In this document: positions 1 to 64,000 of the stretch, in pieces
Layout of the letters: each line of letters starts with the position of its first letter
Numbering within the stretch: position 1 is the stretch's first letter
Source: Sandaracinaceae bacterium
Lineage (GTDB): Bacteria > Myxococcota_A > Polyangia > Polyangiales > Sandaracinaceae
DNA length: 64,000 nt
Assembly: GCA_040218145.1 (NCBI GenBank)
Contig: JAVJQK010000050.1
Location: 62,001-126,000, forward strand
Direction: 5' to 3'
Made by a program: the position numbers and the translations under genes
The notes under the pieces: model-generated
What the model was told of the DNA's origin: nothing
The model's input: only the letters and a program-made list of their open reading frames with translations
Database searches by the model: none

Positions 1-10
1 ACCGGCCTGC

Positions 11-952
11 TCAGCGCATGAGCGCCCGGCGGATCGCGGCCTCGGGCGCGTCGTCGCGCAGCCGGACCTGACGGCCCACGCGCTCGACGCCGAGCGAGCC
101 GAAGAGCGCGTCGAGATCCGGCGCCCCCGGCGCGAGCGCCATCGCGCGGTAGCGCTGGCTGACCACCCGGGTGCCGGTCGCGCGATCCGCCTCGCGCACC
201 ACCCGGTCCATGCTCCACTCGGCGCGCGCGTTCCCGCCCGCCTCGAGCACGCCGCGCAGGGCGGTCTGCAGGGTGTGTCTGCCCCCCGTGCGGCGCCGCA
301 GCTCCACGTCGACGCTCAGCCAGAAGATGGCGCCCCCCCAGTAGGTGCGGCCCCAGCTCCGGGTCCGGTCCAGCCCGCGATCCCGTCGGCCGGGCAGGCC
401 CCAGCGCATCGCCTCGGTCCAGTTCCGCCAGACCTCCTCCTCGCGGAAGATGCCCGCGCGGACCCGGCACACGCCCTGGAGGTAGGTCGACAGCCCCTCC
501 TTCGCCCAGCGATGGCGGTCGGGCACGTCGGGGAAGGCGGCGTGCAACATCTCGTGCACCATCACCCAGTCGCGCTCGAGCGTGGCGTCGGGGACCTCGC
601 GGCCCACGCGCACCCGGACGAGCCGCCCGTCGAAGTGCTGGCCGAAGCCGACGCTCGCGCCGCCGTTGAGCATCAGCTCCACGCGCAGGCTCGGCACCGG
701 GAAGCGGCCGTAGTACTCGCTCACCATCTCGGCCGAGCGCTCGACCCATCGGACGAGGCGCGCGCGCTGCCGTCGATCGACGGTGCGTCCCCGGAAGTCC
801 AGGACGAGCCGCGCGCCGCCGACCTCGACGGTCGGCATGTTGCGCTGGCTCGCCTTTCCGCGCGCGGTCCGCGCGGTCGGTGCGCTCGCGCCGCAGCTCG
901 GCAGGAAGCAGAGCATCAGTCCGGCGAGGGCGGGCGCGAGCAGTCGGTCCAT
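11..952 (-). CDS. Lipoprotein with gluzincin-type metallopeptidase motif
   Basis: Predicted 313-aa exported lipoprotein, probably a zinc metallopeptidase. The N-terminus is a hydrophobic signal ending in a lipobox (LPSC, Cys20), so the mature protein should be lipid-anchored. An HExxH motif (HEMLH, residues 133-137) is followed about 15 residues later by a Glu in WAKEG (Glu152). This is the HExxH...E zinc-site layout of gluzincins (M1-like and related peptidases). The rest is not recognisable and the protein is shorter than full M1 aminopeptidases. It starts at ATG 952, facing away from the plus-strand aldolase gene that begins about 100 bases away. Substrate is unknown. The zinc-site reading is good; the exact family is not settled. 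Confidence 0.7.
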   Translation of the reverse strand: MDRLLAPALAGLMLCFLPSCGASAPTARTARGKASQRNMPTVEVGGARLVLDFRGRTVDRRQRARLVRWVERSAEMVSEYYGRFPVPSLRVELMLNGGASVGFGQHFDGRLVRVRVGREVPDATLERDWVMVHEMLHAAFPDVPDRHRWAKEGLSTYLQGVCRVRAGIFREEEVWRNWTEAMRWGLPGRRDRGLDRTRSWGRTYWGGAIFWLSVDVELRRRTGGRHTLQTALRGVLEAGGNARAEWSMDRVVREADRATGTRVVSQRYRAMALAPGAPDLDALFGSLGVERVGRQVRLRDDAPEAAIRRALMR

Positions 953-1053
953 GACCTGGATCCAGGATACGCCCGTTTCGGGGTCGTGCCTCCCCCCGCC
1001 CCTCGAAGTGACGCGCCCAGCGGTCTGGAGATGTGGTCTAGAATCGCGGCCCC

Positions 1054-3012
1054 ATGAAGAGTCGATGGAACGACGCCGACGCGCCGCGCGATCCCCTCGC
1101 CCTGCGCGCCTACACCTCGCAGCTGCTCGGGCGCGAGCCGAGCCTCGTGCTGCACGGCGGCGGCAACACGAGCGTGAAGCTCGAGGTGCCGGACTTCTTC
1201 GGCGACCCGACCGAGGTGCTCTACGTCAAGGGCAGCGGCTGGGACCTCGCGTCGATCGAGCCGGCCGGCTTCTCGCCCGTGCGGCTCGACGTGCTGAAGC
1301 GCATGGCCGCGCTCGACGCGCTGACCGACGCCGACATGGTGCGTGAGCAGCGCGTGGCGATGCTCGACCCGACGGCGCCGAACCCGTCGGTCGAGGCGAT
1401 CCTGCACGCGGTGATCCCGTTCCGGTACGTCGACCACACCCACGCCGACGCGGTCGTCACGCTCACCAACACGCCCGACGGCGAGGCGCGCATCCGCGCC
1501 CTCTACGGCGACCGGGTGCTCTACATCCCGTACGTGATGCCGGGCTTCGTGCTCGCGCGCGAGGTCTACCGGCTCACGAAGGACGTCGACTGGTCGAAGG
1601 TGGAGGGCATGGTCCTCCTGCACCACGGCGTCTTCTCGTTCGCGGACGACGCGCGCGAGAGCTACGAGCGCATGATCCGGCTCGTCGACGAGGCCGAGCG
1701 CTCGCTCTCCGAGCACGGCGCCATCGACGCGCCCGCGACGGGGGAGGGCGCCCGGCCGGATCCCATCGCGCTCGCCACGCTCCGGAGGCGCGTCAGCGAC
1801 GTCGCGGGCCGCGCCATGATCGCGCGCTTCGACGGACGCCCGGAGGCGCACGGCTTCGCGAGCCGCCCGGACGCGGCCGACCTCGCGACCCGCGGCCCCG
1901 TCACGCCCGATCACGTGATCCGCACCAAGCGCGTGCCGATGATGTTCACCGGAGACGTCGAGGCGGTCGGACGCTACGCGGAAGCCTACCGCGGCTTCTT
2001 CTCGCGTCATGACGACGGCGCGTTGACCATGCTCGACCCCGCGCCGCGCTGGGCCGTGTGGAAGGACCGCGGGGTGGTCAGCTTCGGCGCCAGCGCCAAG
2101 GCCGCCGACCAGGTGAAGGACATCGCCCGCCACACCGCCAGGTGCTTCCAGTGGGGCGAGGCGCTCGGCGGCTGGACGCCGCTCGGGGAGAAGGACCTCT
2201 TCGAGATGGAGTACTGGGAGCTCGAGCAGGCCAAGCTGAAGAAGGGCGGCGCGACGCCTCCCCTGGCCGGGCAGATCGCGCTCGTCGCGGGCGGCGCCAC
2301 CGGCATCGGCAAGGCCACCGCAGACGCGCTCCGACAGCAAGGCGCGGCGGTGTGCGTGCTGGACGTGCGGCCGGAGGTGGAGGCCTTCGCCGGTAAGGAC
2401 GCGCTCGGGATCGTGTGCGACCTGACCGATCGCGCGCAGGTCGACGCCGCGGTGACGCGCTGCGTGGAGACCTTCGGCGGGCTCGACATCGTCGTCAGCA
2501 ACGCGGGCACCTTCCCGCCGAGCCAGCCCATCGCGGAGCTCGACGAGGAGACCTGGACCCGCACCCTCGATGTCAACGTCAGTGGCCATCTTCGGGTGCT
2601 GCGCGCGGCGGCGCCCTACCTCGAGCGCGGCGTCTCCCCGTCGGTGCTCGTCGTGGCGTCGAAGAACGTGCCCGCCCCCGGGCCCGGCGCGGCCGCGTAC
2701 TCCGCGAGCAAGGCCGCGCTGACCCAGCTCGCGCGCGTCGCGGCGCTCGAGATGGGCCCCAAGGGCGTGCGCGTGAACATGCTCCACCCGGACAAGATCT
2801 TCGACACCGAGCTCTGGACCGAAGAGAAGATTCGCCTGCGCGCCGCCCACTACGGGCTGAGCGTCGAGGCGTACAAGCGCAGCAACCTGCTCGGCCTCGA
2901 GGTCGTCTCCGCCGACGTGGCGAGGATCGCGTGCGCGCTCGTGAGCGAGACCTTCCGCGCGACCACCGGGGCGCAGATCGCGGTCGACGGCGGCAACGAC
3001 CGGGTCATTTGA
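1054..3012 (+). CDS. Bifunctional class II aldolase / short-chain dehydrogenase (RhaD/YuxG-like)
   Basis: A 652-aa cytoplasmic fusion. The N-terminal half is a class II (metal-dependent) aldolase domain: LHGGGNTSVK at about residues 33-42, HTH (His128, His130) and LLHHG (His190/191), which supply phosphate- and metal-binding residues. The C-terminal third is a short-chain dehydrogenase: the nucleotide-binding GGATGIG at about 412-418 and the catalytic pair YSASK (Tyr549, Lys553). This architecture is known for enzymes that cleave rhamnulose-1-phosphate and then oxidise lactaldehyde, so deoxysugar or sugar-phosphate breakdown is likely. No other sugar catabolism gene lies beside it, so the true substrate is inference. 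It begins at ATG 1054. Confidence 0.88.
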   Translation: MKSRWNDADAPRDPLALRAYTSQLLGREPSLVLHGGGNTSVKLEVPDFFGDPTEVLYVKGSGWDLASIEPAGFSPVRLDVLKRMAALDALTDADMVREQRVAMLDPTAPNPSVEAILHAVIPFRYVDHTHADAVVTLTNTPDGEARIRALYGDRVLYIPYVMPGFVLAREVYRLTKDVDWSKVEGMVLLHHGVFSFADDARESYERMIRLVDEAERSLSEHGAIDAPATGEGARPDPIALATLRRRVSDVAGRAMIARFDGRPEAHGFASRPDAADLATRGPVTPDHVIRTKRVPMMFTGDVEAVGRYAEAYRGFFSRHDDGALTMLDPAPRWAVWKDRGVVSFGASAKAADQVKDIARHTARCFQWGEALGGWTPLGEKDLFEMEYWELEQAKLKKGGATPPLAGQIALVAGGATGIGKATADALRQQGAAVCVLDVRPEVEAFAGKDALGIVCDLTDRAQVDAAVTRCVETFGGLDIVVSNAGTFPPSQPIAELDEETWTRTLDVNVSGHLRVLRAAAPYLERGVSPSVLVVASKNVPAPGPGAAAYSASKAALTQLARVAALEMGPKGVRVNMLHPDKIFDTELWTEEKIRLRAAHYGLSVEAYKRSNLLGLEVVSADVARIACALVSETFRATTGAQIAVDGGNDRVI

Positions 3013-3159
3013 CGTATCACCCGGATCAGCCCCCGGCCTTGGACGATGATCTGGGCGTCGTGACCCGGTAGCCTGGTCGTCCGACCTCGGTCGGGCACTT
3101 GGCTTCGATGAGCTTGCAGGGCGAACGGCGACCAGAGAGTGGCCGTGAGGGAGGCGAGC

Positions 3160-3882
3160 ATGGGCCAACTGGGGATGGTCGAAGAGGCGGGGCCGCGAGC
3201 CGCGACGACGCAGAGGTCGCGGGTAGGCCCGGGGCCGGCGAAGGTCGGGCTGCGCGCGACCGCGACGTTGCTGCAAAAGGGCGACATCGTCGGGCGCTAC
3301 ACGGTGCAGAACCTGTCGGCGGGGGGCGCGCTGCTGACCGGCGCGAAGGACGTGATCAAGGCGTCGCCGTGCCGGCTGCTGCTCGAGCTGCCGAGCGGCG
3401 AGTCGCTCACCGTCGGGGCCCACGTGCGTCGGCGCGCGGTGGCGGGCGACGTCGTCGCGCTCGCGGTCGGCTTCCGGCACCTGTCGCCGCAGAGCGAGGA
3501 CCGCATCCAGGACGCGGTGCTCCAGCTCCTCGACGAGAGCTACCGGCGGCGTCACCCCGCGGTGCTCGTGGTCGACGCCTCCGAGGCGGTGCGGCTCAGC
3601 GTGGCCAGCCAGCTCCACGCGCTCGGCTGTCGTGTGGTCCCGTGCGAGGCCCCGCTGAGCGCCATGCGCGTGCTCGAGGATCCGAACGAGCACGTCACGG
3701 CCATCGTCGTCCGCGACGCGCCCGGCGCGAGCCCCGGGCCGGAGCTGCTCGACTGGGTCGCCGAGACCTACGACCGCGTGCGTCCCATCCTCCTCGTCGA
3801 GGACCGGAGCAGCGACCCGTCGGTCGGCCACCTCGGCGTCCAGCGCTGCCTCCCGGAGCACCTCTCCGCCGTCCTCTCCTGA
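3160..3882 (+). CDS. PilZ-domain protein with degenerate receiver-like C-terminus
   Basis: About 240 aa. I chose ATG 3160 over an upstream in-frame GTG (3139) because a GGGAGG ribosome-binding site lies about 7 bases before it. Residues about 25-125 resemble the PilZ fold (LSAGGALL near the start of the domain, hydrophobic strands, GFRHLS near the end), a module that often binds cyclic di-GMP. The canonical RxxxR is not clear, so binding is uncertain. Residues about 130-240 look like a response-regulator receiver (AVLVVDAS, then a terminal ILLVED), but the phospho-acceptor region has diverged. The gene lies 39 bases upstream of a Ser/Thr kinase gene in the same direction. A signalling role is inference. 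Confidence 0.65.
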   Translation: MGQLGMVEEAGPRAATTQRSRVGPGPAKVGLRATATLLQKGDIVGRYTVQNLSAGGALLTGAKDVIKASPCRLLLELPSGESLTVGAHVRRRAVAGDVVALAVGFRHLSPQSEDRIQDAVLQLLDESYRRRHPAVLVVDASEAVRLSVASQLHALGCRVVPCEAPLSAMRVLEDPNEHVTAIVVRDAPGASPGPELLDWVAETYDRVRPILLVEDRSSDPSVGHLGVQRCLPEHLSAVLS

Positions 3883-3921
3883 GCTGCCCTGATCCAAGCT
3901 CCTGTGGTCTAAGCTCCCGGG

Positions 3922-5472
3922 GTGCCGGCGAAGCGCATCCTGCGGGCGATGTTCGTCGAGGCCGCCACCGCGGCCGGCGCGGAGCTCCCGGCCGACCTGC
4001 GGGGCCTCGCCCTCGCGCGCGTCCGCGGCACGCTCCTCTTCCTCGCCGCGTTCTTCGCCCTGACCATCCCGCTCCGCTGGCTCACCTGGGGTAAGGCCGG
4101 CGGCCGCGCGCTCGTTGTCGTGACCGTGGTCAGCGCGACCGTCAGCGTGCTCAGCCTCGTGACGTGGGCCCTGCTCCGCTTCGCGAAGCTCCCGGCGAAG
4201 TCCGCGCTCGCGGCGGGGCTCGTCTACGAGGTGTGGGTCTGCTTCGCGCTCGCGATGGTCGAGCAGGTCCTCGTGGGGCGGTCCCCCATGCCCTTCCGTC
4301 TCTCGCTCGTCGCGATCTTCGTGCTCGTCTTCCCGCTCGTGATCCCGAGCCCGCCGCGCTGGCGCCTGATCACCACCGCGACCTGCGCCGCCACCGCCCC
4401 CTTCGCGATCGCGCTGGCCCAGCTGCTGTCGGGGGCCGTGCACCCGCGGGAGCTCGTCCTGGCGAGCGTGCCCACCGTCGTCGTCGGCGTGCTCGCGATG
4501 TGGCTCGGCCAGGTCGTGCACCGCCTGCGTCTGGCCGCGTCGCAGGGTGAGGCGCTCGGCCAGTACGAGCTGGTGAAGCGCATCGGCGAGGGCGGCATGG
4601 GCGAGGTGTGGGAGGCCCGACACGCCCAGCTGCTCCGGCCGGCCGCGGTGAAGCTCATCCGCGCAGAGACCGCCGGCGCGTACGGCGACGCGGCCCGGGC
4701 GCGCTTCCGTCGCGAGGCCCAGGCGACCAGCGCGCTCCGCTCGCCCCACACGGTCGAGCTCTACGACTTCGGCGTGACGGACGATGGCACGTTGTATTAC
4801 GCGATGGAGCTCCTCGACGGGCTCGACCTGGAGACCCTCGTCAAGCGCTTTGGCCCCATGCACCCGGGGCGCGTGCTCCACGTCCTCGAGGGCGTGGCGC
4901 GCTCCCTCGCCGAGGCCCACGACCTCGGCCTGGTGCACCGCGACATCAAGCCGGCCAACCTCTACCTCTGCCGCGTCGGCATCGAGCTGGACTTCGTCAA
5001 GCTGCTCGACTTCGGGCTCGTCAAGCCGCGCACCCTGGCCGAGGACAGCCCCGTCTCGATGGCCGGCGCGATCAGCGGCACCCCCGGCTACGTCGCCCCC
5101 GAGCACGCGGCCGGCGAGCCCCTGGACGGCCGCGCCGATCTCTACAGCCTCGGCTGCGTCGCGTACTACCTCGCGACCGGCAAGCGCGTCTTCCACCGCG
5201 GCACGAAGGCGAGCCTGCTGGCCGCCCACCGCACCGAGGATCCGATCCGCCCGTCGCTCCGCGCCCCCGAGCGGGACATCCCCGAGGCGCTCGACGAGAT
5301 CATCATGTCGCTCCTCTGTCGCGATCGAGAGCGGCGCCCTGGGAACGCCCGCCACCTGCTCAGGCTCGTCGAGGAGGCGGCCGCGACCTGCCCGAAGTGG
5401 ACCCGCCTCGACACCTACGCGTGGTGGTCCGCGCACCTCGGCGTCGAGACGAGGCCGGAGCTGGTGCTCTGA
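3922..5472 (+). CDS. Membrane-bound Ser/Thr protein kinase (Hanks type)
   Basis: A 516-aa kinase with an unusual N-terminal membrane module. Residues about 30-200 contain five or six hydrophobic segments. The kinase domain follows from about 215: glycine loop GEGGMGEV (222-229), catalytic Lys244 in AAVKLI, HRDIKPAN with Asp341, DFG at 363-365, and the APE region in YVAPEH. All catalytic residues are present, so it should be active in the cytoplasm. Myxobacterial kinases more often carry the membrane segment after the kinase domain, so this order is less usual. It starts at GTG 3922. The upstream PilZ protein may be co-transcribed. Confidence 0.9.
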   Translation: MPAKRILRAMFVEAATAAGAELPADLRGLALARVRGTLLFLAAFFALTIPLRWLTWGKAGGRALVVVTVVSATVSVLSLVTWALLRFAKLPAKSALAAGLVYEVWVCFALAMVEQVLVGRSPMPFRLSLVAIFVLVFPLVIPSPPRWRLITTATCAATAPFAIALAQLLSGAVHPRELVLASVPTVVVGVLAMWLGQVVHRLRLAASQGEALGQYELVKRIGEGGMGEVWEARHAQLLRPAAVKLIRAETAGAYGDAARARFRREAQATSALRSPHTVELYDFGVTDDGTLYYAMELLDGLDLETLVKRFGPMHPGRVLHVLEGVARSLAEAHDLGLVHRDIKPANLYLCRVGIELDFVKLLDFGLVKPRTLAEDSPVSMAGAISGTPGYVAPEHAAGEPLDGRADLYSLGCVAYYLATGKRVFHRGTKASLLAAHRTEDPIRPSLRAPERDIPEALDEIIMSLLCRDRERRPGNARHLLRLVEEAAATCPKWTRLDTYAWWSAHLGVETRPELVL

Positions 5473-5522
5473 CGCCTCCGGCGCGGGGAGACTCCTGCGT
5501 CGTCGACCGTAGACGACGGCGG

Positions 5523-6554
5523 ATGCGGGGGCTCACGATCGCTGGCCTCTTCGTCGCCCTCTCATGGGGGTGTGACGGTCAGGAGGCGCCGGGCCGCGCG
5601 TCGTCCGAGCCCGCGTCGTCCGAGCCCGCGTCGTCCGGGCCCGCGTCGTCCGAGCCCGCGTCGTCCGGACCCGTGGCCTTCGAGGTGCCGCCGGATCCCT
5701 CCGCTCCGGTGCGTGTCGTAGAGCAGTTCGGGGCGCCGCTGCGGCGCGGGGCCGGCTACGCGGACGTGCGCGTGCGGGTCCAGAGCCTGGCGACGCGGGA
5801 CATCGAGAGGCTCGACTTCGACGTCTACGTGCTCGACGAGGACGGCGCGCTCCTGGACGAGCTTCACGGGTTCGCGTCGCGCGACCCGGAGCTCTTGCCG
5901 GCCGGGGCCTCGCGCGTCGTCGAGCTCATCGTGCGGCTCGCTGGCGCGTATCGAGGCACCTCGTTGGACCACCTCGCCTTCTCCCCCGACACCGCGCAGT
6001 TCTGCGACGGCTCGACGTGGATGGCGGATCTGGGTCGAACGATCCCGGGGATGCGCCCGGGTCACTGCCGGGGCGCGGGGGACGGCGCCGAGCGCCCCGC
6101 GCCAACGGGATCGCTGGCGATCGAGCCCGGCGAGCTGATCGGCCCGGGCTATTCGGTCGTCGTGCCGGTCGGCTATGGGGAGGACACGGGCCACCCTCTC
6201 TACCCGCGCGGCGTCAGGGGGCTGCGCAAGTCGGGGGCCTACGACCGCTTCATCAGCATCTTCCCCGCGCAGCCGACCGTGAACGCGCCGGGGGCATGGG
6301 AGAACCTGGAGCCGACGGAGCTCGATCTCGAGCGCTGCCGCGAGCTCCTGCGCATCCAGGGGGACGTGACGCTGGCCATGGAGGAGACCGACTCCCCCGA
6401 CGTGAGGATGTGTGTGGCTCGCCAGGAGGATCAGACGGTTCGGATCATCGTGACGACACACATCGACTACCGGATGCTCTGCTGGACGGGCGGGGACGCC
6501 GACGTCGCTCAGGCGTGCGACGCGGTCGCGCGGAGCTGGCGCCACCGCGGCTGA
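5523..6554 (+). CDS. Putative lipoprotein with Ala/Ser/Pro repeat linker
   Basis: A 343-aa exported lipoprotein of unknown function. The signal peptide (MRGLTIAGLFVALSWGC) ends in a lipobox-like LSWGC. It is followed by tandem ASSEP/ASSGP repeats (about 5596-5672), encoded by an imperfect 15-bp DNA repeat, which look like a flexible tether. The folded part (about 60-343) has four or more cysteines that could form disulfides and no recognised domain. The ATG lies 50 bases after the kinase gene. Part of this reading frame stays open upstream, antisense and out-of-frame to the kinase; I did not use that extension because the signal peptide fixes the start. Confidence 0.6.
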   Translation: MRGLTIAGLFVALSWGCDGQEAPGRASSEPASSEPASSGPASSEPASSGPVAFEVPPDPSAPVRVVEQFGAPLRRGAGYADVRVRVQSLATRDIERLDFDVYVLDEDGALLDELHGFASRDPELLPAGASRVVELIVRLAGAYRGTSLDHLAFSPDTAQFCDGSTWMADLGRTIPGMRPGHCRGAGDGAERPAPTGSLAIEPGELIGPGYSVVVPVGYGEDTGHPLYPRGVRGLRKSGAYDRFISIFPAQPTVNAPGAWENLEPTELDLERCRELLRIQGDVTLAMEETDSPDVRMCVARQEDQTVRIIVTTHIDYRMLCWTGGDADVAQACDAVARSWRHRG

Positions 6555-6600
6555 TCGCGCGGCCGCGCGCTCCGAAGGCAGGTCGGGTAGCCTCGCCCTC

Positions 6601-7080
6601 GTGGACGTCCGCGTACGAACCAAGCTGCGCTACCCGTGCGACGCACGGACGCTCTTCGATCTCATCGCGAGCGACGACGGGATCCTGTCGTTCGTCGGGT
6701 TCGGGCCGATCCCCGGCACGCGCGAGACGAGGCGCGAGACCGGCGATCACGACGAGGTGGGCGCGATCGGCCGCACGACGAACGCCGATGGAACGACCCA
6801 CCGGGAGACGGTGCTCGAGGTGGACCCCCCGCGACGCTATCGGCTGCGCATCGACGAGTTCTCGTCGGTCTTCCGGTTCATCGTGCGCTACGCCGAGGAG
6901 ACCTACGCGATCGAGGGCGTCGAGGCGCCGGTGGAGCTGCACCGCACGTTCGTCTTCCACCCGACCACGCCGCTCGTCCTGCCGCTGACGATCCCGCTCG
7001 CCTACGGCGCCTTCCGCGTCGCGCTCCACCGCAGCAACCTCCGCATGCGCGCCCTCATCGCCGAGCGCGCGGGCTGGTAG
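6601..7080 (+). CDS. SRPBCC / polyketide-cyclase-like protein
   Basis: A 159-aa protein that looks like the START/SRPBCC helix-grip fold, in which small hydrophobic ligands sit in a central cavity. Features are the N-terminal strand VRVRTKLRYPCDARTLFDLI, the GxxxxTRETRRETGDHDEVG region and a C-terminal amphipathic helix (AYGAFRVALHRSNLRMRAL). No catalytic residues can be assigned, and many relatives are simply ligand-binding or stress proteins. It starts at GTG 6601 and is separated by 9 bases from the PLP decarboxylase gene, so the two are probably co-transcribed. Confidence 0.65.
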   Translation: MDVRVRTKLRYPCDARTLFDLIASDDGILSFVGFGPIPGTRETRRETGDHDEVGAIGRTTNADGTTHRETVLEVDPPRRYRLRIDEFSSVFRFIVRYAEETYAIEGVEAPVELHRTFVFHPTTPLVLPLTIPLAYGAFRVALHRSNLRMRALIAERAGW

Positions 7081-7089
7081 CCTCGGCGC

Positions 7090-8466
7090 GTGGCGTCGGA
7101 CGACGAGCTGGCGGAGCTGCTCGCGCGCGCGCTCGACGCGGTCGAGACCCTCGCCGTCGCGCGAACGGGCAGGGTGAGCGCTGGCTCTCCGGGGCGCGCG
7201 GCGCGCCGGGTGGCGGAGACGGATCTGTCGCGCGCGCGCACGCCGCGTCACGCCATCTCGGAGCTCACCCGCCTGCTGACGGAGTCGGGGGTGCGCACCA
7301 ACCACCGCCGGCACTTCGGCTGGATGAACCCGAGCCCGCACCCGGCCGCGGCGGTCGCGGACCTGCTCGTCTCGTTCGCCAACCCGCAGCTCGCGACGCG
7401 CGCGCTCAGCCCCGGGCCCGTCGAGGTCGAGCGCAGGCTCGTGTCCGAGCTCGCGGCGCGGATGGGGCTCGGCGAGCGCGCGGGGGGCTCCTTCACGGGG
7501 GGCGGCTCCGAGGCGAACGCGACGGCGCTCGTCTGCGCGCTGGTGCGCGGCGTGCCCGGCTTCGCGGAGGGCGGGCTCGCGGGCGCGAAGCCGCCGGTCG
7601 TCTACCTCTCCGAGGAGGGGCACGACAGCGTCGAGAAGCTCGCGCGCGCCCACGGCCTCGGGCGGCGGCACGTGCGCTGGCTGCCGACGAAAGCGCGGCG
7701 TTTGAGCGTGCCCGCGCTGGCCCGCGCGATCGACGAAGATCGCGCGGCCGACCGGGCCCCGACGCTCGTCGTCTCCACCGCGGGCACGACGAACTTCGGC
7801 GCCGTCGACCCGCTGGCCGAGGTCGCCGCGCTCTGCGCCGAGCAGAAGATCTGGCACCACGTGGACGCGGCGTGGGGCGGCATGGCCGCGCTCTCACCCC
7901 GGACCCGGCCGCTGCTCGCGGGCGTCGAGCTGGCCGACTCGGTGAGCCTCGATCCGCACAAGGGCCTCGGCGCGCCGCTCGGCACGGGCGTGTTCCTGGT
8001 GCGCGACGCGGCCGTGCTCGAAGAGGCCTTCGACGTGCAGAACGACTACGGCCCCGGCTCGAGCGCCCCCGACCCCTTCGCGCGCTCCCTCGCGTGGTCG
8101 CGCCGCTTCGTCGGCGCCAGGCTCTGGCTGCCGCTGCTGCAGGAGGGGTGGCCCGGCCTGGCCGCGCGTGTCGAGCGGATGTTCGCGCTCACGGCGCCGC
8201 TCCGTCACGCGGTCGAGCGCGCTGGCTTCACGCTCCTCGGCCCCGAGGCGACGCTCCCGGTCGTGTGCTTCCGCGACCCGGACCGCGCCGACGACGCGCA
8301 GGGCGCGATCGCGCGCTTCGTCGAGCAGAGCGGCGAGGCGTGGATCGCGCGGACCCGCGTCGACGGCCGCCCCGCGCTGCGCGCCTGCGTCTGCAGCCAC
8401 GACACCGATCCGTCCGACGTCGAGGCGCTCGGCGCGCTGCTCGCGCGCGCACGACGCGAGGCGTGA
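7090..8466 (+). CDS. PLP-dependent decarboxylase (group II, aspartate aminotransferase fold)
   Basis: A 458-aa PLP enzyme of the group II amino-acid decarboxylase family (glutamate, tyrosine, DOPA or diaminobutyrate decarboxylases). The cofactor lysine is Lys291 in the motif DPHK. HVDAAWGG (257-264) holds the Asp (259) that pairs with the pyridine nitrogen. GGSEANATAL (about 138-147) matches the phosphate-binding segment, and STAGTTNFG is also typical. The amino-acid substrate cannot be told from sequence. It starts at GTG 7090 just after the SRPBCC gene and ends in front of a hairpin shared with a convergent gene. Confidence 0.85.
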   Translation: MASDDELAELLARALDAVETLAVARTGRVSAGSPGRAARRVAETDLSRARTPRHAISELTRLLTESGVRTNHRRHFGWMNPSPHPAAAVADLLVSFANPQLATRALSPGPVEVERRLVSELAARMGLGERAGGSFTGGGSEANATALVCALVRGVPGFAEGGLAGAKPPVVYLSEEGHDSVEKLARAHGLGRRHVRWLPTKARRLSVPALARAIDEDRAADRAPTLVVSTAGTTNFGAVDPLAEVAALCAEQKIWHHVDAAWGGMAALSPRTRPLLAGVELADSVSLDPHKGLGAPLGTGVFLVRDAAVLEEAFDVQNDYGPGSSAPDPFARSLAWSRRFVGARLWLPLLQEGWPGLAARVERMFALTAPLRHAVERAGFTLLGPEATLPVVCFRDPDRADDAQGAIARFVEQSGEAWIARTRVDGRPALRACVCSHDTDPSDVEALGALLARARREA

Positions 8467-8469
8467 GTC

Positions 8470-8507
8470 GAACAGCTCCGGCGGCCCGCGGCGGGGTGGA
8501 GCTGTTC
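8470..8507. terminator. Strong hairpin between convergent genes
   Basis: A perfect 10-bp inverted repeat, GAACAGCTCC (8470-8479) and GGAGCTGTTC (8498-8507), with an 18-base GC-rich loop. It begins four bases after the stop of the PLP decarboxylase gene and lies between convergent genes, so it could end transcription from both sides. There is no clear T-run, as is common in very GC-rich genomes. Confidence 0.55.
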
Positions 8508-8590
8508 ACGCCCGACCTCGACGTGCTCGAGGAGTGCGCGCACGCGAACGCGACGGTGACGCGCGTGGACCGCACGGGCGAGTAGCGCGG

Positions 8591-9997
8591 TCAGTCCTGC
8601 CAGTAGAAGAGCAGGTCCTCGATCGACAGCGGCTCGCGGTCGCCGAAGAAGTAGACCGGCAGCCCCTCGAACGTCCGGGTGAGCAGCTCGTCGTCGAGGA
8701 TCTCCAGGTCCGCCTCTGTCAGCGCGCGATGGACCGCCGCCGGGAGACGACTCTCGGCCATGACCCACGGGCCGAGGTCGCTCACCTTCACGCTGAGGTC
8801 GGCCGTGGCGACGACGTGATAGGTGCCGGCGCCCTGCTGGTTCGCCGCGCCGGCCGAGACGGGGGCGGCGGGCGCGAAGCCCGCGGCGTCCAGCGCCGCG
8901 TGCGCTGACCGTGCTTGCTCCGGGCATGCGGGCTCCGGGCTCGGGCGCGCGTCGGTCGGAGCCGTCGAGAGCAGCCCCTCGACGAGGAGGCGCGGGTCCG
9001 TCTCCCGCTGCGCCGGGAGATGCTCTCGCAAGATCGCGCGGCGGATGTCCTCGGGCACACCGGGGTGCTCCAGGCGCGGCTGACCGACTTGCCTCCACCG
9101 CGTCTCGATCTGCAGGCGCGTGGCCTCGCAGGGCGCCTTCCTCGCTGCGGCGACCAGGGCCCAGCACGCGGCGGCCGCGTCTCCGGTGAGCGATGGCGGG
9201 GCGTCGCGGCAGCGGGCCAGCGCGTCGAGGCGCGCGTCCGCGAACCCGAGCAAGTCTGCCGTCGAGACCGTCGTCGCCACCAGCCGCTCGTGGGCCGCGT
9301 GCGCGACCGCGACGTGCGGGTCAGCCAGCGCGCCGAGGCAGCCCGCCACCGACGGCGCGGGATCGAGCGCCAGGCCGGTGAAGCGCGCCGCGGCGGTTGG
9401 GCCCTCCTTCGACAGGCCGGCCCACGAGCCCGTCCGCGCGCCGAGGTGGCGCGTCACGGCCCCCGTCCCGCGCGCCTCTCCGAGCGCCTTCATCGCGTCG
9501 CGAGCCGCCTGATGGCGATGCGTCCAGGGACAGAACACGAGCTCGCACAGCGGGCCCGCGGCCGAGAGGTCGCCCATCCGCCCGCGGGCATTCAGCACCG
9601 ACTCGTGCATGCCGTACTTCAGCGCTCGCCCCTCCTGCGCGCGGAGCCACGTGAGGGCCTCGTCCGGCGGGGTCGTCTTCCACGCCTCTTCGAGCACCGT
9701 GAGGCAGGCGCGCGCGACCTCCGTGACCTCCTCGGCGTCGATCACCCGCGTCCAGATCGCTCGTGCATGTGCGTCCGTGGCCCTGCCCACGAGCGCCTGC
9801 GCGCAGGGCACGCGTCGCCACCACGGTCGCTTCGGGTCGCAGAGCACCGCCACCAGCGCGTCGGCGGGCAGCGAGCGGAGCTTCGTCTGGGATGCGGCGC
9901 CAGGCTCGGGCACGGCGGAGATCACGCGCCTGACGTCGAAGTGGGCCACCCGGGGAGCAAGGCACGGGAGCCCGATTCGAACAAGGTCGTCGGTCAC
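8591..9997 (-). CDS. Hypothetical protein, HEAT-like helical repeats
   Basis: A 468-aa protein without a signal peptide; start GTG 9997. Residues about 40-330 are a run of amphipathic Ala/Leu-rich helices with patterns like LCDPKRPWWRRVPCAQALVG and CLGALADPHVAVAHAAHERL, which suggest HEAT/armadillo-type repeats used for protein binding. After a Pro/Ala-rich linker (about 350-385) there is a small C-terminal domain (TYHVVATADLSVKVS to the end) that is mixed alpha/beta and acidic. I do not recognise a family. It is convergent with the decarboxylase gene and lies 60 bases downstream of the nuclease-like lipoprotein gene on the same strand. Confidence 0.55.
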   Translation of the reverse strand: MTDDLVRIGLPCLAPRVAHFDVRRVISAVPEPGAASQTKLRSLPADALVAVLCDPKRPWWRRVPCAQALVGRATDAHARAIWTRVIDAEEVTEVARACLTVLEEAWKTTPPDEALTWLRAQEGRALKYGMHESVLNARGRMGDLSAAGPLCELVFCPWTHRHQAARDAMKALGEARGTGAVTRHLGARTGSWAGLSKEGPTAAARFTGLALDPAPSVAGCLGALADPHVAVAHAAHERLVATTVSTADLLGFADARLDALARCRDAPPSLTGDAAAACWALVAAARKAPCEATRLQIETRWRQVGQPRLEHPGVPEDIRRAILREHLPAQRETDPRLLVEGLLSTAPTDARPSPEPACPEQARSAHAALDAAGFAPAAPVSAGAANQQGAGTYHVVATADLSVKVSDLGPWVMAESRLPAAVHRALTEADLEILDDELLTRTFEGLPVYFFGDREPLSIEDLLFYWQD

Positions 9998-10057
9998 CGC
10001 GGTGTTCGCGCGCGCCGCTGCGGGCGTCCCGTCTCGGGGCGCGCTCCGGCGGGCCGC

Positions 10058-11230
10058 TCAGTCCCGGAGCTCGAGGATCGCCGTGACGGGGTTGTGGTCC
10101 GATGCGCGAGAGGTTCGCGCGCTCGCCGTGACGCGGTGGGTACGCACTCGCGTCCCGGAGCGACTCACCCACACGTGGTCGATCTGCCTCGCGGGCGCGC
10201 CCGGGCACGACTGGTGGCCCGCCGATCCGGCGCGCGAATTGTGGGTCGCGCAGTGGTCGTTCACGACTCGATCGGCGGCTCTGCGCGTGTACTTCATGAG
10301 GCCGCTGCGCTCGAAGACGCGCCCGACGCTGCTGTCCGCCGCCGTGTTGAAGTCGCCGCCGAGGACGAAGGGCAGGCGTCGGCTCTCGATCGACTCCACC
10401 GTCCGGCGCGCGGCCTCCTCGCGGAGGTCCTGGTGCTCGGCCCCGGCCGAGAAGTGCACGCTGTAGAACCAGACGCGCCGCCCCGTGGAGACGTGCTCGA
10501 GGAGCGCGCGCACCTGATAGCGCGTGCGCGGCCCTCCTCCTCCCAGGCTGCGCACCGGCGTGGCGAAGAAGCCTTGCGTGTCCAGGCGCCACTCGTCCCG
10601 TCTGAACAGCACGGCGCTGTCGTTGCTGGACCGCTGATCCGTCGAGCCCCAGCGCTGCCCGTGGCGCGTCCGGAGCCGCTCGAGGATCACGCTTCGCTCG
10701 GGCGCGTGGACCTCCTGTACGGCGACCACGGTCAAGCTCTGCGCGGCGATGGTGTCGGCGACGCGCGCCATTCGCGCGGCGTCGTTCGCGTCGAAGCCCA
10801 CGCGCGAGTCTCCCCACGCGCCGTTGTCGAGCTGCGAGGTGCGCACGTTGTACGTGGCGAAGCGGATCGGGATCCAACCCGGCTCGGGCTCCGGCTCGGG
10901 CTCCGGTTCGGGCTCCTGGCATCCCTCGACGTCGGCTGCGCACGCCTGACACTCGTTCTCGACGCACACCTCACTCACTCCGTCGCAGTGGCTCGCGTCG
11001 AGACACTCCACGCACGCGCCGCTCTCCTGATTGCAGACGAGCGCCTCCGCCGCGCACGCGCTCGCGCAAGAGCCTGCGTCCGGGACCGTCGTCTCCACGC
11101 CGCCGTCCGACGCGCTGGCGTCCACGACGCTCGCGTCGGGGCTCCGGTCCGTACCCGAGTCGTCCGCGCATCCGTGCAGCAGGATGAGCGAGCAGCACAG
11201 GAGAGAAGTGCAGAGAGGGGTCGACCGCAT
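10058..11230 (-). CDS. Lipoprotein with endonuclease/exonuclease/phosphatase domain
   Basis: A 390-aa exported lipoprotein with a metal-dependent phosphoesterase domain. I start at ATG 11230 because it gives a clean signal peptide ending in LLHGC and has a GAGG site about 7 bases upstream; an earlier ATG (11305) would bury the signal. After the lipid Cys there is a Ser/Asp/Ala linker, a Cys-rich module (about ten Cys, CxxC-like spacing) of the kind seen in many myxobacterial surface proteins, and a Glu-Pro repeat. The catalytic domain has FATYNVRTSQ, VVAVQEVH, LGGDFNT and a terminal SDHNPV, the core motifs of the EEP superfamily (DNase I, sphingomyelinase). It could cleave nucleic acid or phospholipid; the substrate is unknown. 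Confidence 0.8.
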   Translation of the reverse strand: MRSTPLCTSLLCCSLILLHGCADDSGTDRSPDASVVDASASDGGVETTVPDAGSCASACAAEALVCNQESGACVECLDASHCDGVSEVCVENECQACAADVEGCQEPEPEPEPEPEPGWIPIRFATYNVRTSQLDNGAWGDSRVGFDANDAARMARVADTIAAQSLTVVAVQEVHAPERSVILERLRTRHGQRWGSTDQRSSNDSAVLFRRDEWRLDTQGFFATPVRSLGGGGPRTRYQVRALLEHVSTGRRVWFYSVHFSAGAEHQDLREEAARRTVESIESRRLPFVLGGDFNTAADSSVGRVFERSGLMKYTRRAADRVVNDHCATHNSRAGSAGHQSCPGAPARQIDHVWVSRSGTRVRTHRVTASARTSRASDHNPVTAILELRD

Positions 11231-11396
11231 GACGCGAGCCTCGGTGCCCGCGCCGAGGGGCTCCGAGTCGGGGAGACTGTCGTCCAGGCGCGTCTCGGCG
11301 GTCAAGCGGCGACGAGCAGGCTCGCCATCGAGCGACCGCGCGACTCGGGAGCGATCGAGGAGCCCACGGTTCCGGGGCGGACCTGCTCTCTGCGCC

Positions 11397-12773
11397 TCAG
11401 TCGATGTGCGCGATCACGAGACCGATCTCACCGTCTGGGTCATCGCCGCGGCGCACCTCGCGACCACACAGCTCGACGCTCGAGCTCCCTACGCGCGGGT
11501 GAAAGGCCACCAGGACACCGCCGGCGGGGTGACGCAGGATGAAGCGGGGACGGGCGGACAGTCTGCCGTCCAGGCTCAGGACCCGGCCGTCTCGCGGGTC
11601 GAGGCTGTAGAGCACGTAGTGTTCCGCGGCCCAGCCCTCGAGACCGACGCGACAGTCCACGAACGTCGTCCCGAGCACCTCGAGCGGAACCAGCGCGATC
11701 CCGAACGCCGAGCGCATCACGCCCTCGACGTCGACGGTGAGCGCCCCCGTATAGCCACCGAGAGCGAGCGCCTCCCAGCGGATCGCCCCGTCCGGTGCGA
11801 AACGAATGAAGCCATCGTTCACGCCCACGATCACGTCTTCGTCGACTCGCTCGACGCCCCAGATCCGTCCGTGGTCGACGGTCCACGCCGCCGCGACGCC
11901 TTCGCGCCCGACATGAGCCAGGAGACTCTGCCGCCGGTCGAAGCAAGGAGCGCCTTCGAGGCACACCGGCTCTGTCGCGTCGTGTCGGGCGTTGAAGATC
12001 GAGAGCCACAGAGACCCGTCGCGCTCGACGCCCCCCTGCGGCAGCTCGACCAGCGGCCAGATCCTCTCACGCAGGGCAGAGCTCCAGTGCCAGGCGGGCG
12101 TGCCGTCTAGCGTCATCGTGACGCTGAGCCCGTGCGCGCCGCGCGCCACGCCGAGCGAGCCGAGGTCGAGCTCGTCGGTCCAGGTCGCGAGTCGCCCCTC
12201 ACGCTCGCCGCACTCGGCGCCCGAGCAATCACCGTGCACGGCGTCCAACCAATTCGCGCCGTCGGGGGGCTCGGCGCGGATCACGCTGCCGTCTGCGGCG
12301 GCCAGGTGCTCGGGCGCCGCCTCCCGAACACGCGTCGTCACCACGCGCCCGTGATGCTCGGCCAGCAGCCGCTCGCCGCGCCCACCCACCGCCCAGCGCG
12401 GCGCTCCGTTCGCGTCGAGCGCCAGGGCCACGTGCCCCCGCGGGAGCTCGCGAGGCTCCCCGTCGATGACGACGCGGGCGTCGCGGGGAGCAAGCACGAG
12501 CGCGTAAACGGCGCCGTCCATGTCGACGTCCAGCGCCTCGAGGCGCGTCGCAAAATCTCCGCCGCCGAGCGCGAGCGCCCACCGGGCGTGGCACTCCGCT
12601 TCCACCTCCAGGCGTGGCACACAGTCGGCGCCCGCGTCCTCGAGCCCGGCGTCCCGTGGGGCGGCGTCCCGCGTCCCGCCGTCGGCGGTGGGCGCGGGCG
12701 TCAAGCCGTGATCCGACCAACATCCCGTCGGCAGAACGAGCAGAGGCACCCAGAGGACGAGACCGCGAAGCAT
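11397..12773 (-). CDS. Lipoprotein, beta-propeller-like
   Basis: A 458-aa lipoprotein. The start at ATG 12773 gives the signal MLRGLVLWVPLLVLPTGC with lipobox LPTGC; longer in-frame starts would add an Arg-rich tail that is not signal-like. After an Asp/Ala/Gly linker the protein consists of repeated short beta-strand units, several with GAxRW or DGxxxW patterns like PQQ/WD-type blades (for example NGAPRWAVGG, DGTPAWHWSS, DGAIRWEALAL). This suggests a propeller, but I cannot count the blades with certainty. It lies in a run of similar lipoprotein genes and may be a paralogue of the next two. Function is unknown. Confidence 0.6.
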   Translation of the reverse strand: MLRGLVLWVPLLVLPTGCWSDHGLTPAPTADGGTRDAAPRDAGLEDAGADCVPRLEVEAECHARWALALGGGDFATRLEALDVDMDGAVYALVLAPRDARVVIDGEPRELPRGHVALALDANGAPRWAVGGRGERLLAEHHGRVVTTRVREAAPEHLAAADGSVIRAEPPDGANWLDAVHGDCSGAECGEREGRLATWTDELDLGSLGVARGAHGLSVTMTLDGTPAWHWSSALRERIWPLVELPQGGVERDGSLWLSIFNARHDATEPVCLEGAPCFDRRQSLLAHVGREGVAAAWTVDHGRIWGVERVDEDVIVGVNDGFIRFAPDGAIRWEALALGGYTGALTVDVEGVMRSAFGIALVPLEVLGTTFVDCRVGLEGWAAEHYVLYSLDPRDGRVLSLDGRLSARPRFILRHPAGGVLVAFHPRVGSSSVELCGREVRRGDDPDGEIGLVIAHID

Positions 12774-13118
12774 CGCGGACAGCGTGTCGCGCCGCAAGAA
12801 GAGATGCAACACGGCAGGCGTCGAGGGCGGACGTCGCCGCCTTCGAAACCTGAATCTCCGTTGCTGGCGCTCATCCATCGCGAGGTGACCAGCGGTCGCG
12901 TGCTGGAGGGGCTGGCGGAGTACGGCGACTCGAGCGGCCGGGAGCCGGCCCCCACGTGGGGGTTCCTGCGGCTCGGCCGGGAAGCGAGGAGCCCCGTGCG
13001 CTACGAGATGCCGAGCGGGCGCGGGCGGGGGCCGTGGCGGCTTCGAGGGGCCTGGCCCGCATCGCCCCAGACGGGTTGACGGCGCCGTCGGTCACCATGG
13101 GCGCCGGTCATTCGGGCC
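12774..13118. other. 345-bp intergenic stretch with a perfect 14-bp palindrome
   Basis: No convincing gene. The region lies upstream of one lipoprotein gene and downstream of another, both on the minus strand. It holds a perfect palindrome, CCCCCACGTGGGGG (12949-12962), a possible operator. A plus-strand frame (about 12861-13080) is open and reads somewhat like protein (GRVLEGLAEYGD, PTWGFLRLGRE) but has no start with a ribosome-binding site, so a gene remnant is possible. Confidence 0.35.
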
Positions 13119-14225
13119 TCAGAGCGCACGAAACGTCCCGTCGTCGTAGATGACGACGTGGACGGCCGCGCAGCCAACCCGCTCACGCTGGGACGCGAGG
13201 GCAACGACGAAGCCCTCTCCGTGAGGCCGCATCGCGGCCACGTGGAGGTCGGGACGCACCGAGCTCCACTCCGCGAGCTCCTCCGCGCGTCCATCCGTGA
13301 CGTGGCCCACCGTCTGCTCGAGAGCGTAGAAGATCCGACCACCTTCCGCGGCGGCGACCGAGACGACCGGCCCCGCTCCCGCGGAGAAGACCTGCCACCC
13401 TCCCCACCCGTCGTGGATGGCGACCTGTCCGTCCGCGGTCCCGAGGAACAGCGCGCTCCGCCCGGACATCCACATGGCCGTGAGAGGGGGAGTCACCGGC
13501 ACGTCCGACCGCGGAGCGAGGATGCCCGCGCCTCCGCCGCTCGCGAGCACCGCATCGTCGGTCACCACGTACTGCAGCGTCCGGTCTCCCCATAGCCCGA
13601 GCACCGTGCGTGGCGCGGGGCCCTCGAGCGACATCCTGTGGGTGCGGCCCTCGTCGTCGGTCACCGCTCCGCCGCTCCCGTCTACGAGAACGCCCCCCAG
13701 GGCGAACGGCGACCGCCCGTCCCCGGGGGCGAGGAGCCACAGCTCCCCAGGCCCTGCTCGCATGACCGCCGCGTCTTCCCGAGTGGCTCTCGCAGGCCAG
13801 GCATCCAGACAAGAGGCGCGCCCTCTCCCGTCGACCCTCGTGACACCGCACTCGCTGGGCCAGAGCAGATGGCCGCTCTCCACGTGCCGGACGTTCCGAA
13901 TCTCTGCGCCGAGGTCCACCGCCGACAGGCGCGTCTCCCAGCGACCTCCTCGGTGCACGACGAGGTGCACCCTCGACTGCCCTTCGAGCTCCGCCCTCAC
14001 GAGCACCGCGATCTCTTCACCGTCCGAGCTGAGATCGACCGCCGCCGTGCGGCCAGGGAGACCGCAGAAGTCTCCTGGGCCATCGACGCCCGGGAGCGGG
14101 GCCTCCCACGGGCCGGCGTCGTCGCGTGTCGAGGCGTCGACGGGCCCGTGACTGTGCGAGCATGCTGCCACGAGAGACAGCAGCGCCGTCAGGCAGAGCT
14201 CAGAACCGGCGGAAGCGTGTGCCAT
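13119..14225 (-). CDS. Lipoprotein, beta-propeller-like
   Basis: A 368-aa lipoprotein with signal peptide and lipobox LVAAC near residue 22. It begins at ATG 14225, overlapping the end of the upstream lipoprotein gene by 26 bases, so the two are translated from one message. The mature part is all-beta in character with repeated GELWLLAPGDG- and GRSALFLGTADG-like strands, suggesting a propeller. Its C-terminus (VHVVIYDDGTFRAL) closely parallels that of the upstream neighbour (AMVIWFDGTRFRRF), which supports duplication. No catalytic motif. Function is unknown; sensing or surface binding is a guess. Confidence 0.6.
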   Translation of the reverse strand: MAHASAGSELCLTALLSLVAACSHSHGPVDASTRDDAGPWEAPLPGVDGPGDFCGLPGRTAAVDLSSDGEEIAVLVRAELEGQSRVHLVVHRGGRWETRLSAVDLGAEIRNVRHVESGHLLWPSECGVTRVDGRGRASCLDAWPARATREDAAVMRAGPGELWLLAPGDGRSPFALGGVLVDGSGGAVTDDEGRTHRMSLEGPAPRTVLGLWGDRTLQYVVTDDAVLASGGGAGILAPRSDVPVTPPLTAMWMSGRSALFLGTADGQVAIHDGWGGWQVFSAGAGPVVSVAAAEGGRIFYALEQTVGHVTDGRAEELAEWSSVRPDLHVAAMRPHGEGFVVALASQRERVGCAAVHVVIYDDGTFRAL

Positions 14226-15420
14226 CGAACCAGATCACCATGGCCGGACCGCACTCGTACTCGGTGAAGCGAAAGTCGAGGAGCGCGAGATAGACCTCAC
14301 CGGTCTCGCGGTCACCGGTCAGATCTTCGAATCGATGATCCCCGCGTTCGCCACCCACCGTGGCGATGACCTCCTTCCGACCGTCCGCGTGCACCTGGCC
14401 GAAGTCGTACGCGGTCAGGTAGTACAGGACGTCTCCGTCGTGCCAGAGCCGGCTGGGCGCTCCCTCCGGGAAGTCGGCCGCGATCCCCGCCACGCCGTCG
14501 ACGTACCGGGTGACGCCACCGGAGGTCGCGATCCAGACCGCGCCTCCAGGCTCGGTCGCCATCGCCAGGTAGGTCGCGGTCTCGGCATAGAGCACCTGAG
14601 AGATCGTCCCATCCACCGGTCCGGCGTAGAGGCTACGGGCGGTGAGGGCGTAGACCCGGTCGCCCTCGCGCACGACCTCGATCGGGTACTCCCACACCTC
14701 GAGCGCGTGCTCCGTGCGGCGGGATCCGTCGGCGTCAAGCCGCACCAGCTCCTCTTGCAGCAGAAGCCAGCCACCGGCGCCGTCCTCCGCCATGGCCGCC
14801 GAGTGCACACGCTCCTCCGCGAAGAGGCAGCGCGGGGTGGAGACGCCGTCGAGCGCGAGCAGAGGGCAAGCGGGAGAGTCCACGGCCCAGACCACGTCAC
14901 CCGAGGGCACAGCGAGCCCGCGCGGGAACTCGCTCCCCGGCTCTCTCGGAGAGGCGAGCCACGTCACCCAGCCCGTCCCGTCGTTGTGAAGCACGCTGAC
15001 ACCGTCGCGGAAGGGCGAGAAACCTCCGAACGTGTCGTTGTCGACGGAGAGCAGCAGGAACAAGCCAGCCTCGCCCGCGACGAGCCGGACGGGAGCGTCG
15101 AGGCTGGGAATGCCAGCATAGGGAGAACATGCCGGCGTCGTGCTCTCCCGCCAACCCGCCATCTCGTCCAGCTCGATACCCTCGGGGGTCCAGGCCGGAG
15201 CAGGGGGCGGGTCGGGAAACACACGCGGTCCAGAGTCGAACAGCCCACCCTCGGCGACCGGCGGCCTTCCAGACTCGGGGGCGGCGTCCCTGACCCCAGC
15301 CTCCTCCGGGATCGGCTGGGCCCCACATCCCGCTGCCAGCATCAGCATGGCAAAGAGCGGCGCGTAGCTGCAGCCAGGGGGGCGCGGTGTACGTGCGGTC
15401 AGGGTCACCATCGGTGTCAT
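14200..15420 (-). CDS. Lipoprotein, beta-propeller-like
   Basis: A 406-aa exported protein. I chose ATG 15420 because it places a hydrophobic signal (YAPLFAMLMLAAGC) with lipobox LAAGC about 35 residues in; a second ATG lies three codons later (15411). The reading frame stays open further upstream only because it runs antisense-like through the small lipoprotein gene. The mature region has repeated short units with VVWAVDS, AVWIATSGGVTRY and DVLYYL patterns, like two-component-regulator or SMP-30-type propeller blades. It overlaps the downstream gene by 26 bases. Function is unknown. Confidence 0.6.
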   Translation of the reverse strand: MTPMVTLTARTPRPPGCSYAPLFAMLMLAAGCGAQPIPEEAGVRDAAPESGRPPVAEGGLFDSGPRVFPDPPPAPAWTPEGIELDEMAGWRESTTPACSPYAGIPSLDAPVRLVAGEAGLFLLLSVDNDTFGGFSPFRDGVSVLHNDGTGWVTWLASPREPGSEFPRGLAVPSGDVVWAVDSPACPLLALDGVSTPRCLFAEERVHSAAMAEDGAGGWLLLQEELVRLDADGSRRTEHALEVWEYPIEVVREGDRVYALTARSLYAGPVDGTISQVLYAETATYLAMATEPGGAVWIATSGGVTRYVDGVAGIAADFPEGAPSRLWHDGDVLYYLTAYDFGQVHADGRKEVIATVGGERGDHRFEDLTGDRETGEVYLALLDFRFTEYECGPAMVIWFDGTRFRRF

Positions 15421-15443
15421 GTTTTCTTTTGTTCGAGTGTAGT

Positions 15444-15878
15444 GGTCCCAGCTGCCACCAGACGCATGCCGTGTTCCGGGTCGCGCCTTCAGCCGCCGTC
15501 CGCGGCGCCGGCGTCGTCGCACAAGCGAATCGCGCAGCGACGGAGACCCGCCGTCGTACAAATGCACGAGTTGCAGCCGTCGTAGCAGGCGCTCTCGTAC
15601 CCCGGCGGGGGCGGCGGGTCGAACGGGACGCACTCGGGGGCGCACTCGGCGGCGGGCAGAGGCTGCGGCTCTCCGGCGCAGCCCAGCGCCAGGAGCACGC
15701 ACGCCGTGATGAGCGCAGCGAGTGCAGGCTTCATGTCCTCTCCGGGTCAAGTTGGATCGCGAACGTCACGCCGCTCCATCATGGCGCGCCGAGCGCGGGC
15801 CGCCAAGCTGCGCGTCGCCCCGCCCGAAGCGACGCGACTTCGGCCATTCTCCGCCGGGGATGGTGGAGGAGGCACGGC
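15444..15878. repeat. 435-bp direct repeat, copy 1
   Basis: This segment is repeated at 17783-18217 in the same orientation with a constant offset of 2,339 bases and no insertions or deletions, only scattered substitutions. It contains a complete small lipoprotein gene (minus strand) and, at its right edge, the first 19 bases of a kinase gene in the plus direction. Homology stops abruptly on both sides. Copy 1 carries only a truncated kinase start, so it looks like the derived copy. Confidence 0.92.
15489..15734 (-). CDS. Small Cys-rich lipoprotein, copy 1
   Basis: An 81-aa exported lipoprotein. The signal peptide ends in LALGC (lipid Cys19). The short mature chain has nine further cysteines in pairs (AECAPEC, SACYDGCNSCIC, RRCAIRLC), suggesting a compact disulfide-rich domain, and ends in an Asp/Ala/Gly tail. 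A near-identical paralogue lies at 17828-18073. Substitutions between the copies keep all the cysteines and both frames are intact, so both copies may be under selection. Function is unknown. Confidence 0.7.
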   Translation of the reverse strand: MKPALAALITACVLLALGCAGEPQPLPAAECAPECVPFDPPPPPGYESACYDGCNSCICTTAGLRRCAIRLCDDAGAADGG

Positions 15879-15937
15879 AGGGGACGCCATTGAGTCGTCA
15901 TGCGAGGCCCGGGTGCGCTGTCGACGAGGGTCCTTGA
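15860..15937 (+). pseudogene. Truncated 5' end of a Ser/Thr kinase gene
   Basis: ATG 15860 and the next 16 bases match the start of the intact kinase gene at 18199 (both begin MVEEAR). Just beyond codon 6 the sequences diverge completely and this frame ends after 25 codons. It is what remains of the kinase gene at the edge of the duplicated segment, together with its upstream region. No functional product is expected. Confidence 0.75.
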
Positions 15938-16047
15938 TCGCGGCTCGCACGCCCACTCCACTCGCTCCGGATCGATGGCATATAGGTTTGCCTCGATGCG
16001 TGCCGTGAGCGAGGGCGGCCCTCCTCGATGGACTCCAGCCTGCTCAC

Positions 16048-16190
16048 TCATGCCCCGAGCTCGATGTGCTCGAGCGCGAGCAGGTTCGCCAGCATGATGC
16101 TGTCCAGCTTCATGCGCCGGCGGAGCTCATCAGCCGTGGAGCGCGACGACCTCGCCCTGCGTCCTCGCGCCGCCCAACCACCACGGCGAC
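16048..16190 (-). pseudogene. Possible 3' remnant of an unknown gene
   Basis: On the minus strand, just left of the tandem array, a frame ends with a helix-like C-terminus (DELRRRMKLDSIMLANLLALE and six more residues) and a TGA at 16048. It resembles a real protein end, but the frame runs straight into the tandem repeats with no plausible start, unless translation begins at the internal ATG (16113). It is probably the tail of a gene cut by the rearrangement. Confidence 0.25.
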
Positions 16191-16614
16191 CTTCGCGAAG
16201 CCTCCGAAGTGGTGTCGAACTACCCGGATCGCCTTCGCGAAGCCTCCGAAGTGGTCCGGAACTACCGAGTTGGCCTTCGCGAAGCCCCTCGAGGTGGTTC
16301 GGAACTACCGGGTTGGCCTTCGCGAAGCCTCCGAAGTGGTTCGGAACTGCCGAGTTGGCCTTCGCGAAGCCCCTCGAAGTGGTTCGAAACCACCGAGTTG
16401 GCCTTCGCGAAGCCCCTCGAAGTGGTTTGAAACTACCGAGTTGGCCTTCGCGAAGGCCTCCGAGGTAGTTCGAACTACCCGGATCGCCTTCGCGAAGGCC
16501 CCCGAGGTGGTTTGGAACTACCGAGTTGGCCTTCGCGAAGGCCTCCGAGGTGGTTCGCGTGACTCGATCGCCCTTCGCGAAGCCCCCGCTGGTGGTTCGG
16601 CGCCTCGACGATCG
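16190..16614. repeat. Tandem array, ten units of 42-43 bp with nested palindromes
   Basis: Ten head-to-tail units start at 16190, 16232, 16274, 16317, 16359, 16402, 16445, 16487, 16530 and 16572. Each begins with C plus the perfect palindrome CTTCGCGAAG. Most carry a second inverted repeat of the type CCGAAGTGGTTCGG and end in GAGTTGG or GGATCG. Units differ by a few substitutions. The 42/43-base alternation breaks any reading frame, so the array is not coding. There are no unique spacers, which rules out CRISPR. It lies 120 bases upstream of the gene at 16734. Confidence 0.95.
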
Positions 16615-16634
16615 ATCGGACGCGGCACATCCTC

Positions 16635-16663
16635 TTGCACAGCCAGCAGGATTGTCATAATGT
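16635..16663 (+). promoter_or_regulatory. Weak candidate promoter, AT-rich patch
   Basis: TTGCAC (16635-16640) and TAATGT (16658-16663) are 17 bases apart in the most AT-rich patch of this region, about 70 bases before the start at 16734. Both hexamers match the housekeeping consensus only partly. TTGTCA-TAA-TGTCAA in the same place is an imperfect inverted repeat that could be an operator. Confidence 0.3.
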
Positions 16664-16733
16664 CAACCTGACGCGCCCGCGACAGTATGGACCATGGGGG
16701 GACATGGGGCGGGCCACGGAAAAGGGGGGCGCC

Positions 16734-17546
16734 ATGGCGCTGAAGAAGCTCTCGGTACAGGAGATGGTGAAGTTCTCGGGGGACCTGCTCTCGGAGAGGA
16801 GCGCAGAGCGGAGGGCGCTCGAGACCCACCCGGAGGCTGCGGTCCTGGTGTCCAGGCTGCAGGCTGCGCACGAAGGCCTGGTGGCCGCGCAGCCTCCGAA
16901 CGACAGCGAGATCGCCGAGCTGACCGAGGAGATCACGCAGCTCGACGTCCGGCACGACGCGCTGGTGCGCGCCATCGAGGGGCGGCTCACGAGCGAGATC
17001 GCGCTCGCCGAGGCGGCAGAGGGCGAGAGCGGCACGCACGACGCGCTGCGCCGGGCCCGCGGCGTCCTGTTTCCTGATGGCCTGATGCTCGTCCGCCGCT
17101 CCTACATCGAGCAGGCGGGCGAGGCGGAGCTCCGCGCGGCTCGGATCGACGAGCCGGTCGAGGCGCTGCTGAAGGAGATGCAGATCCACGACGGCCGCGA
17201 GCTACACGACGTCTACGGTCAGCTCCAGGAGGTCGCCACCCAGATCGGCGCCCTCGTGAAGCGCCGGGCCGAGCTCGGTGAGGAGGGCGAGAAGGTGGCC
17301 CGCACGCACCAGGCGCGGCTCGACTGGATCCGCGTCATCAACGCGCTCGCCCAGGTCCTCGAGATGCTCGGCGTCGACGAGGGGCCCGTCCTCGGTCGCA
17401 TCCGCGAGGCCGAGCGCGTCGCCGAGCGCCGCGACGCCAAGCCCCGCGAACCGGTCGAGCCGAGCGCCCCGCCGGCCGTCGACGAACCGCTGAACGACGG
17501 CCCGCCCGTCGAAGGGCCCGCCCCCGGAGATCCGCCCATCGCGTGA
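16734..17546 (+). CDS. Hypothetical coiled-coil protein
   Basis: A 270-aa soluble protein I do not recognise. ATG 16734 is preceded by a G-rich site (GGGGGG) about 4 bases upstream; an earlier in-frame ATG (16635) would overlap the candidate promoter. Residues about 5-230 are strongly helical with many Glu/Arg/Leu heptad-like stretches (for example DSEIAELTEEITQLDVRHDA and ELHDVYGQLQEVATQIGALV), so a coiled coil is likely. The last 35 residues are Pro/Glu-rich and disordered. The gene lies alone between two 435-bp direct repeats and is followed by a hairpin terminator. It could be lost by recombination between the repeats. Confidence 0.6.
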   Translation: MALKKLSVQEMVKFSGDLLSERSAERRALETHPEAAVLVSRLQAAHEGLVAAQPPNDSEIAELTEEITQLDVRHDALVRAIEGRLTSEIALAEAAEGESGTHDALRRARGVLFPDGLMLVRRSYIEQAGEAELRAARIDEPVEALLKEMQIHDGRELHDVYGQLQEVATQIGALVKRRAELGEEGEKVARTHQARLDWIRVINALAQVLEMLGVDEGPVLGRIREAERVAERRDAKPREPVEPSAPPAVDEPLNDGPPVEGPAPGDPPIA

Positions 17547-17569
17547 CGGGCACCCTTGGCCCACCTGCC

Positions 17570-17598
17570 GAGGCGCTCCCAGGAGCTGGGGGCGCCTC
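17570..17598 (+). terminator. Hairpin terminator after the coiled-coil gene
   Basis: GAGGCGCTCCCAG and CTGGGGGCGCCTC form a 13-bp stem (one G-T pair) around a three-base loop, 24 bases after the stop codon at 17546. No T-run follows. The strength and position fit a terminator for the gene at 16734. Confidence 0.6.
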
Positions 17599-17782
17599 GA
17601 CTCGCGCTCGGCCTGATCGAGGGAGAGTCTGCTTCGCCTCGCGTCACGACGGCTCGCGACCTCCTACCCCCACCGTGTCGACAGCAGCCACGCTATCGCT
17701 CGGCCAGCCGCGTGAGGCAGACCGTGCGCCGATCTCCCACCCCAGCCGGGTAGAGCGCACGGCGCCCGAGCTCCCAGATGAG

Positions 17783-18217
17783 GGTCCCAGCTGGCACCAG
17801 ACGCATGCCGTGTTCCGGGTCGCGCCTTCAGCCGCCGTCCGCGGGGCCGGCGTCGTCGCATCCGCGAATCGTGCAGTCGCGGACACCCGCCGTCGTGCAG
17901 GTGCAGAGGTTGCAGCCGTCGAAGCAGGCGCTCTCGAACCCCGGTCGGGGCGGCCGGTCGAACGGGACGCACTCGGGGGCGCACTCGGCGGCGGGCAGAG
18001 GCTGCGGCTCCCCGGCGCAGCCCAGCGCCAGGAGCACGCACGCCGTGATGAGCGCGGCGAGTGCAGGCTTCATGTCCTCTCCGAGTCAAGTTGGATCGCG
18101 AACGCCACGCCGCTCCATCATGGCGCGCCGAGCGCGGGCCGCCAAGCTGCGGGTCGCCCCGCCCGAAGCGACGCGACTTCGGTTATTCTCCGCCGGGGAT
18201 GGTGGAGGAGGCACGGC
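17783..18217. repeat. 435-bp direct repeat, copy 2
   Basis: Partner of 15444-15878. It contains the paralogous small lipoprotein gene and, at its right end, the upstream region and first 19 bases of the complete kinase gene at 18199. Since the kinase reading frame continues uninterrupted here, this is likely the ancestral copy. Recombination between copies would delete 2,339 bases, including the tandem array and the coiled-coil gene, and leave the kinase gene whole. Confidence 0.92.
17828..18073 (-). CDS. Small Cys-rich lipoprotein, copy 2
   Basis: An 81-aa lipoprotein nearly identical to the one at 15489-15734 (same signal peptide and lipobox LALGC, same cysteine pattern). Differences lie mainly in the mature part (for example FDRPPRPG versus FDPPPPPG, and TTAGVRDCTI versus TTAGLRRCAI). 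It is divergent from the large kinase gene, whose start is 125 bases away, so the two share an upstream region. Function is unknown. Confidence 0.7.
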   Translation of the reverse strand: MKPALAALITACVLLALGCAGEPQPLPAAECAPECVPFDRPPRPGFESACFDGCNLCTCTTAGVRDCTIRGCDDAGPADGG

Positions 18218-21200
18218 GCGGGGAGGCGGCTCCCCCGGAGCGGGTGGGGGCGTGGACGGTCGGGCGTCAGCTCGGGCGCGGCGGCGCGGGGGCGGTGTTC
18301 GCGGCCACCCACGAGAAGACCGGCGTCGAGGGGGCGATCAAGATCGCGCATCTGTCGAGCGGCGCCGTACAGCGGCACTGGTTCCTCCGCGAGGCGGCGC
18401 TCGCGACCCGGCTGCGGCACCCGGCGATCGTCTCGCTCTGGGAGGCGGGGCAGCTCGACGACGGACGGCCCTTCCTGGTCTACGAGCGCGTCGTCGGGCC
18501 GACCCTCGAGGAGGTCGCGGAGTCGCTCTCGCTCGAGCAGGTGGTGCGCTTCGGCGCGCAGCTCCTCGACGCCCTCGGCTACGCGCACGACGCGGGCGTG
18601 GTGCACTGCGACGTGACGCCCTCGAACGTGCTGCTCGCGGAGGGCGAGCGCGCACGGCTCATCGACTTCGGGCTCGCGAAGGCGGCCGGCGAGCGCGCCC
18701 TCGATCGGCGGGCGGCGTCGCGCGTCAGCGGCACGCCCGGCTACCTCAGCCCCGAGCAGGCGCGCGGAGCGGGGAGCCCGGGGCCCGCGAGCGATCTCTT
18801 CGGGTGCGGCGCGGTGCTCTTCCGGCTCTTGACGGGGCACGCGCCCTACGGCGGCGACACGGCGCTCGAGATCGTGAAACACACGCTCACGCAGGCGCCG
18901 CTCCCGCTCCGACCGCGGCGCGGGCTGCAGGCGCCCAAGCGGCTCGGCGAGGTCGTGCAGCGTCTGCTCGCGCGAGACCCCGAGCACCGCTACCCGAGCG
19001 CGGCGCTCGCCCGACACGAGTGGTTCGACGCGGCCGCGACCGACACCCCGATCGAGGGCGCGGTCCGCCCCATCGTCCCGCTCCGCCCGGGGCTGCAGTC
19101 GCTCGAGACCATCCTCGTCGACAGCGTGCAGTCGGCGCGCCCCGTCGCCGCCTTCTCCACCGTGCAGGCCACGCCGCACAGCGGGATCCGGCGGGCGGGG
19201 GCGTCCGAGGCCGACGCCGCGCCGCTGTTCGGCCGGGACGCGCTGCTCGACGAGCTCTGGGCGACGCTCGAAGCGGAGGGCGAGGTCGGCGTCGTGGCCG
19301 GCGCGGGGCGAGGCAAGTCGCGCGTGCTCGACGCGCTCGGCGAGCGCGCGAAGGACGCGGGCCACCGCGTGGTCCGGACCCGCGGTCGCCGCGGCGCTCT
19401 GTGCGCGCCGTTCGAGGCGCTCGCGACCCTCTGCCTCGACGCGATCTCGGCCGCCACCTTGGCGCCGCCCTGGCTGGCCGCGGAGCGGCTCTCGGCGTCG
19501 CTCGGCGACCTGGCGCTGAGCGATCGAGAGGGCGCGCGAGACGCCGTCGTCGGCGGCCTGCTCGGGGTGGGCCCCACCGGCTCGACGCGGGGCGCGACCA
19601 TGCTCGCGCACGAGGTGCTCGTCGGGCTGCTCGACCTCGAGCGCCGCCCGATCCTGCTGATGCTCGACGACGCGGACGGAGTGGACGACGGCACCTGGGA
19701 GGCGGTGCGGTCGGTGCGACAGGCGTTCCCCGACCGGGTCTCGCTCGCGTGGGCCGGGGAGGGCGTGGACGGAGCGCCGCTGCCGCCGCTCGACGCCGTG
19801 GCCCTCGACGCGCTCTGGGAGACGCTGTCGCAGGGGCCTCGCCCCGAGCAGGACGCGCCCGCGGATCTGCTCGCGCTCGCGGGCGGCGGGTTCGACGCGC
19901 TCCTCGCCGCGCTCTCGCCGTCCGCCCGCAGCCTCCTCGCGGCGGCGAGCGTGTTCGAGGGAGAGGCCCCGAAGCGAGCGCTCGCCACGGTGGCCGAGGT
20001 GCTCAGCGCGCCCTACGAGGTGGACGCGGACGCGCTCCAGGAGCTGCTCGACGCGCGGCTGGTGGTCGAGATCCCCGACGCGAGCGCGCGCTTCGAGCGC
20101 TGGGTCCGGCTGCCGTCCCCCGGGCTGCGCGCGCACCTCGAGGCCTGGCTCGACGCGCCGACCAGGCGGCTGGCGCACGGCGCGGCCGCGCAGTGGCTCT
20201 CGCGGTCCTCGCTCGACGCGACGGCGGCCAACCTCGCGCGCGTCGCGCACCACGCGCGGCTGGCCGGCATGGAAGCGAGCGCGGCCTACGCCTGGAGCGA
20301 GGCCGGGCGCATGGAGATCGAAGCGAAGCGGTCGGCCGAGGCGGCGCGGTGCTTCGAGCGCGCCCTCGAGCTGGCGCAGGGGCCGGCGGCCGAGGCGATC
20401 GACCGCCCGCGCATCCTCTGCCAGCTCGCCGAGGCCGCGCTCTCGGAGGGCCGCGCGGCGGACGCGGACGGACACGCCGAGCGCGGCCTGCTCGCCGTGG
20501 AGCCCGAGCGCACCGTGCTCCGGGCGCGGCTCCTCCAGATCCGGGCCGAGGCGGCGGTGCAGGCCACGCAGCTCCACGACGCGCTCGGCGACTTGCGGGT
20601 CGCGATCCAGATCCTCGGCGAGCAGGGTGACCCGATGGAGCTCGCGCGGGCCCACGCCTCGCTCGGCTGGGTGCTCGGCTATCGGCTCGGTCGGAACGAC
20701 GAGGGCATCGCGCACGGCCGTCGCGCGCTCGAGATCGCGGCCGAGATCTCCGCGCCCGCCTTCCGGGCTTCGCTCTGCGGCCGCCTCGGCGCGAACTACC
20801 TACGCGCGGGCAACTGGGACGGGCAGCTCGACGCCAACCGCGAGGACTTGCACCTCTCGCGCCGGGCCCGCGACGCGTACGGGCAGGTCCGCGCGCACAT
20901 CAACCTCGGCGTCTGCTACACGAACCGCGGCGACCTCGACCGCGCCCGCATGCACACGGAGGCCTCGTTGTCGTTGGCCGACCGCTGCGGCGCCCAGGGC
21001 GCGGCGCAGATCGCGCACAACAACCTCGCGATGATCTCGGTGGACGAGCAGCGCTGGGACGAGGTCGACGCGCACGTCGCGGCGGTGTTCGAGGCGGCCG
21101 AGCGCACCGGCTACAAGCGAGCGTTGCCCGAGACCCTCGTCAGCCAGGCGCGCGCGTGCATCCACCGCGGCGCCCTCGACGAGGCGGCCGACGCGCTGGC

Positions 21201-21537
21201 GAAGGCGCGCGCCCTGAGCGACGTGGCCGACGACGAGGTGGTCGAGCGTGTCTCGCTCCTGCTCGACCTCGCCCGGGCGCAGGCGGACGAAGCGGACGTC
21301 GATCTTCCCCGGAGCGAGGCGCTGATCGCGCGGGCCGTGCACGACCCCTACGAGCGCGCCGCGAGCCGCCTCACCCACGCCGCGCTCCTGCGCCACGCCG
21401 GCCGCGCCCGAGACGCCGCGAGCGAAGAGGCCGAGGCGGCCAAGACCCTGCGCGCGCTCGGCGCCGACCTCTCCCTCGAGCACCGCCGCTGGGGCGACCA
21501 CGCGCAGCTCGGCGAGGTCGAGACCCTCTCGCGCTGA
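18199..21537 (+). CDS. Ser/Thr kinase fused to AAA-type ATPase and TPR domains
   Basis: A 1112-aa cytoplasmic regulator of the myxobacterial kinase/ATPase/TPR type. Residues about 15-275 form the kinase: glycine loop GRGGAGAV (26-33), Lys48 in AIKIA, HCDVTPSN (136-143) and DFG (156-158). The usual HRD arginine is Cys137, but the catalytic Asp138 and Asn143 are present, so activity is possible. An ATPase module follows, with a Walker A variant AGAGRGKS (367-374) and a Walker B-like ILLMLDDAD. The last 400 residues are TPR-like helical pairs (for example AQIAHNNLAMISVDEQRW). I chose ATG 18199 because kinase homology begins soon after; a frame open to 18061 runs through the repeat. It probably senses a partner and signals by phosphorylation. 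Confidence 0.88.
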   Translation: MVEEARRGEAAPPERVGAWTVGRQLGRGGAGAVFAATHEKTGVEGAIKIAHLSSGAVQRHWFLREAALATRLRHPAIVSLWEAGQLDDGRPFLVYERVVGPTLEEVAESLSLEQVVRFGAQLLDALGYAHDAGVVHCDVTPSNVLLAEGERARLIDFGLAKAAGERALDRRAASRVSGTPGYLSPEQARGAGSPGPASDLFGCGAVLFRLLTGHAPYGGDTALEIVKHTLTQAPLPLRPRRGLQAPKRLGEVVQRLLARDPEHRYPSAALARHEWFDAAATDTPIEGAVRPIVPLRPGLQSLETILVDSVQSARPVAAFSTVQATPHSGIRRAGASEADAAPLFGRDALLDELWATLEAEGEVGVVAGAGRGKSRVLDALGERAKDAGHRVVRTRGRRGALCAPFEALATLCLDAISAATLAPPWLAAERLSASLGDLALSDREGARDAVVGGLLGVGPTGSTRGATMLAHEVLVGLLDLERRPILLMLDDADGVDDGTWEAVRSVRQAFPDRVSLAWAGEGVDGAPLPPLDAVALDALWETLSQGPRPEQDAPADLLALAGGGFDALLAALSPSARSLLAAASVFEGEAPKRALATVAEVLSAPYEVDADALQELLDARLVVEIPDASARFERWVRLPSPGLRAHLEAWLDAPTRRLAHGAAAQWLSRSSLDATAANLARVAHHARLAGMEASAAYAWSEAGRMEIEAKRSAEAARCFERALELAQGPAAEAIDRPRILCQLAEAALSEGRAADADGHAERGLLAVEPERTVLRARLLQIRAEAAVQATQLHDALGDLRVAIQILGEQGDPMELARAHASLGWVLGYRLGRNDEGIAHGRRALEIAAEISAPAFRASLCGRLGANYLRAGNWDGQLDANREDLHLSRRARDAYGQVRAHINLGVCYTNRGDLDRARMHTEASLSLADRCGAQGAAQIAHNNLAMISVDEQRWDEVDAHVAAVFEAAERTGYKRALPETLVSQARACIHRGALDEAADALAKARALSDVADDEVVERVSLLLDLARAQADEADVDLPRSEALIARAVHDPYERAASRLTHAALLRHAGRARDAASEEAEAAKTLRALGADLSLEHRRWGDHAQLGEVETLSR

Positions 21538-21712
21538 CTGCGGCAGTAGGCAGGAGTCGCGCGCGATACGGTGTAGAGAACGAGCGGCTTCGATCGCTGC
21601 GGGAGCCACTCCCCCTCAAGGAGAGGAAGCCGACTCGAACACGCGTCGAGTCGCGCAGACCGACCGGGTCGATGCAAACGTGCTCGCTGCGAGTCATGAT
21701 ATAGGTGGGAGC

Positions 21713-22438
21713 ATGGACTGGCCGCATCTAGAGACCCCTCCGATCGTGGAGGCTCTCATCGACATTCAAGTCGAAGCGGAGCCAGATCTAGACGCCCTGC
21801 GGGGGTTGCACGCTGGACTGAAGACCGACTACCCCCACCTGCTCGAGGGCCGCCAAGAGCACGTGACGGTCCGCCGCGATGGCGCCGCGACGCAGTTCGA
21901 TCACTTGCAGCGGCAGCGCGGGTTCGCGGTGGCGTCGGCAAACCACGAACGACTCGTCCAGTTCAGGGACGATGGCTTCACGTTCAACTGGCTTGGCCCG
22001 TACGAATCGTGGGTCAGCCTTCGCGATGAGGCCCGTCGGACGTTTGCTGTCTACTTCGACGTCATTGGCCCGCAAGCGATCTCCCGAATTGGTGTCCGGT
22101 ACGTGAACCGAATCGAGATTCCTGAAGGGGTTGAGCTGAGCACGGTGACAAAGCTGCACGCCCAGGTGCCGCCGGGGCTCCCTCAGTCGGTGGGGGGAGA
22201 GATGCTCCGCGTCCTCTTGAAGTTCGAGCCGCGAACCATCGCCCTAGTCAGTTCGTTGGTTGAAGCTCAGCCCGACCCTAGTGGATTTGCCTGCGTTCTG
22301 GACATCGACGTGTTCCAACAGAAGCCTCTGCCCTTGGACCTTGAGGGCGTCTGGGAACGGCTGGAGGAGCTACGGGAGGTGAAGAACAAGGTGTTCTTCC
22401 GCACCCTAGCCGCGGATACACTGGAGCGATACAGATGA
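21713..22438 (+). CDS. TIGR04255-family-like protein
   Basis: A 241-aa protein whose N-terminus (PPIVEALIDIQVE) and middle (FNWLGPYESW, SRIGVRYVNRIEIP) match what I know of the sporadically distributed TIGR04255 family, whose function is unknown. It starts at ATG 21713 with a GGTGGGAG ribosome-binding site just before it. The next gene begins inside its stop (ATGA overlap at 22435), so these genes form one translational unit. Base composition is visibly lower in GC than the flanking genes, with more A- and T-ending codons, suggesting recent acquisition. The family name is assigned from motif memory, not from a search. Confidence 0.7.
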   Translation: MDWPHLETPPIVEALIDIQVEAEPDLDALRGLHAGLKTDYPHLLEGRQEHVTVRRDGAATQFDHLQRQRGFAVASANHERLVQFRDDGFTFNWLGPYESWVSLRDEARRTFAVYFDVIGPQAISRIGVRYVNRIEIPEGVELSTVTKLHAQVPPGLPQSVGGEMLRVLLKFEPRTIALVSSLVEAQPDPSGFACVLDIDVFQQKPLPLDLEGVWERLEELREVKNKVFFRTLAADTLERYR

Positions 22439-22884
22439 ATCTAGTTCCCATCGACCTGACGTCGCGCCGCCAATCCACAGCGAGTGAGTCTCGCGAGACT
22501 GCTGGCAAGGGGGGGCTCGAGCACTCACGGGATTGGTCAGACTCGCTTGGCGAGATCTTGATACGCAGGGGGGTGAGTCCAGTGAGCGTGGCCGCCCGGC
22601 GGGCTGAGGAGCTTATTGCCAAGGGGAAGCGTAGAGCGGCCCTCGATGTGGCGCTCCGAGCTGTAGACCGCGCGCTGAAGCAAGGAAACTTCAGGACGCT
22701 TCGGGAGTTCTTCGCACAGCACGATTGGGAACAGGGAACCATCGACGTGAGCGTCACGTTGCTGATGGCCGCCAAGCCTGCACGTAAGGCTATTCCCGAG
22801 CGCCGGACTGCCGTAGCCCGTCTTCTGCGGCGTCTGCTTCGTGAGGCGCCTGAACGACATAGCAAGATTGCGCCCTTCCTCTAG
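22435..22884 (+). CDS. Hypothetical protein of the low-GC island
   Basis: A 149-aa basic protein that I do not recognise. ATG 22435 overlaps the previous stop by four bases. The first 40 residues look disordered. Residues about 50-140 are helical and Arg/Ala-rich (SVAARRAEELIAKGKRRAAL, then RRTAVARLLRRLLREAPER). No cysteine or catalytic pattern stands out. Tight coupling to its neighbours suggests it works with the TIGR04255-like protein, perhaps as a binding partner. Confidence 0.6.
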   Translation: MNLVPIDLTSRRQSTASESRETAGKGGLEHSRDWSDSLGEILIRRGVSPVSVAARRAEELIAKGKRRAALDVALRAVDRALKQGNFRTLREFFAQHDWEQGTIDVSVTLLMAAKPARKAIPERRTAVARLLRRLLREAPERHSKIAPFL

Positions 22885-22887
22885 GTT

Positions 22888-23688
22888 GTGTCGGATTGGC
22901 TACGAAAACACTCGGGACTTGACGAGTGCGGGGAGTTTGCGGTCGTTGTCGGGGGGGTTGGCCTTCGACAGCGGCACTCAGGTGCTTACTACAGGACGAC
23001 GGCTGAGGGTGATGTACGCTTTGTCCACCTTGCCTTCCACCATGACCTGAGAACGGCGGACCCGCCGAACCACAAGTACCGGTGGGTGCAACCCGCCGCC
23101 CTCGATGAGTCTTTGCTGAACTTCCTTGGCGCGCTGTGTCGGGAGATCCGTGATGGCGCCCCGGAACTTCCGTATGGTTTCGGCAACGGCTCGTTCGATC
23201 GTGTGAACGGCACGTATGTCCAGGCGGGTGCACCGCGTGGGCTAACGTGTGCCACCTTCGTGCTCGCCCTCTTCGCGGCCTACGAGATCGACGTAGTGGA
23301 TCTGGAAGAATGGCCGCCGCGGCGAGAAGACGCTGAGTGGCAGCGCTCGATCCTGTGCACCCTCAAGGCCCAGTTTCCTGGTGCATCAGATCGGGCGTAC
23401 TTTGCTCATATCGAAGCGGATATTGGCAACTGCGTGCGGGTGCGGCCTGAGGAAGTTGCTGGTGCTGCCTCACGCGACACGTTTCCGGCCGACTTTGCTA
23501 CCGCCGAAGCGCTTGGACGCCAAGCGGCGGCGGAGCTCACGCGAGACTTTCTTCGGCGAGAATCAAGCCGCTTTCCTAAGATTGCTTCAAAGCTGCGGAG
23601 CCTCGCGAAGGCAGGCGTCGAGGATCTCAAGGAGAACCATCTCCGAGTCTTCGAGGTGATCCTAGACAACATCCCTTGGCGGCGATAG
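22888..23688 (+). CDS. Hypothetical protein, possible cysteine-hydrolase fold
   Basis: A 266-aa protein starting at GTG 22888, three bases after the previous stop. No signal peptide. The segment APRGLTCATFVLALFAAY (about 112-129) looks like the nucleophile helix of papain-like or NlpC/P60-like hydrolases, where a Cys starts a buried helix. Several His residues lie upstream (FVHLAFHHDLR), but the matching His after the helix is not obvious, so an enzymatic role is a suggestion only. The C-terminal part is charged and helical. Like the two genes before it, it is less GC-rich than its surroundings. It converges on the Tad operon. Confidence 0.55.
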   Translation: MSDWLRKHSGLDECGEFAVVVGGVGLRQRHSGAYYRTTAEGDVRFVHLAFHHDLRTADPPNHKYRWVQPAALDESLLNFLGALCREIRDGAPELPYGFGNGSFDRVNGTYVQAGAPRGLTCATFVLALFAAYEIDVVDLEEWPPRREDAEWQRSILCTLKAQFPGASDRAYFAHIEADIGNCVRVRPEEVAGAASRDTFPADFATAEALGRQAAAELTRDFLRRESSRFPKIASKLRSLAKAGVEDLKENHLRVFEVILDNIPWRR

Positions 23689-23760
23689 CAGCCTCCGGAC
23701 ACGCTTTCGACCGAGGATGCCGGGAGGAATCGGGATGGACCAAGCTCTTGCGTGCCCCCG

Positions 23761-24867
23761 TCACTCGACGCCGTGGGTGTAGATCGCGTCGGGGAGCTCG
23801 TAGCCGTGGCCGCGGATCACCTCGGCCGCCTTGGGGACGAAGCCGGTGGGCTCGAAGCGGCTGAGGATGCGGCCCCGCTCGTCCTGGCCCTCGTACTTGC
23901 GCACGAAGATGTTCTCGAGGTGGTAGCCCTTGTCCGGGTCGTAGCCCTGGACCTCGGCGATGTGGGTGACGCAGCGGCTGCCGTCGCGCAGGCGGCTGGT
24001 CTGCACGATGAAGTCGATCGCGCTCGCGATCTGCGCGCGCATGGCGCGGAGCGGCATCTGGATGTCGCTCATCATCGCCATGGTCTCGAGCCGGTTCATG
24101 GTGTCGGTGGGGTAGGTGGCGTGCACGGTGGCGAGGCACCCGCCGTGGCCAGAGGTCATGGCCTGCACGAGATCGAGGGACTCGGCGCCGCGGATCTCAC
24201 CGACGACGATGCGGTCGGGCCGCATGCGGAGGGTCGCCTTGAACAGATCGCGGATGCTCACCGCGCCGCGGCCGCGGCTGTCGGGCGGGCGCGCCTCGAG
24301 CTGCACGATGTGCTCCTGCTGGCACTGCACCTCGCGCGTGTCCTCGATGACGACGATGCGCTCGTCGGTCGGGATGAACCCGGTGAGCGCGTTGAGGAGA
24401 GACGTCTTGCCCGAGCCGGTGCCGCCGGCGACGATGATGTTCTGCTTCACCACCACCACCGAGCGCAGCAGGTGCGCCGCGTCCGCGGTGAAGGAGCCGA
24501 ACTCGAGGAGCTTGTCGATGGTCAGCGTCTCCTTCGCGAAGCGACGGATGGCGACCATGGGGCCGTCGGGCGCGGCCGGCGGGAGCACGGCCTCCACGCG
24601 GGAGCCGTCGGGGAGGCGCGCCTCGAGGATCGGGCGGTGCTCGTCGACGTGACGGCCGACGAACTGCGCGAGGTTGCGGAGCGCGGCCGTCAGCGCGTCG
24701 CGCGAGGGGAACGCCGCGTCGACCTTGTGAAGCTTGCCGCGGCGCTCGATGAAGATCTGGTCGGGCCCGTTGATCATCACCTCGCTGACGGTGCTGTCGT
24801 CGAGGAGCGGCCGGACGGGCTCGAGGAACTTGAGGAGGGTCTGCTCGAAGACTTCTTTGGGGATCAC
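23761..24867 (-). CDS. cpaF: Tad secretion ATPase, CpaF/TadA family (second copy)
   Basis: A 368-aa hexameric ATPase that powers Tad (Flp) pilus assembly at the inner membrane. Walker A is GGTGSGKT (148-155). It also has an Asp box/Walker B region (RMRPDRIVVGEIRGAE) and the His box (GHGGCLATVHA). The N-terminal domain is shorter than in the other CpaF of this operon and has no FHA domain. It starts at GTG 24867 with a GTGA overlap with the upstream TPR-lipoprotein gene and is the last gene of the operon. A second ATPase in one Tad operon may serve retraction or a specialised step. Confidence 0.9.
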   Translation of the reverse strand: MIPKEVFEQTLLKFLEPVRPLLDDSTVSEVMINGPDQIFIERRGKLHKVDAAFPSRDALTAALRNLAQFVGRHVDEHRPILEARLPDGSRVEAVLPPAAPDGPMVAIRRFAKETLTIDKLLEFGSFTADAAHLLRSVVVVKQNIIVAGGTGSGKTSLLNALTGFIPTDERIVVIEDTREVQCQQEHIVQLEARPPDSRGRGAVSIRDLFKATLRMRPDRIVVGEIRGAESLDLVQAMTSGHGGCLATVHATYPTDTMNRLETMAMMSDIQMPLRAMRAQIASAIDFIVQTSRLRDGSRCVTHIAEVQGYDPDKGYHLENIFVRKYEGQDERGRILSRFEPTGFVPKAAEVIRGHGYELPDAIYTHGVE

Positions 24868-25538
24868 GGCGCGGCCTCCTCGGGCGTCGTCGCGGCTTCT
24901 TCTTCCGCTGGCGCAGCTTCCACGTCAGCGGTCTCGTCGTCGGCGGTCTCGGGCATGGGCACGCGCTGGGGAACGCCGCGCTCCTCGCTCGTCAGGGCCG
25001 CGCGCGCCTCGGCGCGGTGGCTGCCTTCGGGGGCGAGCGCGAGGTAGCGGCGGAAGTGCTCGCGCGCGGCGTCCGCGTCGTCGAAGGCGTCCCGGTGCAG
25101 GACGCCGAGGAAGTAGTAGGCCTGCGGCTCGTCGGGCGCGTCCTCGAGCACCCGCTCGAGCTCCTCGCGCGCCTCCTGGTGATGGCCGAGCCCCATGCGG
25201 ATGGAGGCGACCAGCATGCGGAGCGACCACTGCTCGGGGTTGGCCTCGAGGTAGGGCTCGGCGTAGTCGAGCGCGGCCGCGAGGCGCGAGGCCTCCACGC
25301 ACACCGCGAGGAGCGCGGGCACGACGCGCTCGGCCTCGACGCCGCGATCCATCGACGCGGCGAGGTACTGCTCGGCCCGCGCGTAGTCGCCGCCGCGCGC
25401 GAGGAGCATGCCGCGGCGGTAGAGCTCCTCCGCGTCGATCGACTCGAGCGGATCGGCCCGCGCCTCGTCGGCGCCGGTCTGCGCGCCGCCGCACGCGGCC
25501 AGCGCGAGCATGACGAAGAAGACGAGAGTGCGGGTCAT
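24864..25538 (-). CDS. TPR lipoprotein of the Tad operon (TadD-like)
   Basis: A 224-aa exported lipoprotein. The signal peptide MTRTLVFFVMLALAACG has lipobox LAAC. Residues about 40-180 contain three or four tetratricopeptide units (SIDAEELYRRGMLLARGGDY, EPQAYYFLGVLHRDAF) and an acidic Glu/Ala/Thr-rich tail follows. TadD-type lipoproteins act as pilotins or scaffolds for the secretin and sit in this position in other Tad loci. The gene overlaps both neighbours (TGATG upstream, GTGA downstream). Confidence 0.75.
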   Translation of the reverse strand: MTRTLVFFVMLALAACGGAQTGADEARADPLESIDAEELYRRGMLLARGGDYARAEQYLAASMDRGVEAERVVPALLAVCVEASRLAAALDYAEPYLEANPEQWSLRMLVASIRMGLGHHQEAREELERVLEDAPDEPQAYYFLGVLHRDAFDDADAAREHFRRYLALAPEGSHRAEARAALTSEERGVPQRVPMPETADDETADVEAAPAEEEAATTPEEAAP

Positions 25539-26395
25539 CAGGCGCTGTCGATGTGAATCTGGAGCTGACGCGCGAGCTGCCGCAGCCAGGTCAGGTAGGG
25601 GTCGCCCTCGCGGTGGCGCAGCAGCTCGATCAGGGCGCGCGCCTCGAGGAGGGAGTCGGGGAGCCGGCCCTGCTCGAGCGAGCGCTCGAGGCGCAGGCGG
25701 TGGTGGCGGTAGTCCTCGTCGATGCGCCGCTGCATCGTCGCGGCCTCGCGCCCCATCACGGCGGCCTCGGTGGGGGCGTTGATGGCCGTGTAGCAAGCCT
25801 GCGCCCGGAGATAGAGCCGCACCGCGTCGACGCCGTCCTGCGAGTTGAAGGGGTAGCGCTCGGCCTTCGCGATGGCCGCCTCCGCGTCCCGGTCCGCGCG
25901 GTGGCGCGCGGGGCCACCCTGCGAGGCGCACGTGACCGTCTCGTCGAAGAGGGTCGGCGGCGGCGCGGCCGGCGTCATGTCGATGCCCGGATCGTCTTCG
26001 GCCAGGAGCAGCCAGCCGACGAGCGGGATGATGATGAAGAAGGCGATGAGGATCGGCGCGGAGACCTGCTTGTCGTCCGGGTCCTTCTTCTCTTTGGGCA
26101 GCTGGTCGGTGACGCGCAGCTTGAGGTTGCCGACCTGCAGCTCCGCGCCCCAGCCGAGCATGCCGTGCTGGAAGGGCTGGCCGCCCGCGAAGACCGGCGT
26201 GCCCGCGCCCTGGGCCACCGCGACCCAGCAGCCGTCCGCGCGCGGCGCGAGCATGAGGTGCTCGGGCTCGAGGTCGCGCGCGTCGGGGATCGGGATCCCC
26301 GCGGCCGGCGAGCGACCCACGGTCACCTGCTCGCCCTCGATGCGTTGCCGCTCGAGGGTGCCGTCTTCGCGGATGATTTCGACCCAGCATTCCAT
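25538..26395 (-). CDS. FHA-domain membrane protein of the Tad operon
   Basis: A 285-aa protein with an N-terminal FHA domain (residues about 5-95: VTVGRSPAAGIPIPDARDLE, where FHA proteins usually have GRxxxN...S..H; here EPEHL), a charged linker, one transmembrane helix (about 115-135, PILIAFFIIIPLVGWLLL) and a helical C-terminal domain. FHA domains bind phosphothreonine, so it may link Ser/Thr kinase signals to the pilus machine. The start is ATG 26395. It overlaps the TPR gene and lies 21 bases after tadC. Confidence 0.75.
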   Translation of the reverse strand: MECWVEIIREDGTLERQRIEGEQVTVGRSPAAGIPIPDARDLEPEHLMLAPRADGCWVAVAQGAGTPVFAGGQPFQHGMLGWGAELQVGNLKLRVTDQLPKEKKDPDDKQVSAPILIAFFIIIPLVGWLLLAEDDPGIDMTPAAPPPTLFDETVTCASQGGPARHRADRDAEAAIAKAERYPFNSQDGVDAVRLYLRAQACYTAINAPTEAAVMGREAATMQRRIDEDYRHHRLRLERSLEQGRLPDSLLEARALIELLRHREGDPYLTWLRQLARQLQIHIDSA

Positions 26396-26416
26396 GAGAG
26401 CTCAGTACCCGGGCCC

Positions 26417-27310
26417 CTAGAACCCGCTGTCCATCGACTGCACGATGAATGGGCCGAGGAGGACGAGGATGATAGCGCCGAAGATGAGCATCAGGGGGCC
26501 CATCATCAGCACCGCCGCGCGGGCCGCCGACTCCTCCGCCATCACGCTCCGCCGCATGCGGAGCATGTTCGCCTGGATGCGCAGCACCTCGGCCAGCGGG
26601 TTGCCCTTCTCCTCGGACTGCACGACCGTGCCCACGAAGTCGCGCACCGCCTCGGTCGGGCAGCGATCGGCGAAGTTCTCGAGCGCCTGGCGCCGCGTCC
26701 GGCCGAGCTCGATCTCCTGCAGGATGAACGACAGCTCCTCGACCAGCCAGTCACGCCGCCCGGCCTTGTCGACGATCTGGCGAATGGAGCCGGGGAAGTC
26801 GAGGCCCGCGCCCATGCAGAGCGAGGCGAGGTCGATCGCGCCGGGCAGCGCGCGGTTGACCTCCTTGAAGCGCTGCTGGGTGGCGGAGCTGACCTGCATG
26901 TAGGGCAACAGCCCGCCGAGCCCGGCGAAGAAGAAGACGAGCACCGAGGGCAACTCCGCGAGACTCACCGCCACGAGGCCGAAGACCGTGAAGCCGACGA
27001 CGCCGAGCGCGCTCATGGCCACGAACTCGTTGGCGGTCAGCCCGAGCCAGTCGCCCGAGTGCTTGAGCATCTCGTCGATCTGCCGCCGCTTGTCGCCGAG
27101 CGGCAGGTGCGCGACCCAGCCCGCGACCATGCGCATGATCGGCTCGAAGCTCTTGAACGAGCCGCCCTCGTCGAGGGCCTTCGCGCGCTTCAGCCCGCGC
27201 ATGCCGAGCCGCGGCGTGTCGACCGGCTTGTTCCGCGCGAGCGTGAACACGCCGAGGAAGACGCCGGAGCAGAAGAGGCCGAGGGCCGTGTACGCGTAGA
27301 CCTGGTACAT
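26417..27310 (-). CDS. tadC: Tad inner-membrane platform protein TadC
   Basis: A 297-aa polytopic membrane protein of the type II secretion F / GspF family. It has an N-terminal TM (YTALGLFCSGVFLGVF), a pair around residues 105-150, and a C-terminal TM (MMGPLMLIFGAIILVLLGPF), with the cytoplasmic T2SSF domain between (DLASLCMGAGLDFPGSIRQI). With TadB it forms the platform on which the CpaF ATPase acts. It starts at ATG 27310, 15 bases after tadB. Confidence 0.9.
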   Translation of the reverse strand: MYQVYAYTALGLFCSGVFLGVFTLARNKPVDTPRLGMRGLKRAKALDEGGSFKSFEPIMRMVAGWVAHLPLGDKRRQIDEMLKHSGDWLGLTANEFVAMSALGVVGFTVFGLVAVSLAELPSVLVFFFAGLGGLLPYMQVSSATQQRFKEVNRALPGAIDLASLCMGAGLDFPGSIRQIVDKAGRRDWLVEELSFILQEIELGRTRRQALENFADRCPTEAVRDFVGTVVQSEEKGNPLAEVLRIQANMLRMRRSVMAEESAARAAVLMMGPLMLIFGAIILVLLGPFIVQSMDSGF

Positions 27311-27325
27311 CCGCTCAGAGGTCCA

Positions 27326-28192
27326 CTAGATGTCCACCGCGAGGATCTTGCGGGCCAGCAGGATGGCGGTGACCCAGAGCACGGCCGCGACCGAGATGAT
27401 CGCGAAGCCCAGGGTCGAGCTGCCGAGCGGGTCCAGCCAGTGCTCGTCCACCATGTGGATGGCGCCGATGAGCACGAAGGGGATCACCCCGAGCACGTAC
27501 GCCTGGGTCTTGCCCTCGGCCGTCTTGGTGCGGACCACGCCCTCGAGGCGCGCCATCTCGCGCAGGGTCGCGGCCGACTCCTCCATGATCTTCGGCAGGT
27601 CGCCGCCCGTCTGACGGCCGACGAGGATCGTCGCGAGCGCGCTCGAGATCGCGGGGCTGCCGACGCGGGTCGACATGTTCAGGATGGCCTGGTCGAGCGG
27701 GGTGCCGAGCTTCATCTCCTTGAGCGCGAGATCGAGCTCCTCGCCCATCGGCGGCCGCATGAGCTTCGCGCTGCTCGCGATGGCCTCGCCGAGCGACGGG
27801 GTCGCCTTCAGCGCGTTCGACAGCAAGAGCAGCCACGAGTCGAGCTGCCCCTCGAGCCGCTGCACCCGCTCGGCCGCCTTGCCCTTGAGGACGTAGTAGG
27901 GCGCGAGCGCGATGGGCGGGGCGAGCAGCAGGTAGATGAAGTCGTCGAGCACGAACGCGAGCACCGGCGTGAGCCCCACGCCGATGAGCTGCAGGCGCGC
28001 GATGCTCGCCCCCGTCCGATCGAGGAGCAGGAAGCGGCAGAGCTTCTCGAGCTCGTTCTCGTAGCGCCCCCAGGCGAGCCTGAGGCTGCTCGAGGGGTCG
28101 GCGGCGAGGAGCGTGACGGTGACCGCGGCGCCGATCACGAGGAGCACGAGCCCCGCGTAGCCCAGCACGTAGGTCATGGTGTCGGCGGTCAC
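27326..28192 (-). CDS. tadB: Tad inner-membrane platform protein TadB
   Basis: A 288-aa T2SSF-family membrane protein. It has a TM at residues about 8-30, a pair near 70-105 (VGLTPVLAFVLDDFIYLLLA) and a C-terminal pair (ILLARK near the end). The cytoplasmic domain has the typical LLLLSNALKATPSLGEAI. The GTG start at 28192 overlaps the stop of the FHA-CpaF gene (GTGA); an ATG five codons in is an alternative. It is the partner of TadC. Confidence 0.9.
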   Translation of the reverse strand: MTADTMTYVLGYAGLVLLVIGAAVTVTLLAADPSSSLRLAWGRYENELEKLCRFLLLDRTGASIARLQLIGVGLTPVLAFVLDDFIYLLLAPPIALAPYYVLKGKAAERVQRLEGQLDSWLLLLSNALKATPSLGEAIASSAKLMRPPMGEELDLALKEMKLGTPLDQAILNMSTRVGSPAISSALATILVGRQTGGDLPKIMEESAATLREMARLEGVVRTKTAEGKTQAYVLGVIPFVLIGAIHMVDEHWLDPLGSSTLGFAIISVAAVLWVTAILLARKILAVDI

Positions 28193-30039
28193 AGGTAATC
28201 TCCATCACGCACGAGACCTTGCGCAATGAACTCGTCGAGGAAGCTCGGCAGATAGCCCGAGGCGCGGAACTCTCCGAGCACCTTGCCGCCCTCGCCCATG
28301 CCGGTGCGGTGGAAGGCGAAGATGTCGTGCAGCTCGACCTGGCCGTCGTCGTCGAGGCCGACCACCTCGCTGATCGCGGTGATGCGGCGGCTGCCGTCGC
28401 TGAAGCGCGTCTGCTGCACGATGACGTCGATGCTCTGCGCGATCTGCTCGCGGATGGCCTTCGCGGGGAGATCCAGGCCGCTCATCAGGGCCAACGTCTC
28501 GAGCCGGCCGACCGCCTCGCGCGGGCTGTTGGCGTGCGTGGTGGTCATCGAGCCCTCGTGGCCCGTGTTCATGGCCTGCAGCATGTCGAGCGCCTCGCCG
28601 CCGCGGCACTCGCCGACGATGATCCGGTCGGGCCGCATCCGCAGCGCGTTCTTCACGAGATCGCGGATCGTGTAGGCGCCCTTGCCCTCCATGTTGGCCG
28701 GGCGCGACTCGAGGCTGACCACGTGCGGCTGCACCAGCTGCAGCTCCGCCGCGTCCTCGACCGTGACCACGCGCTCGTCGTCGGGCACGTGGCTGCTCAG
28801 CACGTTGAGCAGCGTGGTCTTGCCGCTGCCCGTGCCGCCGCTGATCACGATGTTCTTCCGCGCCTTGACCGAGCGCTCGATGAACTTCGCCATCCCCGCG
28901 CTCATCGAGCCGAACTTGATGAGGTCGGAGACGCGGAGCGGCTCCTTGGCGAACTTCCGGATGGTGATGCACGAGCCGCGGATGGCGAGCGGGCGGATGA
29001 TGGCGTTGACGCGCGAGCCGTCCCGGAGGCGCGCGTCGACGAGCGGCGTCGACTCGTCGATGCGCCGACCGAGCGGGGTGACGATGCGCTCGATGACCGC
29101 GCGCACCGCCTCGTCGTCGGTGAAGCGCAGCGCCGTCGGCTCGATGCGGCCGTTGCGCTCGACGAAGATCGTCTCCGGGTCGACGACCATGATCTCGCTG
29201 ACCGAGTCGTCGGCGAGCAGCCGCTCGAGCGGGCCGAGGCCGAGCGCCTCGTCGGTGATCTCGTCGATGAGCTGCGCGGTGTTGGTGCTCGGCGGCAGGT
29301 CCCCGCCCACCTCGCGCATGATGAGCCGCAGCGCCTGACGCACCTTGGGGCGCATCGCGCTGTCGCTCATCTTGTTGCGGTCGAGGCTCGCGAGGTCGAG
29401 GTTGTCGAGCAGCATCCGGTGGATGCGCTTGCGGGCCTGGACCGAGACGTCGGCCGTGCCGGTCACGTCGTAGGGGCTCGCGCCCTCGGACTTCTTCGGC
29501 TTCTTCTTCGGCGGCGGGGGCGGGGCCTGGCTCTTCTCGGGCGGCGCGGGGGGCGCCTCCACGGAGCGCAGGTGCGGCTCCGCGCTCATCGCGGGCGCGC
29601 CGACCGCCTGGGCCATCGCGGGCGGAGACGGAGGCCGCGGCATCGACGGCGCGGCGGGCGGCGCGGCGCGCGGGGGCGCGGGCGCGCTCACGGGCGGCCG
29701 AGCCGGCTGCTGGGGCTGACGCGGCGCGGGCTCCGCCATGTGCCCGTGCACCTCGAGCCAGATCACGTACGGCCCCACCCGCATCGGGATCCCGCCCGGC
29801 GCGGCGATGGTCGTCCTGTGCAAATGAGATTGCCCCACCATCGTGCCGTTCGCGGACGCGTCGGTCACGTGGTAGCCGCTGGGCGTCTTCTCGATGGTGA
29901 GGTGGCGGCGCGAGACGTCGGGGGAGGGCAGCACGATGTGGCACGAGGGGTCGCGCCCGATGACCACCGGGCCGCGCTCGTGGACGGCCAGTGTCTCCAC
30001 CGTGCCGTCCGCCATCTCGATCGTCATGTTCAGGGACAC
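28189..30039 (-). CDS. cpaF: FHA-CpaF fusion, Tad secretion ATPase
   Basis: A 616-aa fusion. Residues 1-100 are a canonical FHA domain ([37 protein letters not shown]), which binds phosphothreonine peptides. About 100-190 is a Pro/Ala linker with a short Lys/Pro patch. From about 195 to the end it is a CpaF-type ATPase: Walker A GGTGSGKT near residues 399-406, a Walker B region [16 protein letters not shown] and a His box [10 protein letters not shown]. It should drive Flp pilus assembly under kinase control. GTG 30039 has a GAGG site about 8 bases upstream; ATG 30027 is a possible alternative start. Confidence 0.92.
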
Positions 30040-30063
30040 CCGCGAAGCCTCCGCGGTGAAAAC

Positions 30064-31278
30064 CTACTGTGAACCAGCGGGCGTGTCCTGCCCGGGCCGC
30101 GCCCGACCCGGTCGGACCTGACCCTGCCCGCCCGGCTGGCCGTACCCCGGCGGCGTCGCCTCGAACATCTCGTACTCGTGGATGAAGCCGCTGAAGCGCT
30201 GGTAGGTCTCGAGCGCCTCGCGGATGTAATCGCGCTGCTGCCGCGGCACCGACTGCACGATGGTGGGCACCACGAAGAGCACGTTCTGGGTCGCCTCACC
30301 GCGGCGCTGGTTGCTGCCGAAGAAGACCCCGAGGATCGGGATCTGGCTGAGCCCCGGCAGTCCGCCCTGCGACTCGAGCTCCGAGCGGCTCACGAGCCCG
30401 CTCATCATCATCGCCTGGCCCGGCTCCATGTTCACCACCGTCTCGAGGTGGGTGACGCGTCGCCCCGGCGGGCCCCCCGCCGACGCGGGATCCGTCAGCT
30501 CGGACAGGTCCGCCTCCATCGCGATCTCGATGCGCCCGGTCTGGGCGTCGAAGCGCGGGGTCATGCGCAGCACCGAGCCGTACTCGATCTTCTCGAGCCG
30601 CGCCGCGAGGGCGCCCGACACGATGATGTTCACCTCGCCGCCGCCGCTGAACGACGCGGGGGTGCCGTTCGCGGTCACGAGCATCGCCTGCCGCCGCAGC
30701 CGCGCCCAGCCCTGCGACTGCGCCAGATCGATGCGGGGGAGCACCTGGTTGACCAGCGCGAGGCTCGCGGTGGTGAACCCGGGCGTGCGGTCCGCGGGCG
30801 TGCCGAGGAAGTCGAAGTTGAGGGTCGCGTTGCCGATGCCCGCCCCGCCGATCGTGCCGGGGAAGCCGACGCCGATGTTGTGGCTGTAGGTCTCGTTCAG
30901 CTCCACGAAGTAGAGGTCGAGGCGGATGGTCTCGCGCGCCTCGACGCTGCCCGGCCTGGCGTGCTGCGCGTTCGGGTCGCGCACCGTGATCTGGTAGGTG
31001 ACGCGGCGGCCGTTGGCGTAGAACAGCACGAGCGAGGTCGTGCCGGGGCGGAGCGCGACGAGGATGAACTCACGCTCCGTCACCCGGATGTCGACCACCC
31101 CGGGGATGCCCTCGGAGAAGCGCTCGACGCCGATCGCGCTGACCGTCGACTGCTCGCCCACGGTCAGGTCGAGGTCGCGATCCTGCTGGGCGAGGGCCGG
31201 CGCGGCCGCGAGGGTGATCCCGGCCGCGACCACGCAGACGAGCGAGCTGAGCTTCGAGGGGATGCGCACGTTCTTCAC
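30064..31278 (-). CDS. cpaC: Tad pilus secretin (CpaC/RcpA family)
   Basis: A 404-aa outer-membrane secretin. The signal peptide is cleaved near residue 31 (APALA-QQ). An N-terminal BON-like/pilus-assembly domain (LTVGEQSTVSAIGVERFSEG) is followed by the C-terminal secretin domain with the conserved VTHLETVVNMEPGQAMMMSG and LPILG-like region (IPILGVFFGS). The tail is Gly/Pro/Arg-rich. It forms the outer-membrane channel for the Flp pilus. GTG 31278 overlaps the cpaB stop (GTGA). Confidence 0.9.
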   Translation of the reverse strand: MKNVRIPSKLSSLVCVVAAGITLAAAPALAQQDRDLDLTVGEQSTVSAIGVERFSEGIPGVVDIRVTEREFILVALRPGTTSLVLFYANGRRVTYQITVRDPNAQHARPGSVEARETIRLDLYFVELNETYSHNIGVGFPGTIGGAGIGNATLNFDFLGTPADRTPGFTTASLALVNQVLPRIDLAQSQGWARLRRQAMLVTANGTPASFSGGGEVNIIVSGALAARLEKIEYGSVLRMTPRFDAQTGRIEIAMEADLSELTDPASAGGPPGRRVTHLETVVNMEPGQAMMMSGLVSRSELESQGGLPGLSQIPILGVFFGSNQRRGEATQNVLFVVPTIVQSVPRQQRDYIREALETYQRFSGFIHEYEMFEATPPGYGQPGGQGQVRPGRARPGQDTPAGSQ

Positions 31279-32066
31279 TCCACACGCTGCGGGATGGTCG
31301 GCTGTTCGACCTGCGGCTGGCGGCGCTGCACGCGTCGTCGCCGCTCGGGCTCGATGATGTCGGCCGTGGTCGTGTCCGGCGGGTTCTCGACCACCGCGAT
31401 GTCGTCCGGGTTGCGGAGCACGAGGGTCATCCGGCCCTGCTCCTGCGCGAGCGCGAGCACGCCGGCCTGCTCGAGCGTAACGCTGAGCGTGACCTGGTTG
31501 ATCGAGCCCTGGCTCGAGCTGCGCCGCTCCCCTGGCCGGACCGGCGCGCCCGTGTCGCGGCCGCTCGCGAGGACGAGCAGGTTCTGCAGGAGCGGGATCG
31601 TCACGTGCTGACGCTGCTCGCGCGGCACGGTCAGGAGCGCGTCCACCCGGTCGCCGGGCCGCAGCAGCCCGCCGAAGCTCGCCGTGACGTCGGCCCGGAT
31701 GGTGATGGCCCGCATGCCGTTCCGGACGAGGGCGCTGAGATCACGCCGCTGCTCGCTGGTCGTCGCGAGGTCGGTCCAGAGGAGCGACTCGCCGCCGCGG
31801 ACGCCGCTCGTCACGCGCACGCCGATGATGCGCTGCGCCTCGGACGCCGGGATGTGCCGGTCCTCGACGTAGCTCTGCGGCAGCGGCCGGGTGCCGAGCA
31901 TGTCCTGGCTCAGCGCGGTTCCGAGCGGGATGTCACGCGTGGCGACCACGACCATGATCGCGGGGCCGCCCGATGCTTCTTCCTCGAAGCGCTGCATGTA
32001 GAGGAAGAGCATGACGAGCCCGGCGACGGCGCAGGCGATGGCGGCGATGATGGCTTTCTTGGCCAC
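31275..32066 (-). CDS. cpaB: Flp pilus assembly protein CpaB (RcpC)
   Basis: A 263-aa periplasmic protein with an N-terminal membrane anchor (residues about 5-25) and an SAF-like domain (TRDIPLGTALSQDML) followed by the CpaB/RcpC domain (GMRAITIRADVTASFGGLLR, PGDRVDALLTVP). It probably links the secretin to peptidoglycan. The C-terminal 40 residues are Arg/Gln-rich. It starts at GTG 32066; the upstream pseudokinase gene ends 48 bases earlier on the same strand and may belong to the same transcript. Confidence 0.88.
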   Translation of the reverse strand: MAKKAIIAAIACAVAGLVMLFLYMQRFEEEASGGPAIMVVVATRDIPLGTALSQDMLGTRPLPQSYVEDRHIPASEAQRIIGVRVTSGVRGGESLLWTDLATTSEQRRDLSALVRNGMRAITIRADVTASFGGLLRPGDRVDALLTVPREQRQHVTIPLLQNLLVLASGRDTGAPVRPGERRSSSQGSINQVTLSVTLEQAGVLALAQEQGRMTLVLRNPDDIAVVENPPDTTTADIIEPERRRRVQRRQPQVEQPTIPQRVE

Positions 32067-32114
32067 GGCGCCGGATGGTAGCCCGCGAGGCGAGCGGAAT
32101 TCGAGCTAGAAAGG

Positions 32115-33227
32115 TCATGGCTTCAGGAGGGGGCGCAGCGCGTACTGCCAGGCGATGGCCAGGGCGAGCAGCACCACGAGCAAGAGGCCGATGCGCTTGA
32201 TCCAGTTGGGGCCGGGCTCCGGCTCCGGCTCCTCCATCACCGTGATGGGGCGCTGTCGCTCCCCTTCGAGGGCGCGCTCGTCGATGTCGAGAACGCCCGC
32301 GGCGGTGCGGCGCCCGTGCGGGCTCGAGTCGCGCACCCCGGTGACGGAGGCGTCTGTGATGCCCGCGCCGCCGCCGCCCTGGTGGGGATCGTGGACCCGG
32401 ACCAGACCCTGGTCGAAGCGCGGCTTGTTCGGGGCCGAGCGCCGCTGGGTCTCCGGCCGGAGATCGAGCTCGGCCCCGAGGATGGCCGCGGCCGCTCCGT
32501 CGTCACGCGGCGGCGCGGCGGGCTCGGGCTCCGGGGCGGGCGGGGGCGGCGTCGGCACCGGCCGCGGCAGCGCCTCCGGCTCGGGCTCCGGCTCCTGCGG
32601 GGGCGCCTCCTGGATGGGCTCGGGCGACGCCGGGACCGGGCGGTTCGTCGCGCGCTGAACCGCCTCCCGCACGTCGGCGCCCTGGAGCGCCGCCGCGACC
32701 GCGGCCGCCGTCTCGCTCGGCCCCACCTCGTGCAGCTCGTCGTCGAGGAACCCGTCGAGGTGCTCGGCCAGCTCCACCGTCGACGCGAAGCGATCGTTCG
32801 GCTGCTTCGCGAGCGCCCGCGCGACGATCTGATCCAGGGCCGGAGAGGCCTGCGCGACGCGCCCGTGGAGCCGCGCGACCGACTCCTCCACCACCGCGAT
32901 GCGCGTCTCCATGTCGGTCATCCGGGTGAACGCCGGCCGGCCGGTCAGCGCCTCGACCAGGATCGCGCCCAGGGCGAAGACGGCCGATCGGGGCGTCTCA
33001 CCGCCGCCGCGGATGATCTCGGGCGCCTTGTATCCGAACGCGATCGGCGCGTCCGTCGTGTCCACACGCACCGCGCCGTCCTCCCGGATGCGCAGGTCCG
33101 CGGGCGTCAGCACGCGGGGGCGCGCTGCGATCGCGCTCGCGGCGCGGCCGATCACCCAGCAGGCCACCGGCAGCGGCAGACCGCTCGGGAGCCGCTCGAG
33201 CACCTGGTCGAGGCGTACTTCGCGCAC
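32115..33227 (-). CDS. Tail-anchored pseudokinase lacking the N-lobe
   Basis: A 370-aa protein. Residues about 1-170 match the C-lobe of Hanks-type kinases (GYKAPEII as the APE segment, VFALGAILVEALTGRPAF, then ALAKQPNDRFAST), but there is no glycine loop or catalytic Lys. The HRD site reads VLTPADLRI (about 39-47) and the DFG site VDTTDAPIAF (55-64), so it cannot be catalytic in the usual way. A long Pro/Glu linker follows, then a single C-terminal TM helix. I chose GTG 33227 because coding in this frame upstream overlaps the divergent hydrolase gene. It is probably a scaffold for Tad regulation, as it sits directly upstream of cpaB. Confidence 0.7.
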   Translation of the reverse strand: MREVRLDQVLERLPSGLPLPVACWVIGRAASAIAARPRVLTPADLRIREDGAVRVDTTDAPIAFGYKAPEIIRGGGETPRSAVFALGAILVEALTGRPAFTRMTDMETRIAVVEESVARLHGRVAQASPALDQIVARALAKQPNDRFASTVELAEHLDGFLDDELHEVGPSETAAAVAAALQGADVREAVQRATNRPVPASPEPIQEAPPQEPEPEPEALPRPVPTPPPPAPEPEPAAPPRDDGAAAAILGAELDLRPETQRRSAPNKPRFDQGLVRVHDPHQGGGGAGITDASVTGVRDSSPHGRRTAAGVLDIDERALEGERQRPITVMEEPEPEPGPNWIKRIGLLLVVLLALAIAWQYALRPLLKP

Positions 33228-33290
33228 CGGCCCGATGATATGCGACGACCGCGCTTCGAAGTCGACCCCGACGTGGGCATACTCGCGCTC

Positions 33291-34211
33291 ATGACGGCGC
33301 GGGAAGACTTCAAGGTCGAGGCAGACGACGGCCATCCGGTGGCGGCGCGATGGTGGGCGCCGGCCTCGCCACAGGGGCTCGTCCAGATCGTGCACGGGAT
33401 GGCCGAGCACTGCGCGCGCTACGAGCGGGTCGCCGAGAAGCTGAACGAGGCCGGCTGGGCGGTGATCGCGCACGACCACCGGGGCCACGGCGCCACCGCC
33501 GCGGCGGACGATCTGGGCCACTACGGCGACGAAGGTGGGCTGCGGCGGGTCGTGGCCGACATGCGGCGCGTCCGGCGCGAGGGCAGGGCGCGCCAGCCGG
33601 AGGGGCCCCTCGTGCTGCTCGGGCACAGCATGGGCTCGTTCCTGTCCCTCTTCGATCAGTGCGACGCGCCCGGCGAGGTCGACGCGCTCGTCCTGAGCGG
33701 CTCGAACGAGCTGGGCGGCGCCGCGGTGAAGGCCGGGCGCGCGGTGGCCAAGCTCGAGCGGCTGAGGCTGGGCAAGCGCGGCAAGAGCGCGCTGCTCGCC
33801 TTCTTGTCGTTCGGCTCGTTCAACAAGGCCTTCCAGCCGGTGCGCACCGAGTTCGACTGGCTCTCGCGCGACGCCGACGAGGTCGACGCCTACATCGCCG
33901 ATCCGCTCTCTGGCTTCCGGTGCACCAACCAGCTCTGGATCGACTTCCTCGGCGCGCTCGATCGGCTGGGTGACGCCGGCTTCCGGAGGCGGCTCCCGAG
34001 CCAACTCCCGGTCTACCTCATGGCGGGAGAGAAGGACCCGGTGGGCGGCGCGAGCGGCGTGGCCGCGCTCGAGGCCCAGCTCCGCGGGGCCGGGCTCACC
34101 GACGTCACCCGGAAGATCTACCCCGGCGGACGCCACGAGATGTTCAACGAGACCAACCGCGACGAGGTGGTCTCGGACCTGATCGCGTTCCTGGCCGAAC
34201 AGCGCGCCTGA
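33291..34211 (+). CDS. Alpha/beta hydrolase, lysophospholipase/monoacylglycerol-lipase-like
   Basis: A 306-aa serine hydrolase. The nucleophile elbow is GHSMGS (Ser113), the acid is Asp249 in GEKDPVGG, and the base is His282 in GRHEMFNE. The early segment VHGMAEHCARYERVAEKL and HDHRGHGAT are characteristic of the monoacylglycerol lipase / lysophospholipase group (Hydrolase_4). No signal peptide, so it probably acts in the cytoplasm or on the inner face of the membrane. ATG 33291 lies 63 bases from the divergent pseudokinase start, so the two share a promoter region. Confidence 0.88.
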   Translation: MTAREDFKVEADDGHPVAARWWAPASPQGLVQIVHGMAEHCARYERVAEKLNEAGWAVIAHDHRGHGATAAADDLGHYGDEGGLRRVVADMRRVRREGRARQPEGPLVLLGHSMGSFLSLFDQCDAPGEVDALVLSGSNELGGAAVKAGRAVAKLERLRLGKRGKSALLAFLSFGSFNKAFQPVRTEFDWLSRDADEVDAYIADPLSGFRCTNQLWIDFLGALDRLGDAGFRRRLPSQLPVYLMAGEKDPVGGASGVAALEAQLRGAGLTDVTRKIYPGGRHEMFNETNRDEVVSDLIAFLAEQRA

Positions 34212-34302
34212 GGTTCCAGTCGTGACAGAGTTGCGCGATCCCTGGGGTCTGACGTCCCTAGGGCCTCCGGCGAGTGGGTGAGCAGGTCAGGCGCAGCGTG
34301 CG

Positions 34303-34317
34303 TGGCTCGGTCCTTGC
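34303..34317 (+). promoter_or_regulatory. Candidate sigma-54 promoter of the TadG/TadE operon
   Basis: TGGC (34303-34306) and TTGC (34314-34317) are separated by exactly 7 bases, the spacing of the -24/-12 elements read by sigma-54 RNA polymerase. They lie 74 bases before the ATG at 34391 in an otherwise non-coding 179-base gap. Transcription would start near 34328. Pilin genes in myxobacteria are often sigma-54 dependent. The match is to the core only. Confidence 0.4.
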
Positions 34318-34390
34318 GACGGGAGGGACAGAGTCTCTGGCTGGACGACCGTCGACATCGCCTGGGCGTCCCGATAGGCTGATCGAGCGC

Positions 34391-35578
34391 ATGCGTCTGA
34401 AGACCGACGACCAACTACCCGAGCGGCCGCCATCCGAGCGGCCGGGAGCGAAGCGGCTCCTGGTCGATCGCGGCGGCGCCACCATGGTGATGGGCGTCTT
34501 CATCGCGGTGCTCCTCGTCGGCATGATCTACTACGTGTGGGGCATCGGCGACGCCGTGCTCCACCGCGAGCGCATGCAGGACGCGTCCGACACCGCCGCG
34601 TTCAGCGCCGCCGTCATCCACGCGCGCGGCATGAACATGATCGCGCTCCTCAACATCGTGATGGGCGCGCTCGCGTTCGTGGCCGCGACGATGGCCACCA
34701 TCACCGCGATGATCCAGGCCGCGTTCGCGGCCGCGAGCTTCGTCTGCGCCTTCTGCGGCCCGTGGTGCGGACCCTGCTGCAGCGCGTGCCCCTACGCGGT
34801 GCGCCACGGCATGGAGTACCGCCGAGCCGATCGCATCTCCGACCGCGTGGACCGCTTCGTCGAGGGAGCGATGCGGGGCCTGCGCGGATACGCGATAGGC
34901 ATCCGCAACGGCGTGCCCATCGCGGCGCAGGCCAAGGTGGTGGGGTACGGCCGGGAGGTCTACTCGCCCGTGACCAACCTCGGCGTGATGGCGCCCCCCC
35001 TGCGCCTGCAGCTGCCCGTCCAGGACGACGAGACGAACTGGCCCTGCCGCGAGAAGGTGCTGCCCAAGGTGCGGATCGCGGCGCCGATCGGCGTGTGGCT
35101 CTTCGGCAGCCCCTCTCCCTACATGCTCGGCGGCATCGCGGTCGGTGAGCTGCGCGCGCCGAGCATCACCGACGAGTGGTGCGAGGACGGCTACTTCCAG
35201 CGCATCACCGACGACGCCCAGGAGATGGGCAACGACGAGTACCAGGTCCAGGCCTACATGATCGGTGACCACGACTTCGAGTGGTCGCAGGACGCGGTGG
35301 CCGTGGCGACCTGGGGCGAGGGTGACGACGCGGGCGCGATGTACTCGCGGCTCACCGCGGCGGGTCAGATCGGCTTCGCGCAGGGCGAGTTCTTCTACGA
35401 CTACCCGGAGGAGGACTGGCGCGAGTGGCTCTGGCACCAGAAGTGGCGGGCGCGCCTGCGGCGCTGGCGCCTGAGCGCGACCGGCGTGGGCAGCCTCTCG
35501 GCGGCCTGCGGCGGCGGCGCGGCGTGCGGCGCGCTGGGTGAGCTGGGCAGCGCGGTCGACGCGGTGGTGATCCACTGA
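34391..35578 (+). CDS. TadG-like pilus assembly protein
   Basis: A 395-aa protein with one N-terminal TM preceded by the TadG/TadE-type segment (VDRGGATMVMGVFIAVLLVG), followed by the typical motif RMQDASDTAAFSAAVIHARG of the TadG-like N-terminal domain. A second hydrophobic stretch lies around residues 75-110. A Cys-rich patch (CAFCGPWCGPCCSACP) follows. The large C-terminal domain should be periplasmic. Such minor pseudopilin-like proteins prime or tune Flp pilus assembly. I chose ATG 34391 over the GTG at 34274 because the latter would overlap the candidate promoter. Confidence 0.75.
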   Translation: MRLKTDDQLPERPPSERPGAKRLLVDRGGATMVMGVFIAVLLVGMIYYVWGIGDAVLHRERMQDASDTAAFSAAVIHARGMNMIALLNIVMGALAFVAATMATITAMIQAAFAAASFVCAFCGPWCGPCCSACPYAVRHGMEYRRADRISDRVDRFVEGAMRGLRGYAIGIRNGVPIAAQAKVVGYGREVYSPVTNLGVMAPPLRLQLPVQDDETNWPCREKVLPKVRIAAPIGVWLFGSPSPYMLGGIAVGELRAPSITDEWCEDGYFQRITDDAQEMGNDEYQVQAYMIGDHDFEWSQDAVAVATWGEGDDAGAMYSRLTAAGQIGFAQGEFFYDYPEEDWREWLWHQKWRARLRRWRLSATGVGSLSAACGGGAACGALGELGSAVDAVVIH

Positions 35579-36096
35579 TGCGCAGCGCGCGACATTCCCC
35601 CGCGAAGAAGCGGGCGACGACGCCGACCAAGAAGCTGCGCCGCCCGGGCCTGCTCGGCTGGCTGCGCGACGTCGCCGGCAACGCCACCACGGAGACGGTC
35701 ATCATGATCCCGATCTTCGTCGTGATCTGGGGCGGCATCGCCTACACGCACCAGCGCTACCGCAAGGCCATCAACGAAGGGCAGCTCGCGCGGGCCCACG
35801 TCTGGCAGCACGCGTTCGCGGCGTGCGAGGGCGGCCCGCCCAGCGGCAACACGCGCATCGGCGAGAGCTCCGACGACAGCTCCGGCTTCATCAGCGGCGT
35901 CGTCGACCTCCTCCTCACCATCGCGCCCGGCTTCTCCATCGACGAGATCCGCGGCGAGCGGCAGGACACGGTGGATCGACCGGCCGTCCTGGGGGAGGGT
36001 TCCGTCAACATCGAGCACTCGCTGACGGTGATGTGCAACGAGCCAGACCGGGGGGATCCGTCCCTCTGGGACGCGGCTTGGGGGCTGTTCTTCTGA
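35578..36096 (+). CDS. TadE-like minor pseudopilin
   Basis: A 172-aa protein with a basic leader (RSARHSPAKKRATTPTKKLR), then a class III prepilin-like site: Gly before NATTE, with Glu at +5, followed by a TM (TVIMIPIFVVIWGGIAY). This is the TadE pattern; the prepilin peptidase at 49.8 kb would be expected to cleave after the Gly. It overlaps the upstream and downstream genes by one base each (TGATG). Confidence 0.75.
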   Translation: MRSARHSPAKKRATTPTKKLRRPGLLGWLRDVAGNATTETVIMIPIFVVIWGGIAYTHQRYRKAINEGQLARAHVWQHAFAACEGGPPSGNTRIGESSDDSSGFISGVVDLLLTIAPGFSIDEIRGERQDTVDRPAVLGEGSVNIEHSLTVMCNEPDRGDPSLWDAAWGLFF

Positions 36097-37100
36097 TGAA
36101 GCGCCGCACCCCGAATTCCGAGAGCAAGCAGCCCGAGAGCAAGGCGCCCGAGGGCAAGGAGCCCGGGAGCAAGGCGCCTCCGTCACGCCGCGGCCGCGCG
36201 CTGCAGGTCGGGCTCGGCGTGATCTTCGTCGTCGCGCTCGCCGTGGGCGGCGTCTATCACCAGGTCCGCGCGCAGATGTCCGAGACCTTCTTCGGCCTCG
36301 GCGACCAGATGATGTACTACGCCGAGGGCGAGGCGCAGGACGCGCCACGGACCTTGCTGTTGAACGGGCAGACCATCCGCTTCAGCTCGGGCCACGTGGA
36401 CCAGCCGCTCCGCGAAGTGCTCGACGTCTTCGAGCGGCGCTGCGGCGCGGTGAACGGTCAGCTCGCGGGGCAGCTCGAGGAGCTCGCCGCGGCCCACCCC
36501 GATCACGACCACGACCTGCCCGACGACAGCGACCCGACCATGCGCGAGGAGGCCGACGGCGAGGGCTACGTCGCCTGCCTCGATCTCGGCGCCGACCCCG
36601 TCTCGGTGGACGAGCTGGCGGCGCGCATCGGACGCTACGGTCAGACCGGCGACGTCGGTGAGATCGGCGACATGCGCTACGTGTTCGGCGAGGAGTACGA
36701 GTTCGAGGGCCGCACCCGGACGCACTTCGTCGCGATGTGGACGAACGGCAGCTTCAACGTCGCGAACATGTTCCCCGAGGAGGGCGACGCGCCCGGCCGC
36801 GACGTCGACGACCTCGCCCGGCCGCCGCGCGCCACGCGCACCCTGTCCGCCTGGGAGGCGGGCGAGCCGCAGTCCCTCGCCGTCTACTGGTCGCCCGGCT
36901 CGGAGGTCGAGCTCGAGAGCCACTACCGCCGGAGCTTTGCGGCCAACGGCTGGGAGGTCATCGAGCCCGAGACCCCGCTGTCCACCGCGAGCGACCCGGT
37001 GCTGACGGCCGAGAAGGGGCCGCGCATGGTGACCATCGTGCTCAGCCCGGACGTCGAGAACCGCGGCGCCACGGCGGCGGTCTTCCACAGCGATCGATGA
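36096..37100 (+). CDS. Membrane-anchored protein of the TadG/TadE operon, unknown
   Basis: A 334-aa protein with a basic, Lys/Pro-rich cytoplasmic leader (about 35 aa), one TM (QVGLGVIFVVALAVGGVYHQ) and a large periplasmic domain. The C-terminal part contains strands such as PQSLAVYWSPGSEVELESHY that loosely recall the transcriptional-regulator-like or pilus-associated periplasmic folds, but no family is clear. Cys residues (CGAVNG, YVACLD) may pair. It is translationally coupled to both neighbours, which ties it to pilus assembly. Confidence 0.6.
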   Translation: MKRRTPNSESKQPESKAPEGKEPGSKAPPSRRGRALQVGLGVIFVVALAVGGVYHQVRAQMSETFFGLGDQMMYYAEGEAQDAPRTLLLNGQTIRFSSGHVDQPLREVLDVFERRCGAVNGQLAGQLEELAAAHPDHDHDLPDDSDPTMREEADGEGYVACLDLGADPVSVDELAARIGRYGQTGDVGEIGDMRYVFGEEYEFEGRTRTHFVAMWTNGSFNVANMFPEEGDAPGRDVDDLARPPRATRTLSAWEAGEPQSLAVYWSPGSEVELESHYRRSFAANGWEVIEPETPLSTASDPVLTAEKGPRMVTIVLSPDVENRGATAAVFHSDR

Positions 37101-37747
37101 CCCGGCTCCTCCTCTCGCTCGCCCTGACGCTCGCGGTCGGTTGCGCGGACCGCCCCTCGAGGGAGGTCCAGCCGCTCCAGGTCGATCCCTCTCAGCGGGC
37201 GCGTCCGGCCGAGCCTCCTCCGCCCGAGATCGTGCAGCCTCACCTGAACCGCCGTGAGCTGACCGAAGCGGAGCGCCGGGAGCGCGAGCGCCTGCTCGGG
37301 CCAGAGGACGATCCGCGCGGCGGCGGCGGCGGAGGCGGGGGCTTCGGTGACCGCGCTCAGGACTGGCAGCCCCGCGTCGAGGAGCGGGCCCACCCCCGCG
37401 ACGTGGACGCGCTGACGCGCCGCCTCGGCCAGCAGATGGAGAGCGAGGTCGACCCCGAAGACGACGCGTGCGAGCAGTGGCACACGCTGATGCAGGCGAC
37501 CGAGGGCCAGATGGCGCACCCGGGTGAGCCGCCTGCCGCCGCGCCCGCCCGCGACGAGATGCGCGCCGCCTGCGCCGCGATGCCCGAGGCGATGCGCCGC
37601 TGCTTCGACCAGAGCTACTTCCGCGAGCACCAGGCCGAGTGCCTCGAGCAGATCGAGGGCCAGGCCCGGCGAGGCCAGCGCATCACCGACCGCGCCCGAG
37701 AGCGCGTCGAGTCGGGCGAAGCCGGCTTCACGCTCGACGACGGTTGA
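37097..37747 (+). CDS. Putative lipoprotein of the TadG/TadE operon
   Basis: A 216-aa lipoprotein with signal MTRLLLSLALTLAVGC and lipobox LAVGC. A Pro/Glu and Gly-run linker (GGGGGGGG near residue 75) precedes a helical domain with three or four cysteines (DDACEQW, AACAAMP, RRCFDQS, AECLEQI), which could form two disulfides. ATG 37097 overlaps the previous stop. It may be an outer-membrane partner of the pilus; the function is unknown. Confidence 0.6.
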   Translation: MTRLLLSLALTLAVGCADRPSREVQPLQVDPSQRARPAEPPPPEIVQPHLNRRELTEAERRERERLLGPEDDPRGGGGGGGGFGDRAQDWQPRVEERAHPRDVDALTRRLGQQMESEVDPEDDACEQWHTLMQATEGQMAHPGEPPAAAPARDEMRAACAAMPEAMRRCFDQSYFREHQAECLEQIEGQARRGQRITDRARERVESGEAGFTLDDG

Positions 37748-37786
37748 GCTTGGCCAGACGCGACCGCGCTGCCAGACTCGGCGCCC

Positions 37787-39943
37787 ATGGAGCGCATCAC
37801 CGACGTCGAGGCGCTGAAGGCCAGGCTCGCGCAGACGGGAGCGCTCCAGGGCGTGCGTGTGGAGGGGGTCGACCTGCGCGGCTTCGAGCCGGAGCTCTTC
37901 CACCTCAGCGACGTGGAGCTCGTGGACGTCGTCTTGATGAGCGCCAAGCTCCCCCGGTCGCGGTGGGAGCGGGTGCGCCTCGAGCGCGTGGACTTGCGGG
38001 AGGCCGACCTGTCGCACGCGGGCTTCGTCGAGCTCCACGCGGAGGACTGCCAGATGGACGGCGTCGTGTTCGAGGGCGCGTCCTTCCACGACGCCGAGCT
38101 CGAGCGCTGCGGCATCTCGAACGCGCGCTTCGACGGCACGACGATGGAGCAGGTGAAGCTCCGTGCTTGTGAGGCGATGGGCGCGCAGTTCGTCGGAGCC
38201 CGGGTCGTCGGGCTGCTCTCGAGCGGGACGTCGCTGGCGCGAACGGCGTGGCGCGACGCGTCGCTCTCGCTGGTCGCGGGGCTGCTCGAGGAGGAGCCGC
38301 TCGATGCGCGCGAGGCGGACTTCAGCGGCGCGAGCCTCCCCGAGATCCTCTTCGAGCGCGCACACTTGAGCGGCGCGCGCTTCGACGGGGCCGATCTCCG
38401 CGACGCGCAGCTCTCGCTGGCGAACCTCGAGGGGGCGAGCCTCCGGGGCGCGACGCTGGCGGGCGCGGTCTGTCTCCAGACGGTCTTCGCCCGCTGCGAC
38501 CTGAGCAAGGCGGACCTGGCGCATGCGACGCTCGCGGGGGCGTCGTTCGAGAACGCGAACCTCGAAGGCGCTGACCTCGACGGGGTCGTGCTGCACCAGT
38601 CGCGCTTTCACGGAGCGCGGCTGTCGGGCGTGGAGCTGAGTGACCTGAGCGCGGAGAGCGCCGAGGGTGTGGCCGGCTCGTTGTCGGGAGCGTCCCTGCC
38701 CGGAGCGCGGCTGCCGGGCTTGAACGCGGCGGGGCTGGATCTGAGCGACGCGTACCTCGTCGAGGCGGATCTCTCGGGGGCGGATCTGCAGCGCGCCGAT
38801 CTGAGCCGCGCGAACCTCTCCCGCGCCAACCTCCAGGGCGCCAAGCTCGACGGTGCGCGCCTCCAGGACACGGTGCTCGAGGAGGCGGACCTGCGAGACG
38901 CGTCTCTGAAGGGGACGCAGCTCATCCGGACCGACCTCGAGGGCGCCAACCTGCGTGGTCTGGATCTGACGGAGGCGATCTTCGAGGACGCCTTCCTCGG
39001 CGGCGCGTCTCTCCAGGTGGCGCGCCTCGACGGGCTGGATCTGACGAGCTGCAAGTGGGTGCTGGCGCAGCTTCGCCAGTGCAGCGCGGTCGGCGCCACG
39101 TGGAGCGGCGCCGATCTCTCCGAGGTGGACCTGAGCGGCGCGAACCTGAGCCGCGCGCGGCTCGACGGAACCGACTTCAGCGGCGCCAACCTGGAGCTCG
39201 CCGTGCTGGAGGAGGCGCACGCCCCCGAGGCCGTCTTCGCGGGGGCGACGCTCGCGCAGGCGAACCTCAGCCGCGCCACCCTCACCGACGCTGACTTCGG
39301 CGGCGCCGACGCCAGTCAGCTCCGCCTGGACGGGGCAGACTTGACGGGCTGCGACTTCGACGGGGTCGATCTGAGCGGCGCGTCGTTCGAGGCCGCGCGC
39401 TTCGAGCGGACCTCCCTGGATGGCGCGAAGCTCCCGGGCGCGCGTTTCGCAGATCACGTGCTGGTCGACGCCGACTTCACCAACGCCGATCTGTCGCAGG
39501 CCGTATTCGACCGCGCCGACGCGACGCGCGTGTGTCTCGAAGGCGCGAACCTGCGAGGCGCCTCGTTTCGAACGGCGAAGCTCCGGGACGCCGACCTCTC
39601 CCGCGCGAACCTCGACGGCGCCGACCTCCGAGGCGCCGACCTGCATGGGGCCCAGCTCGAGGAGGCGTCGTGCCTCGACACGCGGTTCGACCTGGCGCGC
39701 CTCGACCGGGCGCAGCTGCCCCACGCGGACTGTCGACGCGCGCGCTTCGCGCAGGCCAGCTGTCGGTACGCGGACTTCTCCCACTGTCGGCTCGAGCTGG
39801 CGGACTTCACCGACGCGGTCATCGACGGCGCGCGCGTCCACGAGGCGAAGGTCGACGGCGCCATCTGGCGCAACACGCAGGCCAGGGACGTACAGCAGAC
39901 GGACGGAGAGCTGGCGGCGGCCGAACGCTTCCGGCCGGGCTGA
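37787..39943 (+). CDS. Large pentapeptide-repeat protein
   Basis: A 718-aa protein built almost wholly of A(D/N)LxX pentapeptide repeats (for example ADLSGADLQRADLSRANLSR, EGANLRGLDLTEAIF). Such repeats fold as a right-handed quadrilateral beta-helix, which in some proteins mimics DNA. No signal peptide and no extra domain that I can see. It is transcribed away from the T6SS spike genes at 40.5-48.8 kb but carries the same repeat type as two proteins there, so it may be a related cargo or structural piece. ATG 37787. Confidence 0.85.
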   Translation: MERITDVEALKARLAQTGALQGVRVEGVDLRGFEPELFHLSDVELVDVVLMSAKLPRSRWERVRLERVDLREADLSHAGFVELHAEDCQMDGVVFEGASFHDAELERCGISNARFDGTTMEQVKLRACEAMGAQFVGARVVGLLSSGTSLARTAWRDASLSLVAGLLEEEPLDAREADFSGASLPEILFERAHLSGARFDGADLRDAQLSLANLEGASLRGATLAGAVCLQTVFARCDLSKADLAHATLAGASFENANLEGADLDGVVLHQSRFHGARLSGVELSDLSAESAEGVAGSLSGASLPGARLPGLNAAGLDLSDAYLVEADLSGADLQRADLSRANLSRANLQGAKLDGARLQDTVLEEADLRDASLKGTQLIRTDLEGANLRGLDLTEAIFEDAFLGGASLQVARLDGLDLTSCKWVLAQLRQCSAVGATWSGADLSEVDLSGANLSRARLDGTDFSGANLELAVLEEAHAPEAVFAGATLAQANLSRATLTDADFGGADASQLRLDGADLTGCDFDGVDLSGASFEAARFERTSLDGAKLPGARFADHVLVDADFTNADLSQAVFDRADATRVCLEGANLRGASFRTAKLRDADLSRANLDGADLRGADLHGAQLEEASCLDTRFDLARLDRAQLPHADCRRARFAQASCRYADFSHCRLELADFTDAVIDGARVHEAKVDGAIWRNTQARDVQQTDGELAAAERFRPG

Positions 39944-39990
39944 GCGCCCGCTCTCCTGACAGATCCGAGCGAGGAAGCTATCGTCCGCGA

Positions 39991-40455
39991 GTGGGCTACC
40001 GAGACGAGCGCGATCTCGAGGCGCGGGTCGAGAGGCTCGAGGCGATGCTGGCGCAGACCCAGGACCGCCTGGGAGACGCCGAGGCGGACCGCGGCGCGAT
40101 GGAGGACGAGCTGCGGTCGCTCCGAGGGCAGCTCGCCGAGCGCGCCGCGTCCTCCCAGAGGCCCGCCGCGCGGGCCACGGAGCGGAGCGACAACCCGGCG
40201 CGCGACATGGCCCGCGATTGGGCCGCGCGGCGTGAAGCCGAAGCGAAGCCCGAGCCCGAGCCGATCCCAGAGCGGCCGTTCTGGGTCGTCGGCTTTTGGT
40301 GGGTCTTCGAGCTGATCGGCGCGATGGCCGGCGGAAGCTCCAGCTTCGATCGACGCAAGATCCCCGGAACCGGGGTGACCCTCGCGGTCATGGGCGGAAT
40401 CCTGGTCGTTTTGGGGCTCATCGCAGCCGCGATCTGGATCTCCTCGCGAAGCTGA
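39991..40455 (+). CDS. Small membrane protein with N-terminal coiled coil
   Basis: A 154-aa protein from GTG 39991. Residues about 5-50 form a strong coiled coil (RDLEARVERLEAMLAQTQDR). A Pro/Glu linker is followed by two hydrophobic segments (FWVVGFWWVFELIGAMAGG and TLAVMGGILVVLGLIAAAIW). Function unknown. It ends 7 bases from the convergent spike-tail gene and lies 47 bases after the pentapeptide gene. Confidence 0.6.
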   Translation: MGYRDERDLEARVERLEAMLAQTQDRLGDAEADRGAMEDELRSLRGQLAERAASSQRPAARATERSDNPARDMARDWAARREAEAKPEPEPIPERPFWVVGFWWVFELIGAMAGGSSSFDRRKIPGTGVTLAVMGGILVVLGLIAAAIWISSRS

Positions 40456-40461
40456 GCGCCC

Positions 40462-41952
40462 CTACTTCTTCACCACGAGGGTGTTTCCGCCCACCTTCCA
40501 GCCGGACTTGTCGCCCTTCATCTCGGCGCCGCCCTTGATCTTCAGCTGGATCTTCGAGTCCGTCACCTTGACTTGCGTCCAGCTGCTCTTCGCGTGCTTC
40601 AGCTTCGCGTGGTAGTCCTTTTGCTTGGCGCGCCACGCGTTGAGGAACTCGTTGAAGTTCGCCCAGTTCCGGCTCTGGTAAAAGTCGTCTTCCGTGATGT
40701 CGGGTTTCGGCGCGGGGTCTCCGACGCTGAGCACGATGCGGTTCTTGTCGGCCGAGACCTGACTCTTGCCGCAGATCATCGCGAACTTCGTCCCCGCCGA
40801 CAGAGAGAGCGCCTTGGAGGCAGCCACGTTGACGTCCTTGGCACCCACGCTGGCCGTGTCGTTGGCGACGACATCGACGGTCTTGCCCCCGCCGATCGAG
40901 GCGCCCTTTGCGCCGATGACGGCGCAGTCACCCTCGGAGCTGACCGACGTCTTCTCCTTCGACTCGACCGCCACGGTCTTCGTGGGCATCTGCGGCTTGG
41001 CCGGCGCGACGATGCCGAAGCTGATGGTCGGCGCCATGACCTTGACCTCGCCGAAACGGCTGGCGACCTCCGTGTCCTTGCCGGCGATGACCTTGATGCC
41101 CTTTCCGCCCATGAGCGTGGTGCTCATGCCCGCACCGACGAACGTGGAGAGGCCCGACCCGATGCTGGTCGAGAGCACGGCCTGGATGTCCGCGGTGAAT
41201 CCCGACGACAGGAGGATGGTCTGGTGCGCGTGCGCCGCGATCATCTTGGGCGACGTGATGAGGACCCCATCCGTGCCGTGGATGCCGACTCCGGGGCCCG
41301 GCTTCTTGGCCAGGAGCGAGCTGACCACCTTCATCAGGCCGAAGCCCACCGTGACCCAACCGAAGCCTTTGAACTCACCGGCGAGCATCTTCTCGATGCC
41401 CATGATCACGCCCTGGACGGTGGTGAAGGTCTGGACCGTGGACTGCTGGACCTCGTTGACCTCGGCGAGCTCCTCGAGATCCCAGGGGTCGGGGTCCTCG
41501 TTGCTCGGATAGAACTTGTTCCCCGAGAACTTGTTGACCAGGGACTCGTGCCACGCGGGGGCCGTGGAGTCGCCGCCGACGATGAGGGTCCCCGTGCGTC
41601 CGTGGATGTAGGTCTGGCTGTCCGAGCCGAGGTAGGCGTTCTCCTTCGAGCGGATGTCGAGGGTGCTCGCCGACGAATGGATGGTGACCTCCTTCGTCGC
41701 CTTCACCGCCGCGACGCCGTCCTCCGCGAGGATGTAGACGTGCCCGTCCTTCGTGTGCACGCCGAAGCCGTCGTAGTTGATCGGGCCGCCGTCGAAGTTG
41801 CGGACTCCGTCCGGCTCGGACTTCGCGCCCATGGTCAGCGTCGTGGAGACGTTGGGCACGTGGATGCGAAGACGCTGCTTGTCCCCCGCCGCGCACTGGT
41901 CGGGGGCGACAGGCATGTCCTGGACGTTGGTGAGATCGTCGATGTCGCTCAT
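40462..41952 (-). CDS. VgrG spike-tail-like protein (separate beta-helix)
   Basis: A 496-aa protein with repeats of short strands and glycine turns (DGHVYILAEDGVAAVKATKE, then TLDIRSKENAYLGSDSQTYI). They are like the C-terminal gp5 beta-helix of VgrG, which normally sits in the same chain. It begins 17 bases after the end of vgrG on the same strand, so the two parts of the spike may be made as separate proteins. The C-terminal 70 residues (DDFYQSRNWANFNEFLNAWR, then basic strands) form a different domain, which could be a small effector or adaptor. ATG 41952. Confidence 0.7.
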   Translation of the reverse strand: MSDIDDLTNVQDMPVAPDQCAAGDKQRLRIHVPNVSTTLTMGAKSEPDGVRNFDGGPINYDGFGVHTKDGHVYILAEDGVAAVKATKEVTIHSSASTLDIRSKENAYLGSDSQTYIHGRTGTLIVGGDSTAPAWHESLVNKFSGNKFYPSNEDPDPWDLEELAEVNEVQQSTVQTFTTVQGVIMGIEKMLAGEFKGFGWVTVGFGLMKVVSSLLAKKPGPGVGIHGTDGVLITSPKMIAAHAHQTILLSSGFTADIQAVLSTSIGSGLSTFVGAGMSTTLMGGKGIKVIAGKDTEVASRFGEVKVMAPTISFGIVAPAKPQMPTKTVAVESKEKTSVSSEGDCAVIGAKGASIGGGKTVDVVANDTASVGAKDVNVAASKALSLSAGTKFAMICGKSQVSADKNRIVLSVGDPAPKPDITEDDFYQSRNWANFNEFLNAWRAKQKDYHAKLKHAKSSWTQVKVTDSKIQLKIKGGAEMKGDKSGWKVGGNTLVVKK

Positions 41953-41969
41953 GAATCAGTCCAATCGTC

Positions 41970-43439
41970 TCAGGCGTCGTCTTCGAAGTCGATCAGGATG
42001 CCGGAGCGCGAGCGGATCGCGCTCCGGGTGGCGTTCGCGTCGACCAGCGGGCTCGCCATCGCCGGGTTCGGCACGGAGCCGACGATGATCGGGCGGTCGG
42101 GGTCGCCATAGACGTGCGCGATGGCGACCTCGGACCCGACGTGCAAGGTGAAGTGCATGCCGTAGCTCGGGCCGCTGTAGGGCTCGGCTTTGCGAACCCA
42201 GCGGGTCGCGCGCCCCCCGTGCGCCCCGTAGAGGTCGTACGGGAAGACGACGCGGTATCGGCCGTTGTCATCGATCGGCGCCGCGCTGTTGATCGACTCC
42301 GCGTCGACTTTCGCGTGGATGATGCCGTCGATGCGTGGCCACTGCGTGAGCCGAGGCGCGCGGTAGGGGACCTCGTACCCGATGGCTTCCAGCTCGTTCC
42401 GGTACACGCCGGCGCCCGCTCCCTCACCGTGCTGAGCCGCTTGATGCACGACCCGAGTGAGCACGTACTCCGTGTCCAGCTCGCCCACGGGCGCGCCGGT
42501 GACGGTGATCCGATACCCCGGCGCGAAGTCGGGGTTCACGCTCCACGCCTGAAATGTCTGCTTCGTCGCGTTGAAGCCCTCGGCGCGGATGCGCGCCTGT
42601 GTCGCCCCCTCACCGTCGTCCTTGAAGTGGTCGCCGGTGTAGCTCTGGAGCCCGAAGCCGTGCTCGGCGTCGACGTCGGCGTCGCCGCGTACCCCGCGCG
42701 AGGGGGTGCGCCAGTTGTAGTCCCGCACGTGGACGGACGCGGGGACGCGTCGATCGCGGCGACGCATCCGATGGATCCCGCCGGCCACTCCCGCCTGCTC
42801 GTGCATGGCGTAGGTGACCGTCGGATAGTCGGGAGCGGGGACGAGCTGCGCGTTGGCGTCGGTGATGACCAGCTTCTCGCAGTCCTCGCTCTGCTCGAAG
42901 CAATAGAAGATCCCGAGCCGCTCCATCCAACGGCTCAGGAAGGCGAAGTCGCTCTCCTCGTACTGGACCACGTACTCCTTTGCTGCGTAGGTCTCGACGA
43001 GGCGCAGCTCGAAGTCCGTGCCATCCGCCAGCCCCATCTCCGTCAGCACCGTGGAGATGATGTCGGGGATGGACATCTCGTTGAAGCAGCGCGATCGGCG
43101 CGTGAGCGTGGAGAGCCAGAAGCGTGGCACGAGATAGGCCTCGTACAGGCACCGGCTCCCCTGGAGCTCCATCTCGACGAGCTCGATCTGCCTGATCACC
43201 CCCGAGACGCGATGCAGACCGCCGGGGCCGAAGCCGATCTGGCTCGTCGCGGCGAGCAGCTCGTCGACGGACTCGGGCGCGAGCCCGCCCTCGATGACGC
43301 TCTCGAGCGTGAGCTTGAACTCGTAGGGGGTCGAGAGCGCCTCGAATCCGCGCATCTCGGTCAGGTGGAGGTCCGCGGACTCGATGCCGGCGGCCGTCGT
43401 CTCGAAGGTGAGCGTGTTGTCGAGCTGTGTGGTGGACAT
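41970..43439 (-). CDS. vgrG: Type VI secretion spike protein VgrG
   Basis: A 489-aa VgrG with the phage gp27-like base (residues about 10-350; YEFKLTLESV, then VVQYEESDFAFLSRWMERLG) and the gp5-OB-fold (DGIIHAKVDAESIN, YRVVFPYDL, PSYGMHFTLHVGSEVAIAHV). It ends at about the conserved motif where the long beta-helix would begin (SAIRSRSGILIDFEDDA), so the helical needle is absent from this chain. It forms the T6SS puncturing tip. I prefer ATG 43439; TTG 43448 would overlap the upstream stop. Confidence 0.9.
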   Translation of the reverse strand: MSTTQLDNTLTFETTAAGIESADLHLTEMRGFEALSTPYEFKLTLESVIEGGLAPESVDELLAATSQIGFGPGGLHRVSGVIRQIELVEMELQGSRCLYEAYLVPRFWLSTLTRRSRCFNEMSIPDIISTVLTEMGLADGTDFELRLVETYAAKEYVVQYEESDFAFLSRWMERLGIFYCFEQSEDCEKLVITDANAQLVPAPDYPTVTYAMHEQAGVAGGIHRMRRRDRRVPASVHVRDYNWRTPSRGVRGDADVDAEHGFGLQSYTGDHFKDDGEGATQARIRAEGFNATKQTFQAWSVNPDFAPGYRITVTGAPVGELDTEYVLTRVVHQAAQHGEGAGAGVYRNELEAIGYEVPYRAPRLTQWPRIDGIIHAKVDAESINSAAPIDDNGRYRVVFPYDLYGAHGGRATRWVRKAEPYSGPSYGMHFTLHVGSEVAIAHVYGDPDRPIIVGSVPNPAMASPLVDANATRSAIRSRSGILIDFEDDA

Positions 43440-43444
43440 CGTCT

Positions 43445-43858
43445 TCAACCCATGCAGATGACTTTGGTCTGGCTCGGCGCGAGCTGTTGGCCGGGCGGCG
43501 CGTTCGAGTTGCTGCCGTTGTGGCCGGTCATCTTCATGACGGTCACGATCTGTGCGCCCTCCACCTTGACCTTCGCGTAGGCCATGGAGCGCTTCACCTT
43601 GTCCATGTTCGTGCTCGAGACCATGCCCTTGAGCGTCCCGGCCTCGTCACCCTGACTGCGGCTGATCTCGGTCTTCTTGGTGCAGACCTTCTTGTTGAGG
43701 ATCTTCACCTTCTTGGCGCAGGTGCTGCCCTTGGCCTGGGTGCACTGGCCGATGTTCGGGAACGGCGTCGGCACGAACGGCGCTGGGGGCGCCGGGACCT
43801 TGCACACGTCCGGGAAGCCCATGCACATCCCACCCCCGTTTGTCGTCGCCGGAAACAT
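43445..43858 (-). CDS. PAAR-like DUF4150 protein
   Basis: A 137-aa Cys-containing protein that resembles the DUF4150 group of PAAR-like tip proteins (CMGFPDVCKVPAPPAPFVPT, FPNIGQC near the N-terminus). PAAR proteins sharpen the VgrG tip and carry effectors. It has a strong AGGAGGG site 4-5 bases before ATG 43858. It sits directly upstream of vgrG. Confidence 0.82.
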   Translation of the reverse strand: MFPATTNGGGMCMGFPDVCKVPAPPAPFVPTPFPNIGQCTQAKGSTCAKKVKILNKKVCTKKTEISRSQGDEAGTLKGMVSSTNMDKVKRSMAYAKVKVEGAQIVTVMKMTGHNGSNSNAPPGQQLAPSQTKVICMG

Positions 43859-43867
43859 CGCGCCCTC

Positions 43868-44719
43868 CTAAGCCAGGTGAATTCTCTCGCCCTTGATCTT
43901 CACGCGGTCACGCGCCTTGATCAGGGTCGTCTCGCCCACGATCTGCGCCGCCTTCTTCGCGACGAGCTTCAAGCGCCCCGCGCGCGTCTGCGAGACCCGC
44001 TCGACCTCGCGATAGACGTCGACGGCTCGCTCCACGATGCGACCGGCGCGCACGTCGACCACCTTGGCCACGTGCCGGGCCCGCTCCACGTGTGACTCGA
44101 GCTGCTGCGCGCGCAGCCCGACGCGCTCCGCCAACAGCTCTGCCCTCCCCGCGGCGAGGGTCACGATGGAGCCAGCCAGGGAGAGCTCTCCGGGCTGGAG
44201 CCGGACGCGCGAAGCCTCGCCCGCGTCTCTCTGGGCGACGAGCTCCAGCTCGCGACCGGCGCGGAGCTGAACGGAGGCGTCGCTCTCCAGGTGGACGCCG
44301 TCTCGCGCGGACATCCTGAGCGCACCAGCGGGAACACACAGCTCCAGGTCCCCGGCCGCTGCGTGCAGCGTGGCGCGATCGGTGGCCGGGTCGTACTCGA
44401 AGAGCAGCTGACCGCGCCGATCGACGACCCGAGCAGGCGCCGCCTCGGCCTGCTGAAGCGCTTCGTCGAGCAGCGGGCTGGCGCTCATCACGCCGATGAC
44501 CCAGACCGCTCCCGAGTCGTCGGTGAAGGCGAGGACCCGGTCGCCGATGCGCGGCGCGTAGCCCGCCACCGCCAGCCCAGCCTCTGCGCCGAGATCGTCG
44601 CCCTCGAACGCGAGCTCGATCTGGCCGGCATGCCGCACTCGGCGCACCACCGCTGGGCCCGAGCGAGCGGTCGAAGCCGCCGTCGCGGGGCGACGGGCGT
44701 CGGACCAGGGCTCATTCAC
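43868..44719 (-). CDS. DUF3540-type T6SS accessory protein
   Basis: A 283-aa protein from GTG 44719, which overlaps the stop of the upstream pentapeptide gene. The central segment (FEYDPATDRATLHAAAGDLE) and a string of short strands resemble DUF3540, a family found beside PAAR-like and DUF2169 genes in T6SS spike clusters. The C-terminal 100 residues are helical (ELLAERVGLRAQQLESHVER, then KLVAKKAAQIVGETTL). Probably helps load cargo onto the spike; this is inference from context. Confidence 0.72.
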   Translation of the reverse strand: MNEPWSDARRPATAASTARSGPAVVRRVRHAGQIELAFEGDDLGAEAGLAVAGYAPRIGDRVLAFTDDSGAVWVIGVMSASPLLDEALQQAEAAPARVVDRRGQLLFEYDPATDRATLHAAAGDLELCVPAGALRMSARDGVHLESDASVQLRAGRELELVAQRDAGEASRVRLQPGELSLAGSIVTLAAGRAELLAERVGLRAQQLESHVERARHVAKVVDVRAGRIVERAVDVYREVERVSQTRAGRLKLVAKKAAQIVGETTLIKARDRVKIKGERIHLA

Positions 44720-46479
44720 GTGCCGCCCTCCAGTCCGTCTCCCCCGTTCCTCATCCCCTCCTTGGTGCCCACTATCTGGCCGCCCCGCAAGGTCTCGTTG
44801 GCCGAGACGCCGAATTGTCGTTCGATCGGGCCCTCCGCCAGGCCGCCCGTCAGCCCTGCGCGCTGCTCGTCCGTGAAGGTCACGTGGCCGAGATCGACCC
44901 CGAACGCGCGCACCTCGCTCAGCGATGCGCCTTCGAACCTGGCCCCGACGAGCTGGGCCGCCGACGCGTCCAGCCGAAGGAGGGTCGCACCTTCCAGGCC
45001 GGCCGCGCGCAGGTCCGCGCCGCGCAGGTCTGTGTCTTCGAGGTGGGCGCCAGCCAGGTTGGCCGCTCCGAGCTGAGCGCGGCGCAGCAAGGCCCGGTCC
45101 AGCACCGCGTTGGAGAGGTCGGCGCGCTCGAGATGGGCGCCCGTCAAGTCGGCCCCCACCAACGAGGCCTCGCGCAGGCTCGCCGTCTCGAGGTGAGCCC
45201 CCACCAGGCTGACGCCGTCGAGGCACAACCCCGTGAGCTGCGCCGCAGCCCACTCCACGCCGTCCAGGTTGGCCTCCGTCAGCGACGCCTCGCGGAGGTC
45301 GAGGTGGCGGGACCGAGAGGCCGCCAGCTGGGCCCCGTCGAGCTTGGCGCGGCGGAGATCGCAGCCGTCGAGCGAGGCCCCGCGCAGATCCGCGAAGGAG
45401 AGGTCGGCCTCGGCCAAGGTGGCCCCGTTCAGCTCCGCTTCTCCGAGCTGTGCGCCCATCAGCATGGCCCCCACGAGTGACGACTTGGACAGGTCGCACC
45501 GCGTGAGATCCCCGTGGCGAAGGTCGAGCTCGCCCGCGTCCACGCCGCTGAGATCCGCCCCCCGCAGCGCGGCGCTGCGGAGATCCCGAGGGAGGTTGGC
45601 GGCGCGATTCAAGCGCACCCGCGTGAGCACGCAGCGAGACATCCGCGAGCCCGCGAGGTGCGCTCCCGTGAGGTCTGCGTCACTCAGGTCCGCGCCCCTG
45701 ACGTCTGCGTCGAGGAGGCCGGCCCCTGAGAGGTTCGCGTTGACCAGGATCGCGTCGCGTAGGTCGCAGCCAGTCAGGTCGGTTTGCACCAGGCTGGCGC
45801 GGGGCAAGCGCGCGCCGCGGGCGCTGGCGCGCCCCATCGAGCAGCGACTCAGCGCCGCCGCCGTCAGGTCTGCGCCGTCCAGGCGTCCTTCCGGCATCGC
45901 GACCCGGTCCAGCGTCAGCTCTGCCGCGTGCGCGCTGGTGAGATCGAGGCCGCGCGCCTCGATGAAGCGCATCTCCTCGCAGCGTATGGCCGAGCCGTCG
46001 AAGTGGGCGCCGACCAACCGCGCGCCGTTCAGCACGCAATCCGTCCAGGTGACTTGTTCGAATCGAGAGTGCGACAGCTCGGCGTCGGTCAGATCGACCA
46101 TGGTCGCCCGCACGTGGGCCCACTGCGTGCAGGCTGCTCTGACTCCGCTCAAGTGGGCCTGCTCGAGAGACACGTCCGCCCACGCCGAGCCGCCCAGGTC
46201 GACCTGCCGCATCGTCGCGCGCACCACCTTCACGGATCGCCAGCGCGTGCCCGAGAGATCCGCGTCGTCGAGATCGACATCCTCGAGCGTCACCTCTTCC
46301 CACCGGCTCGCGGACAGGTTTGCTCCACAGAGCCGTACGTGGGAGAGCGTGCAGCGACGGAGCGTCAGCCCGGCGAGGGTGAGCGCGCTCAGGTCGAGGC
46401 CCTCGACCCGCGCGTCCTCGAGCACGCCGCTGCGCGCGGAGACGAGGAGAGCTTCGGTGTTCGCGATCGTGTGGGTCAT
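44716..46479 (-). CDS. Pentapeptide-repeat protein of the spike cluster
   Basis: A 587-aa protein made of pentapeptide repeats (ALRGADLSGVDAGELDLRHG, GAHLERADLSNAVLDRALLR) from about residue 25 to 550. ATG 46479 overlaps the stop of the DUF2169 gene (ATGA). Pentapeptide proteins commonly accompany DUF2169/DUF3540/DUF4150 in T6SS islands and may be carried on the spike or protect against the effector. No catalytic motif. Confidence 0.85.
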   Translation of the reverse strand: MTHTIANTEALLVSARSGVLEDARVEGLDLSALTLAGLTLRRCTLSHVRLCGANLSASRWEEVTLEDVDLDDADLSGTRWRSVKVVRATMRQVDLGGSAWADVSLEQAHLSGVRAACTQWAHVRATMVDLTDAELSHSRFEQVTWTDCVLNGARLVGAHFDGSAIRCEEMRFIEARGLDLTSAHAAELTLDRVAMPEGRLDGADLTAAALSRCSMGRASARGARLPRASLVQTDLTGCDLRDAILVNANLSGAGLLDADVRGADLSDADLTGAHLAGSRMSRCVLTRVRLNRAANLPRDLRSAALRGADLSGVDAGELDLRHGDLTRCDLSKSSLVGAMLMGAQLGEAELNGATLAEADLSFADLRGASLDGCDLRRAKLDGAQLAASRSRHLDLREASLTEANLDGVEWAAAQLTGLCLDGVSLVGAHLETASLREASLVGADLTGAHLERADLSNAVLDRALLRRAQLGAANLAGAHLEDTDLRGADLRAAGLEGATLLRLDASAAQLVGARFEGASLSEVRAFGVDLGHVTFTDEQRAGLTGGLAEGPIERQFGVSANETLRGGQIVGTKEGMRNGGDGLEGGT

Positions 46480-48761
46480 GCGAGCTTCGTCCGGGTGAGG
46501 ACCGCCAGCTCGAGCTCCGCGTGGGTCGTGGTGGCGCGCCACAGCTCGGCGCCGAAGAGGTTCGCGCCTCGCAGATCCGAGAACGACAGATCCGCCGACT
46601 CGAAGGAGGCCTCCATCAGGTTCGCCTTCCGCGCGCGCAGGCTGTGTGCGTTGGCGCGCTCGAAGCGCGCTTGCTCGAGAACGCAGCCGTCCATCTCGGC
46701 GCCGACGAGCACGGCCTCCGAGAAATCTGCGCGCGCGAGCGAGGCCAGCGAGAAGTCCGCGCGGGATAGGCGGGCGCGCTCCCAGAAGGAGTCGTCGGCG
46801 TCGATTCCGCCGAACCGTGCGCCCTCAGCGGACATGCCCTCGCCACGCGCACCTCGCATCACCGCGCGATCGAGCACCGCGCCGTCGAGCGTCGCCGCCT
46901 CGAGGATCGCGTCCTGCAGGTTGGCCTCCGGAGCCTGCACTCCCGTCATCTTCGCCTGCTCGAAGTCCGCCTCGGTGAAATCGCCAGCGCGCATCGCCGC
47001 CCGCTCGAGATCGGCCCGCACGAAGGAGGCGCGGGGGGCGGACACGCTCTCGAGATTCGCGTCTCGAAGCGTCGCTCCCTCGAGATCGGCGTCGGCGAAC
47101 GTGGCGCTCGTCGCGTCCACGCCGTCGAGCTTTGCGGTGTTGAGGTCCGCTCCCGTGAAGTCTGCGTCACGGAGATCGCACCGGGAGAGGTCGGCCCCCA
47201 CGAACGCGGTGCCGGCGCATCGCGTTCCTCTCAAACGGCACTCGCTGAGCTGCGCTCCGTTGAGGATGCTCTCGCCGAGATCCTGTCCGCTCAGATCCAG
47301 GCCGCGTAGGTCGGCGCCGGTCAGATCGAGCTGGGTCATGGGGGTTCCGGTCGCGAGACACGCCTCCACGACCTCGCGACCCTCGGGCGCGGGCGGCGGC
47401 TCCGGGGCTGGCGAGACCTCTGCGTCGTCCTCCATGGACTCGCCCGCCACCATCGCCGCCAGCTCCTCGGGGATCTCCGCGCCGGTCGCTCGCATCTTCT
47501 CCATGAGCGCGGCCGGACCCGGCGCTTCGGGGGCCTCCGGGGCGCTCAACTGCATCTCCTCCAGCCGCGCCTTCAGGCCCGCGATCTGTGCGTCGAGCTC
47601 GGGATCCTCGGGTGGCGCCTCCTCCGCGGCCGCCTCTTCCGCGGGCTGGTCGAGGGCGCTGTCGGCGTCCGGCTCGGGCGGCTCCTCGCCCTCGGCCTCC
47701 GTCTCCTCCGCCTCCTCCTCGGCGAGCAGGCGCTGCATCTCCGCGCGGAGCTCCGCCGTGCTGCGGTGGGGGCCTCCCAAGGGATCGTGCGCGACGAAGA
47801 TGTGGGCGAGCTCGTCGAGCGTCTCGCTCGGGACCTCGGCCATGCCTCGCCACACACAGATGAGCTTGCCGATCTCCGCGTCCCACACGACGGTGTCGAG
47901 CACGGTCTGGATCTCCTGGAAGCGGTCCATGCCGGCGTAGTCGAGGCAGACGCGAGGCTGGATGCAGGGGAGTCGGGCCTGGACGCGCGGCACGCTCGGG
48001 TGGAGGCCCTCGAACGAGACGCGCTCGTCGCCGCGCCAGAAGCCCTCGCGGAGCTGCTGGTCGGGCGGCGCGGCGAGGTAGAAGCGCCAGTCGAAGTCGG
48101 CGGGCAGCCACGGCCAGCGCTCGCGCATGTAGGTCGCGTCGTAGGTGCCGGCGAAGCGGGATCGGGCGGGCCACATCATGGGCAGCGGACCGACGATGAC
48201 GGGCGCGGGCTTGCTCGACGGCGAGTCGATGAGCTGGCGGGTCTGCTCGAGGTTGGGCAGCGGGGTCTCGCCGTCGGCGCTCGCGCGGCCTCGCCCGAAC
48301 GGGTTCGCCGCGTAGCCCGGCCCGCCGAACGCGCGCTCCATCGACAGGTCCATCGACACGAACGGCTCGGGCGCGGTCAGGCGCTGGATGAGGCCGCGCT
48401 CCCACCGTCGGTCGCCGAACACGAGGAAGCTCTTGTCGACCGTGCCGATCTGGAAGCGGCACGCGACGCTCGACGCAGGGCGGCCGCCCGGTGCCCACGC
48501 CTTTCCGACGACGAAGCACTCCCCCTTCGGCTTGAAGAGCGGCAGGTCCGACGCGTGGCGCAGCGAGCGCTCGACGTCGTCCTCCCAGTGCGCCTCGCCC
48601 GTGGTCGGGAGCTGCTCCTCCGCGAACGGCGCGCCGGCCGCCGCGTCGCCCGCGACGGGATCGAAGGTCCCCTTCACGGCGATGGAGATGGAGGGCTGCG
48701 GTGGACGGAGCTGCCAGACTCGGTACCCCACCTCGAGCGGCGTCGCTTTCACGTAGCGCAT
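46476..48761 (-). CDS. DUF2169-pentapeptide-repeat fusion protein
   Basis: A 761-aa protein. Residues about 1-320 are DUF2169 (for example SISIAVKGTFDP, RFQIGTVDKSFLVFGDRRWE, MERAFGGPGYAANPFGRG), a family of T6SS accessory proteins next to vgrG. An acidic Glu-rich linker and short helical part (about 335-465) is followed by pentapeptide repeats (DLTGADLRGLDLSGQDLGES, from about 475 to 755). It heads a tightly coupled minus-strand operon of six genes running to the spike-tail gene. ATG 48761. Confidence 0.85.
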   Translation of the reverse strand: MRYVKATPLEVGYRVWQLRPPQPSISIAVKGTFDPVAGDAAAGAPFAEEQLPTTGEAHWEDDVERSLRHASDLPLFKPKGECFVVGKAWAPGGRPASSVACRFQIGTVDKSFLVFGDRRWERGLIQRLTAPEPFVSMDLSMERAFGGPGYAANPFGRGRASADGETPLPNLEQTRQLIDSPSSKPAPVIVGPLPMMWPARSRFAGTYDATYMRERWPWLPADFDWRFYLAAPPDQQLREGFWRGDERVSFEGLHPSVPRVQARLPCIQPRVCLDYAGMDRFQEIQTVLDTVVWDAEIGKLICVWRGMAEVPSETLDELAHIFVAHDPLGGPHRSTAELRAEMQRLLAEEEAEETEAEGEEPPEPDADSALDQPAEEAAAEEAPPEDPELDAQIAGLKARLEEMQLSAPEAPEAPGPAALMEKMRATGAEIPEELAAMVAGESMEDDAEVSPAPEPPPAPEGREVVEACLATGTPMTQLDLTGADLRGLDLSGQDLGESILNGAQLSECRLRGTRCAGTAFVGADLSRCDLRDADFTGADLNTAKLDGVDATSATFADADLEGATLRDANLESVSAPRASFVRADLERAAMRAGDFTEADFEQAKMTGVQAPEANLQDAILEAATLDGAVLDRAVMRGARGEGMSAEGARFGGIDADDSFWERARLSRADFSLASLARADFSEAVLVGAEMDGCVLEQARFERANAHSLRARKANLMEASFESADLSFSDLRGANLFGAELWRATTTHAELELAVLTRTKLA

Positions 48762-48842
48762 CGGCGCGGCGAGTATGCGCTGCCTTCCGTCCCAGAGAAA
48801 CCAGACGCCGTTCAGGCGTCGGTCAGGGCAGCCACATCTCGA

Positions 48843-49790
48843 TCAGGGCAGCCACCACGGCGCGCAGTCGTCGTCCGGGTAGCAGTACCGCGCGGACTGC
48901 ACGGGCATGGTGGACTCGCCGCGCAGCACCTTGAAGCGCGAGCCGGTCGCCCACGTGAGGTACAGGAGGGAGTCGCCGCTCGCGCTCTCCAGCTCCTCGA
49001 TCGCGGGCCGGGCCTCTTCGTGGCGGCGGCGCGCGACGTCCGCGCGGCGCAGTCGCTCCATCGCCTCGTCGAAGCTGAGCGAACCGTCGCCCATGTCCCG
49101 CACGATGCCTTCGATGGCAGCCGCGGCGGGCCCGAGCCGGAGCGTCGGGTAGGTCTCGCACATCATGCGGTTCGCGAGGGGCACGCCGCAGTGGAACAGG
49201 TACGTGACGCGCGTGGTGACCTGGTCGCCGTGGTCGAAGTCGGTGCGGTACTCGTTGGCGCCCGGCGCGACGGGGAAGGTCACGCCCATCGCGGAGCCGT
49301 TGTACATCAGCGCGCCCGTCGCGGCGCGCGTCTCGGGGTCTCCGATGGCGGTGCGCACGGCTTCGTTGCGCCCCATCAGCTGCGGCAGGCTCGGGCTGAT
49401 CGACAGGAGCGGGATCGACGCCGCGTTGCGGATCGCGTCGATGCGCGGGCCCTGCGGGCGGAAGCCGACGCCGCCGAAGGAGGCGCCCCCGCCGAAGAGA
49501 CCGAGGATGGTGCCGATGGCGTCCTCGCCGCTCGTCACGGAGAACTCCGAGACGTCCATGCGCTCCTGGCCGCCGTACCGGCGCGGGTCGTCGTCGATGA
49601 CCACGACCGCCGCGCGCGCCGCGGTGGAGGCGGCGTGCTGCACGACCAGATCGCCCGCGTACATCAGGGCCATCTGCACCATGCCGAGGAACATGATGAA
49701 GAGGGGGATGAATGCCATCAGGAACTCGACGTACGCGGCGCCGCGCTGGCCACGCAGCCCCTGAGCGTCTCGGTCGGTCTTCCTGATCAT
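48843..49790 (-). CDS. TadE-like pilus protein
   Basis: A 315-aa protein with a short leader ending RGQRG, a prepilin-like site (Gly followed by AAYVE, Glu at +5) and a TM (FLMAFIPLFIMFLGMVQMAL), then TASTAARAAVVV-like helical continuation and a large periplasmic domain with paired Cys (FHCGVP, MMCETY, RYCYPDDDCAPWW). I chose ATG 49790 with GGAG about 9 bases upstream over an in-frame TTG. It is the last gene of the operon running from the pilin genes. Confidence 0.75.
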   Translation of the reverse strand: MIRKTDRDAQGLRGQRGAAYVEFLMAFIPLFIMFLGMVQMALMYAGDLVVQHAASTAARAAVVVIDDDPRRYGGQERMDVSEFSVTSGEDAIGTILGLFGGGASFGGVGFRPQGPRIDAIRNAASIPLLSISPSLPQLMGRNEAVRTAIGDPETRAATGALMYNGSAMGVTFPVAPGANEYRTDFDHGDQVTTRVTYLFHCGVPLANRMMCETYPTLRLGPAAAAIEGIVRDMGDGSLSFDEAMERLRRADVARRRHEEARPAIEELESASGDSLLYLTWATGSRFKVLRGESTMPVQSARYCYPDDDCAPWWLP

Positions 49791-49803
49791 GGCCAAAGCT
49801 CCA

Positions 49804-50349
49804 TCATCCCCAGAACTCTCGATGCCGTCCGAAGACCGCGATGAGCGTGCCGAACGCGATCGCGGCGCCCAGCCGGATGCGATGCATCAGCTCTGGCGGG
49901 GGTGTCCTGCGCCACTTGCGCGGCAGGACGGGGTTGAGCCCGATGAACACGGAGTTCCCGAGGCTCGTGGCCAGTCGCCCGTTCCAGGTGAGCTGACCGA
50001 CCGCGTAGATCGAAGCGACGACGAGGGAGAGGAACTGGGCTTCGAGACCCAGCGCGTACCCACCGACGGCGCCCAGCGCGGCGAAGAGCTTGACGTCGCC
50101 GCCCGCCATGCCGCCTCGGTAGAAGATCAGCAGCGGGACCAGCGCACACGCCAGCAGCCCGATCAGCGATCCGAGCAGGCCGCCCATGCCGTCCAGGAAC
50201 CCGTGCACGATGGGCGCGAGCACGATCGCGGGGAGCGTCAACCAGTTGGGGATGAGCCCCGAGCGCACGTCGGTGAAGGCGGCGACGGCCGCCATCGCGA
50301 GGATCACCCCATGCAATGCGTAGGGGTCGATGACGCTCTGTGCTCCCAT
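49804..50349 (-). CDS. Prepilin peptidase, A24 family (TadV/CpaA)
   Basis: A 181-aa membrane aspartyl protease that trims Flp prepilins. Two catalytic aspartates lie in FTDVRSGLIPN (after the first TM) and GGDVKLFAALG. Five or six hydrophobic segments fit the short TadV/CpaA form without the N-methylase domain. ATG 50349. It follows the two pilin genes and precedes a TadE-like gene. Confidence 0.9.
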   Translation of the reverse strand: MGAQSVIDPYALHGVILAMAAVAAFTDVRSGLIPNWLTLPAIVLAPIVHGFLDGMGGLLGSLIGLLACALVPLLIFYRGGMAGGDVKLFAALGAVGGYALGLEAQFLSLVVASIYAVGQLTWNGRLATSLGNSVFIGLNPVLPRKWRRTPPPELMHRIRLGAAIAFGTLIAVFGRHREFWG

Positions 50350-50432
50350 GGAGCTCCCATGGACCGTGCTGCCGGGAATCGACCCCGCGCGGCGGTCCAT
50401 CGGTGGACGCCGCGCGGGCGATGGCCAGCGAG

Positions 50433-50639
50433 CTACGGTGCGGATTCGGTGGGCAGGGTGTCGACGAGCCCGTCGGCGCCCTGGACCTTGCCCTTGACCG
50501 TCTCGCCGAACTTCTTCCAGATGGCGAAGCCGACCACGGCGATCAGGCAGAGAATGATGATGTACTCGACGGTCGTGAGGCCTCGCTCGTCGGAAAGAAG
50601 GCCCTCGATGCGGTCGGACTTCTTGATCTTCATGGCCAT
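50433..50639 (-). CDS. flp: Flp-type pilin
   Basis: A 68-aa pilin. A charged leader ends in DERG, and the class III cleavage site is followed by LTTVEY (Glu at +5, the Flp Glu-Tyr motif) and a hydrophobic helix (IIILCLIAVVGFAIWKKF). This is the expected major fibre subunit of a Tad pilus. Two ATGs (50639 and 50633) share a GAGG site; I use the first. Confidence 0.92.
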   Translation of the reverse strand: MAMKIKKSDRIEGLLSDERGLTTVEYIIILCLIAVVGFAIWKKFGETVKGKVQGADGLVDTLPTESAP

Positions 50640-50683
50640 CGCCCTCGTTTGCTGTTCGATTTGGGGTAGGTGCGCCCGCGCCG

Positions 50684-50881
50684 TCACGGCACTGGCAGAG
50701 AAAGAACCATCTGCGAGAAGCGGTACAGCTTCAGCAGCGGGATGCCGAGCCCCACCACCGCCATCGCTCCGATGACGGTGACCAGGGTCAGCAGCGCCAC
50801 GTACTCGACGAAGACCACACCCGACTTCGAGGTCGCGAGGACCTTCGCCGAGGGCTTCTTCCGTTCCGTGACGAGACGCAT
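50684..50881 (-). CDS. Second Flp-like pilin
   Basis: A 65-aa pilin-like protein with a basic leader ending SKSG, then VVFVEY (Glu at +5, Glu-Tyr motif retained) and a long hydrophobic stretch (VALLTLVTVIGAMAVVGLGI). The C-terminus lacks the charged region seen in the other pilin. It could be a minor subunit or a second fibre protein. ATG 50881. It is the first gene of the pilin operon, downstream of a sigma-54-like site. Confidence 0.82.
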   Translation of the reverse strand: MRLVTERKKPSAKVLATSKSGVVFVEYVALLTLVTVIGAMAVVGLGIPLLKLYRFSQMVLSLPVP

Positions 50882-50945
50882 GCTCCGACAATCCTAGCAC
50901 GACCTGGCTGGAATCTTCTCCGTTCGGTCGCTACGAGCCTGCTAA

Positions 50946-50961
50946 AGCGAGCGACATGCCA
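50946..50961 (-). promoter_or_regulatory. Candidate sigma-54 promoter of the pilin operon
   Basis: Read on the minus strand: TGGCATGTCGCTCGCT, with TGGCA and TCGCT spaced as the -24/-12 boxes (one mismatch from TTGC in the second). The start ATG at 50881 is about 65 bases downstream, nearly the same distance as in the TadG/TadE operon, which strengthens both predictions. Confidence 0.4.
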
Positions 50962-51110
50962 GCCTCGATCGAGGCTCTTCCCCCGGAAATCGGACGCCCG
51001 GAACCGGAGATGCGCCAGGTACGCCGGGGACCTCGGACCCCACCGGCGCGCTGGATGCGCCAACCTGTCGCGGGCTGGCGCCTCGTCCCAGGTCGGGGCA
51101 CTCCTCTCGC

Positions 51111-52025
51111 GTGAACGACGGAGAGCCCGCCCGCCCTCGCCGAGGCGATCTCCTCGCGCTGATCTCGGCCGTCTTCGCGGCCGTCTTCCTGCTCGCCTTC
51201 CGCGCCGCGAACGAGGCGGCGCCGCGCGACGCCGCCGTCTTCGCGATGCTCGCCTGCTCCACCGTCTTCAACGCGGGCTTCGCCGCGTCCCGCCTGCGCG
51301 CCCGACCCTCGCGCCCCCCGAAGGTCGCCGTGGTCGCCACCCTCGTCCTGGCCGTCCTGACGATCCTCGGCAACGTCGGCGTGGCGGGCGCTCTGACGCA
51401 CCTCGACCCCGGCCTCACCAGCACGATCCTCCAGACCCAGGTCTTCTTCGTCGGCCTGGGCGGTTGGCTCTTTCTCGGGGAGAAGGTCACCCCGGCGTTC
51501 GTCATCGGCGCCGTGTTCGCGGTCGGCGGCTTCGGCGTGATCGCGATCGACGACCCGAGCGAGGCGTCCATCGAGGTCGTCGGCGTGCTCTTCGCCCTCC
51601 TCGGCTCGCTCGGCTTCGGCGCGATGCTCCTCTACACGCGCAAGGTCATCACCCGGATCGATCCGGTGGGCGTCAACGTCGCGCGCCTCGCGCTCGCCGT
51701 GTTGGTGATGGGCCTCTGGCTCGGTCCGACGGGGGGGCTCGCGCGGCTCCCCGTGGAGGCGTGGGCGATGACCGCGCTCGCCGCCGCGTGCGGGCCGTTC
51801 ATCAGCCGGCTCTGTTTGATGTTCGCGGTGCGCCACATCAGCGCGTCGCGCGCCAAGCTCCTGACCCTGCTGACGCCGATCTTCGCGTTCTCGCTCGAGG
51901 TGGCCTTCCTCGGCTCGTGGCCTTCGCTCCGCGAGCTGGGCGGGGCGGCGCTGATCTTGGCGGGGGTGGTCCTTCCGGTGCTCAGCGGCCGAGTCGCGCC
52001 GCCAGATCCCCGAACGCCAGGCTGA
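51111..52025 (+). CDS. EamA-type drug/metabolite transporter
   Basis: A 304-aa inner-membrane protein with about ten hydrophobic segments in two homologous halves, as in the DMT superfamily (EamA). Diagnostic stretches are FVGLGGWLFLGEKVTPAFVI and ALAAACGPFISRLCLMFAVR, the positions after TM4 and TM9 in this family. The substrate is unknown. GTG 51111 start. The 3' end overlaps the convergent VWA lipoprotein gene by 44 bases. Confidence 0.85.
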   Translation: MNDGEPARPRRGDLLALISAVFAAVFLLAFRAANEAAPRDAAVFAMLACSTVFNAGFAASRLRARPSRPPKVAVVATLVLAVLTILGNVGVAGALTHLDPGLTSTILQTQVFFVGLGGWLFLGEKVTPAFVIGAVFAVGGFGVIAIDDPSEASIEVVGVLFALLGSLGFGAMLLYTRKVITRIDPVGVNVARLALAVLVMGLWLGPTGGLARLPVEAWAMTALAAACGPFISRLCLMFAVRHISASRAKLLTLLTPIFAFSLEVAFLGSWPSLRELGGAALILAGVVLPVLSGRVAPPDPRTPG

Positions 52026-54171
52026 CCTGCCGGCGCTGGCCGTGGCTCGCGCCGGGGAGCAGGTCTTCGACCGCCCGCGCGACGCGCCGCACGACCCTGA
52101 CCCGCGCCTGGAGCCGCTCGCTGCGCTGGTGCTCGACGCGCCCCTCCGCCAGCGTGGCGTGAGCCAGGAGCGCGCCGCGCGCGGCCTCGACGTCGCCCAT
52201 CGCGATCGCCTCCGAGGCGACGTCCAGGCTGGCCGAGAGGTCCGTGTCCAGCACCGCGGCCGACGCCTCACCGGTGGCGACCACGGCCCGCGGGCCGAAG
52301 GACACGCCCAGCGACGCGGCGTCCGCGACCGAGCCGCCGAGGCCGCTCTCGTAGGACAGGCGCACCGAGGCGACCGCTCGCGCTCGGTGCCCGGCCGGCA
52401 CGCGGACCCGGACGATCAGCCGGCGCTCCTCGCCGGCGTCGAGGCTCGACAGATCCAGGCGCGCGGACTCCCCGGTCACGCTCGCCGCCGTCTCTCCCTC
52501 GACGCCGAGCACCTCGACGCTCTCCGGCACCTGCACGCGGACCGAGACCTGGCGCGCGGCGGCGCGCGCGTGCGCGTCGAGCTCGGCCAGCAACCCCGCG
52601 GAGAGCCCGCTCAGATCCGCGCTCACGTGGTAGCCACCCTGGCCTTGGCGCGAGACCGCGCGGAGCACCCGCGCGTCGAACTCGGTGCCCAGGCCGATCA
52701 CGCTCGTGACCACCCCGCGGCGGCGCGCTCGCGCAGCCAGGCTGCCCAGCTCGGCCGCCTCGAAGGCGCCGTGGTTCGGCACGCCGTCGGAGAGGAGGAT
52801 GCAGAGGCTGCGTGTGTCGTCGGTCGAGGCGCGCGCGTAGGCGAGCTCGAGGCCCGCCTCGATGTGGGTGCCGCCGCCGACCGTGATCTCCTCGAGCGCG
52901 CGGATCGCCGCGCGTCCGTCGCCGACGCGCTGGGCGGGGTACGACTCGATGGCGTCGGTCCCGTAGGCGACGATCTGCAGCTCGTCGTCCGGGTGTAGCC
53001 GGTCGATCAACATGCGGGCCGACGCGAGCACGCGGTCCCAGGTCCGCTGCATCGACGAAGAGCGGTCGATGACGAGGTGCACGCGGAGGCGGCCGCGCGG
53101 GAGCGAGAGGGAGTCGCTGGCCCGGACCCGCACGACCACCCGCGTCTCGCCGCCCGCCGTGGGCAAGGTGTCGTGCTCGAGTGTAGCGGACGCCTCGAGC
53201 GCGGCGTCGGTCCGGAGGCGCGCGTCCCCGGCCGCGTCGAGCTCGAGGTCCGCGAGCGCCTCGAGATCGGAGAGCGCGACGCGAACGCCGTCGACCTGGA
53301 CGCCGTCGCTGGCGAGGGCGGTCAGCGCGGTGGGCCGGCCGTCGAGGCCCCAGACGCCGGGGCGGGGAGAAGCTACGCGCGCCTCGAGATCGAGGACGGC
53401 CGAGGCGTTCACGGCACCGCCGGATCTGCTTCCGCTTCCGCTGCCGAATCCGCTTCCGCTTCCGCTGCCGAATCCGCTGCCGCTGCCGAATCCGCTTCCG
53501 CTGCCGAGTCCGCCGCCGCTTCCGCTTCCGCTGCCGCTGCCGCTGCCGCTTCCGCTTCCGCTGCCGCTGCCGCTGCCGCTTCCGCTTCCGCTGCCGCTGC
53601 CGCTTCCGCTTCCGAGTCCGCCGCCGCTGCCGCTGCCGCTGCCGAATCCGCTGCCGAATCCGCTGCCGCTTCCGCTTCCGCTGCCGCTGCCGCTGCCGAA
53701 TTCGCTTCCGCTGCCGAATCCGCTTCCGCTTCCGCTTCCGAATCCGCTTCCGCTTCCGCTTCCGCTTCCGAATCCGCTTCCGCCATCGAGTCCGCTTCCG
53801 CTGGCGAATCCGCTTCCGTTGCCGCCCTCGAGGTCGCTGCCGAGTCCCGCGCTGGCCTCGATGACTTCGGCGCTCGGGTTCGGGGCGGCCGACGCCAGCT
53901 GGACGCCGACGGCCCCGTGCACGGCGGGCACGACGGCGTCGGTCCAGACCTCGGCGCCAGCGGAGACCTGCGCGCTCAGGCCGCCTTCCATCACGAAGCC
54001 CGCGCCCGCCTCCTGCTCGACGATCCACACGCCGCCCTCCGTCCGCTCCATCGAGCCGGTGACCCGGGCGCGCGGGGACGCGGCGCGCGCGTCGTCTTCG
54101 AAGAAGACCGCGCCGCAACCGGCGGAGGCGAACGGGATGAGGAGAGCGAGACAGAGCGAGCGGAGGGTCAT
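51982..54171 (-). CDS. VWA-domain lipoprotein with long Gly/Ser repeat
   Basis: A 729-aa exported lipoprotein. The signal MTLRSLCLALLIPFASAGC ends in a lipobox-like ASAGC. A small N-terminal domain (about 30-110) is followed by about 135 residues of Gly-Ser-Gly-Phe repeats (about 115-249), and then by a VWA domain with MIDAS motif DRSSS (VIDRSSSMQRTW), GGGTH and VIGLGTEFDARVL. The C-terminal 220 residues are beta-rich, as in inter-alpha-trypsin-inhibitor-like VWA proteins. The repeat is a very long flexible stalk. It shares an upstream region with the divergent pseudokinase operon. Confidence 0.85.
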   Translation of the reverse strand: MTLRSLCLALLIPFASAGCGAVFFEDDARAASPRARVTGSMERTEGGVWIVEQEAGAGFVMEGGLSAQVSAGAEVWTDAVVPAVHGAVGVQLASAAPNPSAEVIEASAGLGSDLEGGNGSGFASGSGLDGGSGFGSGSGSGSGFGSGSGSGFGSGSEFGSGSGSGSGSGSGFGSGFGSGSGSGGGLGSGSGSGSGSGSGSGSGSGSGSGSGSGSGSGSGGGLGSGSGFGSGSGFGSGSGSGFGSGSGSRSGGAVNASAVLDLEARVASPRPGVWGLDGRPTALTALASDGVQVDGVRVALSDLEALADLELDAAGDARLRTDAALEASATLEHDTLPTAGGETRVVVRVRASDSLSLPRGRLRVHLVIDRSSSMQRTWDRVLASARMLIDRLHPDDELQIVAYGTDAIESYPAQRVGDGRAAIRALEEITVGGGTHIEAGLELAYARASTDDTRSLCILLSDGVPNHGAFEAAELGSLAARARRRGVVTSVIGLGTEFDARVLRAVSRQGQGGYHVSADLSGLSAGLLAELDAHARAAARQVSVRVQVPESVEVLGVEGETAASVTGESARLDLSSLDAGEERRLIVRVRVPAGHRARAVASVRLSYESGLGGSVADAASLGVSFGPRAVVATGEASAAVLDTDLSASLDVASEAIAMGDVEAARGALLAHATLAEGRVEHQRSERLQARVRVVRRVARAVEDLLPGASHGQRRQVSLAFGDLAARLGR
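53427..53827. repeat. 400-bp hexanucleotide microsatellite inside a gene
   Basis: About 400 bases consist of near-perfect 6-base units (CCGCTT, CCGCTG, CCGAAT and CCGAGT variants) on the plus strand, read as Gly-Ser-Gly-Phe on the coding minus strand. Because the unit length is a multiple of three, copy-number changes keep the reading frame, so stalk length can vary between strains. Confidence 0.95.
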
Positions 54172-54395
54172 GCGGGGTGCGTCTCCAAGGAAGGAACGTG
54201 CCAGGCGCGAGAGGCCCCGATCGCGCGCGTCGGCGTGAGCCCCGGTTCACGACTCGGAGTGAGTCGTGAACGCCGGATCACGAGAGGGAAGGGCGAGCGG
54301 CGAGGCACACGTGATCGACGAGCGGACGCCGCGGCCATTCATCGCCGCTTGACGCCTCGAATTTAAGTGTTTACCTGACACAAAGGTTCGATGCG

Positions 54396-55298
54396 ATGAG
54401 TATCAAAGTCCTCGCCTGTCCTCACTGCGGTGCGCCCATCCCGCCCGAATCGGGCAAGTCGGTGGTGTGTCGCTACTGCGAGCGCGTACTCGTGGGTCTG
54501 CCGCGCAGCTGGTGGGCGCGCCCGGTCGCGGTGCCCCCCTGGGAGGGGCGCGCTTCGGATCATGGCAAGTCTCGTGTCGGGCTGGGCGCGGCCTCGTGGG
54601 TCCTGGACCGTCACCTGGCGACCGGTGAGAGCTGCGAGGTCTTCCTCGCGCATCGAGACGCCCGGCTGACCCAGCGTGTGGTGATGAAGCTGGCCACGGA
54701 CGATGGCGCGCGGCTGCGGCGCGAGCTGGGCGTGGTGCGCCGCCTGCGGCAGAGCAGCGCGCCAGGGAGTGACCACTTCGTGCGGCTCCTGCCTTCCCCG
54801 GTGGTCTGGGGGACGCCCCGTGGCGATCGCGCTGCGCCGTTCGCGGTGGCGACTCGCTGGCGGCCCGGGTTCGTGCACACGGCGGCCGATCTGCGGTCGC
54901 GGCGCCTCGACCCACGCGTCGCCGTGTGGATCGGAAAGCGGCTGCTCGAGCAGCTCGCGTGGCTGCACGGGGCGGGCTTCGTGCACGGGGCGGTCTCCCC
55001 CGAGCACACGCTCGTGCACGCCCGGGATCACGGCGCGGTGCTGGTCGGTTGGTCGCGCGCGTCCTGGCGCCACGGGCGCGGCGGCGCCTCCACCCGCGAC
55101 GACATCGCGCAGGCCGTGCAGGTCGCCGCGTCGCTCCTCGTGGACGCGCCCTCGGCCCTGGTCCGCTTCCTCCAGGCGCACGCCGACGTCGCCCGCTGTG
55201 GGGGAGACGCCTTGGCGGTGCACGCCGCGCTGATCCGCGTCTCACGCGAGGCGCTCGGGCGGCCGCGACACGCCCCCGTGAATGGGGCGGCGAGTTGA
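54396..55298 (+). CDS. Zinc-ribbon pseudokinase
   Basis: A 300-aa protein. The N-terminus is a zinc ribbon (CPHC at 8-11, CRYC at 25-28). Residues about 60-300 resemble a protein kinase: the invariant Lys is kept (Lys98 in VVMKLA), but the HRD motif is HGA (197-199) and DFG reads VGW (217-219). The catalytic and metal Asp residues are therefore gone and it should be a pseudokinase. It starts at ATG 54396 and is followed after 35 bases by a VWA gene. An AT-rich patch (about 54360-54382) with a GTGT...ACAC inverted repeat before the start may hold the promoter. Confidence 0.75.
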   Translation: MSIKVLACPHCGAPIPPESGKSVVCRYCERVLVGLPRSWWARPVAVPPWEGRASDHGKSRVGLGAASWVLDRHLATGESCEVFLAHRDARLTQRVVMKLATDDGARLRRELGVVRRLRQSSAPGSDHFVRLLPSPVVWGTPRGDRAAPFAVATRWRPGFVHTAADLRSRRLDPRVAVWIGKRLLEQLAWLHGAGFVHGAVSPEHTLVHARDHGAVLVGWSRASWRHGRGGASTRDDIAQAVQVAASLLVDAPSALVRFLQAHADVARCGGDALAVHAALIRVSREALGRPRHAPVNGAAS

Positions 55299-55333
55299 GC
55301 CGAGTCTGATGAACGAAAGCAAAGGAGAACGAC

Positions 55334-56272
55334 ATGGGATACGGCAGCTACAGCATCGACGCGCACCGCGCGCTCACCTCGGCGCGCGCTTCGGCGCCGC
55401 GCGAGGCCATCTTCGAGCAGCGCGAGTGTCACCCGCTCATGAACCCCAAGGGCCTCCGGGTTCGAGAGAGTCGGGACAGTGAGACGCACCCGCGCTCGCT
55501 CGGGATCGTCTTCGCGCTCGACGTCACCGGCTCGATGGGCGGGATCCCCGACCAGCTCGCGCGGGCGGACTTGCCCGAGCTGATGGGCATCCTCACGGGC
55601 GTCGGCGTGGAGGATCCGCAGGTGCTCTTCATGGCCGTGGGCGACGCGACCTGTGACCGAGCGCCGCTGCAGATCGGCCAGTTCGAGTCGGAGGCCGAGC
55701 TGATGGATCAGTGGCTCACGTGGAGCTTCCTCGAGGGCGGCGGAGGCGGGAGCAACCAGGAGTCCTACGAGCTCGCGATGTACCTCGCGGCGCGCCACAC
55801 CTCGATGGACTGCTACGAGAAGCGCGGGCGCCGCGGCTACTTCTTCATGACCGGCGACGAGAACCCGTACCCGATCGTCGCGCGCCGTCAGGTCGAGGGC
55901 CTCGTCGGGGACGAGCTGGACGACGACGTCTCGGTCGAGCGCATCGTCGACGAGCTGTCGGTGAGCTTCGAGCCGTTCTTCTTGATCCCGGACGCCAACC
56001 GCGCGCGGCGCTGCGGGGATCGCTGGCGCGCCCTGCTCGGTGACCACGTGATCCAGCTCGCGGGGCCGGACGACACGTGCCACGTCGCCGCCGCGCTCGT
56101 GGCGCTCGGCGAGGGCAAGCTCGAGAGCGTCGGGGCGGTCGCCGATCGGCTCCGGGCGAGCGGCCTGTCCAAGAGGCGCGTGGGCGGGATTGTGACCGCG
56201 ATCACGCCGTTCGCCGAGACCCTGCCGCTCGCGTCGCCGAGCGCCACGCACCGAACGGAGCGCCTGCATTGA
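55334..56272 (+). CDS. VWA-domain protein
   Basis: A 312-aa soluble protein with a von Willebrand A-like fold. The MIDAS-like motif is DVTGSMGG (63-70). Later segments are LFMAVGDATCDR and YFFMTGDENPY. A Gly5 turn (EGGGGGSNQES) precedes a helix. It has no signal peptide, so it acts in the cytoplasm. GGAG 9 bases before ATG 55334 is a clear ribosome-binding site. The next gene begins in its stop (TTGA overlap), so the VWA and PurA-like proteins are co-made. Confidence 0.75.
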   Translation: MGYGSYSIDAHRALTSARASAPREAIFEQRECHPLMNPKGLRVRESRDSETHPRSLGIVFALDVTGSMGGIPDQLARADLPELMGILTGVGVEDPQVLFMAVGDATCDRAPLQIGQFESEAELMDQWLTWSFLEGGGGGSNQESYELAMYLAARHTSMDCYEKRGRRGYFFMTGDENPYPIVARRQVEGLVGDELDDDVSVERIVDELSVSFEPFFLIPDANRARRCGDRWRALLGDHVIQLAGPDDTCHVAAALVALGEGKLESVGAVADRLRASGLSKRRVGGIVTAITPFAETLPLASPSATHRTERLH

Positions 56273-57684
56273 GCAAGCGCGCTTCGGTCGTCGTCGACCT
56301 CGGCTTCGGCGACGCGGGCAAGGGCACGGTCGTGGACTTCCTCGTCCGCGACCGCGCCGCCACCACCGTGGTGCGCTTCAACGGCGGCGCGCAGGCGGGC
56401 CACAACGTCGTGACCGATGACGGCCGCCATCACTGCTTCTCTCAGCTCGGCGCCGGCTCCTTCGTGCCGGGAGTGCACACGCACCTGAGCTCACACGTCG
56501 TGGTGCACCCGACCGCCCTCGTGGTGGAGGAGTCGCGGCTCGCCGCGCAGGGCGTGACCGACGCGTGGACCCGCCTGAGCATCGACGAGCGCGCCCTCGT
56601 GACCACGCCCCATCACCAGGCGCTCTGCCGGCTGCGAGAGATCGCGCGCGGCGACGCGGCCCACGGCACGACCGGGGTGGGCGTCGGCGAGACGGTGCGG
56701 GCGTCCCTCGAGGCGCCGGGCCTGGCCCTCCACGTGCGCGATCTGCGAGACCGCGCGGGTCTCGCGCGGCGCCTCGCCGAGCTGCGCGACTGGTGCGCCG
56801 CGCAGCTCGACGGCGCGTGCAGCGATCCGCGCTGGGTGGCCGAGCGAGAGGCGCTGCTGTCCCCCCGCACGAACGCGGCCTGGCTCGACGCGCTCGGCCC
56901 GCTGCTCGCCGCGCGGGTCGTCGTGGACGCCGAACACCTCACGCGGGTCCTCGCGCGCGAGACCGAGCTGGTCTTCGAGGGTTCGCAAGGTGTGTTGCTG
57001 GACGAGTGGCGCGGCTTCCACCCGCACACCACCTGGAGCACCTGCACGACGGAGAACGCCCTCTCGCTCCTCGACGGCTGGGACGGCGAGGTCGAGCGGC
57101 TCGGCGTCCTGCGGAGCTACGCCACCCGCCACGGCGCAGGGCCGTTCCCCACCGAGGTGGACGCGCTGCGAGAGCTCCCCGAACCGCACAACCACGACGT
57201 CGGCTGGCAGGGCCGCTTCCGCCGCGGCTGGCTCGACCTGCCGCTCCTCCGCTACGCGCTCGCGTGCTGCCCGGTGGACGCGCTGGCCGTCACGCACCTC
57301 GACCGCGTTCACGCCGACTGGCGCGCCTGTGTGCGCTACGAGGAGGATTTCGTGCCGATCCCGTCGGCCGACCCGCGCGACCTGGCGCACGCGGAGCGGC
57401 TCGGGCGGGCGCTCTCTCGGGCCACCCCCGTGCTCCAGCCGACCTCTCCAGATCTGGTCGGCTGGCTCTCGGCGAACGTGTCCGTCCCCGTGCGGCTGAC
57501 GTCTCGCTCCCCGACCGCGCGAGGCAAGCGATGGGTCACTCAGCGTCCGCGAAGCGCGGCCCACGCGGCGAGGCCGAGGGCGACGGTCCCCGCGCCGAAG
57601 AGCGCGACGATGGGCTGCTCCCAGATGGACCAGACGATCATCCAGAGCATCAGACAGACGAAGAGGAGCGGCGTGAACGGGTAG
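56269..57684 (+). CDS. Adenylosuccinate-synthetase-like enzyme
   Basis: A 471-aa divergent member of the adenylosuccinate synthetase family, which links GTP cleavage to IMP-aspartate ligation. The P-loop reads GFGDAGKGT (12-20; E. coli has QWGDEGKGK), with the catalytic Asp (15) and Lys (18) kept, and the catalytic His is His45 in AGHNVV. FEGSQG, TRHGAGPFPTE and VTHLDRV are further family blocks. The likely start is TTG 56269 because no ATG or GTG lies before the P-loop without a long overlap. The last ~50 residues lie antisense to the permease gene and outside family homology. It is probably a specialised nucleotide-modifying paralogue. Confidence 0.75.
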   Translation: MSKRASVVVDLGFGDAGKGTVVDFLVRDRAATTVVRFNGGAQAGHNVVTDDGRHHCFSQLGAGSFVPGVHTHLSSHVVVHPTALVVEESRLAAQGVTDAWTRLSIDERALVTTPHHQALCRLREIARGDAAHGTTGVGVGETVRASLEAPGLALHVRDLRDRAGLARRLAELRDWCAAQLDGACSDPRWVAEREALLSPRTNAAWLDALGPLLAARVVVDAEHLTRVLARETELVFEGSQGVLLDEWRGFHPHTTWSTCTTENALSLLDGWDGEVERLGVLRSYATRHGAGPFPTEVDALRELPEPHNHDVGWQGRFRRGWLDLPLLRYALACCPVDALAVTHLDRVHADWRACVRYEEDFVPIPSADPRDLAHAERLGRALSRATPVLQPTSPDLVGWLSANVSVPVRLTSRSPTARGKRWVTQRPRSAAHAARPRATVPAPKSATMGCSQMDQTIIQSIRQTKRSGVNG

Positions 57685-58829
57685 CCCCACACGCGGTGCG
57701 GTCGGAGCAGGCCGGGGCGGCGCCAGCGGAGCACGAAGACCCCGAGCACGGTGAGCGCGGCGAAGAGCGAGAGCGTGAAGCCGATGTAGCCGAGGAGCGC
57801 GTCGAAGCTCGCGGTCAGCACCATCACGGTGGCGGCGGCGCCCTGCAGGCCGACGGCGATCACGGGTCCGCCTCCCGTCGCGCGCCGCGCGAGCATGGCG
57901 AGCGGGCCGTGGTCGGCGCCCATCGCCTCGAGCACCCGCGTGCCGGTCATGATCAGCGCGCCCACCGTCGCCACGAGCCCGAAGGCGATGATCGCGCTCA
58001 GCGCGGCGCCCGCCGAGGGGCCGAGCAGCGCGAGCGCCGCCACGTGGCCGACCTCCACCACACCCGACAGCTCCTCCGCCGGGGCGGCGCCGAGGAAGAC
58101 CACGTTGACCGCGAGGTAGAGCACGGTGACCAGCCCCGTGCCGACGATGAGCGCGACCGGGAGCGCGCGGTGCGGATCCTTCATCTCGCCGGCCACGTAC
58201 GCCGCCGCGTTCCAGCCGCTGTAGGAGAAGCTGACGTAGATGAGCGCGACCGCGAAGCTCGGCGAGAGCGTGGCCTCGAGCAGCGGCGCCTCCGCCGCTT
58301 GGAGCCGGGCCGGGTCGATGCCGAACGCGGCCACGGCCACGAAGCCGGCCACGAGCAGGATCTTGAATACGGTCAGGGCGTCTTGCATGAATCCGCCGAC
58401 GCGCACCCGGAAGGCGTGGGCCAGCGAGCTGAGCAGGACGAGCGCGAGCGCGGCGGGCATCGCGGGCACCTCGGGCACCAGCGCGTGCAGGTAGCTGCCG
58501 AAGGCGAGGGCGGACGCGGCGATGGGCGCGGAGAAGCCGACCACGAACGAGACCACGCCGGCCACGAACCCGAGGGCGGGGTGATAGATCTCGCCCAGCA
58601 GGGCGTACTCGCCGCCGTTCTTGGGCAGCGCGGTGACGAGCTCCGCGTAGCTCAGCGCGCCCGTCATCGCGAGCAGCCCGCCGAGACCCCACGCGAGCAG
58701 GACGGCGGGGGCCGAGCGCAGGTCGGCGAGCAGCAGCCCGCTCGTCGTGAAGACGCCCGTGCCCACCATCGACGCCACGACGAGGAAGGTGGCGGTCAGC
58801 CCCGAGAGCCGTCGCTCCTCGTTCGACAT
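57540..58829 (-). CDS. APC-family amino-acid permease
   Basis: A 429-aa inner-membrane transporter with about twelve TM segments. The first TM includes VASMVGTGVFTTSGLLL, the glycine-rich signature near the substrate site in APC proteins, and SYAELVTALPKNGGEY follows at TM2/3. The substrate could be an amino acid or polyamine. ATG 58829. Its 3' end overlaps the convergent PurA-like gene by 145 bases, unusually long for a genuine overlap. Confidence 0.88.
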   Translation of the reverse strand: MSNEERRLSGLTATFLVVASMVGTGVFTTSGLLLADLRSAPAVLLAWGLGGLLAMTGALSYAELVTALPKNGGEYALLGEIYHPALGFVAGVVSFVVGFSAPIAASALAFGSYLHALVPEVPAMPAALALVLLSSLAHAFRVRVGGFMQDALTVFKILLVAGFVAVAAFGIDPARLQAAEAPLLEATLSPSFAVALIYVSFSYSGWNAAAYVAGEMKDPHRALPVALIVGTGLVTVLYLAVNVVFLGAAPAEELSGVVEVGHVAALALLGPSAGAALSAIIAFGLVATVGALIMTGTRVLEAMGADHGPLAMLARRATGGGPVIAVGLQGAAATVMVLTASFDALLGYIGFTLSLFAALTVLGVFVLRWRRPGLLRPHRVWGYPFTPLLFVCLMLWMIVWSIWEQPIVALFGAGTVALGLAAWAALRGR

Positions 58830-58840
58830 GGCTCACTGTC

Positions 58841-60262
58841 TCAGGAGACGCGATGCACGGTCATCTTCATGCCGTGCTTGGGCCGCAGCGTGATCAGCGG
58901 CTCCATCTCCACCGGGTGCCCGGGCGCGAGGTCGAAGCGCAGCCGGCGCAGCATCGTCGCGAGGAGGAGCTGCCCCTCCATCATCGCGAAGCCCGCGCCG
59001 ATGCACATGCGCGGGCCGGCCGAGAATGGAAAGTACTGCGAGCGGTGCATCGCCTTGACGCGGGCGGGCGCGAAGCGCTCCGGGTCGAAGCCCTCCGGGT
59101 CCTCCCAGAACGACGGATGGCGGTGCGTGATCCACTGCGAGAGGAAGACGAGCGAGCCCTTGGGGATGCGGTAGCCGCCGACCACGTCGTCTTCGCTGGG
59201 GCTCCGGCCCACCACCCACACCGGTGGCCGGAGGCGCATCGACTCCTGCAGGACCTGCTTGGTGTACTGGAGCGCCTTGCAGTCCGCCGCGGTGGCCGGC
59301 CGGTCTCCGAGCACCTCGATCGCCTCGTCTCGCACGCGCCGGGCGTGCTCGGGCGCGAGCGAGAGCAGGTAGAGCGTCCACGTCAGCATGTTGGCCGTGG
59401 TCTCGTGCCCGGCGAGGAACATCGTCATCACCTCGTCGCGCAGCTGCCGGTCGTCCATGCGCTCGCCGGTCTCTTCGTCCTCCGCCTCGAGGAGCATCTG
59501 CAAGAGATCGTCGCGGCGCTCGGTCCCACGTCGCCGCTGCTCGATGATGCCGAGCACGATGTCGTCGAGCGCCTTCGACGCCGCCCGGTACTGCCGGTTG
59601 CGGCGCGTGGGCACCGACTCCGGGATCACCATGGGTGCGTTGATGCGGCGGTTGGCCTCGTGCAGCACCACGTCGAGCGCCTTGCCCACCGCCTGCGCGC
59701 GATCGGACGGGTCCGTGCTCAAGAGCGTCTCGCCCGCGATGCGGAGCGTGATCTCCATCATCTCGTGGGCCACGTCGATCGCCTCGCCGCGGTCCGCGAC
59801 GCGCTCGAGCCGCGTCACCATCTCGTCGGCCGCGCGCACCATCGCGCCCGCGAAGCCGTCGACGCGTTTCTTGTGGAAGGCGGGCTGCGCGATGCGGCGC
59901 TGCTTCAGCCAGAACTCGCCCTCGCTCGTGACCAGGCCGTTGCCGAGGAACTCGCGCAGCCGCCCGTAGCCGCGGGTCTGCTTGGTGTAGAGGCGGTGGT
60001 TCTTCTGAAGGACCTGCTCGACGTGGTCGGGATGCGCGAGCAGCGTCGCCGGCATGCCGAGGAAGTGGAACCGCACCACGTCGCCGTGGGCCATGAAGGC
60101 CTCGGTCAGGAAGCGGAGCCGGTGGGTGAGCATCGGGCGGTAGTGCCCGAGCACCGGCACCCCGGCGGGACCTGGCGGCCAGGGATATCCGTGATGGTCG
60201 ACCCCGCTGCGCCGGGCGCGCGCCGACTGGATGGCCGAGCGGGCCACGCGGCGGAGGTTCAC
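58841..60262 (-). CDS. Cytochrome P450
   Basis: A 473-aa haem monooxygenase. The haem-binding loop is FSAGPRMCIGAG with Cys420 as ligand, the I-helix is AGHETTAN, and the K-helix is ESMR. The Pro-rich leader PWPPGPAGVPVLGHY is typical. GTG 60262 overlaps the stop of the radical SAM gene (GTGA), so they are translationally coupled. Substrate unknown; a partner ferredoxin is not seen in the window. Confidence 0.92.
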   Translation of the reverse strand: MNLRRVARSAIQSARARRSGVDHHGYPWPPGPAGVPVLGHYRPMLTHRLRFLTEAFMAHGDVVRFHFLGMPATLLAHPDHVEQVLQKNHRLYTKQTRGYGRLREFLGNGLVTSEGEFWLKQRRIAQPAFHKKRVDGFAGAMVRAADEMVTRLERVADRGEAIDVAHEMMEITLRIAGETLLSTDPSDRAQAVGKALDVVLHEANRRINAPMVIPESVPTRRNRQYRAASKALDDIVLGIIEQRRRGTERRDDLLQMLLEAEDEETGERMDDRQLRDEVMTMFLAGHETTANMLTWTLYLLSLAPEHARRVRDEAIEVLGDRPATAADCKALQYTKQVLQESMRLRPPVWVVGRSPSEDDVVGGYRIPKGSLVFLSQWITHRHPSFWEDPEGFDPERFAPARVKAMHRSQYFPFSAGPRMCIGAGFAMMEGQLLLATMLRRLRFDLAPGHPVEMEPLITLRPKHGMKMTVHRVS

Positions 60263-61731
60263 GCGGGCCTCCCCCTCAGCGCGGCGAGCGCGGCGCCGAG
60301 ACCCTCTCGCAGCGCGTCGGTCGCCGCGCCGTCGACGTGATAGCCGCCGCGTGGACGGCCCTCCTCGAGCGCGAGCCAGAAGGTGGCGCGCTCCTCGGCG
60401 GGGCCGCGCAGCGCCAGCTCGAGCCGCCCGGGGGTGACCTCGAGCGCGTCCCAGGTGAGCGGCCCGAAGGGCGCGCGCGCCCGGAGGCGCACCAGCGCGG
60501 CGACGAGCTGCGCCTCGGTCGGAAGCGCGCCGAGCGGATGAACCGGAGGCGCGAGCCAGGCCAGCGCCTCGGCGAGCTCCGCCCGGTGCGCGCCCGGATC
60601 GCCGAAGACCACGAACCCGCGGTGCGCCGCGATGGCTCCGTCGCCGTCCGGCCGGAGCTCCAGCCACGCGCCGCCGCGCCGCGCCGCCACGCTCCGCTCG
60701 GAGGTCTCCGTGACCGTCCAGTCCTCGCCCAGCCGCTCGCGAAGGAGCCTCGCCGCCCAGACCCCGAGCAGCCGGCCGCGCGGGTCGAGCCGCTGGAGCG
60801 TGCGCGCGTCGACGGGGTCGAGCCCCTCGATCCCGTGGAAGCGCGCGTAGGTCTCGAACACGCCGCTGCACCGGGAGTCGAAGACGCACGATCGACACGT
60901 GTCGGGTTTGAGCTTGTCGCGGCGCTTGACCAGGTACTTGTTCCACGGCCGGCTCAGCCGATCGTCCCCGTCGATCGCGATCGTCTCGGTGCGCTCGCCG
61001 TCGTGGTGGATCCACGGCGCGAGATCCGGCGCCACGCAGTAGGGGAGGTTGCCCAGGTTCACGTCGAAGCCGTCTTCGAAGCCGGCGATCATCTCGCGGA
61101 AGGGCCCGGCGAGCGCGGAGAGCGGCGGCATCATCTCCCGCAGCTCGGCCTCCGTCCGCTGCCCCGCGTCGAGCGGCCGCATCAGATCGAGGTGCAGCTG
61201 AACGGCCCCGAAGCGGTCCAGCAGGGCGGGGAAACGATCGACCTCCTCGTAGTTGGAGGCCACTACACACATGTTCACGGTCACGCGCTCGCCGCGCGCC
61301 TGGAGGTTCTCGAGGGTGCGGAGGATCCGCCCGAACGAGCCGGGCTTCTTGGTGGTCCGCTCGTGGCTCTCGCGGGTGGCGCCCTGGATGCTGATCCGCC
61401 AGGTGAAGTGGCCTCCTGTCTCCAGGATATCGTCCACGAACTGGGGGCGTGCCGTCTTCACCCCGTTGGTGAAGATCACGATCTCCTCGAAGCCCATCCC
61501 GACCGTTTCACGAATGATTTCGAGGAACCCGGGCTGAAGCGTGGGCTCCCCGCCGAGGAGCGTGATCTTGCGGTGGCCCACCTCGCGGGCCTGACGGATC
61601 TTCTCGACGATCGGGCCGGTGGCCATCGGTCCGGCCTCGCCGAACGCGGTCCGCTGACCGCTGACGCAGAAGACACAGCGGTTGTTGCACATGTGTCCGA
61701 GCTGGATCTCGATCTGCCGGTCTGGCTCCAC
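60259..61731 (-). CDS. Radical SAM protein with C-terminal Cys cluster
   Basis: A 490-aa radical SAM enzyme. The 4Fe-4S motif CNNRCVFC (Cys15, 19, 22) binds the cluster that cleaves S-adenosylmethionine, and LLGGEPTLQP is the GGE motif. After the TIM-barrel core, a second cysteine group (CRSCVFDSRC, about 272-281, plus CVAP upstream) suggests an auxiliary cluster of the SPASM/twitch type. The last 170 residues are an unrecognised alpha/beta domain. Start GTG 61731. Coupled to the P450; the substrate is unknown, with peptide or small-molecule tailoring possible. Confidence 0.88.
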   Translation of the reverse strand: MEPDRQIEIQLGHMCNNRCVFCVSGQRTAFGEAGPMATGPIVEKIRQAREVGHRKITLLGGEPTLQPGFLEIIRETVGMGFEEIVIFTNGVKTARPQFVDDILETGGHFTWRISIQGATRESHERTTKKPGSFGRILRTLENLQARGERVTVNMCVVASNYEEVDRFPALLDRFGAVQLHLDLMRPLDAGQRTEAELREMMPPLSALAGPFREMIAGFEDGFDVNLGNLPYCVAPDLAPWIHHDGERTETIAIDGDDRLSRPWNKYLVKRRDKLKPDTCRSCVFDSRCSGVFETYARFHGIEGLDPVDARTLQRLDPRGRLLGVWAARLLRERLGEDWTVTETSERSVAARRGGAWLELRPDGDGAIAAHRGFVVFGDPGAHRAELAEALAWLAPPVHPLGALPTEAQLVAALVRLRARAPFGPLTWDALEVTPGRLELALRGPAEERATFWLALEEGRPRGGYHVDGAATDALREGLGAALAALRGRPA

Positions 61732-61932
61732 CGCTCCAACCTACTCCATCGCCGCGGCGGAGAAAATGCGCGGAGCCCGCTGAAGGCGTGCAAAATCGTT
61801 GCTTTGTAGGCTGAATCGTGCAATCTGGGTCCCGCTCGTGGGGTAGGGACGGGCTGGGTCGTCCCATCTTTCGGGGGGTGTCAAAGGCGCCACCCAAAGC
61901 CCCGCACGAGGCGAGCTCGGGAGAGTACAGCC

Positions 61933-62991
61933 ATGGCCACCAAGCGTCGGGCGGGCAAGAAGACCGCGAACAAGAAGGCCGCCAAGAAGACGGCCAAGAA
62001 GTCGACCGCCAAGAAGGCGGCGCCCAAGAAGGCGGCGAAGCGCGTCGCCAAGAAGGCGCCAGCCAAGAAGGCCGTCTCGAAGAAGGCGGCCAAGAAGTCG
62101 GCTTCGAAGAAGGCGCCCTCCAAGAAGGCGGCGCCCTCGAAGGCGGCGAAGAAGTCGGCTTCGAAGAAGGCGGCGCCCAAGAAGGCGGCGAAGAAGTCAG
62201 CCTCGAAGAAGGCGGCGCCCAAGAAGGCGGCGAAGAAGCCGACCTCGAAGAAGGCGGCGCCCAAGAAGGCCGCCTCCAAGCCCGCGCCGAAGAAGGCGGG
62301 CGCGAAGAAGGCCGCTGCGAAGAAGGCCGGCTCCAAGCCCGCGCCGAAGAAGGCCGCCGCGAAGAAGACGGCCGCCAAGAAGACGGCCTCCGGGGCCGCG
62401 CCCAAGAAGAAGAGCACCTCCAAGACCGCGCCCGCCAAGAAGAGCGCGTCCCAGAAGGCGCCCAAGAAGAAGGCCGCGTCAGCGCCGGCGTCCAAGTCGG
62501 CGCCGACCAAGACGACGCCGGCCAAGAAGCGGTCCTCGCCTGCGGCCCCCAAGGTCGACACCCACGACATGGACGCGGCCACACGGCGGCTCGCGGAGAT
62601 GAAGGTCAGCGCCCACCCGGACGCCGGCCTCACCAACCGCCAGATCACGCAGCTCCACGGCACCCTCGTCAAGGAGCGGGCCCGCAAGGTGCTGGAGCTC
62701 GAGCGGCACATGCAGGAGGCGCTCGGCGAGACCGCGGTCATGCCCGACGAGACGGACATGGCGCAGCGCAGCACCGAGCAGGCGTACCTCATCCGCTTCG
62801 CGGACAAGGAGCGCAAGCTGCTCAACGAGATCGACCGGGCGCTCGAGAAGCTCCGGGTCGGAGACTACGGCGTGTGCGAGGGGACCGAGGAGCCGATCGG
62901 CTTCAAGCGCCTCGAGCTCCGCCCCTGGACTCGCTACAGCGTGTCCTACAAAGAACAGATCGAGCGCGAGCGCAGCCAGCATCGGCGTTGA
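61933..62991 (+). CDS. Histone-H1-like / DksA-like fusion protein
   Basis: A 352-aa protein. Residues about 1-190 are a Lys/Ala/Pro tail of [14 protein letters not shown] repeats, like the eukaryotic H1 tail that binds DNA. About 205-352 is a DksA/TraR-like domain with a coiled-coil hairpin ([20 protein letters not shown]) and a zinc-finger-like end ([20 protein letters not shown]). Only one of the four expected zinc cysteines (Cys315) remains, so the finger is probably non-zinc. A role in nucleoid or RNA-polymerase control is inferred. ATG 61933 with a GAGAG-type site upstream. Divergent from the radical SAM gene. Confidence 0.82.
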
Positions 62992-63009
62992 TCGCTTGCG
63001 TTCGCGCGC

Positions 63010-63032
63010 GGGTCCGCTATGACTGCGGACCC
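63010..63032 (+). promoter_or_regulatory. Perfect 8-bp hairpin just before rpmG
   Basis: GGGTCCGC and GCGGACCC form a perfect stem around TATGACT, 18 bases after the previous gene and ending 3 bases before the AGGAGG of rpmG. It could end the H1-like transcript or act as a translational switch for L33. The T-run is absent. Confidence 0.5.
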
Positions 63033-63046
63033 CTCAGGAGGTCATG

Positions 63047-63217
63047 ATGCGGGAGCTCATCCGTTTGGTGTCCACTGCCGGCACCGGCTACCACTACTAC
63101 ACGTCGAAGAACAAGCGCCTTCATCCGGAGAAGATGAAGATCAAGAAGTTCGATCCGGTCGCGCGCAAGCACGTGGAGTTCGTCGAAAAGAAGATGCCTT
63201 CCCACAAGAAGAACTGA
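63047..63217 (+). CDS. rpmG: 50S ribosomal protein L33 (cysteine-free type)
   Basis: A 56-aa protein, [20 protein letters not shown] at the N-terminus, with the conserved [20 protein letters not shown] and VRKHV-like core of L33. The zinc-binding cysteines are replaced (STAGTG and FDPVARKH), which marks the C-minus form. It has a perfect AGGAGG (63036-63041) 5 bases before ATG 63047; the ATG three bases earlier is too close. It belongs to the large ribosomal subunit. Confidence 0.93.
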
Positions 63218-63266
63218 GTTCCTACCAGTAAGACTGGGGGGAAGCGTATCTTTGGACGCATTTCGG

Positions 63267-63292
63267 ACCCGGTGGGGAAATCCCTGCCGGGT
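63267..63292 (+). terminator. Hairpin terminator after rpmG
   Basis: ACCCGG...CCGGGT with an inner GGGA...TCCC forms a nested stem (63267-63292), 49 bases after the rpmG stop and followed by TTCGTG. It fits a transcription terminator. Confidence 0.55.
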
Positions 63293-63362
63293 TTCGTGCG
63301 TCCGTCGCCCGCTCACGCCGCCATTTGATCAGAGACCCCACATTATCGATACTGGCCCGCCG

Positions 63363-64000
63363 ATGAAGTCGTTGCGCTGCACCCTGCTCACCCTCGCCCT
63401 CGCTCTCGCCGCCCTCGCCGCGAGCGCGCCCGGTCGAGCCGAGGCCCAGCGCACCCACACCGTGCGCTCGGGCCAGTCGCTCTCGCGCATCGCGCGCCGC
63501 TACCGCGTCGACGTCTGGGACCTGGCGCTGGCCAACCGCATGCGGCGCACCGACGCGCTCCGCGCGGGCCAGACGCTCACCATCCCGCCGCGCGGCGTGA
63601 CCTACGTTCGACCCGGGCAGACCCTCAGCCACATCGCGCGCGACCACCACTGCTCGGTCGACGAGCTGGTCCGGCTCAACCGCCTCCGCCGCCAGAGCCT
63701 GCGGGCCGGGCAGCGCCTCATCCTCCCGGGCTTCCTCCCGGAGGAGCAGGAGGAGCGCGACTGGGGGGAGCCGGACGAGCCGGGCGTGGCGACCATTCGC
63801 CGCCGTGACGAGGTGGTCAGCGTGCGCCTCCGGGACGCGGAGGGGCGGGTCACCGAGGAGGCGCTCCAGCAGCTCGCGCGGCTCATGCGCCGCCACGACG
63901 ACGACGCGGCCGAGCTTCCGCATCCGCGCCTGGCCCTGCTGCTGGCGGCCATCAGCGACGAGTTCGGCGGGCGGGAGATCCGGCTCGTGAGCGGCCGGCG
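63363..64000 (+). CDS. LysM / DUF882-like cell-wall protein (3' end cut by window)
   Basis: At least 212 aa, running off the right edge of the window. A signal peptide (MKSLRCTLLTLALALAALAA, cleaved near residue 28) is followed by two LysM domains: TVRSGQSLSRIARRYRVDVW (about 32-75) and YVRPGQTLSHIARDHHCSVD (about 80-122). LysM domains bind peptidoglycan. After a charged linker, RLALLLAAISDEFGG and IRLVSG resemble the DUF882/M15-type peptidase domain (YcbK-like), whose catalytic His and Asp lie beyond the window. Predicted periplasmic; cuts or remodels the wall. Confidence 0.8.
   Translation, partial: MKSLRCTLLTLALALAALAASAPGRAEAQRTHTVRSGQSLSRIARRYRVDVWDLALANRMRRTDALRAGQTLTIPPRGVTYVRPGQTLSHIARDHHCSVDELVRLNRLRRQSLRAGQRLILPGFLPEEQEERDWGEPDEPGVATIRRRDEVVSVRLRDAEGRVTEEALQQLARLMRRHDDDAAELPHPRLALLLAAISDEFGGREIRLVSGR

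Follow-up and report, generated by a model that had tools for sequence, protein, structure and literature searches.

The locus raises two questions: where three tightly packed genes of low GC content came from, and what they may do for their host. In the window, i.e., the whole stretch of 64,000 nucleotides analysed here, reading of the open frames places the genes A, B and C on the + strand at 21713-23688. Gene A (21713..22438, + strand) starts with the ATG at 21713, about 7 nt downstream of the RBS-like sequence ggtggga, and encodes 241 amino acids (aa); gene B (22435..22884, + strand) also has an ATG start and encodes 149 aa; and gene C (22888..23688, + strand) starts with GTG and encodes 266 aa. 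An earlier note, made from the bare sequence, had described a 4-base overlap followed by a 3-base gap, and this is the arrangement found, with ATGA shared by A and B and three bases preceding the GTG of C. The lower GC content that it had noticed is equally clear, amounting to 0.614 over 21713-23688 versus a window mean of 0.714 (SD 0.027, 1976-base windows). A GC content as low or lower occurs in 33 windows, all of which start at 21667-21743, hence on the island; elsewhere in the 64 kb no 2 kb falls below 0.64, making the island the lowest-GC 2 kb. The preference for A/T-ending codons is reflected in GC3 values of 0.75 (A), 0.67 (B) and 0.66 (C) versus 0.92-0.99 in the real flanking genes (upstream kinase, 0.96; downstream Tad-like genes, 0.95-0.99).

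The right-hand edge of the variable region was placed by same-species alignment at 23761..23767, the 3' end of a convergent TadA gene, which is 73-79 bases past the end of C. One conspecific genome matches at 98.3% identity over 23767-29548 and is unrelated left of 23767, while in more distant members of the family homology ends at 23778-23834. Because relatives lose homology there, the region left of the TadA 3' end is regarded as variable in the family. No match to A, to C or to the C-terminal domain of B (termed Bd below) was found in the same-species genome, the assembly of which is 84% complete. On the left side of the island, no syntenic relative was found, hence no left boundary was fixed. 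Low GC together with the unrelated same-species DNA indicates that the three-gene island is acquired, which agrees with the earlier note.

On the - strand, 23761-30039 is a Tad-like pilus locus, which encodes an FHA protein and contains two TadC-like genes as well as two genes for TadA-type ATPases that share ~67-69% DNA identity. Directly left of the island, 18196-21537 encodes a large Ser/Thr kinase-AAA16-TPR protein. No DNA of high identity to this gene is present in the same-species genome, and the gene may thus belong to the variable region.

Gene A is a full-length member of the NCBIfam family TIGR04255, as the earlier note had recognised. It scores 129.4 bits (cut-off, 30), residues 6-239 covering model positions 2-250 of 252, so that the curated cut-off is exceeded over most of the length. 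Its structural model (pLDDT 79.3) comprises two similar strand-helix-strand units, and Foldseek matches it to TBP (probability 0.98-1.00, TM at most 0.45) and to TBP-like proteins of giant viruses, with TM values of 0.6 or less throughout. This is suggestive of a duplicated TBP-like (helix-grip) fold. Comparison of the gene A profile with the sequences of solved structures gave chance matches only. A guanido-kinase function was set aside (Z up to 8.7, identity just 6-9%). TIGR04255 is present in 53 of 240 genomes of the host's class; according to their coordinates, five TIGR04255 genes of that class, including the one in the window, stand before a C gene. Most members examined precede other second genes (e.g., for helix-turn-helix proteins) instead of the Bd-C pair. 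In those loci (L022-L051), TIGR04255 is mostly the first of two genes that overlap by 4 bases, the second encoding a variable N-terminal tail of low complexity and a swappable C-terminal domain, which is a helix-turn-helix domain in L022-L033 and another domain elsewhere. A literature search, which covered mostly papers available without subscription, found no paper on TIGR04255.

The product of gene B consists of a variable N-terminal tail (~60 aa) and Bd (22618..22878, + strand; residues 62-148), a helical domain of ~87 residues delineated by a hidden Markov model (HMM), which is the only conserved part of the protein. The HMM was built from 40 relatives, with about 12 of the 59 C loci outside profile building, and detects Bd in gene B with an E-value of 3.7e-22. 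In 56 of the 59 distinct C loci, a count that includes L073, Bd ends the protein encoded just 5' of C; of the other three, one is truncated where its contig ends and two are without Bd (L066, L071). Conversely, Bd was found in 18 of 230 genomes of the host's class, nearly always adjoining C; one orphan Bd lacks a C gene (L129), and the single copy in the island's own genome is that in B. Gene B has no match in Pfam, NCBIfam or PADLOC, and the Bd profile gave chance matches only among the sequences of solved structures; Bd is a previously undescribed helical domain, and we propose B as an adaptor that works through it. The organisation of the TIGR04255 loci without B-C (L022-L051) suggests that TIGR04255 proteins dock the N-terminal tail of the product of the following gene; gene A is proposed to be the sensor or docking subunit. 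In one of the two loci without Bd (L066:4373-5854), the C-like frame runs on into a metallo-beta-lactamase-like domain, possibly a fusion or an assembly error.

For gene C, no family match was obtained in Pfam, NCBIfam or PADLOC (0 PADLOC families at E 1). The Pfam and NCBIfam clade models of NlpC/P60 gave nothing at E <=1 except one chance match, and comparison with the sequences of solved structures again gave chance matches only. The order of residues in C is His30-His47-Tyr96-Cys121, i.e., the His and the polar residue precede the Cys, and from this His-before-Cys order a permuted fold was predicted ahead of the structural search. The AlphaFold2 model of C (pLDDT 90.6, pTM 0.88) was then matched by VIA-align to YiiX (Z 9.1; 3.9 A over 156 residues), BcPPNE (Z 7.8), TseH (Z 6.4) and the picornaviral Aichivirus 2A (Z 5.5). 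All four matches with Z > 5 are permuted NlpC/P60 proteins; the next match has a Z of 2.7. The fold was missed by plain Foldseek (nothing better than E 0.3), as expected since C is permuted, and was recovered by VIA-align together with the residue pattern.

The four predicted catalytic positions are strongly conserved among relatives. The codon of the catalytic His30 (22975..22977, + strand) specifies His in 56 of the 57 relatives covering the site, and the lone exception appears to be the Nannocystis gene, in which the B and C frames look broken. The third, polar catalytic residue, His47 (23026..23028, + strand), is H in 46, D in 7, E in 4 and N in 1 of 58 relatives and corresponds to Glu64 of YiiX/BcPPNE (PMC3142127). 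Tyr96 (23173..23175, + strand), the fourth NlpC/P60 catalytic residue, is Tyr in 58 of 59 and corresponds to Tyr127/Tyr115 (PMC3142127). The catalytic Cys121 (23248..23250, + strand) is invariant (59/59); in the motif-derived set the stretch GL[TS]C.TFVL was imposed by the search, and the Cys is also invariant in the motif-free set. Cys121 is the first residue of helix 121-130, i.e., the Cys-started helix to which the earlier note had drawn attention. Permuted NlpC/P60 proteins are recognised by a papain-like fold in which the His and the polar residue come ahead of the Cys, and by conservation of these three and of the Tyr; C shows both features, and its four positions answer to the catalytic Cys, His, Glu and Tyr named for YiiX/BcPPNE (PMC3142127). 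Sequence and model thus show C to be an NlpC/P60 enzyme of the circularly permuted type, in which the Cys-His-polar-Tyr active site is intact, and we read it as a new family within this superfamily. It has the same fold, the same His-polar-Tyr-Cys order and the same catalytic residues as YaeF/YiiX, LRAT, TseH and Tox-Act1 (PMC3142127, PMC12994826). However, it differs from the known permuted clades in matching no Pfam or NCBIfam model and in being operonic with Bd, and no secretion context was seen for it; it, therefore, likely acts in its own cell.

As to the substrate, the fold relatives Tox-Act1 and TseH, which are permuted NlpC/P60 toxins, are phospholipases (PMC12994826), and lipid-binding pockets have been argued for permuted NlpC/P60 proteins (PMC3142127); for these reasons, C is read as lipid-directed. 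Since permuted NlpC/P60 enzymes are also found in lipid metabolism (PMC12994826), the island might instead be an ordinary housekeeping or lipid-metabolism operon with unusual composition. The distribution of C makes this very improbable. A single-protein scan of the genome contigs with C found nothing; because the family is too divergent for such a scan, relatives were instead sought with aligned motifs and by searching whole genomes. By whole-genome search, C relatives occur in 17 of 240 genomes of the host's class, in 3 of 274 of the class of Marinobacter and in 5 of 198 of a Planctomycetota class (seed genome included in the latter two), and the motif scan located relatives in Planctomycetota, Bacteroidota, Acidobacteria, Sulfuricurvum and alpha-, beta- and gammaproteobacteria. 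Such sporadic occurrence, carriage on plasmids and prophages, the exchange of partners and the fusion to restriction enzymes all argue against a housekeeping role.

Other loci bear signs of mobility. An integrase-partner-B-C order is present in L106, L115 and L113/L103, with AlpA next in L113/L103, and in L139 the integrase follows A-B-C; neighbours of the cassettes thus include integrases or excisionases, and L138 adjoins tail genes. No phage record matched C; IMG/VR prophage contigs do match. Small plasmids of Acinetobacter and Psychrobacter carry the cassette (pAJ_082-4, 6.9 kb; pA46P4, 6.6 kb), and on a 539-kb Rhizobium plasmid the triad adjoins multiubiquitin-ThiF-DUF6527 genes. In all, the order TIGR04255-B-C recurs in ~14 other loci, including this Rhizobium plasmid and prophages. 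Neither of the two outcomes that the earlier note had named as speaking against its proposal, chromosomal GC and a triad never found together elsewhere, was seen.

Going beyond that note, comparison of the loci shows the conserved core to be formed by B and C, with gene A as the swappable part; Bd-C is a fixed pair, in front of which the partner is exchanged. TIGR04255 is the upstream partner in 15 loci, a proteobacterial ~245-aa family in 11 (including two small Moraxellaceae plasmids), a helical 226-aa family in five, XRE-M78 proteins fused to Bd in four and ParA-like ATPases in two. The remaining partners are 714-723-aa proteins fused to Bd (two), an AriA-like ATPase (L072) and a few single cases. 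Homology of TIGR04255 with the other ~240-aa first genes was unsupported by profile comparison, L068 excepted. The 714-723-aa proteins (L070:10072-12213, L074:6831-8999), which neither NCBIfam nor PADLOC nor, for L070, Pfam recognises, are probably a new sensor type. In L062 (4098-10333) and L069, a very large upstream gene, a 129-aa gene, the ParA-like ATPase, B and C follow each other consecutively; the 1339-aa protein has a weak PIN-TPR-GreABC match only.

A further result not foreseen in the note is that the C-terminal domain of B is fused to restriction enzymes elsewhere. One Polyangiaceae assembly encodes two such fusions, of Bd with a type III Res that has its methylase alongside (L088) and, at a separate locus, with an MmeI-type IIG enzyme (L105). 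An SspF-SspG-SspH operon closes with Bd and C (L055), Bd being a short separate frame there, which may reflect a frameshift; in L090 the cassette lies downstream of HsdR and in L065 it adjoins DrmMI of DISARM. Thus, in relatives Bd-C is attached or adjacent to SspFGH, to type I, IIG and III restriction and to DISARM, whereas none of their genes is in the island, where the partner is TIGR04255. In a scan of the flanks for defence genes, run without a matched control, most flanking proteins gave no match. PADLOC, likewise, returned no model match for A, B or C, and the island corresponds to no anti-phage system catalogued there. Several of these partners are complete immune enzymes (type IIG, type III, SspFGH) and Bd sits at their extreme C-terminus, adjoining C; as papain-fold enzymes are often proteases, C might act as a processing protease or deamidase on Bd or its partner, serving maturation or activation, with the upstream partner as the real effector. 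We consider this quite unlikely, given that the partners in the window and at most loci (TIGR04255 and the other ~240-aa families) contain no recognisable catalytic domain, that the permuted topology of C is tied to lipid substrates (PMC3142127, PMC12994826) and that C takes the place of AriB behind an AriA-like ATPase.

The latter arrangement, in L072, has Bd-C directly behind the AriA-like ATPase, where PARIS would carry its effector AriB. PARIS consists of the ABC ATPase AriA and the TOPRIM nuclease AriB. On meeting anti-restriction proteins, AriA frees AriB (PMC11455837). The same logic of a sensor and a sequestered effector is proposed for the cassette; however, searches of A, B and C revealed neither AriA nor a TOPRIM AriB in the island, and the effector chemistry would differ. 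This logic, known also from PrrC, could equally describe a toxin-antitoxin-like addiction or guard unit, in which the Bd protein neutralises C and its loss or inhibition frees C. Translational coupling of the genes, which overlap by 4 bases or are separated by short gaps, the carriage on small plasmids and prophages, and the release of AriB by AriA (PMC11455837) combined with the one locus with an AriA-like first gene are in line with such a unit, while the toxicity of C and its neutralisation by Bd are putative. We regard it as rather unlikely, noting that it overlaps with the main reading and differs mainly in the trigger, i.e., loss of the partner versus positive sensing.

The main reading, which we hold with moderate confidence, takes the island for a modular cassette that is mobile and directed against phages (or mobile elements), composed of a sensor, a Bd adaptor and, as the proposed effector, a cytosolic and probably cell-damaging C. 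Defence function, trigger and substrate are what we infer, defence by association, and the same associations are what speaks for the 'defence or toxin-like' role suggested in the earlier note. Operon structure points to contacts between A and B and between B and C. Accepting these, A (TIGR04255) would sense an infection cue and hold the N-terminal tail of B, while Bd would bind C and either keep it silent or recruit it. Upon infection, C would be released or switched on within the cell and damage it, most likely by deacylation of membrane phospholipids, or else by protein cleavage, so that the phage could not finish. C could instead be a regulator. At other loci, a restriction enzyme, an AriA-like ATPase or an XRE-M78 protein would drive the Bd-C output instead of A.

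The recurrence of Bd-C across several bacterial phyla on restriction enzymes, prophages and small plasmids leads us to regard the pair as probably a reusable anti-virus output unit. A bolder version, to which we would give slightly less than an even chance, is that Bd-C is a general-purpose immune output cartridge, plugged into TIGR04255, type I/IIG/III restriction, SspFGH, AriA-like and M78 proteins, which would become infection-triggered systems that attack the membrane of their own cell. Small helical domains likewise link varied components to an effector in EADs and GAAD adaptors (PMC7159879); an EAD-type adaptor, however, requires a homotypic copy on the effector, and no second Bd was found on C, nor was a STAND, vWA or GTPase core detected. 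Bd-C extends the known modular immune systems as a newly named adaptor-effector pair common to several unrelated defence systems, and it is a larger finding than the triad, which for its part suggests a testable role for TIGR04255. If this reading is true, searches with Bd-C would reveal restriction enzymes with a built-in back-up effector, and the permuted NlpC/P60 fold would extend from secreted toxins to intracellular immunity. The literature search, again mostly of papers available without subscription, found none on a Bd-C module.

In a pair of Planctomycetota cassettes, dN/dS amounts to 0.08 (first gene), 0.28 (B) and 0.17 (C), indicating from sequence comparison that these cassettes are under purifying selection. 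In Hankyongella and Nannocystis (L094:8702-10586, L059:8556-9898), A, B or C seems split or broken in frame, and the cassettes look disrupted by frameshifts.

Follow-up and report, generated by a model that had tools for sequence, protein, structure and literature searches.

A VWA-PurA-family gene pair with a pseudokinase or small-ORF partner, shared by bacteria and large phages and possibly acting on NAD+/ADP-ribose-type or RNA-bound purines

In the 11.06 Mb genome of a Sandaracinaceae bacterium, three tightly coupled genes at positions 54396-57684 of the window (the whole 64,000-nucleotide stretch analysed, GCA_040218145.1 JAVJQK010000050.1:62001-126000) encode a zinc-ribbon pseudokinase (K), a VWA/MIDAS protein (V) and a divergent enzyme of the PurA family (P). 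The order K-V-P is conserved in distant bacteria, on plasmids and in phages, V and P remain linked where K is absent, P has both lost and gained active-site residues, and genes of NAD/ADP-ribose (ADPr) metabolism lie nearby in several lineages. With a confidence that stands about midway between belief and doubt, we propose a horizontally exchanged module with a V-P core, in which P would act GTP-dependently on a purine derived from NAD+/ADPr or held in nucleic acid, V would bind the substrate or a partner, K would be a dead adaptor, and the whole would come into play when phage and host are in conflict. Held a little more loosely is the chemical claim that the VWA-PurA pair, together with the pseudokinase or a small subunit, carries out a GTP-dependent modification of an NAD+/ADP-ribose-type or RNA-bound purine, a reaction novel among PurA relatives.

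All three genes lie on the plus strand. K (300 aa, 54396..55298) stops 35 bases before V (312 aa, 55334..56272), which is preceded by a Shine-Dalgarno sequence, aaggagaa, at 55322..55329, and V overlaps P (471 aa, TTG start, 56269..57684) by the 4 bases TTGA, an overlap that the original prediction had described. A VWA protein 99% identical to V is present in a Sandaracinaceae metagenome-assembled genome (L034). The triad is flanked by an amino-acid permease gene and by a gene resembling that of a VWA lipoprotein. The last 48 codons of P (57540-57684) run antisense to the 3' end of the permease gene; model confidence is low over these codons, and family conservation stops near residue 422. The other neighbour, divergently transcribed (51982..54171, minus strand), does encode a VWA protein (PF00092, 2e-12) with a lipobox-like N-terminus, as predicted, and with a long Gly-Ser low-complexity stretch, but it is not a recurrent partner of the module elsewhere. 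Farther off, the window encodes a zinc-finger protein of the DksA/TraR type, whose long N-terminus is rich in Ala and Lys and resembles histone H1 (61933-62991, plus strand), and a DUF2169 and pentapeptide-repeat protein (46476-50900, minus strand) adjoining a small Tad-type pilus set of TadE, a prepilin peptidase and a Flp-like pilin.

K combines two CxxC pairs (CPHC...CRYC, 54417..54479) with a kinase fold that is recognised by its family profile (A2) against PDB kinases at ~3e-14 and by a PHROG kinase family at 1.4e-9; PADLOC returns weak kinase-level matches only. HGA (54984..54992) stands in place of the catalytic HRD and VGW (55044..55052) in place of DFG, so that the window protein lacks both aspartates of an active kinase, in agreement with what had been predicted of it. 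The HRD aspartate is missing from nearly all operonic homologues, where HGA, HGN, HGT and other triplets are found; HGD occurs only at two loci (L040 and L052), both without the DFG aspartate. At the latter position most bacterial homologues have glycine, and some phage and other lineages have Asp-Trp. The VAIK lysine is mostly retained, and the CxxC pairs are kept in most chromosomal homologues and missing from those of phages and actinobacterial plasmids. With this pattern running through the operonic homologues, K belongs to a family of pseudokinases and is not a decayed copy.

V has no match in Pfam, NCBIfam or PADLOC, nor does its profile match PDB sequences, and its VWA domain is seen only through the fold model, the AlphaFold prediction (pLDDT 94.4) finding its match in the beta-I/VWA domains of integrins (VIA, Z 16.2 over 191 residues at 2.9 A). 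The MIDAS motif DVTGS (55520..55534), of the DxSxS/DxTGS metal-site type, had been picked out from the window sequence, and its D63, G66 and S67 prove invariant in alignments of 40 and 50 sequences, along with many other conserved positions. The protein also falls into PHROG 2971 (2e-50), a family of unknown function. Distant VWA relatives without P occur at four loci (L095, L097-L099).

P is a member of the PurA superfamily (PF00709, 1.8e-64) but not a housekeeping adenylosuccinate synthetase. It falls far below the purA equivalog cut-offs (173 against 402 bits and 143 against 396) and below that of the PurZ model (51 against 300); its structure model (pLDDT 91.9) is nearer to PurA (Z 45.8) than to PurZ0 (Z 35.5). 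The known products of PurA-family enzymes are the precursor of AMP and, in phages, that of 2-aminoadenine. Like P, PurZ and DgsS of 2-aminoadenine synthesis are phage-borne relatives of PurA; they act on another purine nucleotide and are not known to pair with a VWA or kinase protein.

The roles of E. coli PurA residues in binding GTP, IMP and aspartate are established, and in that numbering the family of P retains D13, K16, H41 and Q224 in 49 of 49 members and D333 in 48, as expected of an enzyme predicted to keep the catalytic Asp and His; in the window these include the P-loop GDAGKG at 56308..56325 (D13 and K16) and His45 at 56401..56403 (H41). P thus has in common with PurA the fold, the GTP site and the catalytic Asp13/His41/Gln224, whereas the equivalents of the IMP-phosphate contacts R143 and R131 are gone, N38 has become Gln (48/49), and in the aspartate loop T301 has become Gln (49/49; Gln314, 57208..57210) and the T300 position is aromatic in nearly all members. 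R303 is not conserved either, though Arg in the window protein. In their stead the family has invariants of its own, H55, R282, H288 and Q314, of which H288 replaces V273 (49/49; R287-H288, 57127..57132). Because D13, K16, H41, Q224 and D333 are retained, P would still bind GTP and transfer phosphate to a 6-oxopurine-like group, and its pocket would no longer suit free IMP and aspartate. The same pattern, a conserved GTP site with both substrate sites changed, could be expected of a GTP-binding switch, in which the PurA fold would now serve a V/K chaperone as its regulatory GTPase, but the invariant catalytic H41 and Q224 and the new pocket residues H55, H288 and Q314 argue for chemistry on a substrate, and we regard a switch as improbable.

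In a tree of 52 rows, a branch of length 1.97 (support 100/100) divides the family of P from canonical PurA. Within the P clade bacterial and viral rows are interleaved, and Verrucomicrobia and Burkholderiales rows stand beside those of Sandaracinaceae, a pattern that indicates horizontal transfer. Nor is P its organism's sole purA, an option that can be rejected: the window's genome has two further PurA-family genes (568 and 459 bits), and P coexists with a canonical PurA (at least 495 bits) in 14 of 15 genomes with the triad, the exception (G341) being a 90% complete assembly. The second of the window genome's paralogues (L002, G000:C14:145791-147026; 459 bits) has Gln at the catalytic His41 and Leu at Gln224, so that its own activity may be lost or changed. 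A third PurA (446 bits) is present as well in a sister genome (G379).

The same gene order is found in Myxococcota, Verrucomicrobiota, Eremiobacterota and Burkholderiales, on actinobacterial and alphaproteobacterial plasmids, in Bxz1-type mycobacteriophages and in large phages from IMG/VR. Within the phylum V was found in 42 of the 379 genomes drawn, and strong hits elsewhere came from 5 of 299 Pseudomonadota, 2 of 241 Verrucomicrobiota and 8 of 247 Bacteroidota. Bacterial loci with enough flanking sequence and a good V score comprise 26 with K-V-P, 6 with V-P, 6 with K-V and 4 with V alone; among the chromosomal loci first compared, no further operon gene is conserved beyond close relatives, and NrtR/NUDIX genes and the Bacteroidota operon turn up in other lineages only. 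Among plasmids of Actinomycetota, Alphaproteobacteria and Variovorax, K-V-P is present in 6 of 7. The mycobacteriophages Ghost and Tonenili (Bxz1 group) have a serine/threonine kinase gene, a hypothetical gene and a PurA-like gene in that order, and Vibrio and Rhizobium phages have V-P. In IMG/VR, V is encoded on 392 contigs and a relative of P on 471. The best 80 V loci there include 38 with K-V-P, 35 with V-P and 4 with V-P-K, while 77 of the best 80 P loci have V and the other 3 end too soon upstream; V-P pairing in phages is thus near-obligate, with V beside P in 77 of 77 best P loci with enough upstream sequence.

Since gene order is conserved across phyla and phages, chance grouping is ruled out, and the functional grouping of pseudokinase, VWA protein and nucleotide enzyme that the original prediction had put forward gains in strength. 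It had named as its undoing the case that P was the only purA and its partners were missing in relatives; other PurA genes exist and the neighbours are conserved. An ordinary purA duplication lying by coincidence beside unrelated genes could point to the score of P above the PF00709 cut-off, but the gene order shared by many phyla and by phages, a separate clade and a canonical PurA elsewhere in the genome tell against it, and we give it almost no credence.

The place of K is not always taken by K. In Bacteroidota and many phages an ORF of ~115 aa without a Pfam match lies directly upstream of V (for example L229:8255-8608 and L128:6630-6944), and it and K are mutually exclusive there: K only in 36 loci, the small ORF only in 31, both in none and neither in 9, counts in which many loci are related and hence do not represent independent events. 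As the small ORF replaces K in some lineages, V-P and not the triad is the core.

What the module might do is best approached through its neighbours. A divergently transcribed gene of the NrtR type, encoding a NUDIX-winged-helix protein, stands beside it on 4 plasmids of Alphaproteobacteria and in 4 chromosomes of Pseudomonadota (PF21906, ~1e-15 to 1e-19; the best NCBIfam match, an ADPR-responsive repressor, lies below its cut-off), and the NrtR regulator family senses ADP-ribose. On Rhodococcus and Tsukamurella plasmids a NUDIX gene directly follows P. In Bacteroidota, V-P is set amid genes for NADAR, Macro, KptA, ADP-ribosylglycohydrolase (ARH) and PARG, with calcineurin phosphoesterase, 2OG oxygenase, PRPP-synthetase-like and NAMPT/NAPRT genes as further neighbours and with the gene order shuffled between genomes (loci L224-L230); NAMPT, NADAR, NadM or NrtR also occur near some phage copies. 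These recurrent partners point to NAD+/ADP-ribose as the probable setting. The window copy has no NAD/ADPr or RNA-repair gene among its flanking window genes, and since no NAD/ADPr gene adjoins the module in Myxococcota, the suggested link comes there through orthology only.

A second set of neighbours, in phages, suggests RNA repair or RNA base editing, in which P would act on a purine such as inosine in damaged RNA and V, like the VWA domain of Ro60, would work beside phage RNA ligases and phosphatases. Many phage copies have HAD_SAK_2, RNA ligase, TROVE, DUF2828 and R2K ATP-grasp genes as neighbours, one phage group has HAD_SAK-K-V-P-R2K in that order, KptA belongs to the Bacteroidota operon, and the loss of 5'-phosphate contacts in P fits a polymer substrate. 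Such neighbours are mostly from related large phages, however, and are unseen beside bacterial chromosomal or plasmid copies outside Bacteroidota, and the NrtR link favours free ADPr; we consider a dedicated RNA-repair role unlikely, though the likeliest of the alternatives. The phage group in question (L131, L159, L174, L189), with its HAD_SAK phosphatase and R2K ATP-grasp, also has an HD-domain gene upstream of the string. Part of the phage gene context may be passenger, because RNA-repair neighbours are found there and NAD genes are in any case common in large phages.

Presence of the module is patchy: it is found in 4 of 10 members of the window's family, and full-length V in 14 of 27 Myxococcus genomes, with C-terminal relics in two. 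Those two retain a VWA fragment of ~125 residues only (G1192:C9:315853-316221 and G1193:C31:17833-18219), apparently a relic of the module. Patchiness and exchange with phages would both suit a signal module, anti-phage or counter-defence, in which a new nucleotide made by P would serve as messenger to V/K or to an effector, but the bacterial triad has no recurrent effector gene next to it and neither V nor P has a PADLOC match to a known defence system. We hold such signalling for slightly less likely still than RNA repair.

Comparison with known systems places the module near, rather than within, several of them. The Ter or TerY-P triad likewise holds a VWA protein and a zinc-ribbon kinase-fold protein, and an analogy to Ter-type stress systems had been drawn at the outset. 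It finds no support: none of the three genes or of the flanking window genes scanned is a Ter gene or a PP2C phosphatase, the module has instead a pseudokinase and a PurA-like enzyme, and its recurrent partners elsewhere are NAD+/ADP-ribose genes and, in phages, RNA-repair genes as well. The ARG-centred NAD+-ADPr conflict systems, which include vWA proteins and Nudix/NrtR transcription factors (PMC9503650), resemble the module in that a vWA protein lies close to ADPr enzymes and a regulator of the NrtR type; they are described without an adenylosuccinate or PurA term, and in most lineages the V-P core occurs where ARG is absent. NARP1, which reconstitutes NAD+ through Adps and Namat (PMC12774641), has no PurA-like or VWA component, yet by gene families the Bacteroidota V-P loci hold PRPP-synthetase-like and NAMPT-like genes; NARP1 is a possible neighbour in that phylum, and the clusters L224-L230 could include a bacterial NARP1-like pair. 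A literature search found no paper joining PurA, VWA and kinase, and although an earlier mention cannot be excluded, the module with its V-P core appears unnamed in the literature searched.

Returning to an NAD+/ADPr or nucleic-acid purine as the preferred substrate, we infer complex formation, chemistry, substrate and a conflict role for K-V-P. P would activate and ligate, or simply phosphorylate, a purine on a larger molecule, either one derived from NAD+/ADP-ribose or a nucleic acid damaged by ADP-ribosylation or in some other way. V would bind the substrate or a protein partner via its metal site, and K would be a catalytically dead, possibly ATP-binding adaptor gating the complex, its place being filled by the small unrelated ORF in other lineages. 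Under phage attack the module would keep up the pools of NAD+/ADPr or mend the products that arise from them, a role by virtue of which it would be carried by both bacteria and large phages.

The annotation stands to be corrected, as the genes for K, V and P are at present labelled serine/threonine kinase, hypothetical protein and adenylosuccinate synthetase. P also represents a third, widespread branch of the PurA family, coupled to a VWA protein and in many cases to a dead kinase, in bacteria and in hundreds of contigs of large phages, and its existence would imply purine chemistry of a new kind where phage and host contend over NAD+/ADP-ribose or RNA repair.
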